Source of the DNA: Candidatus Woesearchaeota archaeon | GTDB lineage: Archaea > Nanobdellota > Nanobdellia > Woesearchaeales > BM511 | DNA: 32,949 nucleotides | Reading direction: 5' to 3' | Assembly (NCBI GenBank): GCA_002867475.1 | Contig: PKTL01000083.1 | Location: 1-32,949, forward strand | Part shown: in pieces, positions 1-32,949 of the stretch | Numbering within the stretch: the first letter of the stretch is position 1 | Layout of the letters: every line of letters begins with the position of its first letter | Made by a program: the position numbers and the translations under genes | Notes under the pieces: model-generated | Seen by the model: only the letters and a program-made list of their open reading frames with translations | What the model was told of the DNA's origin: nothing | The model's database searches: none

Positions 1-3000
1 ACAAGAAATCCAAACTCACATTAAAAACCGCGACATCCAACAAAGGACTACTAACCACGCTAACATTAGTCAAAAAAGCCTCACTAACAACACTACTAAT
101 AGAATTTATTGTTGCGGGATTAAATATTTGAAAGATTTCTGAATCAGTATTTGAAGTAATTACTATTGAAGGGTTGTTAGGTATTTCAACGAGTTGTATT
201 GTTACATTGTAATTTCCAGTAGGAGTATCTAAACCTATATCTATATCTTTGGTGCAAACACCATTAATTATTTCTACTAATTCATCAAATATTATTGTTT
301 GATTTAAGTCAGTTATTAGCACATCACAGAATATCCAACTGGATGTCCCTAAATTTGTTATTGTTCCTTCTTCATTTTTTATTTCTGCTTTTATTTCTAT
401 TGTTGATTCTATTTTTGGATATTTTTCTTCTACTGTTATTTCTGGGTGTAAAAGTGTTAATAAAGTTCTGTTTGTATTAATAATTTTTTGATTATAGAAA
501 TAGTTTGATTGAGATTCTATAGTTATATTTACTAATCCTTCATATGTCGGAGGTATTTCATAATAACAGTGCCCTGTAGAGTTTATTAAAGTTATGTGTT
601 CTATGTTTTCATTTATTGTGAATTGGCAGATTACTGAATCTGTTATTACTTGGTTTGTTCTTGAATTGTTTAATTGTACCAGTATCAGGTTTGTTCCACT
701 TGTATCATATTGATTTATGGTTACATTATTTTTTTGTATGTTACTCATTGATTGAATGGTTGTGTTTGTTATATGTAAACAAGTTGATCCATTAGTATCG
801 CAATATTCAAATTTATATTTGTTTGCCCCTGCAAGCTGTTTTGGTAAGGTTACATTTATTGTCAAGAATTCATCTTGAGTGGTTATGAAATCTATTAGAT
901 TTATCCATTCTAAAATTAGTTCATCATATATCCAGATTCTTGCAGAAAGATTATCATTATCAGGTTCTATTATATTTATAGTAAAATTTCTTTGTGTTCC
1001 CCATTGAGCATATTCTGGAGAATAAGTTGTGTTTAATAGTATTGGCGGCGCATTAGGACTACTTGTTATTTTATATCTTATCCCCCCATATTGTTTAGAA
1101 CTGTGTGTTAATAAGGGTTGCACCAATTTCAAATATTCAGTTACATTGTCTGAATCTGTGTCTTTTATACATGCATAGAATTCATGATTTCCCAAGGTTG
1201 TTTTATTTAATGAAGGGTTTGCTGCGTCACAGTCAGAAATCTCACTCAGGTTTAATTCATAGTAGGTTCCGTTCTTGTACCAATCGACACTTAACTCTAT
1301 ATTTTTTTTATGGTTTGAATCAAGAGTTAGGTTAAATGTCACATTAGTTATTGTTTCGTTTATGAATTGGTCTTTAAGCGACACAGTTATGTTTGTTATG
1401 TATTCTTGAGGTTCTTGGTAAGAAGTTGAATTTATTTCAACTATTTTTATGGTTTGATCATTATACCAAATATAATCTGGTTGTTTTAGATAATAAGTAT
1501 TTATGAAATAGTCTTGTGCGCATCCAGATGTTGTTCCATCTTCTCTAGTATACCCCAGATATGCTGCTCCACTTGATGCTGTGCAGGTTTCTTTATTGAA
1601 ATAGTATTCTTCGCTTCCAAGTAAAAATGATGATGCATTAACTATATTGTACACATATATGGGGATTATAGGGATCGTGTTATAGATTATTTTTAAGGCT
1701 TGATATTCTATCATGTCATCAGAATTTAAGTTATCAGTTACAGCCAATGATTGTATATTATTTTCTAAGGATATATTTATTGGATAAGTAAATTCTAGGT
1801 TTAATTCTTTTATATTTATGTAGTAATCTGTGTAGCTGCTTGTAAAGTTTATTGGAAAAATACAGAAATTAAGATAACAATTGTCAACTATTTGTTGTAG
1901 TGGTATGATATTGAGACTTATGTCTTTTGACTCATTTAGTTGTGTTGATAAAGAGTATAAAATTGAATTATTCAAGGAAATATTTAGACTGTCTGTCACA
2001 TAGCTACTATATTGCTTTATGCTTTCTGTGTCCAAGATCAGTATTTCTTCTTGAGGTGTTTGATCAATGTTTTCGATTAAGGTTTTTTCGTTTGTTTCGT
2101 CTTCGTTTGGTATTTCTGTTTTTATATTATAATATTTGTCTAGGATTGAAAGCTTATCACTCTCCAATATAAGTAATTCATTATTTTCTGATGATGCAAT
2201 ATCTAATATCTCTGATGAGAAAGTTTTTTCAAGTTGACAAGTGGAACCTATACAAGAATATAATTGACCTGTTCTTGTTCCAATGAGTATTGTATTTATA
2301 GATTCTAAGGTTGTCAACAAAACACTTCTTCCAGAATAAGGATAAGTGTAGATTAAAGATCCTGTTGAATTGTATAGTTCAGTTTTATATCTTAAACCTA
2401 TCAATATTTCATAACCATCATAGATAGTCGTATATTCTTTTGTTGATACATCATAGATCTGTTGTGAAAAGGTTATAGGGAATCCGGTTAAGTTTGAAAA
2501 ATCTGAGGTGAATGAATGAATTTTATTATCAGTGTCATATAATAATAAGTCATCTTCATCTGTGTTGTATAAGAGATATATTCTACTCATCAAATTTCCA
2601 TTAATATCTTGTATTGATCCATCATACCATGTTGAATTACCTGTTGTGGCATGATCTACTAATAAATTATAATAACTTGTGCTGTTACAATCCACACATG
2701 TATAATTTATAGTGTTATATTCATTTATATCATTACAATTTACTTCTGTGTCTATCCATTGGTATCTTAGGCTCGTATTTGTCTTTATCTCTACTTTGAA
2801 ATCTTTATTATTATAATTATATTCTTGTGAATTAAGAACATATGAAGTATATTCTTTATCAAGATATGAATAAGGTATGAACATAGTGTTTTCTTCATCA
2901 CATGAATCACAGGTTATCTTCAATGAAGGATTATCATTAAGTTCAGAACAGGATGTTGATAAGGTAATATTTTGGTAAGCTGTTTTATTTGCTACTTGAA

Positions 3001-5761
3001 TATATATAAAAGGTGTTTGATCTTCTTCTAGCATCAAATTATAGTAATTATCATTATCGCATGAATCACAAGTTATGTAGAATTCATTATTGCTTTCTAG
3101 ATCTGTACAATCCAGAGGGATGGTTATCTTAGTATGATTTAATGATGTGTTTGTATATATCTCGGTAATTGGTTTTTGATTTTGATCTAATATTAATCTA
3201 TAATTCTCGTTTGAATCGCAATCTTGACATGTTAGATTTATGAACTCATTTGTATTTAATTCTGTACAATTTATATCATTTATTTTTAGATTTGTGTATT
3301 CATACGAGTCTTCTTCAAAGAGAATTACATCATAGTCTCCAGTTAACTGACAACCTGAACTACAAGTAGGATTTGAGAAATAGAATGAGTTATTTAAGTT
3401 GCTTTCTTCATTTAATGGAAAACTGTAGTTTCCAGCCCCATCAAGGTTTATTTGCAAATTGTTATCGTCTGTTATTAAAGAACAATCTATTTCTGCTTTT
3501 ACAATATTTATAGTTCCGGCTTGACAGGAACTCATGTTTGTTAGGTTAAAGTTTGATAAATCTTCTGGGTCTCCATTTGCACTGCTTAATATAATATTTG
3601 ATTGTGGTGATGCTCCATTATAACATATTTTTGCTCCCACATAACAGTTTGCTCCACTAAACGTTCTATTTATCATATCTTGTAATGTTAAGATCATCAG
3701 ATCGCTATCTGTTAATAATTGGCTATAAGTAGAATCATAAGTTAAGTTTGTTGATGAATAAGGATATAATAAATTATTTGCTTTCTCTTTTATCTGGCTT
3801 TCATTTATATTTATTGTCTGTGATCCGACTGTGAATTGAAGCGAGTTACTTGTTGAATTCTTATAATTTAATGCTAAACTTACTGAACAAGAAGTACCAT
3901 TTACTTTTTTTCCTTGGAGTATTTCTGTTATATTTATTGTTGTATAATCTTGCGTACAACCTACACAGAATATATTTGCGCCAGTATCTTGAGAAATCTT
4001 ATAGCTTTCTGATGCTTTTGCTGTTATTTTTTCTATAGGGATTTCTGTTTCTTTTGAATTTATTGTGAATGTAATATTTTTCTTTTGTCCTTGATAATTA
4101 AATGCAGATACTAATTCGCAAGTATTTTGTTCTGCTGATGTTGTGAAACCTGTGTTTTTTGAGTATAGGTTTGTTAATGAATCATTGATTCTTGTAAGAT
4201 TTTTTGCTATTTGTATCTTGCTTGGGTAATAATTAAAGATTATTTCGTTTGTTATGTTGCTTCCATTTATAATGAATGTCTCTATAGTCTGAGTTCCATT
4301 TTTTATCTGAACTTCTAAAGACATGTTTGAATTGTCACCTTGATATACTAAGGGTATTTCTATCTGGCAATCAATACCTTTTATGTGTGAAGGAAGAATC
4401 CCTTGAGTATTTACTAAAGCATATTCTTGGTTGCACCCTAGACACTCATAACCGACTATATCATTTTGGTTTTCCATATAGAAATCTTGCGAATCATATA
4501 GGATTAAGTTAGTATTCAAGTCATAGGTTGTTTGATTTAGTTTGAAGCTTATATTCTTTTTTTCTTCGTTATAGTTTATTGCGGATCGAATATAGCAAGT
4601 CATGTTTGATGTTGAAATAGATTCCATAGAATAATTTGTCAATAAGTAATAGGTTGAATTTTTTAATCTGAATATGCTTGTTGGATTGTCTGCATCTCTT
4701 TTTATTTCGGTTGTATAATCATTTTTTAGTTTGGAAGATATCACTCTTTGAAAATCTTCTATACCCTCATAAGAATTCAATAATGTTAGATTATAAGAAT
4801 AGATTTTTATGAATGTGTCTCCGGAAATTACTATTTCTTCATTTGGACTATTCAAGTCAAGTTCTGCGCATTCAATACTTTTTATTAGTAATCCTATATT
4901 TTTTTTAGGATATATCAATTGGTTTGAGGTTATGTTGACTTTTTTTAGATATGTTCCAGTTGATATTGCAAGTGTTATTTCATCAGAATCTTCACATAAA
5001 TCAAAATTATTATATATAGATTCTAGATAATCATAGGTTGATAAGGGGTTGTCGAAAGAAGGATTTATGTTCATGTCAAATTTTGTTATGGTTGAATCTT
5101 TTGGTAGTATTAGTGTTCTTTGCGCATTTCCGTTTGAGTCTATATAAATGTTTTCTCCATAGAAACCAGGGTCTGATTCAGTCAGAGGGTTGCATAATGA
5201 GTATGTTTCGTTAAAAAAGCAAAGGCTAAATGTGAATATTGGACTGCTTATGGATAAGGTATAAGGTTCTTTTTGCTCATAGTATTGCTTATTGTTTATT
5301 ATCTGACTGGTATTTAAGAAAGTCATATTTATCGCATAGTATCCTGGTTCGATTATATCAAATAGGATTCGTCCGCCTTCATCTATGCTCGTACCTAACC
5401 AGTTTGCTTTTAGAGCGTAGTCGTTTGCTAAAGAAGGTGTTTGTGTTATAAAGAAATAGTTTGACCATTCACCATTTTGTCTTGCGTAAAAGTTTTTGTA
5501 GGTTATCTTGTTGGGCGTTAGTATTTGAATTGTTAATTCTGAATCTTGATTTGTAGTATTAAACTGCACTTCCCATTCCTTTAGTTCAGGTGTCGCAGTT
5601 TGATTATAGGTTGATTTCTCTAATAGGAGTTTAATATCTTGGTTGAATGAAGAGGAGAATACAGGTATTAGAACTAAGATTATTAGAAATAGTATTAGTT
5701 TATTTGATACTTTATGGAAAGCATTTTTTTTTGATAAAAATTTAAATAAGTTAAACTTCAA
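1..5761 (-). CDS. Giant secreted/surface protein with cysteine repeats, 5' part (3' end outside window)
   Basis: The minus frame is read from a TTG at 5761; every stretch I translated is open and it runs off the left edge, giving at least 1,920 residues. The TTG follows a GGGGTG Shine-Dalgarno by 6 nt; an in-frame GTG at 5770 is the alternative. Residues ~22-35 form a hydrophobic signal segment ending near SSSF. The rest is Asn/Thr/Ser-rich with many N-x-S/T sequons, as expected for a glycosylated exterior protein. Two repeat families are visible: a 159-residue duplication (equivalent Cys at 389/548 and 440/599) and a shorter Cys repeat with first Cys at 760, 832, 885, 938 and 1009, most copies ending in a CxxC motif. 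Residues ~1050-1260 look like beta-propeller (FG-GAP/PQQ-like) blades, and ~1560 onward like Ig/PKD-type domains. Function unknown; adhesin, S-layer-associated or cell-contact roles are inference. Confidence 0.85.
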   Translation of the reverse strand, partial: MKFNLFKFLSKKNAFHKVSNKLILFLIILVLIPVFSSSFNQDIKLLLEKSTYNQTATPELKEWEVQFNTTNQDSELTIQILTPNKITYKNFYARQNGEWSNYFFITQTPSLANDYALKANWLGTSIDEGGRILFDIIEPGYYAINMTFLNTSQIINNKQYYEQKEPYTLSISSPIFTFSLCFFNETYSLCNPLTESDPGFYGENIYIDSNGNAQRTLILPKDSTITKFDMNINPSFDNPLSTYDYLESIYNNFDLCEDSDEITLAISTGTYLKKVNITSNQLIYPKKNIGLLIKSIECAELDLNSPNEEIVISGDTFIKIYSYNLTLLNSYEGIEDFQRVISSKLKNDYTTEIKRDADNPTSIFRLKNSTYYLLTNYSMESISTSNMTCYIRSAINYNEEKKNISFKLNQTTYDLNTNLILYDSQDFYMENQNDIVGYECLGCNQEYALVNTQGILPSHIKGIDCQIEIPLVYQGDNSNMSLEVQIKNGTQTIETFIINGSNITNEIIFNYYPSKIQIAKNLTRINDSLTNLYSKNTGFTTSAEQNTCELVSAFNYQGQKKNITFTINSKETEIPIEKITAKASESYKISQDTGANIFCVGCTQDYTTINITEILQGKKVNGTSCSVSLALNYKNSTSNSLQFTVGSQTININESQIKEKANNLLYPYSSTNLTYDSTYSQLLTDSDLMILTLQDMINRTFSGANCYVGAKICYNGASPQSNIILSSANGDPEDLSNFNLTNMSSCQAGTINIVKAEIDCSLITDDNNLQINLDGAGNYSFPLNEESNLNNSFYFSNPTCSSGCQLTGDYDVILFEEDSYEYTNLKINDINCTELNTNEFINLTCQDCDSNENYRLILDQNQKPITEIYTNTSLNHTKITIPLDCTDLESNNEFYITCDSCDNDNYYNLMLEEDQTPFIYIQVANKTAYQNITLSTSCSELNDNPSLKITCDSCDEENTMFIPYSYLDKEYTSYVLNSQEYNYNNKDFKVEIKTNTSLRYQWIDTEVNCNDINEYNTINYTCVDCNSTSYYNLLVDHATTGNSTWYDGSIQDINGNLMSRIYLLYNTDEDDLLLYDTDNKIHSFTSDFSNLTGFPITFSQQIYDVSTKEYTTIYDGYEILIGLRYKTELYNSTGSLIYTYPYSGRSVLLTTLESINTILIGTRTGQLYSCIGSTCQLEKTFSSEILDIASSENNELLILESDKLSILDKYYNIKTEIPNEDETNEKTLIENIDQTPQEEILILDTESIKQYSSYVTDSLNISLNNSILYSLSTQLNESKDISLNIIPLQQIVDNCYLNFCIFPINFTSSYTDYYINIKELNLEFTYPINISLENNIQSLAVTDNLNSDDMIEYQALKIIYNTIPIIPIYVYNIVNASSFLLGSEEYYFNKETCTASSGAAYLGYTREDGTTSGCAQDYFINTYYLKQPDYIWYNDQTIKIVEINSTSYQEPQEYITNITVSLKDQFINETITNVTFNLTLDSNHKKNIELSVDWYKNGTYYELNLSEISDCDAANPSLNKTTLGNHEFYACIKDTDSDNVTEYLKLVQPLLTHSSKQYGGIRYKITSSPNAPPILLNTTYSPEYAQWGTQRNFTINIIEPDNDNLSARIWIYDELILEWINLIDFITTQDEFLTINVTLPKQLAGANKYKFEYCDTNGSTCLHITNTTIQSMSNIQKNNVTINQYDTSGTNLILVQLNNSRTNQVITDSVICQFTINENIEHITLINSTGHCYYEIPPTYEGLVNITIESQSNYFYNQKIINTNRTLLTLLHPEITVEEKYPKIESTIEIKAEIKNEEGTITNLGTSSWIFCDVLITDLNQTIIFDELVEIINGVCTKDIDIGLDTPTGNYNVTIQLVEIPNNPSIVITSNTDSEIFQIFNPATINSISSVVSEAFLTNVSVVSSPLLDVAVFNVSLDFL

Positions 5762-5810
5762 ATTGTGCACCCCTATTTTAATACAACCTTAATAAAAATA
5801 CATCAATAAC

Positions 5811-5820
5811 TATTTATAAA
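5811..5820 (-). promoter_or_regulatory. TATA box for the giant surface protein
   Basis: On the minus strand this reads TTTATAAATA. It is centred about 54 nt upstream of the TTG at 5761, predicting a short leader of about 28 nt that holds the GGGGTG Shine-Dalgarno. The rest of 5762-5969 is A/T-rich spacer in which I see no gene. Confidence 0.5.
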
Positions 5821-5969
5821 GTTTTGTATTATTTATTGAGTACAAATTAGTATACTAGATTCCATAAAAAAAAACAATTTAAAAATTATAATTTTCGTTT
5901 AAAAAAGTAAACTTAAAACAAACAAAAAATTCAAAATTTTAGAATTTTTATTTGATTCAAAAAACTAAA

Positions 5970-6773
5970 TCAATTATAGAATTTATTATTCAAAATATCT
6001 CCTTTCAATCCCATCTGCTTATCGAAGCTTTGTTTTATTGAAAAAGATAAAGTTAACGCAAGACTTATTGAGGAAGCTACAAATATCGCTATCATTATCG
6101 CAATCTGGTATTTGATTGCTGTATAGGGTGACGCTCCTGAAAGAATCTGCCCTGTGAGCATTCCAGGTAAGAAAACTATACCTATTGTTGCCATATTTGC
6201 AATGACTGGTTTCAATGCGCTCTTTATGCTTCTATCAATGTTTTGCTTTAACGATTCATACAGTGTTGCGCCCATAGTAAATTTGAATTGCATAATCTCT
6301 TTTTCTTTTATTATTGAATCATAAAAATTATTCAAGGTTATAATATTTGATCTTAAGATATTACCAAGAATCATACCAACTATAGCTATCATGTATCTAG
6401 CATCAAATATGTTAGATATCCCAATAATTACATAATTGAAATATGCCATCATCAAAAAAGCTGTTATTCCTAATGATAAAGTTATAGGAAAGAAGAATTT
6501 TTTAAGTTTTAGATTTGCTGCATTTATGACTGAGAACCCTGCGAAAATCACCATTACCAAAAACCAAGCTATATTTAATAATAAGTTATTATAGTCAAAT
6601 AAAAAAACCAAGAATATTCCCACTAAGAACAATTGAGCAGTCATTCTAAATATAGATATTGAAAATTCTTTGATTATTTTTAATTTTAAGAAATGACTTA
6701 TCAATAAAGGTATTAAAAGTAAGAGAAATGATGCTAAGAATGCGATATTTGTTATATCTATTGTTCCTTCCAT
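5970..6773 (-). CDS. fetB: FetB-like (UPF0014/YbbM) ABC exporter permease
   Basis: A 267-residue integral membrane protein with about six or seven hydrophobic segments (roughly residues 10-30, 45-60, 66-83, 96-115, 126-142, 192-212 and 222-245). Family signatures are clear: FRMTAQL near 42-48, ARYMIAIVGMILGN at 125-138 and PGMLTGQILSGASP at 203-216. In E. coli the FetAB transporter exports iron and protects against oxidative stress; the substrate here is inferred by homology only. The ATG lies 2 nt after the stop of the ATPase gene, so the two are co-transcribed and probably translationally coupled. Length is normal for the family. Confidence 0.88.
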   Translation of the reverse strand: MEGTIDITNIAFLASFLLLLIPLLISHFLKLKIIKEFSISIFRMTAQLFLVGIFLVFLFDYNNLLLNIAWFLVMVIFAGFSVINAANLKLKKFFFPITLSLGITAFLMMAYFNYVIIGISNIFDARYMIAIVGMILGNILRSNIITLNNFYDSIIKEKEIMQFKFTMGATLYESLKQNIDRSIKSALKPVIANMATIGIVFLPGMLTGQILSGASPYTAIKYQIAIMIAIFVASSISLALTLSFSIKQSFDKQMGLKGDILNNKFYN

Positions 6774-6775
6774 AT

Positions 6776-7390
6776 CTATTTACCCACTTTTATCTTTTTG
6801 AATTTATTATTCCATCCTTTATCATGGCTTATTACGATTATTGTCGAGTTCATACCTTCAAGCCTTTTGATAACCTTATTTTTCATTGAAGCATCTAATG
6901 ATGCTGTTGGCTCATCAAGTAAAAATATCCCCCTAGCTAAAAGAAAAGCTAATATTAGCAACGTTTTTTGTTTTTCTCCTCCTGATAATGAAGTGAAATC
7001 TTTTTTTAAAATATCTTTTTCCAATTCGAAAAATTTTAATTCTTTATCAAGAGATTTTTGATCATATAATAGTTTTGAATTTTTATAACTTGCTATCTCT
7101 TGAAAAAGTTCAATGACTTTTCCTTGATATATATTTGTGTTTTGAGGAAGATATGAAAACTTTTTTCGAAAATTGATAAGATCATTTTTTATTTCTTTAT
7201 TTCTAAATAATATTTTTCCTTTTTCTATTTGGTGAAACCCAAGAAGAGTTTTTATTATAGTTGATTTACCTATACCTGATTTACCCATAAAAATAATTTT
7301 ATCATTTTTTTCAATATCTAATATGAAATCTTTTAAGAGAATTTTCCCCCCTGCTTTGATTGTTACCTCTTCAAATCTTATGTAAACCAT
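6776..7390 (-). CDS. fetA: FetA-like ABC transporter ATP-binding protein
   Basis: A complete 204-residue nucleotide-binding domain: Walker A GKSGIGKST at 36-44, Q-loop Gln around 83, ABC signature LSGGEKQ at 135-141, Walker B GIFLLDE at 154-160 with the D-loop SLD just after, and the H-loop histidine at 189 (ISHD). It is the cytoplasmic energising subunit for the permease encoded 2 nt downstream. The pairing with a UPF0014 permease, rather than the domain alone, supports the FetA assignment. It starts the operon; its TATA-like region directly follows a perfect tandem 12-bp repeat (7421-7444), a candidate operator. Confidence 0.87.
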   Translation of the reverse strand: MVYIRFEEVTIKAGGKILLKDFILDIEKNDKIIFMGKSGIGKSTIIKTLLGFHQIEKGKILFRNKEIKNDLINFRKKFSYLPQNTNIYQGKVIELFQEIASYKNSKLLYDQKSLDKELKFFELEKDILKKDFTSLSGGEKQKTLLILAFLLARGIFLLDEPTASLDASMKNKVIKRLEGMNSTIIVISHDKGWNNKFKKIKVGK

Positions 7391-7420
7391 GTAATTTACA
7401 TATTAGCTCATAATACTTAA

Positions 7421-7444
7421 ATCTTTAGAATAATCTTTAGAATA
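7421..7444 (-). repeat. Tandem 12-bp direct repeat upstream of fetAB
   Basis: Two perfect copies of ATCTTTAGAATA (plus-strand sense) lie head to tail at 7421-7432 and 7433-7444. On the minus strand they abut the TATA-like element (TTTAAGTA region, ~7414-7421) that sits about 27 nt before the fetA start at 7390. This places them where an archaeal BRE or regulator-binding site would be. Role as an operator is inferred. Confidence 0.5.
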
Positions 7445-7470
7445 AAAAATAATAAATTATAAGAATTAGA

Positions 7471-8985
7471 TTAAACTTTATTGAAAAGTGGATCACTACT
7501 TCTTATCTCAATCCCAAAATGCTTTTTTACATATTCATTTGCATAGTCCATCTTTTCTAAACTGTTAGAATAAATAGTGAAAAGCTTTTGTCCTTTACTA
7601 ACAATATCTCCTTTTCGTATATGCAAATAAATTCCTGCTTCCTTGTCTGTTGGTGCACCTGCAATCCTAGCAACCCTATTTACAAATTTGTTATCGATAA
7701 AGGTTATTGTTCCTGATTCGGATGCTCGGATATCTAATGAGTTTTTCCCAAGTTTAATATCACTTGCATGAACTTCTTTTCCACCTTGAGCTCGAATTAT
7801 CTCTATAAATTTTTCGTACGCCTTGCCGCTTTCAATAAGTTCAGATACTTTTTTCTTCGCTTTTGATTCGCCTGCTAATTTAAGAAGTTTTATTGCCAGA
7901 TCCATCCCTTTTTCACGCAAGTCTTTACAACCTCTTGGATCATTTGATAATGTCCAAAGAACATCTCTAGCTTCAAGTGCTGGACCTATACCTTTCCCGA
8001 TAGGGCTTGAACCATCTGTTATGACTACTTTTATCTTCATCCCTAATTTTTTTGCGATGTTCTTAAATTTGGATTTGAGTGCTTTTGCTTCACTAAGATC
8101 TTCTATCTTTGCTCCTCTACCAACAGGGATATCTATCAAAAGCACATTTGCACCAACACTTTTCTTTTTTGCAAGAATACTTGCAAGAAGTTGACCTGTT
8201 GGATCAAGACTTATGGGTGATTCAACTTTTATTATCTTGTCATCACTAGGTGCTAATTTCAATGCGCCACCCCATGCTAAACACGCATTAGTCTTTGAAA
8301 TAACTTTTTTCATCTGATCGATCGAAAAAGTAACATTACATAATACTTCAACAGTATCTGCTGTTCCTGCAGCACTCGTTATTGATCTGCTACTTGTTTT
8401 TGGCATAAGGTATCCAGCTGCCGCAATTATGGGTACTACCATCATAGTTGTCCTGTTTCCAGCAACGCCCCCGACACAATGCTTATCAAGAACTAACCTA
8501 TGGCCAAAATGAAGGGATTCCCCTGTGTTAATCATAGCTTTTGTTAAGTCAACTGTTTCTTTATCATTAAGTTCATGCGTATAGCATGCCGCTACAAAAT
8601 AGGTTATTTCAATATCACTTAATCTGTTGTTTGAGATATCTTTTATTATTGAATAAAATTCTTCATAACTAAGCTTTTTTCCTGCTAACTTTTTCTTTAT
8701 AAAAGTTATACTATCTGGTTTTTTCTGTGCGGAAATTGTTACGCTTTCTCCTTGCTTTATATTTATGTGCCTTGTTGTATCTTCAAATATGCCTATTGTT
8801 CCTTTTGGCACAAGCTCATCACTATTTGTTATATCAAGAAAAGTTGTTATGTTTTCCCCATTAGAATTTTCTATTTTTATCCTATCACCATTGTATAAGT
8901 CATAAAATTGCGAATCCGATATGTTCATCACTGCAACAAGCACATTACCTGTTGATATTTTAATCTTCTTTACTTTAAGTTTCAA
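7471..8985 (-). CDS. deoA: AMP phosphorylase (archaeal thymidine phosphorylase-like)
   Basis: A 504-residue protein, the usual length of archaeal AMP phosphorylases, which are longer than bacterial thymidine phosphorylases because of an N-terminal extension (here ~1-85). The catalytic region is intact: DKHCVGGVAGNRT at 167-179, KTSSRSITSAAGTADT at 196-211, and a C-terminal phosphorylase domain. The family converts AMP and phosphate to adenine and ribose-1,5-bisphosphate, in archaea feeding R15P isomerase and form III RuBisCO; neither partner is in this window. The start is TTG at 8985, 5 nt after GAGGTG, a good archaeal Shine-Dalgarno. Pyrimidine nucleoside phosphorylase activity is the alternative, less likely given length and origin. 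Confidence 0.92.
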   Translation of the reverse strand: MKLKVKKIKISTGNVLVAVMNISDSQFYDLYNGDRIKIENSNGENITTFLDITNSDELVPKGTIGIFEDTTRHINIKQGESVTISAQKKPDSITFIKKKLAGKKLSYEEFYSIIKDISNNRLSDIEITYFVAACYTHELNDKETVDLTKAMINTGESLHFGHRLVLDKHCVGGVAGNRTTMMVVPIIAAAGYLMPKTSSRSITSAAGTADTVEVLCNVTFSIDQMKKVISKTNACLAWGGALKLAPSDDKIIKVESPISLDPTGQLLASILAKKKSVGANVLLIDIPVGRGAKIEDLSEAKALKSKFKNIAKKLGMKIKVVITDGSSPIGKGIGPALEARDVLWTLSNDPRGCKDLREKGMDLAIKLLKLAGESKAKKKVSELIESGKAYEKFIEIIRAQGGKEVHASDIKLGKNSLDIRASESGTITFIDNKFVNRVARIAGAPTDKEAGIYLHIRKGDIVSKGQKLFTIYSNSLEKMDYANEYVKKHFGIEIRSSDPLFNKV

Positions 8986-9048
8986 GATTACACCTCTTTT
9001 TTATGTTGAAATTGTGATTTTTTAATTTGAATTTAATTTAATTTATAT

Positions 9049-10077
9049 TTAGCGGCCTTGTTTTTTCATCTCTAATTTATATATCTCTATGATGCTTAAT
9101 GCTAATGCCATTATTATAGGCCCTATTATTATCCCTACAAAACCCATTAATGATATCCCACCAAGGATTCCTATCAGCACGATTGCTGGATGAAGCTTTG
9201 CCTTATCGCCTATAAGATAAGGTTTTAGGAAATTATCAACTAAACTTATTATAAGTGCTCCATAGATTGCTAACCCTATTCCTTTTCCTATCATCCACGC
9301 GTTTGAATTGATATATCCGGTTATTATAAGAATTAGTGATGCAGGTAACCAAACCACTGCTGTACCTATCATAGGTATAAGTGCAAAGATTGCCATTACA
9401 AATCCCCAAAAAAGAGGGCTGTCTATTCCAAATATCAAAAAACCTATTCCTCCTATTGCTCCTTGTACTAATGCAGTTAATAATGATCCAAAAACTATTG
9501 CTTTAAGCAATTCATCGACTTTCTTCAAGATCTTCTTGCTATTATCTTTCGATAAGGGCAATAATTCTTTAAGGTTCTTTATTATTTCAGGACCTTCTTT
9601 TAGATAGTAATAGAATAAGAAAAAGAAGAGAAATATTTGGATTATCTTGTTTGGAAGAGATGTTAAGAAATCTTTTGTGAATGATGTTATGAAGCTTGCA
9701 AAATCAGTTATGACTTTTCCTAAATCGAAATCAAGTCCTAATTTTTCTTTTGTCAATGCTTGAAGATTCTCTAATTGTTCTTGATTTCCAACATTATCAA
9801 CTATTATTGTGTATGCTGATTTTGCTTGGATTGCAAGACCATTTATAATTGCTATTGCTGGAAGAAGTATTAGTAAGGTTATTATTAGTGTTGTGAGCAA
9901 TGCAGATAATCTTTGCTTATTTATCTTTTTGTATATTTTTTCATAAAGAGGATAAAATAGATAAGCTGCTAATGCGCTTGTGATTATACTTATTAAAAAA
10001 GGAAATATTAAAGCTACTGCTCCTCCAATTATAAGCAGGATGATTATTAGTGAAATATATTTTTTATTGTCTTGCAA
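9049..10077 (-). CDS. AI-2E family (PerM/UPF0118) membrane transporter
   Basis: A 342-residue membrane protein with the AI-2E family layout: two N-terminal membrane helices, one more at ~55-78, a hydrophilic segment with helical character, then a cluster of helices in the second half. The family signature around the PLFWGFVMAIFALIPMIGT stretch and the later glycine-rich HPAIVLIGILGG stretch are present. Members export varied small molecules or act as ion antiporters; the substrate cannot be told here. I chose TTG at 10077, which follows AGGTGA by 5 nt; the GTG at 10086 would lie inside that Shine-Dalgarno and would add three residues. Confidence 0.86.
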   Translation of the reverse strand: MQDNKKYISLIIILLIIGGAVALIFPFLISIITSALAAYLFYPLYEKIYKKINKQRLSALLTTLIITLLILLPAIAIINGLAIQAKSAYTIIVDNVGNQEQLENLQALTKEKLGLDFDLGKVITDFASFITSFTKDFLTSLPNKIIQIFLFFFLFYYYLKEGPEIIKNLKELLPLSKDNSKKILKKVDELLKAIVFGSLLTALVQGAIGGIGFLIFGIDSPLFWGFVMAIFALIPMIGTAVVWLPASLILIITGYINSNAWMIGKGIGLAIYGALIISLVDNFLKPYLIGDKAKLHPAIVLIGILGGISLMGFVGIIIGPIIMALALSIIEIYKLEMKKQGR

Positions 10078-10138
10078 GATTGTCACCTAATAGATATTTT
10101 TTTATTTTAATTCATAAATTTAACTGTTTTACTATTTA

Positions 10139-10969
10139 TTATTTTCCTTTAGTTAACTCTTTTAATTTCTGCATTTCGGAAGGGTCAAGATTAATATTTG
10201 CTGATTTTGATTGTTTCTTCTTTAAATTTTTTATTTTTGGTACATCTTCTTTAAATCCAATCTTTGAATCATTCAAAAGTATCAATACAAGTATATACCA
10301 ACCAACATATAACAAAAGAGGTATCAAATTAACATATTTGAAATTTATTATCAAAAGAATCTTTGCTAAAAGCAAGATTATAATCGAATATAAGCTTGAA
10401 TCAAATATTTGTCTTGTACTTATATCATAACCTAACAACCTTATAATTATCAATGCTACTAGAGATATCAAGATTGCTAAAAGTAGATATTTGATTACAT
10501 TAAATAATGTAAACAAAAATATGAATGTTGGAAGTGAAAGTACAAGGAATAATATTATCAATAATTTAGACTCCTTCAATGTTTGCACTAGATTCAAATC
10601 ATCAGTTTTTATCTCTTTATATCCAAAAATTTTTCGTTTGTATATAATGTCATCAGTTATAAGCAAGTATTCCCCATTTGTCGAATTTCTGCTTGAATCT
10701 ACAACTATTAATGGATTAGAAAGAAGTATTACTTCGCCTTGAGTTGATGCTTGAAAACTCGCTCCAAGATTATCTATTTTTTCAAGATTTTCATCGAAGC
10801 TTGAATAGAATTTTATTATTGAAGGTGATGATAATATAAAAGATAATAATGTAAAAGTTAATATCAATAATAAGAAATAGATTACTGTTTTTTTATAAGA
10901 TCTTTGGCATAGCGTCGAATATAGATTAGGATTTAGACTTGCTATTGCGGTTCTTAGAAAAGTTTTCAT
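10139..10969 (-). CDS. DUF1189-like integral membrane protein
   Basis: A 276-residue protein with one N-terminal membrane helix (~29-48), an exterior loop of about 85 residues, then a group of five helices (~134-235) and a lysine-rich cytoplasmic tail. This layout (short cytoplasmic start, TM, exterior loop with phrases such as NPLIVVDSSRNSTNGEYLLI, TM bundle) resembles the DUF1189 family, whose function is unknown. The start ATG follows GGTGATAAG directly, and its first four bases overlap the stop of the CBS-domain gene (ATGA), showing tight coupling. The family match is from memory of the pattern and is moderate. Confidence 0.7.
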   Translation of the reverse strand: MKTFLRTAIASLNPNLYSTLCQRSYKKTVIYFLLLILTFTLLSFILSSPSIIKFYSSFDENLEKIDNLGASFQASTQGEVILLSNPLIVVDSSRNSTNGEYLLITDDIIYKRKIFGYKEIKTDDLNLVQTLKESKLLIILFLVLSLPTFIFLFTLFNVIKYLLLAILISLVALIIIRLLGYDISTRQIFDSSLYSIIILLLAKILLIINFKYVNLIPLLLYVGWYILVLILLNDSKIGFKEDVPKIKNLKKKQSKSANINLDPSEMQKLKELTKGK

Positions 10970-11427
10970 CTTATCACCAAGTTTATCAAGATTATAATCA
11001 TTATCACTATAGTCAATAAAGCTATCTCTCTATGTCTCATCGCTTTTTGAGTATATTTAACAATATCTGTCTGTGTGACTATCCCTATAACTTTTCCTTC
11101 ATTAACTATAGGAACATGCCTTATCATATAATCATTCATCAACTTTACTATTTTACTTGTTGGAAAATTAGATTCTTTTGTAACTATTGGAGTTGTCATG
11201 ACCTCTTTGACTTTTCCTTTTTTTGTGCATTTGCTTTTTGCAAGCATCCTATTTATCAAATCCCGTTCCGTAATTATCCCAGTAGGCGAACCTTTTCGTG
11301 TGACAACTATACAACTTATCTTATAGAAGTTCATTACCTCTATTGCTTTTGAGATAGGTTCATCTTCTTCAATAGTCTTGACATCCTTTTGCATGAGCTT
11401 TGAAATCTTGTGCAATCTAAATACCAT
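10966..11427 (-). CDS. CBS-domain-pair protein with C-terminal membrane anchor
   Basis: A 153-residue protein: two CBS motifs in tandem (about residues 11-65 and 73-128), each with the typical hhGhhTxxDh ending (TGIITERDLINR and IGIVTQTDIVKY), then a basic stretch and a single hydrophobic helix (~135-152) at the C terminus. CBS pairs bind adenosine nucleotides and act as energy or ionic sensors. Here the sensor would be tethered to the membrane and coupled to the DUF1189-like protein, with which it shares a 4-bp gene overlap, so a regulatory pair is plausible. A TATA-like element (TTTAAATG, ~11449-11456 on the minus strand) is ~26 nt before the ATG, suggesting a leaderless mRNA. Confidence 0.87.
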   Translation of the reverse strand: MVFRLHKISKLMQKDVKTIEEDEPISKAIEVMNFYKISCIVVTRKGSPTGIITERDLINRMLAKSKCTKKGKVKEVMTTPIVTKESNFPTSKIVKLMNDYMIRHVPIVNEGKVIGIVTQTDIVKYTQKAMRHREIALLTIVIMIIILINLVIR

Positions 11428-11567
11428 ATATTAATATTAGATAGAGTCATTTAAATAGTTTATTCATTATATTCTTAGTTTAAACATTGAAAAAAATATA
11501 ATGAGTGATTAAATTTTACAAATTTATTTTATTGAGAAAAAAAGTTAGAAAAAAAAAATTTTAAGGT

Positions 11568-11738
11568 TTAGAATTCGTCTTCATCTTCAGAATCTTCATC
11601 CTCGTTTTCAGTTGCTTCATCATAACCTTTCATGAAACCTTCTTCTTCAGGACTTAAGTCATCATCATCTGATAAATCTTCTTCTTCACCGTAACCGACT
11701 TCGTCGTCGTAATATTCGTCTGAATAATCATCTGCCAT
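11568..11738 (-). CDS. Small acidic protein (56 aa)
   Basis: A minus-strand frame beginning MADDYSDEYYDDEVGYGEEE and ending EDEF. More than 40 percent of residues are Asp or Glu, with a less acidic middle reading SPEEEGFMKGYDEA. The ATG is preceded by GGGAG at about 10 nt. The frame accounts for most of the 407-bp gap between the CBS gene and the phosphomutase gene. Low-complexity composition alone can mimic coding, but an intact start, stop, Shine-Dalgarno and a non-repetitive middle support a real gene. Function unknown. Confidence 0.7.
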   Translation of the reverse strand: MADDYSDEYYDDEVGYGEEEDLSDDDDLSPEEEGFMKGYDEATENEDEDSEDEDEF

Positions 11739-11834
11739 ATTAAAATTTCTCCCAAATTTTATATACCAAAGTCATTTATGACTTTCTGTATGAATCGAAG
11801 ATGGAAATAGGTTATTTATATAATTTATGATTAA

Positions 11835-13169
11835 TCATATTTTATGTTCAACAATCTTTTGTATTGTCTCTAGAAGCTCATACTTTTTCTTTTCTAATAT
11901 CTCTTTTGTGTCTGCTTCAATATTCACTCTTAAGATTGGTTCCGTGTTGCTTGCTCTGACATTGAACCACCAACCATCATCAAACTCCAAAGTCAATCCA
12001 TCCAAGTGTTCTGATTTACCTTTATAGTAGAACACTTCTAATTTTTCAAGAACTCGTTCCTTATCTTCAATTTCAAGGTTTATTTCTTCAGACTTTGCAT
12101 AAACCTTTAATTCATGGATCAATTCCGATAATTTTTTTCCAGTACTAAGAAGTATATTCATAACATGAATTATTGCAAGAAGCGTGCTTTCAGCAACAGT
12201 GTTTTCCTCAAAATAAAAGTGTCCAGAAAGTTCTCCAGCGAAAACCGCTTTTTCTTGTCTCATCTGCTGCTTTATGAATGCATGACCAACCCTACATTTT
12301 GTTGCCTCTCCACCAATCGATTCAACAACTTCCTTGATTATTTTTGAGCTTCTTAAATCATAAAGTATCTTTACTGGTCCTTTTCTTGAGAGAATATCTT
12401 TTGCAATAAGTGCAGTCATGAGATCATTTGAGATTATCTCACCGTTCTCATCTACGAATCCTGCTCTGTCAGCGTCTCCATCTATCATAACTCCAAAGGA
12501 GACATCGTTTTCTCTAACTTTTTCGCTTAGATTGCTGTAAAGCTCAAATTTTAAAGGGTTTGCTTCATGGTTTGGAAAGTTTCCATTAAGTTCCTCATAC
12601 ATTGGAATTATATCTGCATATTCTTTCAATGGTTCTAGTTCGACAACACCCATAGCATTTGAGTAATCACATACAAAGCTTAATTTCTTTTCAGTATTTA
12701 AGTGTGACATCATAGCTTTGAAATATTCTGATTTCCCATCCTTTTTTACAGTCCCACCTTTATTTGTTGAAGGTTGAAATTCATTTTTTTCAACGATTTC
12801 TTTAATATCCATTATTCCACTTTTACCGCTTAATGGAATAGCATTCTGTCTGCATAATTTTAATCCATTGTATTCTTTTGGGTTGTGGCTTGCTGTAAGC
12901 ATAATACTTCCATCAACTCCAAAGAAAGTATTGGCAAAGTAAGATATAGGCGTTGATACTAAGCCTATATCTATTACGTTTGCTCCTTCGTCCGTTATCC
13001 CTTTAATTAATGAATCTAATAGTTTTGGTGTTGATTCCCTCATATCATAACCAATAACCACACTTCTTGCTTTAAGAAACTGCACAAATGCTCGCCCAAT
13101 CTTATACACTAATTCTTCAGTCAGATCAGTTCCATAAATCCCTCTTATATCATATGCTTTGAATACCAT
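11835..13169 (-). CDS. Phosphomannomutase/phosphoglucomutase
   Basis: A 444-residue alpha-D-phosphohexomutase with all four active-site loops: phosphoserine loop TASHNP (Ser94), metal loop DGDADR (Asp230, 232, 234), sugar-specificity loop GELSGH (Glu313, Ser315) and phosphate-binding loop RASNTEP (405-411). It interconverts hexose 1- and 6-phosphates, supplying mannose-1-P or glucose-1-P for glycan and nucleotide-sugar synthesis. GE[LM]SGH is the dual-specificity PMM/PGM type, so a single substrate should not be assumed. It sits 25 nt after the nuclease-like cassette but has its own promoter, with TTTAAATA centred 26 nt before the ATG, so it need not be co-regulated with the cassette. Confidence 0.93.
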   Translation of the reverse strand: MVFKAYDIRGIYGTDLTEELVYKIGRAFVQFLKARSVVIGYDMRESTPKLLDSLIKGITDEGANVIDIGLVSTPISYFANTFFGVDGSIMLTASHNPKEYNGLKLCRQNAIPLSGKSGIMDIKEIVEKNEFQPSTNKGGTVKKDGKSEYFKAMMSHLNTEKKLSFVCDYSNAMGVVELEPLKEYADIIPMYEELNGNFPNHEANPLKFELYSNLSEKVRENDVSFGVMIDGDADRAGFVDENGEIISNDLMTALIAKDILSRKGPVKILYDLRSSKIIKEVVESIGGEATKCRVGHAFIKQQMRQEKAVFAGELSGHFYFEENTVAESTLLAIIHVMNILLSTGKKLSELIHELKVYAKSEEINLEIEDKERVLEKLEVFYYKGKSEHLDGLTLEFDDGWWFNVRASNTEPILRVNIEADTKEILEKKKYELLETIQKIVEHKI

Positions 13170-13191
13170 GGAAAAACCTTAAGAATTAGAC

Positions 13192-13199
13192 TATTTAAA
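13192..13199 (-). promoter_or_regulatory. TATA box of the phosphomutase gene, overlapping an upstream stop codon
   Basis: The minus strand reads TTTAAATA and includes the TAA stop (13195-13197) of the 958-aa nuclease-like protein. It is centred 26-27 nt upstream of the phosphomutase ATG at 13169, the spacing for a leaderless archaeal transcript. Confidence 0.6.
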
Positions 13200-16071
13200 C
13201 CTTTCTAGATAGATCATATATTGTGTCTGCCACCGCTTGAATCCCACTTTCTGTACTTGGGAAATGATGCATTTCATCAAATAACCCTTCATTTAAGGTT
13301 CCTTGAGGTATAGCTTCACCAACAAAACTTTCAATAGCTTTATCTAAAATAAACTCATCAACCTCACCCTTTTTTGTATTATTTAAATATTCTTCAAATT
13401 CCCCATCATTTAAACATAGAGATTTATAGAAAATATTATCCTTACGATCTAATAATTGAATATACATTCTCCCTTCCTCAAAATTACCTTTTACATATTC
13501 TAAATTAATTTTACCTTTAGATATATATTCAGATAAATCACTTACACCTCTTGCAAAAAGAGTTTTGGCTTTTACCAACCTTTCAGTATAAAAATTTGAA
13601 ATAGATAATAAATTATCTATAGCTATTTCATTTTCCGATTCATCCTCCAACCAAGACCTATCCTTAAAAAGATACCTCATATAACTTCTATTTAGATTTA
13701 AAAGATTCATTTCATAGGTATTGAAATTTTCCTCAGGAGTTAAAGAATTATCATAATTATGAAAATTTTGTATAACTTCCTCCAAACTCCATATATTTTC
13801 ATAATCAAAATCTTCATTTTTTATTCTTTTTAATTTAGCATCATCAAGCACACAGGTTTTATTAGCAAAAAAACTAAATTGATCTTGAAAAGTTAAGATA
13901 CCATAAAATTCAGAAATCTTTTCGCTTATCGGACCTTCTTCTAACAAATTGTTGAAAAAATCAACAAAGTGAGGTGTTCTTTTAGTCATAGAATGCATAC
14001 AACCTAATATATCTCCACAATATACTGAAAAAGGATCATTAAAAAGACCCTCATGAATTTTAGAATAACCATCAATTATTTCTTTTGAAAAACTACTAAA
14101 ATCATCATAACCTTTCTTTTCATATTGTTCATCCATAAGTTTTTTTGCGTTTAAGATTGCCATATATGTAGGAATTGATTCTAATTTTTTCATAAAATCC
14201 ACTCTTAATTTTCCATGATAAAGTACAGATTTATCTATTAATTCCGTCTTCTCAGTAAAAGTTGAATTTGCACTTATAAAGCTCTTTTCTAAGTTATCCA
14301 TCAAATTTTCAGATTTGATTATAAATTCATTAAATACTGGAAGAATATTATTTTTAAACTCATTTTCCATTTGCTTTCTAGAAGGCGATTCCAAACCATT
14401 ACTTTGAAAATTTGTGTATAATCTTCTAAAAATTCCCTCTGTTTTTTTATCAGAGTTAAATATATTTTTTTCAACATTATTTAATCCCAACATTTCAATC
14501 AAAGAATCGTACATCTTCTCTTTTTCAGTGGTTTGTAAATTCAAAGCATCGAAATCTTGCAATGCTAATTTATATTCATCAAATTTTAACTGCACTGCAT
14601 TAGTTATACTATTTCTTAATTCAGTTAAACCATCAATATCTTTTTTCTTTTTTCCATTTCGTCTAACAGATTTCCCTTGTATGACATCACAAAGACATGA
14701 TGCAGTAAGATTTTTATCTTCGATTGATAAAGAATTAAGTTCACCTACCATTTCTTCAGTCAATTTTTTTTCTTCAGTTCCAAAATAAGTATTATACATT
14801 TGTAGCAAATTATTTTTTTGTGTTCTTTTTTCTGAATGGTTTGTCATTGAAACCTTAAGCATTCTTCCTCTTTTTTCTTCTTCGTAGATTTTTTCTTGAC
14901 CAAATAGATCATTCACCTCTTTACAGCTAATCCGTTTATTTTTTGAAACATAAGCATCATGGAAAAGTTCAATCTTTAATGAAACATCTTCACCATTCAG
15001 ATATATTCTTTCTAGTGCTTTCTTATAATTTTTCATCAAAGATACATCTTCTTTTTCTATCAATTCATTTATTTTATCAAGAATCCCAAAATAGACACTT
15101 TGGTTTAATTCAGAATTAGATCTTATTAGATCATCAAAAGTATCATAGCCGAATAATTCTTGAGTTCTTCCTTCAAGCTTCAATCTCATTTTTTCAATAT
15201 CCTTTTTAAGATTAATATTTTCTAAATAGTAAGCTAAAGTATCTTCATCTTTATTTCTTGCAATTATTCTTGCATCATATTTTTTTGTAATACCTTTTTT
15301 CTCCACATCATCTTTCATTGCTTGGATTTGTGGAAGTATAGATTCCAATATGTTATCAAGACCATTTTTCCATTTTGATTCAATTATTTCATTATCATTT
15401 ACTAGGAAATCAAGAATTACTTGTTTGTGTTCTTTCTCATCCAGACCTGTATAATCTACTTTTTTTAGAACTTGTGCTCGAACATTTTCTCTTCCATAAG
15501 TTTCGACCAAGTAGTTACCAACCAAAGCTTCATAGAGATTTCCTTTCACAAAATCAAGATTAGATCTATCTATACCTCTTTCTTTTTTATGCTGATCTAG
15601 CACCTTCAATATATCCGATTCTGATCTTTTTCTTAGTGAAGACTCATCTGGGAAAAATTTTCTTTCATAATGAATTGTATGCCAAGGCATCTCTCTAAAA
15701 TCTTCTCTTGCCTCACCTTCAGTGATAAATTTCATATCCACTAAGTGTTCAAGAGCACTTATCTCTTGACGTTCTCTTTCAGACAACATAGAATAATCTC
15801 TTTTATTGCTTGCTATTTCTTGAATACCTTCAAGCTCTTCACTTAAAAGATCCATAAAACTACCCCACTTATCTTCACCGAACAGATCTGAGACTTCTTC
15901 ATCAACAATATTGCATCCAGGCCTTAATATCTGGTTATATAATTGCAATGGTTCAGAACCTAGACTTTTTAGAGTTTTAATATTCACTTCTTCAATCCCT
16001 TGTTCAGAAAGATTATATGCAATATCAAAGATTACATCTTGTACTCTTTCTACATCCCATCTTCGACCCAT
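13195..16071 (-). CDS. Large unknown protein with PD-(D/E)XK nuclease-like domain (958 aa)
   Basis: No family recognised overall. Near the N terminus is a PD-(D/E)XK-type core: a helix with Glu181 in YEALVGNYL, then Asp221 in ILDFLV and Glu231-x-Lys233 in EIIESKW. The same signature (E..VG.YL, then DF.V, then E.KW) occurs in the 579-aa neighbour. The phrase EVxDLFGx(D/E)K occurs twice, at 59-68 and 385-394. The remaining ~700 residues are charged and appear mostly helical, without obvious membrane segments, Walker motifs or methyltransferase motifs. I chose ATG at 16071, 6 nt after AAGGTG; the GTG at 16080 falls in that Shine-Dalgarno. The upstream stop (16084-16086) is 12 nt before this ATG. 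DNA cleavage or nucleic-acid processing is inferred from the core only. Confidence 0.85.
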   Translation of the reverse strand: MGRRWDVERVQDVIFDIAYNLSEQGIEEVNIKTLKSLGSEPLQLYNQILRPGCNIVDEEVSDLFGEDKWGSFMDLLSEELEGIQEIASNKRDYSMLSERERQEISALEHLVDMKFITEGEAREDFREMPWHTIHYERKFFPDESSLRKRSESDILKVLDQHKKERGIDRSNLDFVKGNLYEALVGNYLVETYGRENVRAQVLKKVDYTGLDEKEHKQVILDFLVNDNEIIESKWKNGLDNILESILPQIQAMKDDVEKKGITKKYDARIIARNKDEDTLAYYLENINLKKDIEKMRLKLEGRTQELFGYDTFDDLIRSNSELNQSVYFGILDKINELIEKEDVSLMKNYKKALERIYLNGEDVSLKIELFHDAYVSKNKRISCKEVNDLFGQEKIYEEEKRGRMLKVSMTNHSEKRTQKNNLLQMYNTYFGTEEKKLTEEMVGELNSLSIEDKNLTASCLCDVIQGKSVRRNGKKKKDIDGLTELRNSITNAVQLKFDEYKLALQDFDALNLQTTEKEKMYDSLIEMLGLNNVEKNIFNSDKKTEGIFRRLYTNFQSNGLESPSRKQMENEFKNNILPVFNEFIIKSENLMDNLEKSFISANSTFTEKTELIDKSVLYHGKLRVDFMKKLESIPTYMAILNAKKLMDEQYEKKGYDDFSSFSKEIIDGYSKIHEGLFNDPFSVYCGDILGCMHSMTKRTPHFVDFFNNLLEEGPISEKISEFYGILTFQDQFSFFANKTCVLDDAKLKRIKNEDFDYENIWSLEEVIQNFHNYDNSLTPEENFNTYEMNLLNLNRSYMRYLFKDRSWLEDESENEIAIDNLLSISNFYTERLVKAKTLFARGVSDLSEYISKGKINLEYVKGNFEEGRMYIQLLDRKDNIFYKSLCLNDGEFEEYLNNTKKGEVDEFILDKAIESFVGEAIPQGTLNEGLFDEMHHFPSTESGIQAVADTIYDLSRKV

Positions 16072-16083
16072 CTTAAACACCTT

Positions 16084-17823
16084 TTAGCAATTAACCCCAT
16101 GATATCCAACATATTCCATCGTATCACTATATGCTTCTTGAGAAAGTGCAAGAATATCAACTGCTTGTTCAAGACTTTCTATTTTAGTAGCATCTTCATG
16201 TCCATTTGTTGAAACCCTTCTACTATTTGGCATGATAAATAAAGGATGTATTAATTCATCCACATCTTCCACCATATCTTCAACTCTTACGCCTTCTTTC
16301 GCATATTCTAATAATACTGCTAGATTTCTATCAAGCTCGTTTTTGAATCCTAAATCTCCAAAATTATATGTTGCTTCATATTTTTCTGATTCTTCTCTAG
16401 CCAATTGTGAAGGACTTATGAAAGCCCGATATAATTCTCCTTCATGTTCAAAATGTGCTTCTAGTGTTTGAAAGGTTGAGCGAGTATTTTCTTTCAAGTA
16501 ATTTGATAGTTCTTCTCTTTTTACCTCTTTTAATTCTTGAAGTTTTTGAGAAATATACTCTTTTCTTTCTTCTCCATTTTTATGATTTGCATCTTCAACA
16601 ACACCATAGAAATAATCTCTTATAGCTATCATTAATTTTGAGTCATTTTGATTTTCTAAAAGAATATTTGAAATATGGTCTAACGAAGATGAGATTTCAG
16701 CTCCTTTGTAAAGATCTTCAAATTTGGCGGTTTCTACACCTACTTGTACTTGGTCTTCGAGTCTTACAACTTCATACAACTTATCAGTTAGGCTTGTGTG
16801 TTTTTGATGGGTTTCTTCAATATTTTCTTTAGCGTTTCCCCATTTGACTTCTACAAATTTTTCTCCAACCTTAAAATCCACTCTTGTTCCAAAATGATTA
16901 TCTGTAACATTTAAACAATATTGTGGTATTATTAATTCTTCAGGATTAGTATAAGATAAGTATAATCCTACAACTTGTTCGAATGCTTCACCTTTGTCAA
17001 ACACTGCAGATTTTTTCCCTTGAAAAGTTTCTGATATTTCTTTGCTTGAATTATTTCTTTTTGAAGCTGGTTTTGGTTTACCTTTTCTTCTAAATTGTTC
17101 AGGAATATTAGTTGAAGCATAACTTCTAAATGATTCAGGAAAAATTCCCATTTCATTTATAGCTTCTTGAATTGCTCCTTTAGAATTAGTAACGCCTAAA
17201 AAAATTGATAATGTTTTAGATTGAGATATCTCATCAAGACTGCTATAATTCTCACTAATAAACTTTATGAAATTAGCCTCAGCCAATTCATCACCAACAA
17301 TATCCTTATTAATATAAAAAGAGCTTTGAGAACCTGGTTTGAATATGGATTGTCCTTCTTGAAGCTCACCACTTAAAACACCATATTGTACAAAAACTTT
17401 TGCTAAATCCGACTTATTACTAATGTTTTCTCCAGATAATTCACTTGCAAAAGCCAATAATTGATTGTGATTAGGTAAATTATCCAAATTAGTATATTCT
17501 GAAGAATTTAAGGTTATATGTTTTCGATAGTTTTCAATTGAAATATCTCTTCCTACAATTTCAGGTCTTAACAATCTAGACATTTGTCTTTTACTTCCAG
17601 TTCTTACTAGCCTCCCATCATAATTTTCAGGATTAATATAACCTTGTTGTACTAATGCCCTTAGAATATCATCAGTTTTTCTAGGAACTTCTAAAAAGTC
17701 AGCGATACCTTTCTCATAATGAATCAAATCCAAATTATTATTGAATTTTTTTGATAAAATTTCAACTAATTCTTCTTCAGAATTAATCTTATCAACTCTT
17801 TTCAAAATTGAGTCTAAGGACAT
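16084..17823 (-). CDS. Unknown protein with HTH-like repeats and PD-(D/E)XK nuclease-like domain (579 aa)
   Basis: The central region has a PD-(D/E)XK core: Glu282 in FEQVVGLYL, Asp316 in RVDFKVG, and Glu325-x-Lys327 in FVEVKWG, followed by a helix rich in Glu and His. Before it, three short helix-turn-helix-like segments recur (about 39-62, 122-150 and 203-230), each of the pattern FLxV, eight or so residues, Ix(2)Ax(4)G. A basic linker (~245-262) separates them from the core. The C-terminal ~250 residues are acidic and unrecognised. ATG at 17823 is chosen because GGAGGG precedes it by 7 nt; the in-frame GTG at 17838 overlaps that site. Only 2 nt separate it from the stop of the 349-aa gene. 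A DNA-binding nuclease or nuclease-derived processing factor is plausible but not shown. Confidence 0.85.
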   Translation of the reverse strand: MSLDSILKRVDKINSEEELVEILSKKFNNNLDLIHYEKGIADFLEVPRKTDDILRALVQQGYINPENYDGRLVRTGSKRQMSRLLRPEIVGRDISIENYRKHITLNSSEYTNLDNLPNHNQLLAFASELSGENISNKSDLAKVFVQYGVLSGELQEGQSIFKPGSQSSFYINKDIVGDELAEANFIKFISENYSSLDEISQSKTLSIFLGVTNSKGAIQEAINEMGIFPESFRSYASTNIPEQFRRKGKPKPASKRNNSSKEISETFQGKKSAVFDKGEAFEQVVGLYLSYTNPEELIIPQYCLNVTDNHFGTRVDFKVGEKFVEVKWGNAKENIEETHQKHTSLTDKLYEVVRLEDQVQVGVETAKFEDLYKGAEISSSLDHISNILLENQNDSKLMIAIRDYFYGVVEDANHKNGEERKEYISQKLQELKEVKREELSNYLKENTRSTFQTLEAHFEHEGELYRAFISPSQLAREESEKYEATYNFGDLGFKNELDRNLAVLLEYAKEGVRVEDMVEDVDELIHPLFIMPNSRRVSTNGHEDATKIESLEQAVDILALSQEAYSDTMEYVGYHGVNC

Positions 17824-17825
17824 CG

Positions 17826-18875
17826 TCAAACCCTCCACTGATAATCTCTTACTTTTGTTCCTTTTGCAAAAAATGTTGGGTGGTCTTCTGGTTTTTCTGA
17901 TCCTTGAGTCTTATACACTAATCCCCAAAGAAGTATCTCTTTTTCTGCTAGATTTAAAGGTCTTGTTTTGCCATTATCTTTTATCAACACGTTATTGTTC
18001 AGTTTCTCATAGAAATCCACTGTTCTTTGTGTTGGTATTGGAATCTGACTTTGTTCTAAAGGTATAATATTTCCTTGTCTAGAGTACATATCTATTACTG
18101 CTAGGTATGCTGCCACATCATGCGAATCTAAGGTTACTAGGTTTCTTTCACCCTCTGCCTGCGGGTGCTTGAATCTGATTATTCCTCTTTTGCTGTCGCA
18201 TTCGTGGGTTGAGTTGAATGAATATGATATTTTTTGCTTGTTTTCATTATCAATTACAGGAACTGAGGTTAGTTTGAACTTGTATCTTCCAGTTTTATGT
18301 CGAGATGGCATTTTTACATCAATCTCAGCACCATCCATTTCGACACCTCTTGCATCATCGTAAGGGAATAATTCTATTATTGATTTGAAATGTTTATCCT
18401 GAAAATAGTTGCTTATGCTAAATGGTTCATCTTCATCCCTATGTTTCAAACAAGCATATGCGTAAAGCTTCGCACCTTCAAGAGATTCAATAAGAGGGAT
18501 TTTTCTTGGTCTTAAGTCATCGCCGCTAAACGGCGTAAAAACTAGACCATTATATGCTTTGGCGTCGATTGATTCCATTGCTTCAAATCTTGCGTCAACT
18601 GGTCTAAAACTTGCAATTTCTTCGAGCGTTGGACTTTTTATATGGACTTCACCACCATATTTCCTGAATTCCCTTGATGGCGAGAATCCTTTTCCAAACT
18701 TCTTTTTTCTAACATTTTGTTTTGGAATAAGTTGAGTCTCAAGTATTACTGCTTCATCTAATTCTATTGCTTCTATCTCATGAACGTATTCGTCTGAAAT
18801 ATTTTTTACAGTGGAGAATTTTTTTATTTGACCAGGACTTCTTTCCTTGAAAAATGTTTTCTTATCAATAGACAT
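17826..18875 (-). CDS. Unknown protein, first gene of the nuclease-like cassette (349 aa)
   Basis: I do not recognise this protein. It has no signal peptide or membrane helix. The N-terminal ~70 residues are mixed-charge and end in a very basic patch (KKKFGKGFSPSREFRKYGG, ~58-76). A middle section contains EIDVKMPSRHKTGRYKFKL (~192-210) and later HECDSKRGIIRFKHPQ (~232-247), which look like beta-strand segments rich in Arg/Lys/His and could contact nucleic acid. The start ATG follows CAGTGAT by 5-6 nt. A TATA element at 18909-18916 makes it the promoter-proximal gene. Its end carries the Shine-Dalgarno of the 579-aa gene, so the proteins are probably made together. Confidence 0.82.
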   Translation of the reverse strand: MSIDKKTFFKERSPGQIKKFSTVKNISDEYVHEIEAIELDEAVILETQLIPKQNVRKKKFGKGFSPSREFRKYGGEVHIKSPTLEEIASFRPVDARFEAMESIDAKAYNGLVFTPFSGDDLRPRKIPLIESLEGAKLYAYACLKHRDEDEPFSISNYFQDKHFKSIIELFPYDDARGVEMDGAEIDVKMPSRHKTGRYKFKLTSVPVIDNENKQKISYSFNSTHECDSKRGIIRFKHPQAEGERNLVTLDSHDVAAYLAVIDMYSRQGNIIPLEQSQIPIPTQRTVDFYEKLNNNVLIKDNGKTRPLNLAEKEILLWGLVYKTQGSEKPEDHPTFFAKGTKVRDYQWRV

Positions 18876-18908
18876 ATGTTATCACTGAATAAGTGTAACA
18901 TTTACTAA

Positions 18909-18916
18909 TATTTAAA
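18909..18916 (-). promoter_or_regulatory. Promoter (TATA box) of the three-gene cassette
   Basis: The minus strand reads TTTAAATA, preceded by an A-rich stretch that could serve as BRE. It is centred about 37 nt before the ATG at 18875, so transcription would start near 18886 and give an ~11-nt leader just long enough to hold the GTGAT Shine-Dalgarno. No other TATA/BRE arrangement with this spacing is evident inside the cassette. Confidence 0.55.
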
Positions 18917-18946
18917 TTTTTCTATTTTTATAGAGAATAATCAGAT

Positions 18947-20458
18947 TCAAATCAAGCTTTTCCCAGTCATCTCTTTTGGCTGCTCAATTTTCAGTAGCTT
19001 CAATAATGTTGGTGCAACGTCAGCTAAACCACCACTTCGAATCTTCCTGTACCTTGTACCCACAAGACAGCATGGAACCTTATTTAATGTGTGTGAAGTA
19101 CAAGGAGAACCATCTTTTTGGATCATCATTTCAGCATTTCCATGATCTGCAATAATAAGTGCAGAACCGCCAAAATTAAGTGTTTTTGAAACGACTTTTC
19201 CAACACATTTATCGACTGTTTCGACTGCTTTAATGGTTGGTTTAATTTTTCCAGTATGGCCTACCATGTCACAGTTTGCAAAATTGACAACTATCAAGTC
19301 ATGTTTTTGCTTGTTCATCTCTTTAAGAAGTGAATCAGTAATCTCATAAGCACTCATCTCAGGCTTCAAGTCATATGTTGCGACTTTTGGGCTTGGAATA
19401 AGTACTCTATCTTCTCCAGCGTAAGGTTTTTCTATCTCGTCGTTAAAGAAGTATGTTACATGCGCATATTTTTCTGTTTCAGCTATTCGAAGTTGTGTTT
19501 TCTTGTTATCTTTTAACACCCTTGCTAAAACATTTTTTACATTTGTTCTTTCATATGCAACTGGAGAATCAATTTCAGCATAATATCTTGTCATAGCGAC
19601 AAAATTTATGTTCCGTCTGACTACATTGAATCCTCTAAATTTTGGATCTATCAGGCTTTGAGTTATCTGCCTTGCCCTGTCAGGTCTGTAATTGAAGAAT
19701 ATCAAGCTATCATCCTTATCGACTTTAGTAAAATCTGTTGTCATCCTTGGCTTGATAAACTCATCAAATTCTTTATCCTTATATGCTTGTTTTACTGCTT
19801 CATAGATATTCTTGAATTTTTTCTTGTCAGATTTTTCTTTTATCAAAAGATCGTAGAAAAGTTTTGTCCGATCCCATCTTTTGTCTCTATCCATCGCATA
19901 ATATCTTCCTGTAATGCTAGCGACCTTTGCAGGATATTTCTCAATTATTTTCAATAATTCATCAATATATTTCTTGACACTTTTTGGAGGCGTGTCACGA
20001 CCATCACTTATTATATGTATATAAGGTGTAACTTCATATCTGCTGCATAGTTCCACCAATGCAAAAAGGTGATTTTGATGAGCATGAACTCCTTGGTCTT
20101 GAAGCAAACCCATCAAATGCAAGTTTTTCTTGTTTTTTTTCGCATTTTTTATTGCTTCAAGAAAAGAATGATTATAAAAAAATTCATCATTTTCGATTGA
20201 ATTATTTATCTTTACCTGATCTTGGTATATTATTCTCCCACTTCCAATGGTTAAATGTCCTACTTCGCTTGAGCCTTGAAAGCCTTTTGGAAGACCGACT
20301 GCTTCCCCGCTTGCACCCAGCTTTGACTTTGGATATTTTCTAAAAAGTTTGTCAATATTTGGAGTTTTTGCTAATTTTATAGCGTTTCCCCTACGCCAGA
20401 AACGAAGCCCAAACCCATCCATTATTACTAATACCAACGGTTTTTTCCCATCACCCAT
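18947..20458 (-). CDS. gpmI: 2,3-bisphosphoglycerate-independent phosphoglycerate mutase
   Basis: A 503-residue alkaline-phosphatase-superfamily mutase of the long bacterial-type iPGM form. Metal-binding MDGFG occurs at 13-17 (Asp14) and the catalytic serine is Ser64 in GSSEVGHLTIGSGR. Later metal ligands include the VVNFANCDMVGH and IIADHGNAE stretches. It interconverts 3- and 2-phosphoglycerate; enolase, the next enzyme, is encoded about 1.7 kb upstream on the same strand. Many archaea use the shorter ApgM type instead, so this form suggests ancient transfer or a DPANN-typical choice. The ATG at 20458 lies 26-27 nt from a TATA box centred at ~20484, consistent with a leaderless mRNA. Confidence 0.95.
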   Translation of the reverse strand: MGDGKKPLVLVIMDGFGLRFWRRGNAIKLAKTPNIDKLFRKYPKSKLGASGEAVGLPKGFQGSSEVGHLTIGSGRIIYQDQVKINNSIENDEFFYNHSFLEAIKNAKKNKKNLHLMGLLQDQGVHAHQNHLFALVELCSRYEVTPYIHIISDGRDTPPKSVKKYIDELLKIIEKYPAKVASITGRYYAMDRDKRWDRTKLFYDLLIKEKSDKKKFKNIYEAVKQAYKDKEFDEFIKPRMTTDFTKVDKDDSLIFFNYRPDRARQITQSLIDPKFRGFNVVRRNINFVAMTRYYAEIDSPVAYERTNVKNVLARVLKDNKKTQLRIAETEKYAHVTYFFNDEIEKPYAGEDRVLIPSPKVATYDLKPEMSAYEITDSLLKEMNKQKHDLIVVNFANCDMVGHTGKIKPTIKAVETVDKCVGKVVSKTLNFGGSALIIADHGNAEMMIQKDGSPCTSHTLNKVPCCLVGTRYRKIRSGGLADVAPTLLKLLKIEQPKEMTGKSLI

Positions 20459-20480
20459 ATAATCTATATTGTGTTAGAAC

Positions 20481-20488
20481 TTTATATA
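20481..20488. promoter_or_regulatory. Shared, near-symmetric TATA box between divergent genes
   Basis: TTTATATA on the plus strand is TATATAAA on the minus strand. Its centre is 26-27 nt from the gpmI ATG (20458, minus) and ~28 nt from the TTG of the 268-aa gene (20513, plus), so one box could place leaderless transcripts in both directions. A second plus-strand box (~20497-20504) could instead serve the ATG at 20555. Confidence 0.45.
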
Positions 20489-20512
20489 TTTAATTATTTT
20501 ATATGATACTAC

Positions 20513-21319
20513 TTGTTAGTTAATTATATAAATCATGAACTATTCCAAAAAAAGATGAAAGAAATACAATATGATAATAGAGACATAATATCTTTTTGCA
20601 TATCAACAGGAGATGATAATTCCATACATGACCCTCAATATATGGAACCAAAAAGTAAAAGAGTGATTGTTCCTGGAATGCTTACATTAACAGACATTTT
20701 GAATAATTTCCCAACCGATCTTAAAAAAACAAGATCAATACTTGCTAATTTTGGATACGCAGTTAGTGAAGGAGACATCATAAGATTTGATGATGAAGAC
20801 ATATCAGATGTTGAAAAAAGAATCATTACAAAAGCTCATGATAATCCTAAAAAAGAGGACACCCACATATTTATGAATCGAGAAATACCAGAAATAGAAT
20901 ATTTAGGTGAAACCCATAAAAAAATCACATTTTCCCCACACCAAGCTGAATTATTTGCTAAAGTTCTTGGCACAAACATAACTAAAGAATCAAAGTTCCT
21001 ATATAGTCTTGCACTTTCATCTAGGGCTTTATTAGAATCGAAAGAAGATCTGAAACTATCAGATGAAAAAAAATTATCAGATATATTAGGTAATAAATTG
21101 CCTGCATATCAATCGATTTCTATTAACCTACCTAAAGTTTTTCCAGATATACATTTAGGAAAACAACTTAATTATTATATGTCAGTAAGTAGTGAAGATG
21201 AGAAACATTTCCAGTTTGATATCCAATGCATCCAAGGCTTGAAAGAGATATATAATGGAAGATACGAACTTTTAGCTGTTCCTGAGAAATTGGTTATGAG
21301 AATGGCAAGAGATCTATAA
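20513..21319 (+). CDS. Unknown cytoplasmic protein (268 aa)
   Basis: Not recognised. No signal peptide, membrane helix or catalytic motif is evident. Residues ~58-83 (LTLTDILNN through ILANFGYAV) form an HTH-like segment resembling the repeated segments of the 579-aa protein in the cassette, and ~140-200 is another helical part with LSDILGNKLP. The TTG at 20513 sits ~28 nt after a TATA box and would be leaderless. The ATG at 20555 (codon 15) is a credible alternative start with no strong Shine-Dalgarno. The gene is divergent from gpmI and its end overlaps the convergent 78-aa gene by 6 bp. Confidence 0.78.
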   Translation: MLVNYINHELFQKKMKEIQYDNRDIISFCISTGDDNSIHDPQYMEPKSKRVIVPGMLTLTDILNNFPTDLKKTRSILANFGYAVSEGDIIRFDDEDISDVEKRIITKAHDNPKKEDTHIFMNREIPEIEYLGETHKKITFSPHQAELFAKVLGTNITKESKFLYSLALSSRALLESKEDLKLSDEKKLSDILGNKLPAYQSISINLPKVFPDIHLGKQLNYYMSVSSEDEKHFQFDIQCIQGLKEIYNGRYELLAVPEKLVMRMARDL

Positions 21320-21550
21320 ATTGTTAAATAATTGCTTCATCTCTTTAAATGGTGTGATTGTTGATAGATAGCAATAAACCTTATCATAAAATGTGGGCTT
21401 ATAATGTTCAATAGGTTTAGCTGAAGAATCAAGAGTTTTATATTGAAAAGAAGTGCTAATATTTGAACCTTCAGGATACTTATCTGAATTTTCTTTCATT
21501 CCTTCAAGCACTTTTTCAAGGTTGTCTGATTCAGAATCTCGCGACCACAT
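21314..21550 (-). CDS. Unknown small protein (78 aa)
   Basis: A hydrophilic protein beginning MWSRDSESDNLEKVLEGMKE, with an aromatic second half (YKPTFYDKVYCYLSTITPF). I do not recognise it. Support comes from a TATA element (TTTATAAG, ~21575-21582 minus strand) about 28 nt before the ATG, the leaderless arrangement common in this window, and from full use of the space between neighbours. Its 3' end overlaps the convergent 268-aa gene by 6 bp. Confidence 0.6.
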   Translation of the reverse strand: MWSRDSESDNLEKVLEGMKENSDKYPEGSNISTSFQYKTLDSSAKPIEHYKPTFYDKVYCYLSTITPFKEMKQLFNNL

Positions 21551-21586
21551 TTTTATCTTATTGGAAAGCTCTACTTATAAATCTAA

Positions 21587-22048
21587 TTATTTTAAGGCTT
21601 TCATCTCTTTTATCAGTTGATATTGTTCTGTTTTTTTAAAATTTTCAAGCAAAACACTGTTATTGTCTAGTTTTTCACCGTATAAGACTTTGTTCCCTTG
21701 CTGGATATAGATTTCATCCACGCTTCCTAATTGAATATTGATAACCTTATAATCTAAATCTTCAGATAATTCATCTAAAGGTTCTTCATTTATCATTGCC
21801 CTATACGCATTTACCATACCTAAAGCAGTTACATGTTTAGCACTAGTGACTTGCTGGCTTCCAGCTTTTAAGAATGCAAAAAGATAATCTTTTGTATGGT
21901 TCCTTATGCTTTTTGCAGAGGATAAGCTACCCACTGAAACATTCTGTTCCAAGCCACCTTCCTCTAAACCTTCGATTGTTTCATTTATCAGATTGTTAAG
22001 TTCTCCATTTTGTAATGGGTTCCAATCATCAATATCTTTTATATCCAT
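21587..22048 (-). CDS. Unknown protein (153 aa)
   Basis: Starts MDIKDIDDWNPLQNGELNNL. The first half is acidic and helical; the middle (SAKSIRNHTKDYLFAFLKAGSQQVTS) is a conserved-looking helix pair; the C-terminal half is mixed. No known domain recognised. I start it at the ATG at 22048 rather than the upstream in-frame codon at 22111, because a TATA box (GTTTTATATA, 22071-22080 on the minus strand) is centred 26-27 nt before this ATG and the extra 21 residues would be encoded upstream of and across that promoter. It lies between enolase and the 78-aa gene, all on the same strand. Confidence 0.72.
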   Translation of the reverse strand: MDIKDIDDWNPLQNGELNNLINETIEGLEEGGLEQNVSVGSLSSAKSIRNHTKDYLFAFLKAGSQQVTSAKHVTALGMVNAYRAMINEEPLDELSEDLDYKVINIQLGSVDEIYIQQGNKVLYGEKLDNNSVLLENFKKTEQYQLIKEMKALK

Positions 22049-22117
22049 ATAAAAAAAGAAGTAAAGAAAGTATATAAAACTTTCTATTTTGTTATTACTA
22101 TTAAGTAACAAATAAAA

Positions 22118-23362
22118 TTAAAACTTAGAGTACTTAGCTTTTCTGCCAAGTTCTTCCTCGATCCTAAGAAGCTGATTATACTTAGCTACTCTATCGCTTC
22201 TTGCTGGTGCTCCAAGCTTTATTTGACCATTACCAAGAGCAACTGCAAGGTCTGCAATGAAAGGATCTTCAGTCTCCCCGCTTCGATGGCTGACCATGAC
22301 ACCCCATTTATTTCTAAGACTCATATTAGCTGCATCAATTGCTTGACTAAGAGTTCCAATCTGATTCACTTTCAACAAAAGAGCATTACAAAGCTTTTTC
22401 TCTTGAGCAACCCTTATCCTTTGAGGATTTGTTACAAGAAGATCATCACCAACCACTTGTAATTTCTTGTTTCGCTTAGTGAATTTTGCAAAATTATTAA
22501 AATCATCCTGATCGAAAGGATCTTCTATACTGATTATTGGATATGATTCAACCAGATCCTCATAGAATTCTATAATTTCTTCATCTTTAAGGCTTTTATC
22601 AACAGGTTTATACAATCCTTTTGAATAGTATTCGCTCGCTGCAGGATCCATGGCTATCTTTATCTTCTTATTATAACCTGCTTTACTTATTGCATCTTCT
22701 ATCATTGCTAATGCTTCTTCGGGCGTACTTATAGGTGGTGCAAACCCTCCTTCATCACCAACATTCCCAGCATTCAAACCATACCTTTTCTGGATTATAC
22801 TTTTTAATTCATGGTATGTTTCAGCAACCATCTCTGTCGCGTTTGAGAAATTTTTTGCTTTGATTGGTGCTATCATAAATTCTTGCATATTAAGATCATT
22901 GCCTGCATGCTTCCCCCCATTTATTATGTTTGCAAAAGGTATAGGAATTGTGTTCGCTTTTTTATTAAGGTATGAATATAATGTTTGATTCTGAATTTTT
23001 GCAGCACACCTTGCAGCTGCCATGGAAACACCAAGAATTGCGTTTGCACCAAGTTTTTTCTTGTTTTCAGTCCCATCTAAATCTATCATTGTCTGATCTA
23101 TTAATCTTTGATCAGTAATATCTATCCCCTTCATCTTCTTTGAAAGAATTTTATTAACATTGCTTACTGCTTTTTGGACACCTTTACCACCATATCGCTT
23201 CTTCTTATCTCTAAGCTCTACAGCTTCATATATTCCTGTTGATGCACCACTTGGAACGATTGCTCTACCCATAGACCCATTGGCATAAACTTCGACTTCC
23301 ACTGTTGGATTCCCTCTTGAATCCAGAACTTCTCTTGCTTTGATAGATTTTATCTTATCCAT
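22118..23362 (-). CDS. eno: Enolase
   Basis: A 414-residue enolase, normal length. Family motifs are intact: the N-terminal EVLDSRGNPTVEVEV, the flexible loop SGASTG (38-43), NVGDEGGFAP, the metal-ligand stretch ISIEDPFDQDD, VGDDLLVTNP and the C-terminal SHRSGETED. It converts 2-phosphoglycerate to phosphoenolpyruvate in the cytoplasm, following the phosphoglycerate mutase encoded ~1.7 kb downstream. Two TATA-like elements lie upstream on the minus strand: AATAAATA centred 26 nt before the ATG (leaderless) and TTTATAATA ~37 nt before it. Confidence 0.97.
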   Translation of the reverse strand: MDKIKSIKAREVLDSRGNPTVEVEVYANGSMGRAIVPSGASTGIYEAVELRDKKKRYGGKGVQKAVSNVNKILSKKMKGIDITDQRLIDQTMIDLDGTENKKKLGANAILGVSMAAARCAAKIQNQTLYSYLNKKANTIPIPFANIINGGKHAGNDLNMQEFMIAPIKAKNFSNATEMVAETYHELKSIIQKRYGLNAGNVGDEGGFAPPISTPEEALAMIEDAISKAGYNKKIKIAMDPAASEYYSKGLYKPVDKSLKDEEIIEFYEDLVESYPIISIEDPFDQDDFNNFAKFTKRNKKLQVVGDDLLVTNPQRIRVAQEKKLCNALLLKVNQIGTLSQAIDAANMSLRNKWGVMVSHRSGETEDPFIADLAVALGNGQIKLGAPARSDRVAKYNQLLRIEEELGRKAKYSKF

Positions 23363-23394
23363 TTATTGTTCACAACAAATACTCTATTTATTCC

Positions 23395-23403
23395 TATTAT
23401 AAA
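23395..23403 (+). promoter_or_regulatory. Candidate TATA box for the 23423-23552 structured element
   Basis: The plus strand reads TATTATAAA, centred at 23399, about 24-26 nt before the 5' arm of the outer stem of the structured element, so a transcript could begin exactly at that arm. Read on the minus strand it could also contribute to enolase transcription. Confidence 0.35.
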
Positions 23404-23422
23404 CTTTTCGATAAAGAAACCA

Positions 23423-23552
23423 TATCAGAAGTCATCGTCTGTGCCTATAAATTAATATTTACTTAATAAATATCATAAATATTAATTGGCCAGAACGAGA
23501 ATTGAGTAAAAATTTTTTTGCTTTACGAAATGAAGTAGTGTGACTTCTGATA
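23423..23552 (+). ncRNA. Candidate structured RNA (or TIR-bounded element), ~130 nt
   Basis: A perfect 12-bp inverted repeat, TATCAGAAGTCA (23423-23434) and TGACTTCTGATA (23541-23552), encloses further nested pairing. Bases 23435-23441 pair with 23491-23498 (one bulge), GCC 23443-23445 with GGC 23488-23490, and the 12-nt arm 23450-23461 pairs perfectly with 23476-23487 around a 14-nt loop. A second small hairpin (GTAAA 23506-23510 with TTTAC 23522-23526) completes a three-way-junction-like fold. A TATA box is correctly placed on the plus strand. There is no ORF, no tRNA T-loop, and it is not a recognised RNA family. A MITE with 12-bp terminal repeats is the alternative, though I see no target-site duplication. 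The strand is uncertain. Confidence 0.42.
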
Positions 23553-23590
23553 AATTAGATAAAATTAATTAAAAGTAAAATTGTAAAAAA

Positions 23591-23740
23591 TTATTTGCTT
23601 TGTTTTTCTGAGAAATCTTTGCATCCTAGATGCTTCAAAGGATTGTTTCCATGTCCTGCCCAAAAGTACTCAATCTCTTTTGTTCTTCTGTTCAAAACGT
23701 TTCTTAGTCTTGTTATCATGTTTATTACCTTGGATATCAT
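23591..23740 (-). CDS. Small basic protein (49 aa)
   Basis: Begins MISKVINMITRLRNVLNRRT and ends KDFSEKQSK, with a distinctive middle EYFWAGHGNNPLKHLGC. It has a basic N-terminal half and one Cys, and no membrane helix. The ATG at 23740 is ~26-28 nt after a TTTATATATC box (~23766-23775, minus strand), the leaderless pattern used by neighbours; an internal ATG at 23719 (42 aa) is the alternative. Non-repetitive composition and a matching promoter argue that it is real. Function unknown. Confidence 0.6.
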   Translation of the reverse strand: MISKVINMITRLRNVLNRRTKEIEYFWAGHGNNPLKHLGCKDFSEKQSK

Positions 23741-23813
23741 AATTTAGGGTTTAGAAATTAGGTTGGATATATAAAGCTTGCTAAAAATTTAAAAAAACAT
23801 TTATTTTTCTCGA

Positions 23814-24842
23814 CTATAAATTGTCTTTAAACTGCTTGTAGAACTTGTCAAAATCCTTCTCATTTACCACGCAGCCACAAGCATTTGTGTGACCTCCACC
23901 GTATCCTTTTACACTTTTAAGAGCATACTTTAATATTTCAGGAAGGTTATGTTTTGTGCTTCTTAAGCTCATCTTGAATTCATTTCCTTTTTTTCTACCA
24001 ATCATTATAACCTTTTCAGGATTTCTGTGAAGTAGTTCATTACTCATATCACTTGTAAAGCTCACTTTATTCTCTTCATAGAAGAATTTAATTATTTTTG
24101 GATCGCTTGTATCAATCCTTTTGTATATAGATTGGTATTCGGTTTCCATCTCTTCGAAGTATTTGTATACAAGTTTTCCTCTTGGACTTGTATGATTTAA
24201 TAATTCATAAGGGTCATCGATCCTGCTCATTATTTTTATCATCTTGTTTATCTGTGATGATTTTCCTTTTAGTATGAAACTAAATATCTTGCAAAGTGTT
24301 GACATCTTAGAATCAAACAATGCTTTTGGTGGAGTATCATGTTCTTTTGATAAAAGATCAGGATATTTTTTTATGAATCCATCCTTAAAATCTGGAAGAT
24401 ACCAGTCAGATACACAACCTATCATTGCTAACCAGATATCTTCAGAGCTGTCTGCTATCTTATAAGATTGATAACTAGTTGGACTATTATCAGAATCTTT
24501 GTCGATTCTTGGATTGAAATATTGTGATCCTCTTGGTTCTTGCGGTGCGTGATGATCTATCCAAAGTATTGGAACAGTTACTTGCTCTAAAAACTCGTTT
24601 GAGATCATTGGTTTATCTAATACAACAACTAAGTCAGGCAAATATTCATTTACTTTTGAAGCATATTCACCTTTAAGTTCAGGTGTACTTTTTACCATGA
24701 TACCTTTACCGAATCCCTTAAACCTATAAAGAAGAAGGAAGCTTATGAGCCCATCAGGATCATCATCATAAAAAAATAATGGCCTTTCTGAATCAAGAAT
24801 CTGTTTTCGTATCTTTTCAAAATCTGAATCCTTGATTGCCAT
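23814..24842 (-). CDS. DHH/DHHA1-family phosphoesterase
   Basis: A 342-residue protein with the RecJ/NrnA-like fold: motif I FFYDDDPDG (Asp26, 27, 28, 30), a second Asp in VVVLDKP (Asp76), the DHH motif at 96-98 (LWIDHHAP) and the C-terminal DHHA1 substrate-binding motif GYGGGHTNACG at 313-323. The metal-binding residues look complete, so it is probably active on short oligonucleotides, single-stranded nucleic acid or cyclic dinucleotides; which one cannot be told from sequence. The size fits the compact NrnA-like or archaeal GAN/RecJ-like group, lacking RecJ's extra domains. A TATA element (ATTATATAAA, ~24870-24879 minus) precedes the ATG by ~28-30 nt. Confidence 0.9.
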   Translation of the reverse strand: MAIKDSDFEKIRKQILDSERPLFFYDDDPDGLISFLLLYRFKGFGKGIMVKSTPELKGEYASKVNEYLPDLVVVLDKPMISNEFLEQVTVPILWIDHHAPQEPRGSQYFNPRIDKDSDNSPTSYQSYKIADSSEDIWLAMIGCVSDWYLPDFKDGFIKKYPDLLSKEHDTPPKALFDSKMSTLCKIFSFILKGKSSQINKMIKIMSRIDDPYELLNHTSPRGKLVYKYFEEMETEYQSIYKRIDTSDPKIIKFFYEENKVSFTSDMSNELLHRNPEKVIMIGRKKGNEFKMSLRSTKHNLPEILKYALKSVKGYGGGHTNACGCVVNEKDFDKFYKQFKDNL

Positions 24843-24957
24843 ATTATTAGAAGAAAAGAAATTGGTTTATATAATTTCTCATTAATAAAATTAATCAGTG
24901 ATTAATTAAATAATAATTAGAAAGATATATAAATATTTTAATTGAGTTTTATATTTA

Positions 24958-25905
24958 ATGATAGAGGTGAAATTCTTTGATGGACATGGTAGTGTTATTT
25001 CTACTTTGGAAAATATGTCTCTCAAAGAGAAGAATATCCTTCTTGATTGTGTAAATCCTAGTAAGGTTGAACTGCAGCTTGTTGCAAAGACTTTTGGGAT
25101 AAGTTTTTCAGATCTTGAAAAAGGTCTTGACCCTGAAGAAAGACCAACTATTGAGAATTTTGAGACTTATAATAGGATAACAATCTCTGCACCTATAGGT
25201 TCTAATGGGCAATCAAAGACAATATCTTTATCTTTTTTTGTTGGTGATAATTATTTGATTATTCTTTCAAAAAAGAAGATTCCACTTTTTGATAAATTAA
25301 ATAATCTTCCTAAAAAGACTTATGATGAAGCTTTTGGAAAGGATATAAGCCATCTTCTACATTTCTATATGTATCAAGCAATCAATGAATATTTTCATGT
25401 TATTGATGAGATTGAAGATGAAATAGATAAGATTGAAAACAAGCTTTTTAAAAATGTAAATAAATCAATACTAAAAAATATTTTCAGCTTGAAAAAGACA
25501 CTTATTTATTTCCATAAATCACTTGTTGCAAACAGAGAAGTTTTCTTGTCAATCGATAAGGAAACAATCAGTCAGATAAAAAAATCAGACCTCAAAAATT
25601 ATAGAAACCTATATTTTGACATAAATCAATTGATAGATATGGTAGGAACACATAGAGAAATACTTACAGGTTCCATGGATATCTATATGAGTGCAGTCAG
25701 TAACAATCTTAATGAGGTTATGAAAAAACTTACTGTTTATGCTTCTTACATAATGGTTCCGACTCTTATTTCAGGAATCTATGGTATGAACTTTCAGCAT
25801 TTACCTGAAATCTATTGGAAGTATGGTTATTTCTTTGCACTTGGACTTATGGGCTTAAGCGTTCTTGCAATACGTAACAGCTTTAAGAAAAAAGGCTGGA
25901 TATAA
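24958..25905 (+). CDS. corA: CorA-type magnesium/divalent metal transporter
   Basis: A 315-residue CorA family protein: N-terminal cytoplasmic alpha/beta domain (~1-140), long stalk helices (~140-255), then two C-terminal membrane helices (~257-275 and ~287-305). The selectivity signature YGMN is at 275-278, at the end of TM1. The loop after it (FQHLPEIYWKYGY) is the periplasmic loop that holds the MPEL-like motif in classic members; here it reads HLPE. It forms a pentameric Mg2+ channel in known members; Co2+, Ni2+ or Zn2+ specificity is possible. A TATA box at ~24924-24933 lies ~29 nt before the ATG, so the mRNA is probably leaderless. Confidence 0.92.
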   Translation: MIEVKFFDGHGSVISTLENMSLKEKNILLDCVNPSKVELQLVAKTFGISFSDLEKGLDPEERPTIENFETYNRITISAPIGSNGQSKTISLSFFVGDNYLIILSKKKIPLFDKLNNLPKKTYDEAFGKDISHLLHFYMYQAINEYFHVIDEIEDEIDKIENKLFKNVNKSILKNIFSLKKTLIYFHKSLVANREVFLSIDKETISQIKKSDLKNYRNLYFDINQLIDMVGTHREILTGSMDIYMSAVSNNLNEVMKKLTVYASYIMVPTLISGIYGMNFQHLPEIYWKYGYFFALGLMGLSVLAIRNSFKKKGWI

Positions 25906-25906
25906 A

Positions 25907-26236
25907 TTAATCATATAACTTGAAAACTTCTCTTATTTTAGAATCTATTTTTCCACCGTAAAAAACTACTTCAGGCAATCCTTTTTTTGATACAATAGGC
26001 TCCCAACCGATAAGAGTTTTTCTATATCTTACACCATTCCCATCACCAAGATTGGAATATAAATTGATTGAGTCTTGATCCATTCTAAATATTGAAGTTC
26101 TTAATTTAAGAGGTTTACCCCCATATTTTCCAATTTCATGAGACGCATGACCTTTAAAAGGAATAGTTGACCTAATAGGTACTGGTTTAAATTTAAAATC
26201 TTGAATTGCTGCTTTTACAAGGTTTGTAATACTCAT
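25907..26236 (-). CDS. Unknown protein (109 aa)
   Basis: A basic, beta-rich protein with glycine turns (IGKYGGKPLKLRTSIFR, GDGNGVRYRKTLIGWEP). No domain recognised. The ATG at 26236 is ~28 nt after ATTTAAATA (~26261-26269, minus strand), again a leaderless arrangement. It is convergent with the CorA gene, the two stop codons being one base apart, and divergent from the DRG GTPase gene. Real by context and composition; function unknown. Confidence 0.72.
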   Translation of the reverse strand: MSITNLVKAAIQDFKFKPVPIRSTIPFKGHASHEIGKYGGKPLKLRTSIFRMDQDSINLYSNLGDGNGVRYRKTLIGWEPIVSKKGLPEVVFYGGKIDSKIREVFKLYD

Positions 26237-26335
26237 AAACCCCTATACTTAAAACTTTTATTTAAATATGCTTATTTTTGTTGACTTTATTTATATCAAG
26301 GAATATTTATAAAGTAATCCCCATAACTAAAAAAT

Positions 26336-27436
26336 ATGGCTTTCGAGAAGGACATTGATCAAATTAAAGAACTGGAAAAAGAAATTTCCAATACTAAATA
26401 TAATAAGCGTACTCAACATGCCATTGGACTCATGAAAGCAAAGCTTGCGAAACTTAAAGATAAGCAAGAACAAAGAGTTGCTAAAAGTGGTGGAAGCGGC
26501 GAAGGTTATTCAGTTAGGAAAACAGGTGATGGTACTGTTATTCTTCTTGGTTATCCTAGCGCAGGTAAAAGTACTCTTCTAAATAGCTTAACTGATGCTA
26601 ATAGCGAAGTTGGCGCGTATGCTTTCACAACTCTTACAGTTGTTCCTGGAGTTATGGAATATAAGCATGCTAAGATTCAGATTTTAGATGTTCCAGGAAT
26701 TGTTCATGGTGCTGCTAGCGGTAGAGGAAGAGGAAAGGAAGTTTTATCCACTATGCGTAACGCTGACCTTTGTTTGATTGTTCTTGATGGAACTCAACCA
26801 AGTCAACTACCTAGTATTAAAAAAGAGATTTATGAAACAGGTATTCGTTTTAGTAAAAAACCTGATGTGAAGATTAGAAAAACTGCAAAAGATGGTATAA
26901 GGATTGGAAGGACTGTTCAAACACCTGAACTTGATGATGTAACAGTTAAAGGTATATTAAAAGAGTTCAGGATTAATAATGCAGAAGTTTTAATACGAAC
27001 ACCAATCTCAGCTGATGAATTCATTGATTGCGTTGAGGATAATAAGAAGTATATGAGTGTTGTACTTGTTGTAAACAAAGCTGATATGCTCTCAGAAGAA
27101 CAAAAGAAAAAAATGAAAAAGAATTTGAAACCTGATCTTTTTATTAGTGCTCAAAAAAAGATAGGACTCAATGAATTGAGAGAGTTTATTTTTGATAGAT
27201 TGGATCTTATTAGACTTTATCTAAAAGAACCAAGTAAACCAGCTGATATGGATGAACCACTCATAGCCTTCAAGAATTCTACAATTGAAAAGATTTGCAT
27301 AAAGCTTCATAGAGATTTTAAGGACAAATTTAAATTTGCAAGGATCTGGGGTAAAAGTGCTAAGTTTGACGGACAAAAAGTTAGCTTGCCACATGTACTT
27401 CAAGATCAGGATGTTCTAGAATTGCATATGAGATGA
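26336..27436 (+). CDS. DRG-family (OBG/DRG) GTPase with TGS domain
   Basis: A 366-residue GTPase: N-terminal helical region (1-60), G1 GYPSAGKST at 72-80, G3 DVPGIVHG at 118-125, a DRG-type basic insert (~175-230), G4 NKAD at 247-250, G5 SAQKK at 271-275, and a C-terminal TGS domain (~292-366). DRG proteins are universal in archaea and eukaryotes and bind ribosomes, helping with translation stalls. The G1 motif is the DRG/OBG form. Start ATG at 26336, ~25 nt after ATTTATAAAG (~26306-26315), consistent with a leaderless mRNA. Length and domain order are typical. Confidence 0.95.
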   Translation: MAFEKDIDQIKELEKEISNTKYNKRTQHAIGLMKAKLAKLKDKQEQRVAKSGGSGEGYSVRKTGDGTVILLGYPSAGKSTLLNSLTDANSEVGAYAFTTLTVVPGVMEYKHAKIQILDVPGIVHGAASGRGRGKEVLSTMRNADLCLIVLDGTQPSQLPSIKKEIYETGIRFSKKPDVKIRKTAKDGIRIGRTVQTPELDDVTVKGILKEFRINNAEVLIRTPISADEFIDCVEDNKKYMSVVLVVNKADMLSEEQKKKMKKNLKPDLFISAQKKIGLNELREFIFDRLDLIRLYLKEPSKPADMDEPLIAFKNSTIEKICIKLHRDFKDKFKFARIWGKSAKFDGQKVSLPHVLQDQDVLELHMR

Positions 27437-27475
27437 TTATATAATAAAATTAAGAAAAAAAAGAAAAGTATCTTC

Positions 27476-28531
27476 TTAAAGAACTAAGTTCAATAAGAAA
27501 AATGATACTATTGATATTGCAAATGTTGCAACTACTAGTCCTAATGGTTTCCAGAAGTTTCTTGCTACACTCGTTATATCTGCGTTCAATCCTACTGCTG
27601 CAAGACCCATTGAAAACATGTAGATATAGATTTTTGCAAAACTTCCCATTACTTCTGCTGAAAAGTTAGAAAAACTAACTATGATTCCTGCAATCAAGAA
27701 TAAAACCATATACCAAGGGATGAATATTTTCTTCCTTAAGATATATACAACTGTTGGTATTGAGATTATCAATAAAGCTATTCTAAGAGCTTTTAATGCC
27801 ATACCATATGCATACATATCTGGATTTCCCATCACTGAAAGGATCATCTTTGTGAATCCTGTCTGGAAAATAACTGATCCAGTTATTTCAGCAAATGATT
27901 TTACATCCATAAAATTGAACAATACTTTTGTAAAAAAGAAAAATCCAACTATTGTTACAAGTGTATTCAATATCAATGCGATTGAGGTTTCATCTGAATC
28001 TGTTTTACAGATAGGTGCTGTAACTGCTAATGCCGCTGTTCCGCAAACTGCTGAACCAAATCCTAGAAGTAATGAGAACCTTTCAGGAAGCTTCAGTGCT
28101 TTTCCTATATAATACATTGAAATAAATACTAAACTCACTAGTATTATAAGCTGAACGAATGCTAAAGGTGTTGTGCTCGCTACATATATAACCTCATTGA
28201 CATTAAAATGGTTTGCTCCATAAAAGATTACTCCTATAGGCATCAGAACCAATTGCGCCACATACAATCCTGGAGATATCTTGAAAGTAAATTTTGTATC
28301 ATCCAGGGTTTTTGACATTATAAATCTTATAATAATACCTATTGTTGTTGCTAAGAAAAATGCATCAAAATACTTCTTCCCACTTATTACTATATACCCA
28401 CTAAGATTTATAGCTAGAATACCAACTATTACCGCTGTTAATATACCTATCCAACCATCTTTGATAAGAGTAAATATATTATCATCTGGTCGAAAATCTC
28501 TTTTCTCAAAAAATACGTCTTTAAAACCCAT
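27476..28531 (-). CDS. YeiH/UPF0324-family putative anion (sulfate) exporter
   Basis: A 351-residue polytopic membrane protein with about ten hydrophobic segments. The family signature lies at about 156-172 (GFGSAVCGTAALAVTAP), matching the conserved G(T/S)xxCGxxA re-entrant motif of UPF0324, with the following acidic stretch (DSDETSIAL). It is annotated in databases as putative sulfate exporter; the true substrate is not established. The ATG is preceded by AAGGAGGAACAAG, the strongest Shine-Dalgarno in the window. That site overlaps and directly follows the stop of a 54-aa Cys-containing protein, so the two form an operon. Confidence 0.86.
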   Translation of the reverse strand: MGFKDVFFEKRDFRPDDNIFTLIKDGWIGILTAVIVGILAINLSGYIVISGKKYFDAFFLATTIGIIIRFIMSKTLDDTKFTFKISPGLYVAQLVLMPIGVIFYGANHFNVNEVIYVASTTPLAFVQLIILVSLVFISMYYIGKALKLPERFSLLLGFGSAVCGTAALAVTAPICKTDSDETSIALILNTLVTIVGFFFFTKVLFNFMDVKSFAEITGSVIFQTGFTKMILSVMGNPDMYAYGMALKALRIALLIISIPTVVYILRKKIFIPWYMVLFLIAGIIVSFSNFSAEVMGSFAKIYIYMFSMGLAAVGLNADITSVARNFWKPLGLVVATFAISIVSFFLLNLVL

Positions 28532-28542
28532 CTTGTTCCTCC

Positions 28543-28707
28543 TTATATACTATCGAATTCTTTTGCTTTATCTGCACCTAGAAATCCTGTCACAATTTTT
28601 TTGCATTCATCGACACAAGTGTCTTCGCTCATAGCGTCAACTTTTGCTGCTGTCGCTGGCCCAAAAAATTTTGTCATTAATTCTTTACATTTATCTTTTT
28701 TTGACAT
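28543..28707 (-). CDS. 54-aa protein with internal 20-residue duplication, upstream of YeiH-like permease
   Basis: Residues 7-26 and 35-54 are repeats of the pattern CKxhhTxFhGxxxAxxhDxh, joined by an acidic linker holding Cys31; Cys7, Cys31 and Cys35 are the only cysteines. Each repeat looks like a short amphipathic helix pair. The ATG at 28707 follows GGGTGATTG by 4 nt. The stop lies 11 nt before the permease start and carries its Shine-Dalgarno, so it is probably an accessory of the permease. A disulfide-stabilised helical hairpin or a small metal-binding chaperone is conceivable. I do not recognise a named family. Confidence 0.72.
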   Translation of the reverse strand: MSKKDKCKELMTKFFGPATAAKVDAMSEDTCVDECKKIVTGFLGADKAKEFDSI

Positions 28708-28819
28708 AAGTCAATCACCCAATAAAAGAATCCTAGATTAAAAACTATATAAATCCATCGATTTGTAATTAAAAAAAAACTAACAGTTTTAAAGCAATTA
28801 AAATTAGAAAAAGATATAT

Positions 28820-29044
28820 CTATCTTTTGCTTTTCATTCTTCGTTCAACAATTTCTTTTGCAGGCCTGTTCCTATTGAATCTGACGAATTTATCGAATTT
28901 TTCTTCGTCTCTTCGCTTCTGATTCATACTATCATCATCAAGTTCTGGAAATTTAAGATCTAACGTTCCTGACTTTTCTTTATTGTTAAATTTAGCGTAT
29001 TTTTCTTTTTTAGCGCTTATTTTTTTGACTTTTTCTTTAGCCAT
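28820..29044 (-). CDS. Small basic protein (74 aa)
   Basis: Begins MAKEKVKKISAKKEKYAKFN and ends with a basic stretch (NRPAKEIVERRMKSKR); rich in Lys, Arg, Asp and Glu, no hydrophobic core segment, probably largely disordered or helical. ATG at 29044 is chosen over an upstream in-frame GTG (29056) because GGTGAT lies 4 nt before it. Nucleic-acid or ribosome association would fit the composition, but nothing specific can be claimed. Confidence 0.68.
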   Translation of the reverse strand: MAKEKVKKISAKKEKYAKFNNKEKSGTLDLKFPELDDDSMNQKRRDEEKFDKFVRFNRNRPAKEIVERRMKSKR

Positions 29045-29107
29045 GATTATCACCAATAAAAAGACGGAAATCTGTTTTCTTTTTAAGCTTTATGATTTCT
29101 AAATAAA

Positions 29108-29527
29108 TTATAATTCCTTTAAATATTGTAAAATGCCTTTTCTTTTTATCACTTTTTCATATATAAGTTTTGAAGACGATTCTAGAATCTCATGAAGACT
29201 TAACTTATCGATCCTTTCTAAAGGCGAAACCCTATATGAATAATCATAACTGTTTTCTTCCCCCATTTTTCTTACACTAACATCCATCATTTTTGTTCCA
29301 GTTATATAAGAAAGGATTATTTTTTCATCACCATATTCAAGATCACCTGCCACCACTATCATTCCTTTGAAAGGATAAGTTCTTACATTTGATATGACTT
29401 GCCTTGCACTAAGAACTTCTTTATATAAATCTTGATAAGGCCTTACTGATTTTGGAAATGCATCAATCTGATCTGTTAAATTTAATATATTATTAAATCT
29501 TGTCTCTATTTTTTTATCTAAATCCAC
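29108..29527 (-). CDS. Unknown protein (139 aa)
   Basis: Helical N-terminal third, a beta-rich centre (FKGMIVVAGDLEYGDEKII through SYITGTKMMDVSVRKMG) and a helical, basic C terminus. No known domain recognised. The start is GTG at 29527, ~28-30 nt from a TATATAAA box (29553-29560 read on the minus strand), so probably leaderless. It is divergent from the first cold-shock gene, with 124 bp between starts. Confidence 0.75.
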   Translation of the reverse strand: MDLDKKIETRFNNILNLTDQIDAFPKSVRPYQDLYKEVLSARQVISNVRTYPFKGMIVVAGDLEYGDEKIILSYITGTKMMDVSVRKMGEENSYDYSYRVSPLERIDKLSLHEILESSSKLIYEKVIKRKGILQYLKEL

Positions 29528-29605
29528 TGTCTATATTCAAGAGTGGTGATTATTTATATATTTTATTCTGTTAAAATAGATAATATTATAAAGTATATAA
29601 TCTAA

Positions 29606-29636
29606 ATGTTAGGCATAGCCAACATGTTAAAGGCTA
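29606..29636 (+). promoter_or_regulatory. Two mutually exclusive hairpins in the leader of the first cold-shock gene
   Basis: Hairpin 1: ATGTT (29606-29610) and GGC (29612-29614) pair with GCC (29618-29620) and AACAT (29621-29625), with one bulged A. Hairpin 2: TAGCC (29616-29620) pairs with GGCTA (29632-29636). Both use GCC 29618-29620, so only one can form at a time. The second sits just before the region preceding the ATG at 29652. This resembles a temperature-responsive leader, but the transcription start is uncertain: TATA-like boxes at 29553-29560, ~29584-29593 and ~29594-29601 would include all, part, or little of hairpin 1. Confidence 0.4.
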
Positions 29637-29651
29637 ATAAAAGAGTATAAA

Positions 29652-29849
29652 ATGAAAGGAAAAGTAAAATTTTTTAACGGGAAGAAAGGCTTTGGCTTTA
29701 TTACAGCAGAAGATGAAAAAGACTATTTTGTCCATATCAGCGGACTTGTTGAAGGTGTCAGGATAAAAGATGAGGACTCTGTAACCTTTGATGTTGTTGA
29801 AGGTGAAAAAGGTCCAAAAGCTGAAAACGTACAATTAGATTCTGAATAA
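29652..29849 (+). CDS. Cold-shock domain protein (CspA family), copy 1
   Basis: A 65-residue single cold-shock domain with RNP1 KGFGFI (12-17) and RNP2 YFVHIS (25-30) and conserved aromatic residues for single-stranded nucleic-acid binding. Csp proteins act as RNA chaperones, often at low temperature. This family is mainly bacterial and patchy in archaea, so transfer from bacteria is likely in the past. It is followed by a paralogue 174 bp downstream. The upstream leader has alternative hairpins (29606-29636). The Shine-Dalgarno is weak (AAAGAG). Confidence 0.93.
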
Positions 29850-29862
29850 GCCTAGATAATAA

Positions 29863-29876
29863 TTGATAAATATCAA
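29863..29876 (+). terminator. Hairpin followed by T-rich run after first cold-shock gene
   Basis: TTGATA (29863-29868) pairs with TATCAA (29871-29876) around a two-base centre, followed by a T-rich stretch (29882-29900). It lies 14 nt past the stop codon. Archaeal termination depends mainly on T-runs, so the hairpin may be incidental. Confidence 0.35.
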
Positions 29877-30023
29877 TAAATTATTTTTAATTTAATTTAT
29901 GTTATAAATGCAAGGTTTTAAAAATAGTAATGGATTCTCATGTATAAATTAGTAATATCATAATTAAACATGCGAATTTTAGTTTGCTATTTCTGATTAA
30001 AAAAATATGGAGGGAATAAGAAA

Positions 30024-30215
30024 ATGAAAGGAAGCGTAAAATTTTTCAATGTATCAAAAGGTTTTGGCTTTATCGCTGCTGAAGATGGTAAAGAATATTT
30101 TGTTCATCAATCAGCATTAGAACCAGGAACAAACCTTAATGATGGAACATCTGTTACTTTTGATGTTGAAGAAGGCGACAGAGGACCAAAAGCTGTAAAT
30201 GTGAAAGTAGAATAA
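30024..30215 (+). CDS. Cold-shock domain protein (CspA family), copy 2
   Basis: A 63-residue single cold-shock domain, closely similar to the preceding copy, with RNP1 KGFGFI and RNP2 YFVHQS. It has a stronger Shine-Dalgarno (GGAGGG, 9 nt before the ATG) than copy 1 and a separate long leader: a TTATAAATG-like box near 29902-29910 would give a ~90-nt leader. The different leaders suggest different regulation of the two copies. Binds single-stranded RNA or DNA as an RNA chaperone by family knowledge. Confidence 0.93.
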   Translation: MKGSVKFFNVSKGFGFIAAEDGKEYFVHQSALEPGTNLNDGTSVTFDVEEGDRGPKAVNVKVE

Positions 30216-30368
30216 GTTTTTAACACAATTAATAATAACTTATTTTTAATTTCTTAATAAAGTCAGATATTCATTCTGTACTTTTTCTATTAATTTCTAT
30301 TAATATTTTTAACCAATAAAAAAAAGATTTATAAATAGTATCACATTTGATTTGTTAATCGATATATC

Positions 30369-30390
30369 CAAAGCACTTAAATTTGCTTTG
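30369..30390 (+). promoter_or_regulatory. Leader hairpin just upstream of the Shine-Dalgarno of the secreted-protein gene
   Basis: CAAAGCA (30369-30375) pairs perfectly with TGCTTTG (30384-30390) around an 8-nt loop. A TATA box (TTTATAAATA, ~30330-30339) predicts transcription starting near 30361, so the hairpin would occupy the 5' end of the mRNA, 4 nt before the AGGAGG site at 30395-30400. Confidence 0.45.
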
Positions 30391-30406
30391 TAAAGGAGGA
30401 AGAAAA

Positions 30407-31078
30407 ATGAAAAGATTAACATTTTTAATGATCTTCATCATGAGCCTATCATTAGTGATTGGCGCTGCTGAAGATCCTATGCATGAACCAGGAACAGGCC
30501 TTCAAGATCCTGAACTTAAAGAAGATACTATGGGGACCGGAGCTGGCAACCCAGAAGCTGTCCCAACAATGTATACTAATTCTGGAGAAGGTCAAATGAT
30601 TCAAGCTGGTGAAAGAGTCATGGCTCAAACTGGAGAGTTCCAAATGCAAAGTGGAGAAAGATTAATGATTCAAAAGAGTGAGAGCAATAAGTATCAGATT
30701 GAAACTAAAGGTGTTAATGCAGATTGCACCATGGAACTTAAGCAAGAAATGGCTCAGAATCAAACAAAGCTTTATGCATCTTTATCAAATGGTAAAAATG
30801 CTGAAGTTAAAGTTATGCCTGATGCAGCTGCAGAAAAAGCTATGGAACAATTAAGGCTTAAGAATTGTAGTGAAGGATGTCAATTACAGCTTAAGGAAGT
30901 TGGTAGTGGTGATCAAATAAGAGCAGCTTATGAAGTTCAAACAGAAAGACAAGCAAAAGTTTTTGGATTATTCAGTGCTCAGATGAAAGTTCAAGCACAA
31001 GTTGATGCTGAAACAGGAGAAGTTATCCAAACCAAGAAAGCTTGGTGGGCATTTTTAGCTAGTGAACCTGTTGAATAG
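30407..31078 (+). CDS. Secreted protein with N-terminal signal peptide (223 aa)
   Basis: Begins MKRLTFLMIFIMSLSLVIGA, a clear signal peptide with probable cleavage after GAA (~21). The first part of the mature region is Gly/Glu/Pro-rich and holds imperfect repeats around QxGExxM (about residues 65-90). The second half has three cysteines (one in NADCTMEL, two in NCSEGCQL) and ends AETGEVIQTKKAWWAFLASE. I recall similar WWAFLA-type endings in secreted proteins of DPANN archaea, but cannot name a family. ATG at 30407 is chosen because AGGAGG lies 6 nt before it; an upstream TTG at 30383 is in the leader hairpin. Confidence 0.82.
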   Translation: MKRLTFLMIFIMSLSLVIGAAEDPMHEPGTGLQDPELKEDTMGTGAGNPEAVPTMYTNSGEGQMIQAGERVMAQTGEFQMQSGERLMIQKSESNKYQIETKGVNADCTMELKQEMAQNQTKLYASLSNGKNAEVKVMPDAAAEKAMEQLRLKNCSEGCQLQLKEVGSGDQIRAAYEVQTERQAKVFGLFSAQMKVQAQVDAETGEVIQTKKAWWAFLASEPVE

Positions 31079-31163
31079 GTTTATTATTCTTTTTTTATTT
31101 TTTATTAAACATAACTTTTAAAAATCTATAATTCTTGATTAAAAATTTAGAGGAATAAATAAA

Positions 31164-31811
31164 ATGGAAGAAAAACAAACAAGTATGCCTTTAATAGGCG
31201 ATGCTTTCCCAGAAGTGAAGGTACAAACAACACATGGTATGAAAAATTTACCAGGAGATTATAAAGGTAAATGGATGGTGCTTTTTAGCCACCCTGCAGA
31301 TTTTACACCTGTTTGTACAACTGAATTTGTTGGTTTTGCAAAAAAAGATGCCGAATTCAAGAAATTGAATGCTGAACTTATAGGACTTTCTATGGATCAA
31401 GTATTCTCACATATAAAATGGGAAGAATGGATAAAAGAAAAATTAGACGTTGAAATACCATTCCCTATAATTGCGGACCATGGAAACGTTGCTAAAAAGC
31501 TTGGGATGATCCATCCAGGAAAAGGATCTAACACAGTAAGAGCAGTATTTGTAGTTGATCCTGAAGGAAAAACTAGATTCATAATGTATTATCCGCAGGA
31601 ACTTGGAAGAAGCGTAGATGAAATCTTAAGAGCAGTTAAAGCTATGCAGATATCTGATGCTAATAAGGTTGCTATGCCTGAAAACTGGCCAAATAATGGA
31701 CTTATTGGAGATAAGGTTATAATCCCTCCTGCAACTGATGTCGATACTGCTAAAAAAAGGCCATCTGAATATGATTGCTATGATTGGTGGTTCTGCTATA
31801 AGCAACTTTAA
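31164..31811 (+). CDS. Archaeal peroxiredoxin (Prx6-type thioredoxin peroxidase)
   Basis: A 215-residue peroxiredoxin with the peroxidatic motif [12 protein letters not shown] (Cys51) and the Prx6-group features VDPEGKTRF and the long C-terminal arm. Two further cysteines, Cys205 and Cys211, sit in the terminal [10 protein letters not shown] segment, the same layout as the structurally known archaeal thioredoxin peroxidases of Aeropyrum and Pyrococcus, where a C-terminal Cys resolves the sulfenic acid. Reduces H2O2 and organic peroxides in the cytoplasm. A weak Shine-Dalgarno (GAGGAA) precedes the ATG. Length is slightly short of the ~240-250 residues of the crenarchaeal enzyme. Confidence 0.95.
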
Positions 31812-31898
31812 ACATCGAATAACATCATTAATTACCTTTTATTTTTTTTAATATTTATTTTACAAACACTTAAAAACAAGATATATTAATATAGATTT

Positions 31899-32477
31899 AT
31901 GCTAAAAAAAATCAACAGATTATTATTTTTTCTGATAATCTCGACCCATAATGTTTTTGCTCATGAAGCAAGTGGAGGCGGCCTTATCAATGGACTCATG
32001 CACCCAGTTTTTGGTCCGGATCATTTGCTTGCAATGGTTGCTGTAGGCATCATCAGCGCACAAATTGGTGGACGAGCAATCTGGACAATACCTACAACAT
32101 TTGTTAGTGTGATGCTTATTGGAGGAATTTTAGGAATGATGGATGTAAGCATCATGGGAATCGAATTTGGCATCGCATTATCTGTTCTAATATTAGGAAT
32201 TGCTATAGCGCTCGACAATAAAATAAAACCAGTTTATGCTAGCCTTTTTGTTGCTTTTTTTGCAATATTTCATGGACATGCACATGGCACTGAGATGCCA
32301 AATTTAGCGCAACCTTTACTTTATGCATTAGGTTTTGTTATTGCCACTGCAACGCTTCACATAACAGGAGTTCTTATTGGATTAACATCTAAAGACTTGA
32401 AAAAAGGCCCTGAAATCCTCAGGTTTCTTGGGGCAGGAGTTGCAGGGATAGGCTTTGCGATACTTTTTGGATTATAA
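31899..32477 (+). CDS. HupE/UreJ-family membrane protein (putative metal transporter)
   Basis: A 192-residue protein with an N-terminal signal segment ending FAHE (His22 would be at or near the mature N terminus), followed by six membrane helices. Both family signatures are present: HPVFGPDHLLAMVAVG (35-50) and FHGHAHGTE (124-132), whose histidines bind metal in HupE. Bacterial homologues take up nickel for hydrogenase or urease, or cobalt. No hydrogenase or urease gene is in the window, so the substrate is open. The ATG lies shortly after an AT-rich promoter region (~31868-31893). Confidence 0.92.
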   Translation: MLKKINRLLFFLIISTHNVFAHEASGGGLINGLMHPVFGPDHLLAMVAVGIISAQIGGRAIWTIPTTFVSVMLIGGILGMMDVSIMGIEFGIALSVLILGIAIALDNKIKPVYASLFVAFFAIFHGHAHGTEMPNLAQPLLYALGFVIATATLHITGVLIGLTSKDLKKGPEILRFLGAGVAGIGFAILFGL

Positions 32478-32532
32478 TCATAGGATTATTATTAACTAAA
32501 GCTTTAAATATATATTATTCTTTATCGTCGAT

Positions 32533-32949
32533 ATGGCAAAAGAATTGGACTTGAATCTTCCTAAATCAAGAAAATATATCACTAATACAAGTCTATGGAA
32601 AAGATGTTTTAGTTTCATGATTGATTTTTTAGTTCTTGATTTTTTTGTGATTGGTTCATTTAGCATAACTATGTCAAATCTTTTCCCAGATATGAATGTT
32701 ATGAGCATGTTTGATTTCTTATCTAAAAATCCGGATGTTGCAAGTCAAGCTAATCTTATATTATTAATGATTGGAATCTTAAATTTCTCTTACATGTATT
32801 ATTTCCAGAAGAATCTTGGACAGACTATAGGTATGAAGATAATGAATCTTTATATTGGCAGTGATAAAGAAATCCAATATTGGCAATACATATTAAGGAA
32901 TCTTTATATCATTCCCGCTTTGCCTTTTATATTTATCCCTTTAATTGAC
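32533..32949 (+). CDS. RDD-family membrane protein, N-terminal part (runs off right edge)
   Basis: Reads from ATG at 32533 to the end of the window without a stop (139 residues). The pattern LWKRCFSFMIDFLVLD (~22-37, the Arg-Asp signature of RDD domains), a second helix around 74-90 and LGQTIGMKIMNLYI (~96-109) identify the RDD family. The function of RDD proteins is mostly unknown; some act as Na+/H+ antiporters. A TATA-like TTTAAATATATA (~32503-32514) is centred ~25 nt before the ATG, so the mRNA is probably leaderless. Confidence 0.85.
   Translation, partial: MAKELDLNLPKSRKYITNTSLWKRCFSFMIDFLVLDFFVIGSFSITMSNLFPDMNVMSMFDFLSKNPDVASQANLILLMIGILNFSYMYYFQKNLGQTIGMKIMNLYIGSDKEIQYWQYILRNLYIIPALPFIFIPLID

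Follow-up and report, generated by a model that had tools for sequence, protein, structure and literature searches.

In the genome of a Candidatus Woesearchaeota archaeon, three genes of no named family lie between those for phosphoglycerate mutase (PGM) and phosphomannomutase (PMM), which raises the question of what their products do and whether they work together. An earlier note on this DNA had interpreted them as one functional unit, for example in DNA processing, in defence or as the remnant of a mobile element. We analysed the locus in the window, that is, the whole stretch of 32,949 nucleotides (contig PKTL01000083.1), and in related archaeal genomes.

Layout of the three-gene locus

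The genes, called P1, P2 and P3 here, and the putative transcription signals around them are located as follows.

17826..18875, minus strand: P1, open reading frame of 349 aa; unnamed archaeal family with a SWIM-type zinc-finger signature
16084..17823, minus strand: P2, open reading frame from ATG, 579 aa; putative N-terminal helical repeats followed by a PD-(D/E)XK-type core
13195..16071, minus strand: P3, open reading frame from ATG, 958 aa; N-terminal third paralogous to P2, remainder without assignment
18909..18916, minus strand: TATA-like box TTTAAATA, from sequence, 34-41 nt 5' of the P1 ATG
13192..13199, minus strand: TATA-like box TTTAAATA, from sequence, over the P3 stop and 23-30 nt 5' of the PMM gene

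The open reading frames bear out the earlier description of three co-directional genes encoding 349, 579 and 958 residues, with stop-to-start gaps of 2 nt between P1 and P2 (TGA-CG-ATG) and 12 nt between P2 and P3. Since P2 and P3 are preceded by SD-like sequences (GGAGGG and AAGGTG, respectively), P1 by a TATA-like box and the PMM gene by a second one, the trio looks like a single transcription unit, whose end is likely marked by the box over the P3 stop. The one clear promoter of the earlier description stood in part: the box is present 5' of P1, but the TTTAAATA octamer occurs 10 times in the window when 12 would be expected by chance, and this lack of enrichment leaves it a plausible, unproven promoter on the evidence of the layout. 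Similarly, the PGM and PMM genes, which lie on the same strand as the trio, had been correctly identified, but the view of an insertion-like block between them was not sustained. PGM-PMM adjacency was not found in the family members tested (G001 and G003) and, because the two genes lie apart in these relatives, the flanks define no empty insertion site. No tRNA, convincing terminal repeats, integrase or transposase was found at the trio. As the earlier note had anticipated for end-to-end family matches, searches of Pfam, NCBIfam, PHROGs, PADLOC and PDB sequences gave no meaningful match for P1, P2 or P3.

An exact 16-nt inverted repeat, TTGAATCTGATTATTC, was observed at 18169-18184 (inside P1) and 18935-18950 (across the end of the PGM gene), the two arms being 750 nt apart. 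A second, imperfect pair has the same spacing.

P2 and P3 are paralogues with a nuclease-like core

The nuclease-like cores that had been noticed in two of the proteins were located by motif and by the alignment of P2 with P3.

16843..16992, minus strand: P2 nuclease-like core, E282, D316, E325-x-K327
15373..15543, minus strand: P3 nuclease-like core, E181, D221, E231-x-K233

The order E..D..ExK is typical of PD-(D/E)XK nucleases. The bare motif is weak, as it arises in 8% of shuffled P2 and 18% of shuffled P3 sequences. The BLASTP alignment of both proteins (26% identity over 206 aa, E of 4e-5) spans E..D..ExK, with a shuffle-test p of about 2.5e-5, and refines the initial observation: judged by this alignment, P2 and P3 are paralogues. 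Foldseek, which had been proposed as a check, was run on models of P1 and of the P2 core and returned no known fold. Specifically, the P2 core model, built from two sequences, showed the helix-strand-strand-strand-helix-strand order expected of a PD-(D/E)XK core, but at a pLDDT of 47 and with no fold match, so that P2 and P3 are called nuclease-like from their motif and homology. Diverged repeats are present at the N-terminus of P2 (repeat 1 against repeat 3, p of about 1.5e-4, the segments having been selected by eye), which by eye appear helical and HTH-like.

Single-sequence searches over 353 genomes of the order found no credible homologue of P2 or P3, and there was none for either in viral contigs (IMG/VR). 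Weak matches from 145 and 353 genomes were discarded as spurious, being by eye ribonucleotide reductase, A/V-type ATPase, IleRS and an intein in a CDC48-like ATPase. One distant counterpart of P2 was found at locus L037 (family f10), where a 124-aa ORF and then a 505-aa P2-like protein (L037:186-1700, minus strand) come after a P1 homologue. The similarity of this protein to P2 is weak but supported (shuffle p of about 0.001) and co-linear, with the core aligned and the E..D..ExK order recognised by eye. A profile of the P2, P3 and L037 cores, searched over the 353 genomes, convincingly matched these three proteins only; the next matches were, by eye, a transcriptional regulator and an aminoacyl-tRNA synthetase. 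All three share the E..D..ExK order of the PD-(D/E)XK superfamily, preceded by a G..[FY]E..VG..L helix, but P2 and P3 match no named family of this superfamily in sequence or structure, and the fold is unconfirmed.

The L037 case bears most on the idea of the trio as a unit: a P1 and P2-like pairing was seen twice, in greatly diverged form, and P3 in the window only. Thus, the search for co-occurrence that had been suggested recovered P1 with a P2-like gene at L037, but the full trio in the window only, and the idea of the trio as a conserved set failed, P1 usually being found without either of the other two. The GC3 of P2 and P3 (0.154 and 0.183) is lower than that of P1 (0.266) and of nine other window genes (0.221-0.288), a difference that would fit a different or faster history of the nuclease pair.

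P1 represents a patchy archaeal family with a SWIM-type signature

A P1 profile built from 15 sequences matched 75 of the 353 genomes of the order, corresponding to 62 out of 220 genera. Among 138 genomes sampled across the phylum, 36 carried P1; every one belonged to the same class and none lay outside it. As far as searched, the P1 family is patchy and confined to one archaeal class, and IMG/VR viral contigs gave no P1 match. P1 is thus present in about a fifth to a quarter of the sampled genomes of an uncultured archaeal group, yet it has no family name. Phyletic patchiness, which the earlier note had proposed to examine, was found for P1, whose homologues mostly cluster by host family. In a tree of 58 homologues, the host-family label changed 13 times compared to 20.2 times after shuffling, and none of 200 shuffles was as low; families f10, f82 and f62 each had more than one clade.

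P1 recurs in particular chromosomal places, beside TruD at 16 loci, mostly in family f62, and beside PRC-barrel/TraB/TrmB genes at up to 15 loci. Many P1 genes have no repair gene beside them and stand singly next to TruD, PRC-barrel or TrmB genes. Two P1 types that diverge from each other (L075/L083, L084, L088 and L091 versus L102-L107) were observed in family f62 at the same TruD-side place, as if P1 had been replaced in situ.

Comparison of 61 P1 homologues located the following motif.

18111..18206, minus strand: degenerate SWIM-type motif of P1, H224-x-C226 ... D250-x-H252-x-x-A255

Shu2/SWS1 proteins work with RAD51 paralogues in recombination. CxHxxA was present in 28 of the 61 homologues, 27 of which had [CH]xC 17-24 residues upstream, and the complete CxC...CxHxxA was found in 10 out of 61; 16 out of 61 had no xxHxxA at all. 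The window P1 retains the ligands H224, C226 and H252, and its fourth position is D250, a Cys to Asp change by which one zinc ligand is lost. CxC...CxHxxA is the form given for the SWIM domains of the recombination mediators Shu2/SWS1 (PMC6316741). About half of the P1 family thus shows this ligand pattern or its His variant, including HxxA after the last ligand. In contrast to Shu2/SWS1, the first Cys of the P1 family is often His, the window copy is one ligand short, no RadA paralogue was seen beside P1 and the rest of P1 matches no known fold. The Pfam SWIM model had no match in 20 P1 homologues at E up to 10. The AF2 model of P1 (pLDDT 75 and pTM 0.83, the zinc region being weak) found no match in a Foldseek search of PDB and viral structures. 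With the Pfam model silent and the fold search empty, P1 is SWIM-type by signature, its membership being unproven. The possibility that P1 itself is a PD-(D/E)XK nuclease was dropped, as it has no such motif.

Repair and nuclease genes lie downstream of some P1 homologues

At several loci, co-directional genes directly 3' of P1 homologues encode DNA enzymes: Ku, an ATP-ligase and uracil-DNA glycosylase (UDG) in one operon (L094), an ATP-ligase and PDDEXK_1 (L093) and an HNH gene (L107). An HhH-GPD glycosylase gene is the first gene 3' of the P1 homologue at L085 and the second at L080, a DEDD-type exonuclease (by eye) lies 3' of P1 at L039 and the P2-like PD-(D/E)XK protein at L037. Counted as distinct contexts, repair or nuclease partners supported by Pfam were found in 5 of 19 downstream contexts compared to 1 of 30 controls taken from the other immediate neighbours (Fisher p 0.027). 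These controls were hand-picked so as to leave out the recurrent TruD/PRC/TrmB genes, whose inclusion would add negatives only. When the by-eye cases were added and the window dropped, the counts were 7/18 versus 1/30 (p 0.003), the neighbour classes being partly assigned by eye, while counting RNase-type neighbours among the controls weakened the contrast to p 0.047. In addition, all HhH-GPD matches in the fetched neighbourhoods lay within three genes of P1 (6/279 near versus 0/570 far genes, p 0.001), at 5 loci from 4 families. The enrichment 3' of P1 is modest, and the families are not independent and may share inherited synteny. DNA processing, one of the roles put forward earlier, is a plausible one. 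Ku-ligase genes, as in NHEJ, and endonuclease III-like (HhH-GPD) genes lie directly 3' of P1 homologues or within three genes of them in other families, but they are absent from the window operon, and the relationship is one of association only.

Two further downstream contexts were observed. At L106:8303-10288, a tandem pair of orphan paralogues of 321 and 326 aa, beginning with MISIQESGLQTILETSE, comes after the P1 homologue; Pfam gave no match for the first of them. At L072:9586-10776, a gene 18 nt 3' of the P1 homologue encodes, by eye, an N-terminal HTH, roughly twelve short repeats that are nearly identical (GFENINEYQKHLAEK) and a C-terminal HNH-like segment.

Proposed function and alternative explanations

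We tentatively favour, with somewhat less than even confidence, the trio being a DNA-processing or repair operon that combines a SWIM-like P1 with interchangeable nucleases. P1, as a SWIM-like zinc-finger protein, would probably be a DNA binder or an adaptor at damaged or broken DNA. The paralogous P2 and P3 would probably be metal-dependent PD-(D/E)XK endonucleases that cut or trim the DNA engaged by P1, perhaps in a complex with it, and the helical N-terminal repeats seen in P2 may contact DNA. The partner enzymes would be exchangeable around a constant P1, as the P1 family is paired in related archaea with Ku-ligase, with a ligase and a RecB-like nuclease, with an endonuclease III-like glycosylase and with HNH.

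The main rival, which we regard as rather unlikely, is a conflict or defence module. Invading or foreign DNA would be recognised by P1 and then degraded by P2 and P3, and lineages would exchange the partner nucleases, as happens in other defence systems. Such a module would suit the patchy presence of P1, the lineage-dependent variation of its nuclease-type partners and the fast-evolving orphans P2 and P3, whose GC3 falls below the 0.22-0.29 of P1 and the flanking genes. However, PADLOC matched no described defence protein family, no methyltransferase, helicase or sensor ATPase lies beside the trio, the P1, P2 and P3 queries had no match in IMG/VR, and P1 mostly occurs singly, at recurring chromosomal positions such as next to TruD, and not in defence islands.

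A role in RNA metabolism, with P1 as an RNA factor and the nucleases acting on RNA, seems improbable. The neighbours TruD, AsnRS, RNase P p30 and Dus would then reflect this role, and indeed TruD adjoins P1 at many loci and AsnRS, Dus, NYN, HEPN and RNase P p30 genes are found among P1 neighbours. However, most of these RNA-type neighbours are clade-specific or lie on the other strand, so that shared regulation with P1 is not indicated, and the co-directional partners of known function are more often DNA enzymes. Least of all do we expect the remnant of an integrated mobile element, which would account for the low GC3 of the P2 and P3 orphans and the non-syntenic flanks, but is disfavoured by the want of integrase, transposase, tRNA and convincing terminal repeats, by the clustering of P1 by host family and by the viral contigs being free of matches.

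Returning to the DNA-processing reading, a broader version, to which we give a little less credence than to the defence module, would place P1, as the constant zinc-finger hub, at the centre of a modular system for DNA processing in the class, one that is as yet undescribed. Lineage-specific nucleases or repair enzymes would be swapped downstream of it, and the window version would be two tandem orphan PD-(D/E)XK nucleases. Should P1 prove to be a SWIM-type hub for repair or conflict whose nucleases can be swapped, it would offer a handle on how the tiny genomes of this archaeal group mend or defend their DNA. The link between SWIM and recombination, described for the eukaryotic Shu complexes, would then be extended to a new, directly testable setting.

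Other loci in the window and in a relative

The reading frame at 2-5770 of the window is cut off by the end of the contig and encodes at least 1923 aa of a very large Asn/Thr-rich protein, a probable surface protein that has a hydrophobic segment at its N-terminus. An orphan gene at 20513-21319 (plus strand, 268 aa) lies upstream of the PGM gene and has a sub-threshold MaoC-like Pfam match (E 0.09). In a relative, L137:5074-8136 encodes a CDC48-like AAA ATPase into which an intein appears, by eye, to have been inserted; the intein contains a homing-endonuclease region of the LAGLIDADG type, likewise recognised by eye.

Follow-up and report, generated by a model that had tools for sequence, protein, structure and literature searches.

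The closest described counterparts of the repeat reported here are the miniature inverted-repeat elements (MITEs) of the IS6 family, which are short, noncoding, multi-copy and intergenic and carry the hallmarks of that family, GG tips, a cTGTt motif and 8-bp direct repeats; the two IS6 MITEs in a review are 227 and 336 bp long (PMC7986276). ERIC and Correia (CREE) repeats are palindromic sequences that are transcribed with host genes, and Correia RNAs are cut by RNase III (PMC10969869). REP elements are 20–40 bp hairpins with a tetranucleotide tag left unpaired at one end; GTAG and CGTC tags define two REP superfamilies (PMC3733652). Candidate structured RNAs of the Rfam type have a conserved secondary structure with compensatory changes. 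To our knowledge, bacterial and archaeal MITEs have generally been described by their ends, with a selected internal fold rarely shown, and the repeats of the archaea considered here are almost unstudied; a literature search found nothing joining 'DPANN' with 'miniature inverted-repeat'.

The element described below has something in common with each of these systems. It shares with IS6 MITEs all the general features listed above (for the motif, at least CTGT), but it measures ∼100–180 bp, contains a covarying three-way junction and has no autonomous parent that we could find. Like ERIC and Correia repeats it is intergenic, palindromic and multi-copy; by their description, these lack its branched fold, conserved junction bases, strand-specific wobble bias and archaeal hosts. 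The GTAG and CGTC tetranucleotides, the intergenic position and the copy number recall REP elements; however, CGUC and GUAG are located at a three-way junction, and no consistent RAYT accompanies the element. Compensatory changes in a conserved structure are shared with Rfam-type RNAs; the absence of an Rfam 15 match, as well as the copy number and target duplications, which show mobility, set the element apart.

One copy is situated next to the enolase gene in the window, that is, in the whole analysed stretch of 32 949 nucleotides (contig PKTL01000083.1 of an archaeon of the order Woesearchaeales). The features of the site, with the evidence for each, are as follows.

22118..23362, minus strand: eno (enolase), adjoining the element; TIGR01060, E 4e-170
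23395..23403, minus strand: TATA-like box TATTATAAA; the eno start codon, at 23362, is 33 nt downstream of it
23419..23555, plus strand: the complete element, one of five copies in the genome; covariance-model match
23423..23436, plus strand: P1 5′ arm (terminal stem, which in young copies corresponds to the terminal inverted repeat); inverted repeat and family alignment
23437..23438, plus strand: GU of the junction; the same two bases in 89/89 copies
23439..23445, plus strand: P2 5′ strand CUG-U-GCC with a bulged U at 23442; covarying pairs
23450..23461, plus strand: P3 5′ arm (variable apical hairpin); perfect inner repeat
23476..23487, plus strand: P3 3′ arm; perfect inner repeat
23488..23494, plus strand: P2 3′ strand GGC-CAG, then an extra A (23494) present in few copies only; covarying pairs
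23495..23496, plus strand: P4 basal pairs A-U and C-G with 23536 and 23535; RNAalifold and joint states
23497..23499, plus strand: 5′ side of the 3x3 internal loop; family alignment
23506..23526, plus strand: P4 hairpin GUAAA...UUUAC; two-copy comparison and family alignment
23532..23537, plus strand: junction strand, conserved as GNARUA; 89/89 copies have the A of 23537
23538..23552, plus strand: P1 3′ arm; inverted repeat and family alignment
23814..24842, minus strand: RecJ/DHH-family-like protein gene on the far side of the element; weak RecJ matches, under curated cut-offs

The outermost limits of the element are uncertain for want of a clear surviving target duplication. In the spacer that separates the element from the RecJ-like gene, reading by eye gave a 49-codon open frame on the minus strand (∼23587–23739) that could be a small protein gene. 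Elsewhere in the window, at 2–5770, the minus strand is open for at least 1923 codons; this frame, which contains Asn and Cys, runs off the left end of the contig and probably encodes a giant surface protein.

A sequence-only reading of this site had proposed a nested fold beyond chance expectation, and the proposal held up. The outer 12-bp perfect inverted repeat (23423–23434/23541–23552) and the inner 12-bp perfect arm (23450–23461/23476–23487) agree fully with the description in that reading, and the minimum free energy, −38.3 kcal/mol, is far below that of dinucleotide shuffles (−19.1 ± 3.1; z −6.3; none of 200 reached it). Strong folding is likewise predicted for the bottom strand (z −5.7) and for the element as DNA (z −6.6). 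The intermediate helix of the same reading is retained except for its 'ACGA' half, which pairs in part with the 3′ junction (A23495-U23536, C23496-G23535). Its remark that the fold does not look like tRNA, 5S, SRP or RNase P RNA agrees with our searches: no Rfam family matched the window element even at E ≤ 5, seven loci of the repeat family had no match in Rfam 15 at E ≤ 1, a tRNA scan of the site found none, and the archaeal RNase P RNA of this genome (an RNaseP_arch match) is located elsewhere.

A plain DNA search revealed a second copy, 77% identical, on another contig of the same genome, between an unrelated gene and one which, judging by its sequence, we take to encode a MoxR-like ATPase. 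The covariance model built from these two copies (R1) detected the element in three relatives, twice in two of them and once in the other; the next model (R2) had matches in 25 of 353 genomes of the order. With R2 we counted five copies in the window genome, nine in G003 and, at permissive thresholds, 21 matches in G183 and 13 in G038; in searches spanning over 40 genomes, where about nine candidates were scored per genome, copy counts are lower bounds. When a third model (R3) was applied to 371 genomes of the phylum, 19 were positive, all within the same order; this search probably took in well over 100 genomes outside the order, none with a match. In all, the family is present in ∼29 genomes of a single order of small-genome archaea. 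Its presence within the window genome's own family is patchy: genome G001 has no copy, though three of the four family members carry the element.

Searches beyond these genomes gave no match in a plasmid collection. One short match in a phage collection (27% of the query covered) was judged to be due to chance, and so were 11 exact matches to the core pattern in viral contigs, none of which was backed by the covariance model.

The first two copies were found by DNA similarity alone; therefore, their comparison is free of structure-selection bias. Between them the middle helix changes from T-A to C-G, and the outer stem changes from G-C to A-T and from A-T to G-C; P4 is compensatory too once one misplaced gap is moved by eye. 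Wobble pairs in the plus orientation and one C-A mismatch are also seen.

For the family at large, the fold was tested on a sequence-only MAFFT alignment of 89 copies, with no structure fitting. Column covariation recovered P1, P2, P3 and P4. In the refined structure 91.5% of cells are paired, while slid controls reach at most 42%, and both-sided changes occupy 486 cells versus 149 ± 12 in shuffles; these figures of agreement are inflated, as most copies were found by RNA covariance models, which favour structured ones. The sequence-only reading had pointed to covariation in relatives as a test of the structure; the strong covariation found here supports a conserved structure.

The model runs from P1 (with a C-G extension) through the junction GU to P2, with its one bulged base, and the variable apical P3; P4 follows P2/P3 directly, contains a conserved 3x3 internal loop and is followed by a single junction A. 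P1, the terminal stem of this three-way junction, is built from the inverted repeats; P2/P3 and P4 are the other two arms. The two bases 3′ of P2 pair with the conserved ARUAG strand, as indicated by RNAalifold and joint states. These junction pairs (alignment columns 176–281 and 177–280), missing from the model of the sequence-only reading, are paired in 98.9% of cases, with both-sided changes; the states of the P4 basal pairs in the family are A-C/G-U, A-U/A-U and G-C/G-C. A base triple, initially considered for the Y/R covariation, was dropped after RNAalifold for this simple 2-bp extension of P4. Alignment columns C31-G32-U33 and A282 are invariant in 89/89 copies; G23437-U23438 of the window are among the invariant junction bases of the comparative model.

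Two side observations concern the arms. Four copies (L070, L071, L056, L046) have extra hairpins of 40–50 nt inside P3 or P4 loops, as if these loops tolerate insertions. A near-identical P4 arm, CUUACCACGUUCC..AUAC..GUAU..GGGUUGUGGUAAG, occurs in copies of different families (e.g. L098, L013, L081 and L082; genomes G183, G187, G179 and G042), which suggests module exchange or horizontal transfer.

Which strand folds can be judged from single mismatches inside helices. When only Watson–Crick pairs were allowed, we counted 26 G.T versus 4 A.C mismatches on the element strand; with the opposite strand folded, the same count gave 38 versus 5. The G.T excess persisted (18 to 1) in copies antisense to both neighbours. 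Since it does not depend on neighbour orientation, the folding strand belongs to the element rather than to a host message; since tolerance of G.T suits RNA and single-stranded DNA equally, it does not separate the two. Subject to the selection bias of the search, these comparisons give good support to a fold of one strand that is under selection.

Mobility is evident at the ends. Among the 90 copies with enough flank, 21 are flanked by perfect 8-bp direct repeats, compared with 3.9 expected from controls that joined the left flank of one copy to the right flank of another. Perfect 14-nt inverted ends are found directly inside such repeats at L014 of G179 (GAAAATTT/GGTGCTGTCAACTT) and at L018 of G042 (TTTAACAG/GACATTGTTTACTT); the G179 copy reads GAAAATTT, then GGTGCTGTCAACTTAAG ... 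CTTAAGTTGACAGCACC, then GAAAATTT again, with the repeat exactly outside the perfect inverted ends. Terminal inverted repeats of younger copies start with GGNNCTGT or similar, and the ends match at 12–14 of 14 positions in several copies. GG tips, the cTGTt motif and 8-bp repeats are seen, for example, in GGTGCTGTCAAC, GGCTCTGTAGAA and GGCACTGTTGCAAA; these IS6-like features are missing from some subfamilies and unclear in the window genome. No copy of the window genome has a convincing target duplication, the window copy having only a partial candidate (cGATAAAg/aGATAAAa); we treat it as old.

A search for a parent element gave little. A PF13610 IS6-type transposase was present in 1 of 10 carriers, with a score under the NCBIfam IS6 cut-off, and this lone gene is not bounded by the element's ends. 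An end-pattern search of four draft genomes (a weak search, as drafts often miss repeats) found no insertion sequence with these ends; one match, L129, proved to be another degenerate copy. In G179 a lone left end, GGTGCAGTCAACTTAAGACCGTCTGTGCC, without a right half lies beside a VWA-domain-like gene (L127; G179:C51:1594-1608); it is a truncated copy.

Taken together, dispersed noncoding copies, terminal inverted repeats and target-site duplications, as expected of MITEs, along with the IS6-type tips and repeats of some subfamilies, make it well supported that the repeat family is mobile, multi-copy and MITE-like.

Target duplications are scarce in G183, G106 and G038, where P1 identity among copies is only 40–51%, yet 94–97% of P1 pairs are intact. 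Several copies occupy the same locus in different species of this group, with orthologous genes on both sides (L050/L040/L054 and L012/L058) or on one side (L044/L048, L016/L043 and L037/L042). Compensatory differences are seen in P1 at three of these shared loci (L050/L040/L054, L012/L058 and L044/L048), such as AAATCCTTG/CAAGGATTT versus AAATTCTTG/CAAGAATTT and, in L044/L048, AGCTC/GAGC versus AGCTT/AAGC; at L050/L040/L054 and at L012/L058 the junction pair is T-A in some copies and C-G in others. The interiors of shared-locus copies are often closer to copies of the same genome than to the ortholog, a pattern that points to gene conversion or to more than one insertion into the same site; this weakens, without removing, the case for selection in place.

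Judging from these comparisons, the window copy is probably a resident, non-autonomous MITE-like element that combines mobility with a conserved one-strand fold. A DDE transposase acting in trans, IS6-like by the ends and the duplication length, would have spread the element, and the fold, as RNA or single-stranded DNA, would be recognised by something that keeps it conserved.

One could argue that the element is an ordinary MITE or ERIC-like palindromic repeat, the fold being only a by-product of inverted ends, of recent copying and of DNA-level correction of palindromes. This explanation suits the target duplications and terminal inverted repeats, as well as copies that lie between genes in random orientation; the affinity of shared-locus interiors to same-genome copies is what gene conversion or re-copying would give. 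Moreover, part of the complementarity of P1 comes with its role as a terminal inverted repeat, and in simple arms a semblance of covariation could arise when template switching corrects inverted repeats. However, neither the strand-specific G.T excess nor the conserved unpaired junction bases and both-sided changes of junction pairs are expected of strand-symmetric DNA correction; we consider the ordinary repeat unlikely. The MITE alternative mentioned in the sequence-only reading is thus sustained as to a terminal-inverted-repeat element, and its check for further copies in the genome gave the multi-copy outcome (five copies) that a MITE predicts; retention of the fold is what an ordinary MITE would not lead one to expect.

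The explanation favoured in that reading, an independent gene for a small structured RNA that lies beside eno and has a TATA box of its own, has become improbable. The fold and its covariation are real, TATTATAAA is suitably spaced at ∼20 nt 5′ of the outer arm, and TTTATATAG is located upstream of the second copy. Still, 27 of 90 copies have a TATA-like hexamer 13–36 nt 5′ of the element, and such hexamers are equally frequent on the mirrored 3′ flank (30 of 90; 7% at random flanking places). They follow neighbouring gene starts: divergent genes start on that side in 25 of the 27 copies, and of the 33 copies whose upstream gene is co-directional only 2 carry a box. The simplest reading is that the TATA box beside the window element would be the promoter of eno. 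Copies are intergenic and lie in both orientations; the distance to a stop codon is often 0–20 nt and that to a start codon typically ∼50 nt. In some, a gap of only 5–9 nt separates the upstream stop codon from the element. Many dispersed copies with target duplications are not what a single RNA gene would produce, and the sequence-only reading had itself named them as an outcome that would refute its proposal.

It is very improbable that a Y1/RAYT-type transposase drives the element as REP-like single-stranded DNA. The one-strand fold and the GTAG and CGTC motifs of the core could be taken that way; on the other hand, only 4 of 13 carriers have a Y1_Tnp domain, as does 1 of 6 non-carriers examined, the element is several times the length of a REP, and 8-bp target duplications, unexpected of Y1 transposition, count against this mechanism. 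A cis-acting leader or riboswitch of the downstream gene is the least probable of all, for although most G003 copies end ∼47–50 nt before a same-strand start codon, tandem-neighbour copies show no orientation bias (25 co-directional, 24 opposed), neighbours vary with no constant gene partner, and the window copy has no same-strand frame of at least 80 codons before 24958.

For the preferred mobile element with a conserved fold, the leading idea on the purpose of the fold is that it may be a protein-binding module on which the element's propagation depends and which is afterwards kept in resident copies. More tentatively, one could speculate that small-genome archaea harbour a class of structured nucleic acid not described before: RNA or single-stranded DNA, folded into a three-way junction, that spread by borrowed IS6-like transposases and then stayed at its loci for a function that depends on the fold, possibly as a protein-binding cofactor of transposition or as a domesticated processing or organising site.

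What is new here is a MITE-like family in which, unusually, an internal three-way junction is kept by matching mutations across very different copies; it may also prove to be a new functional class. A mobile repeat with a compensatory branched fold, including at shared loci, would tie selfish repeats to functions of structured RNA or single-stranded DNA, and the family offers testable material on structured mobile repeats in archaea.
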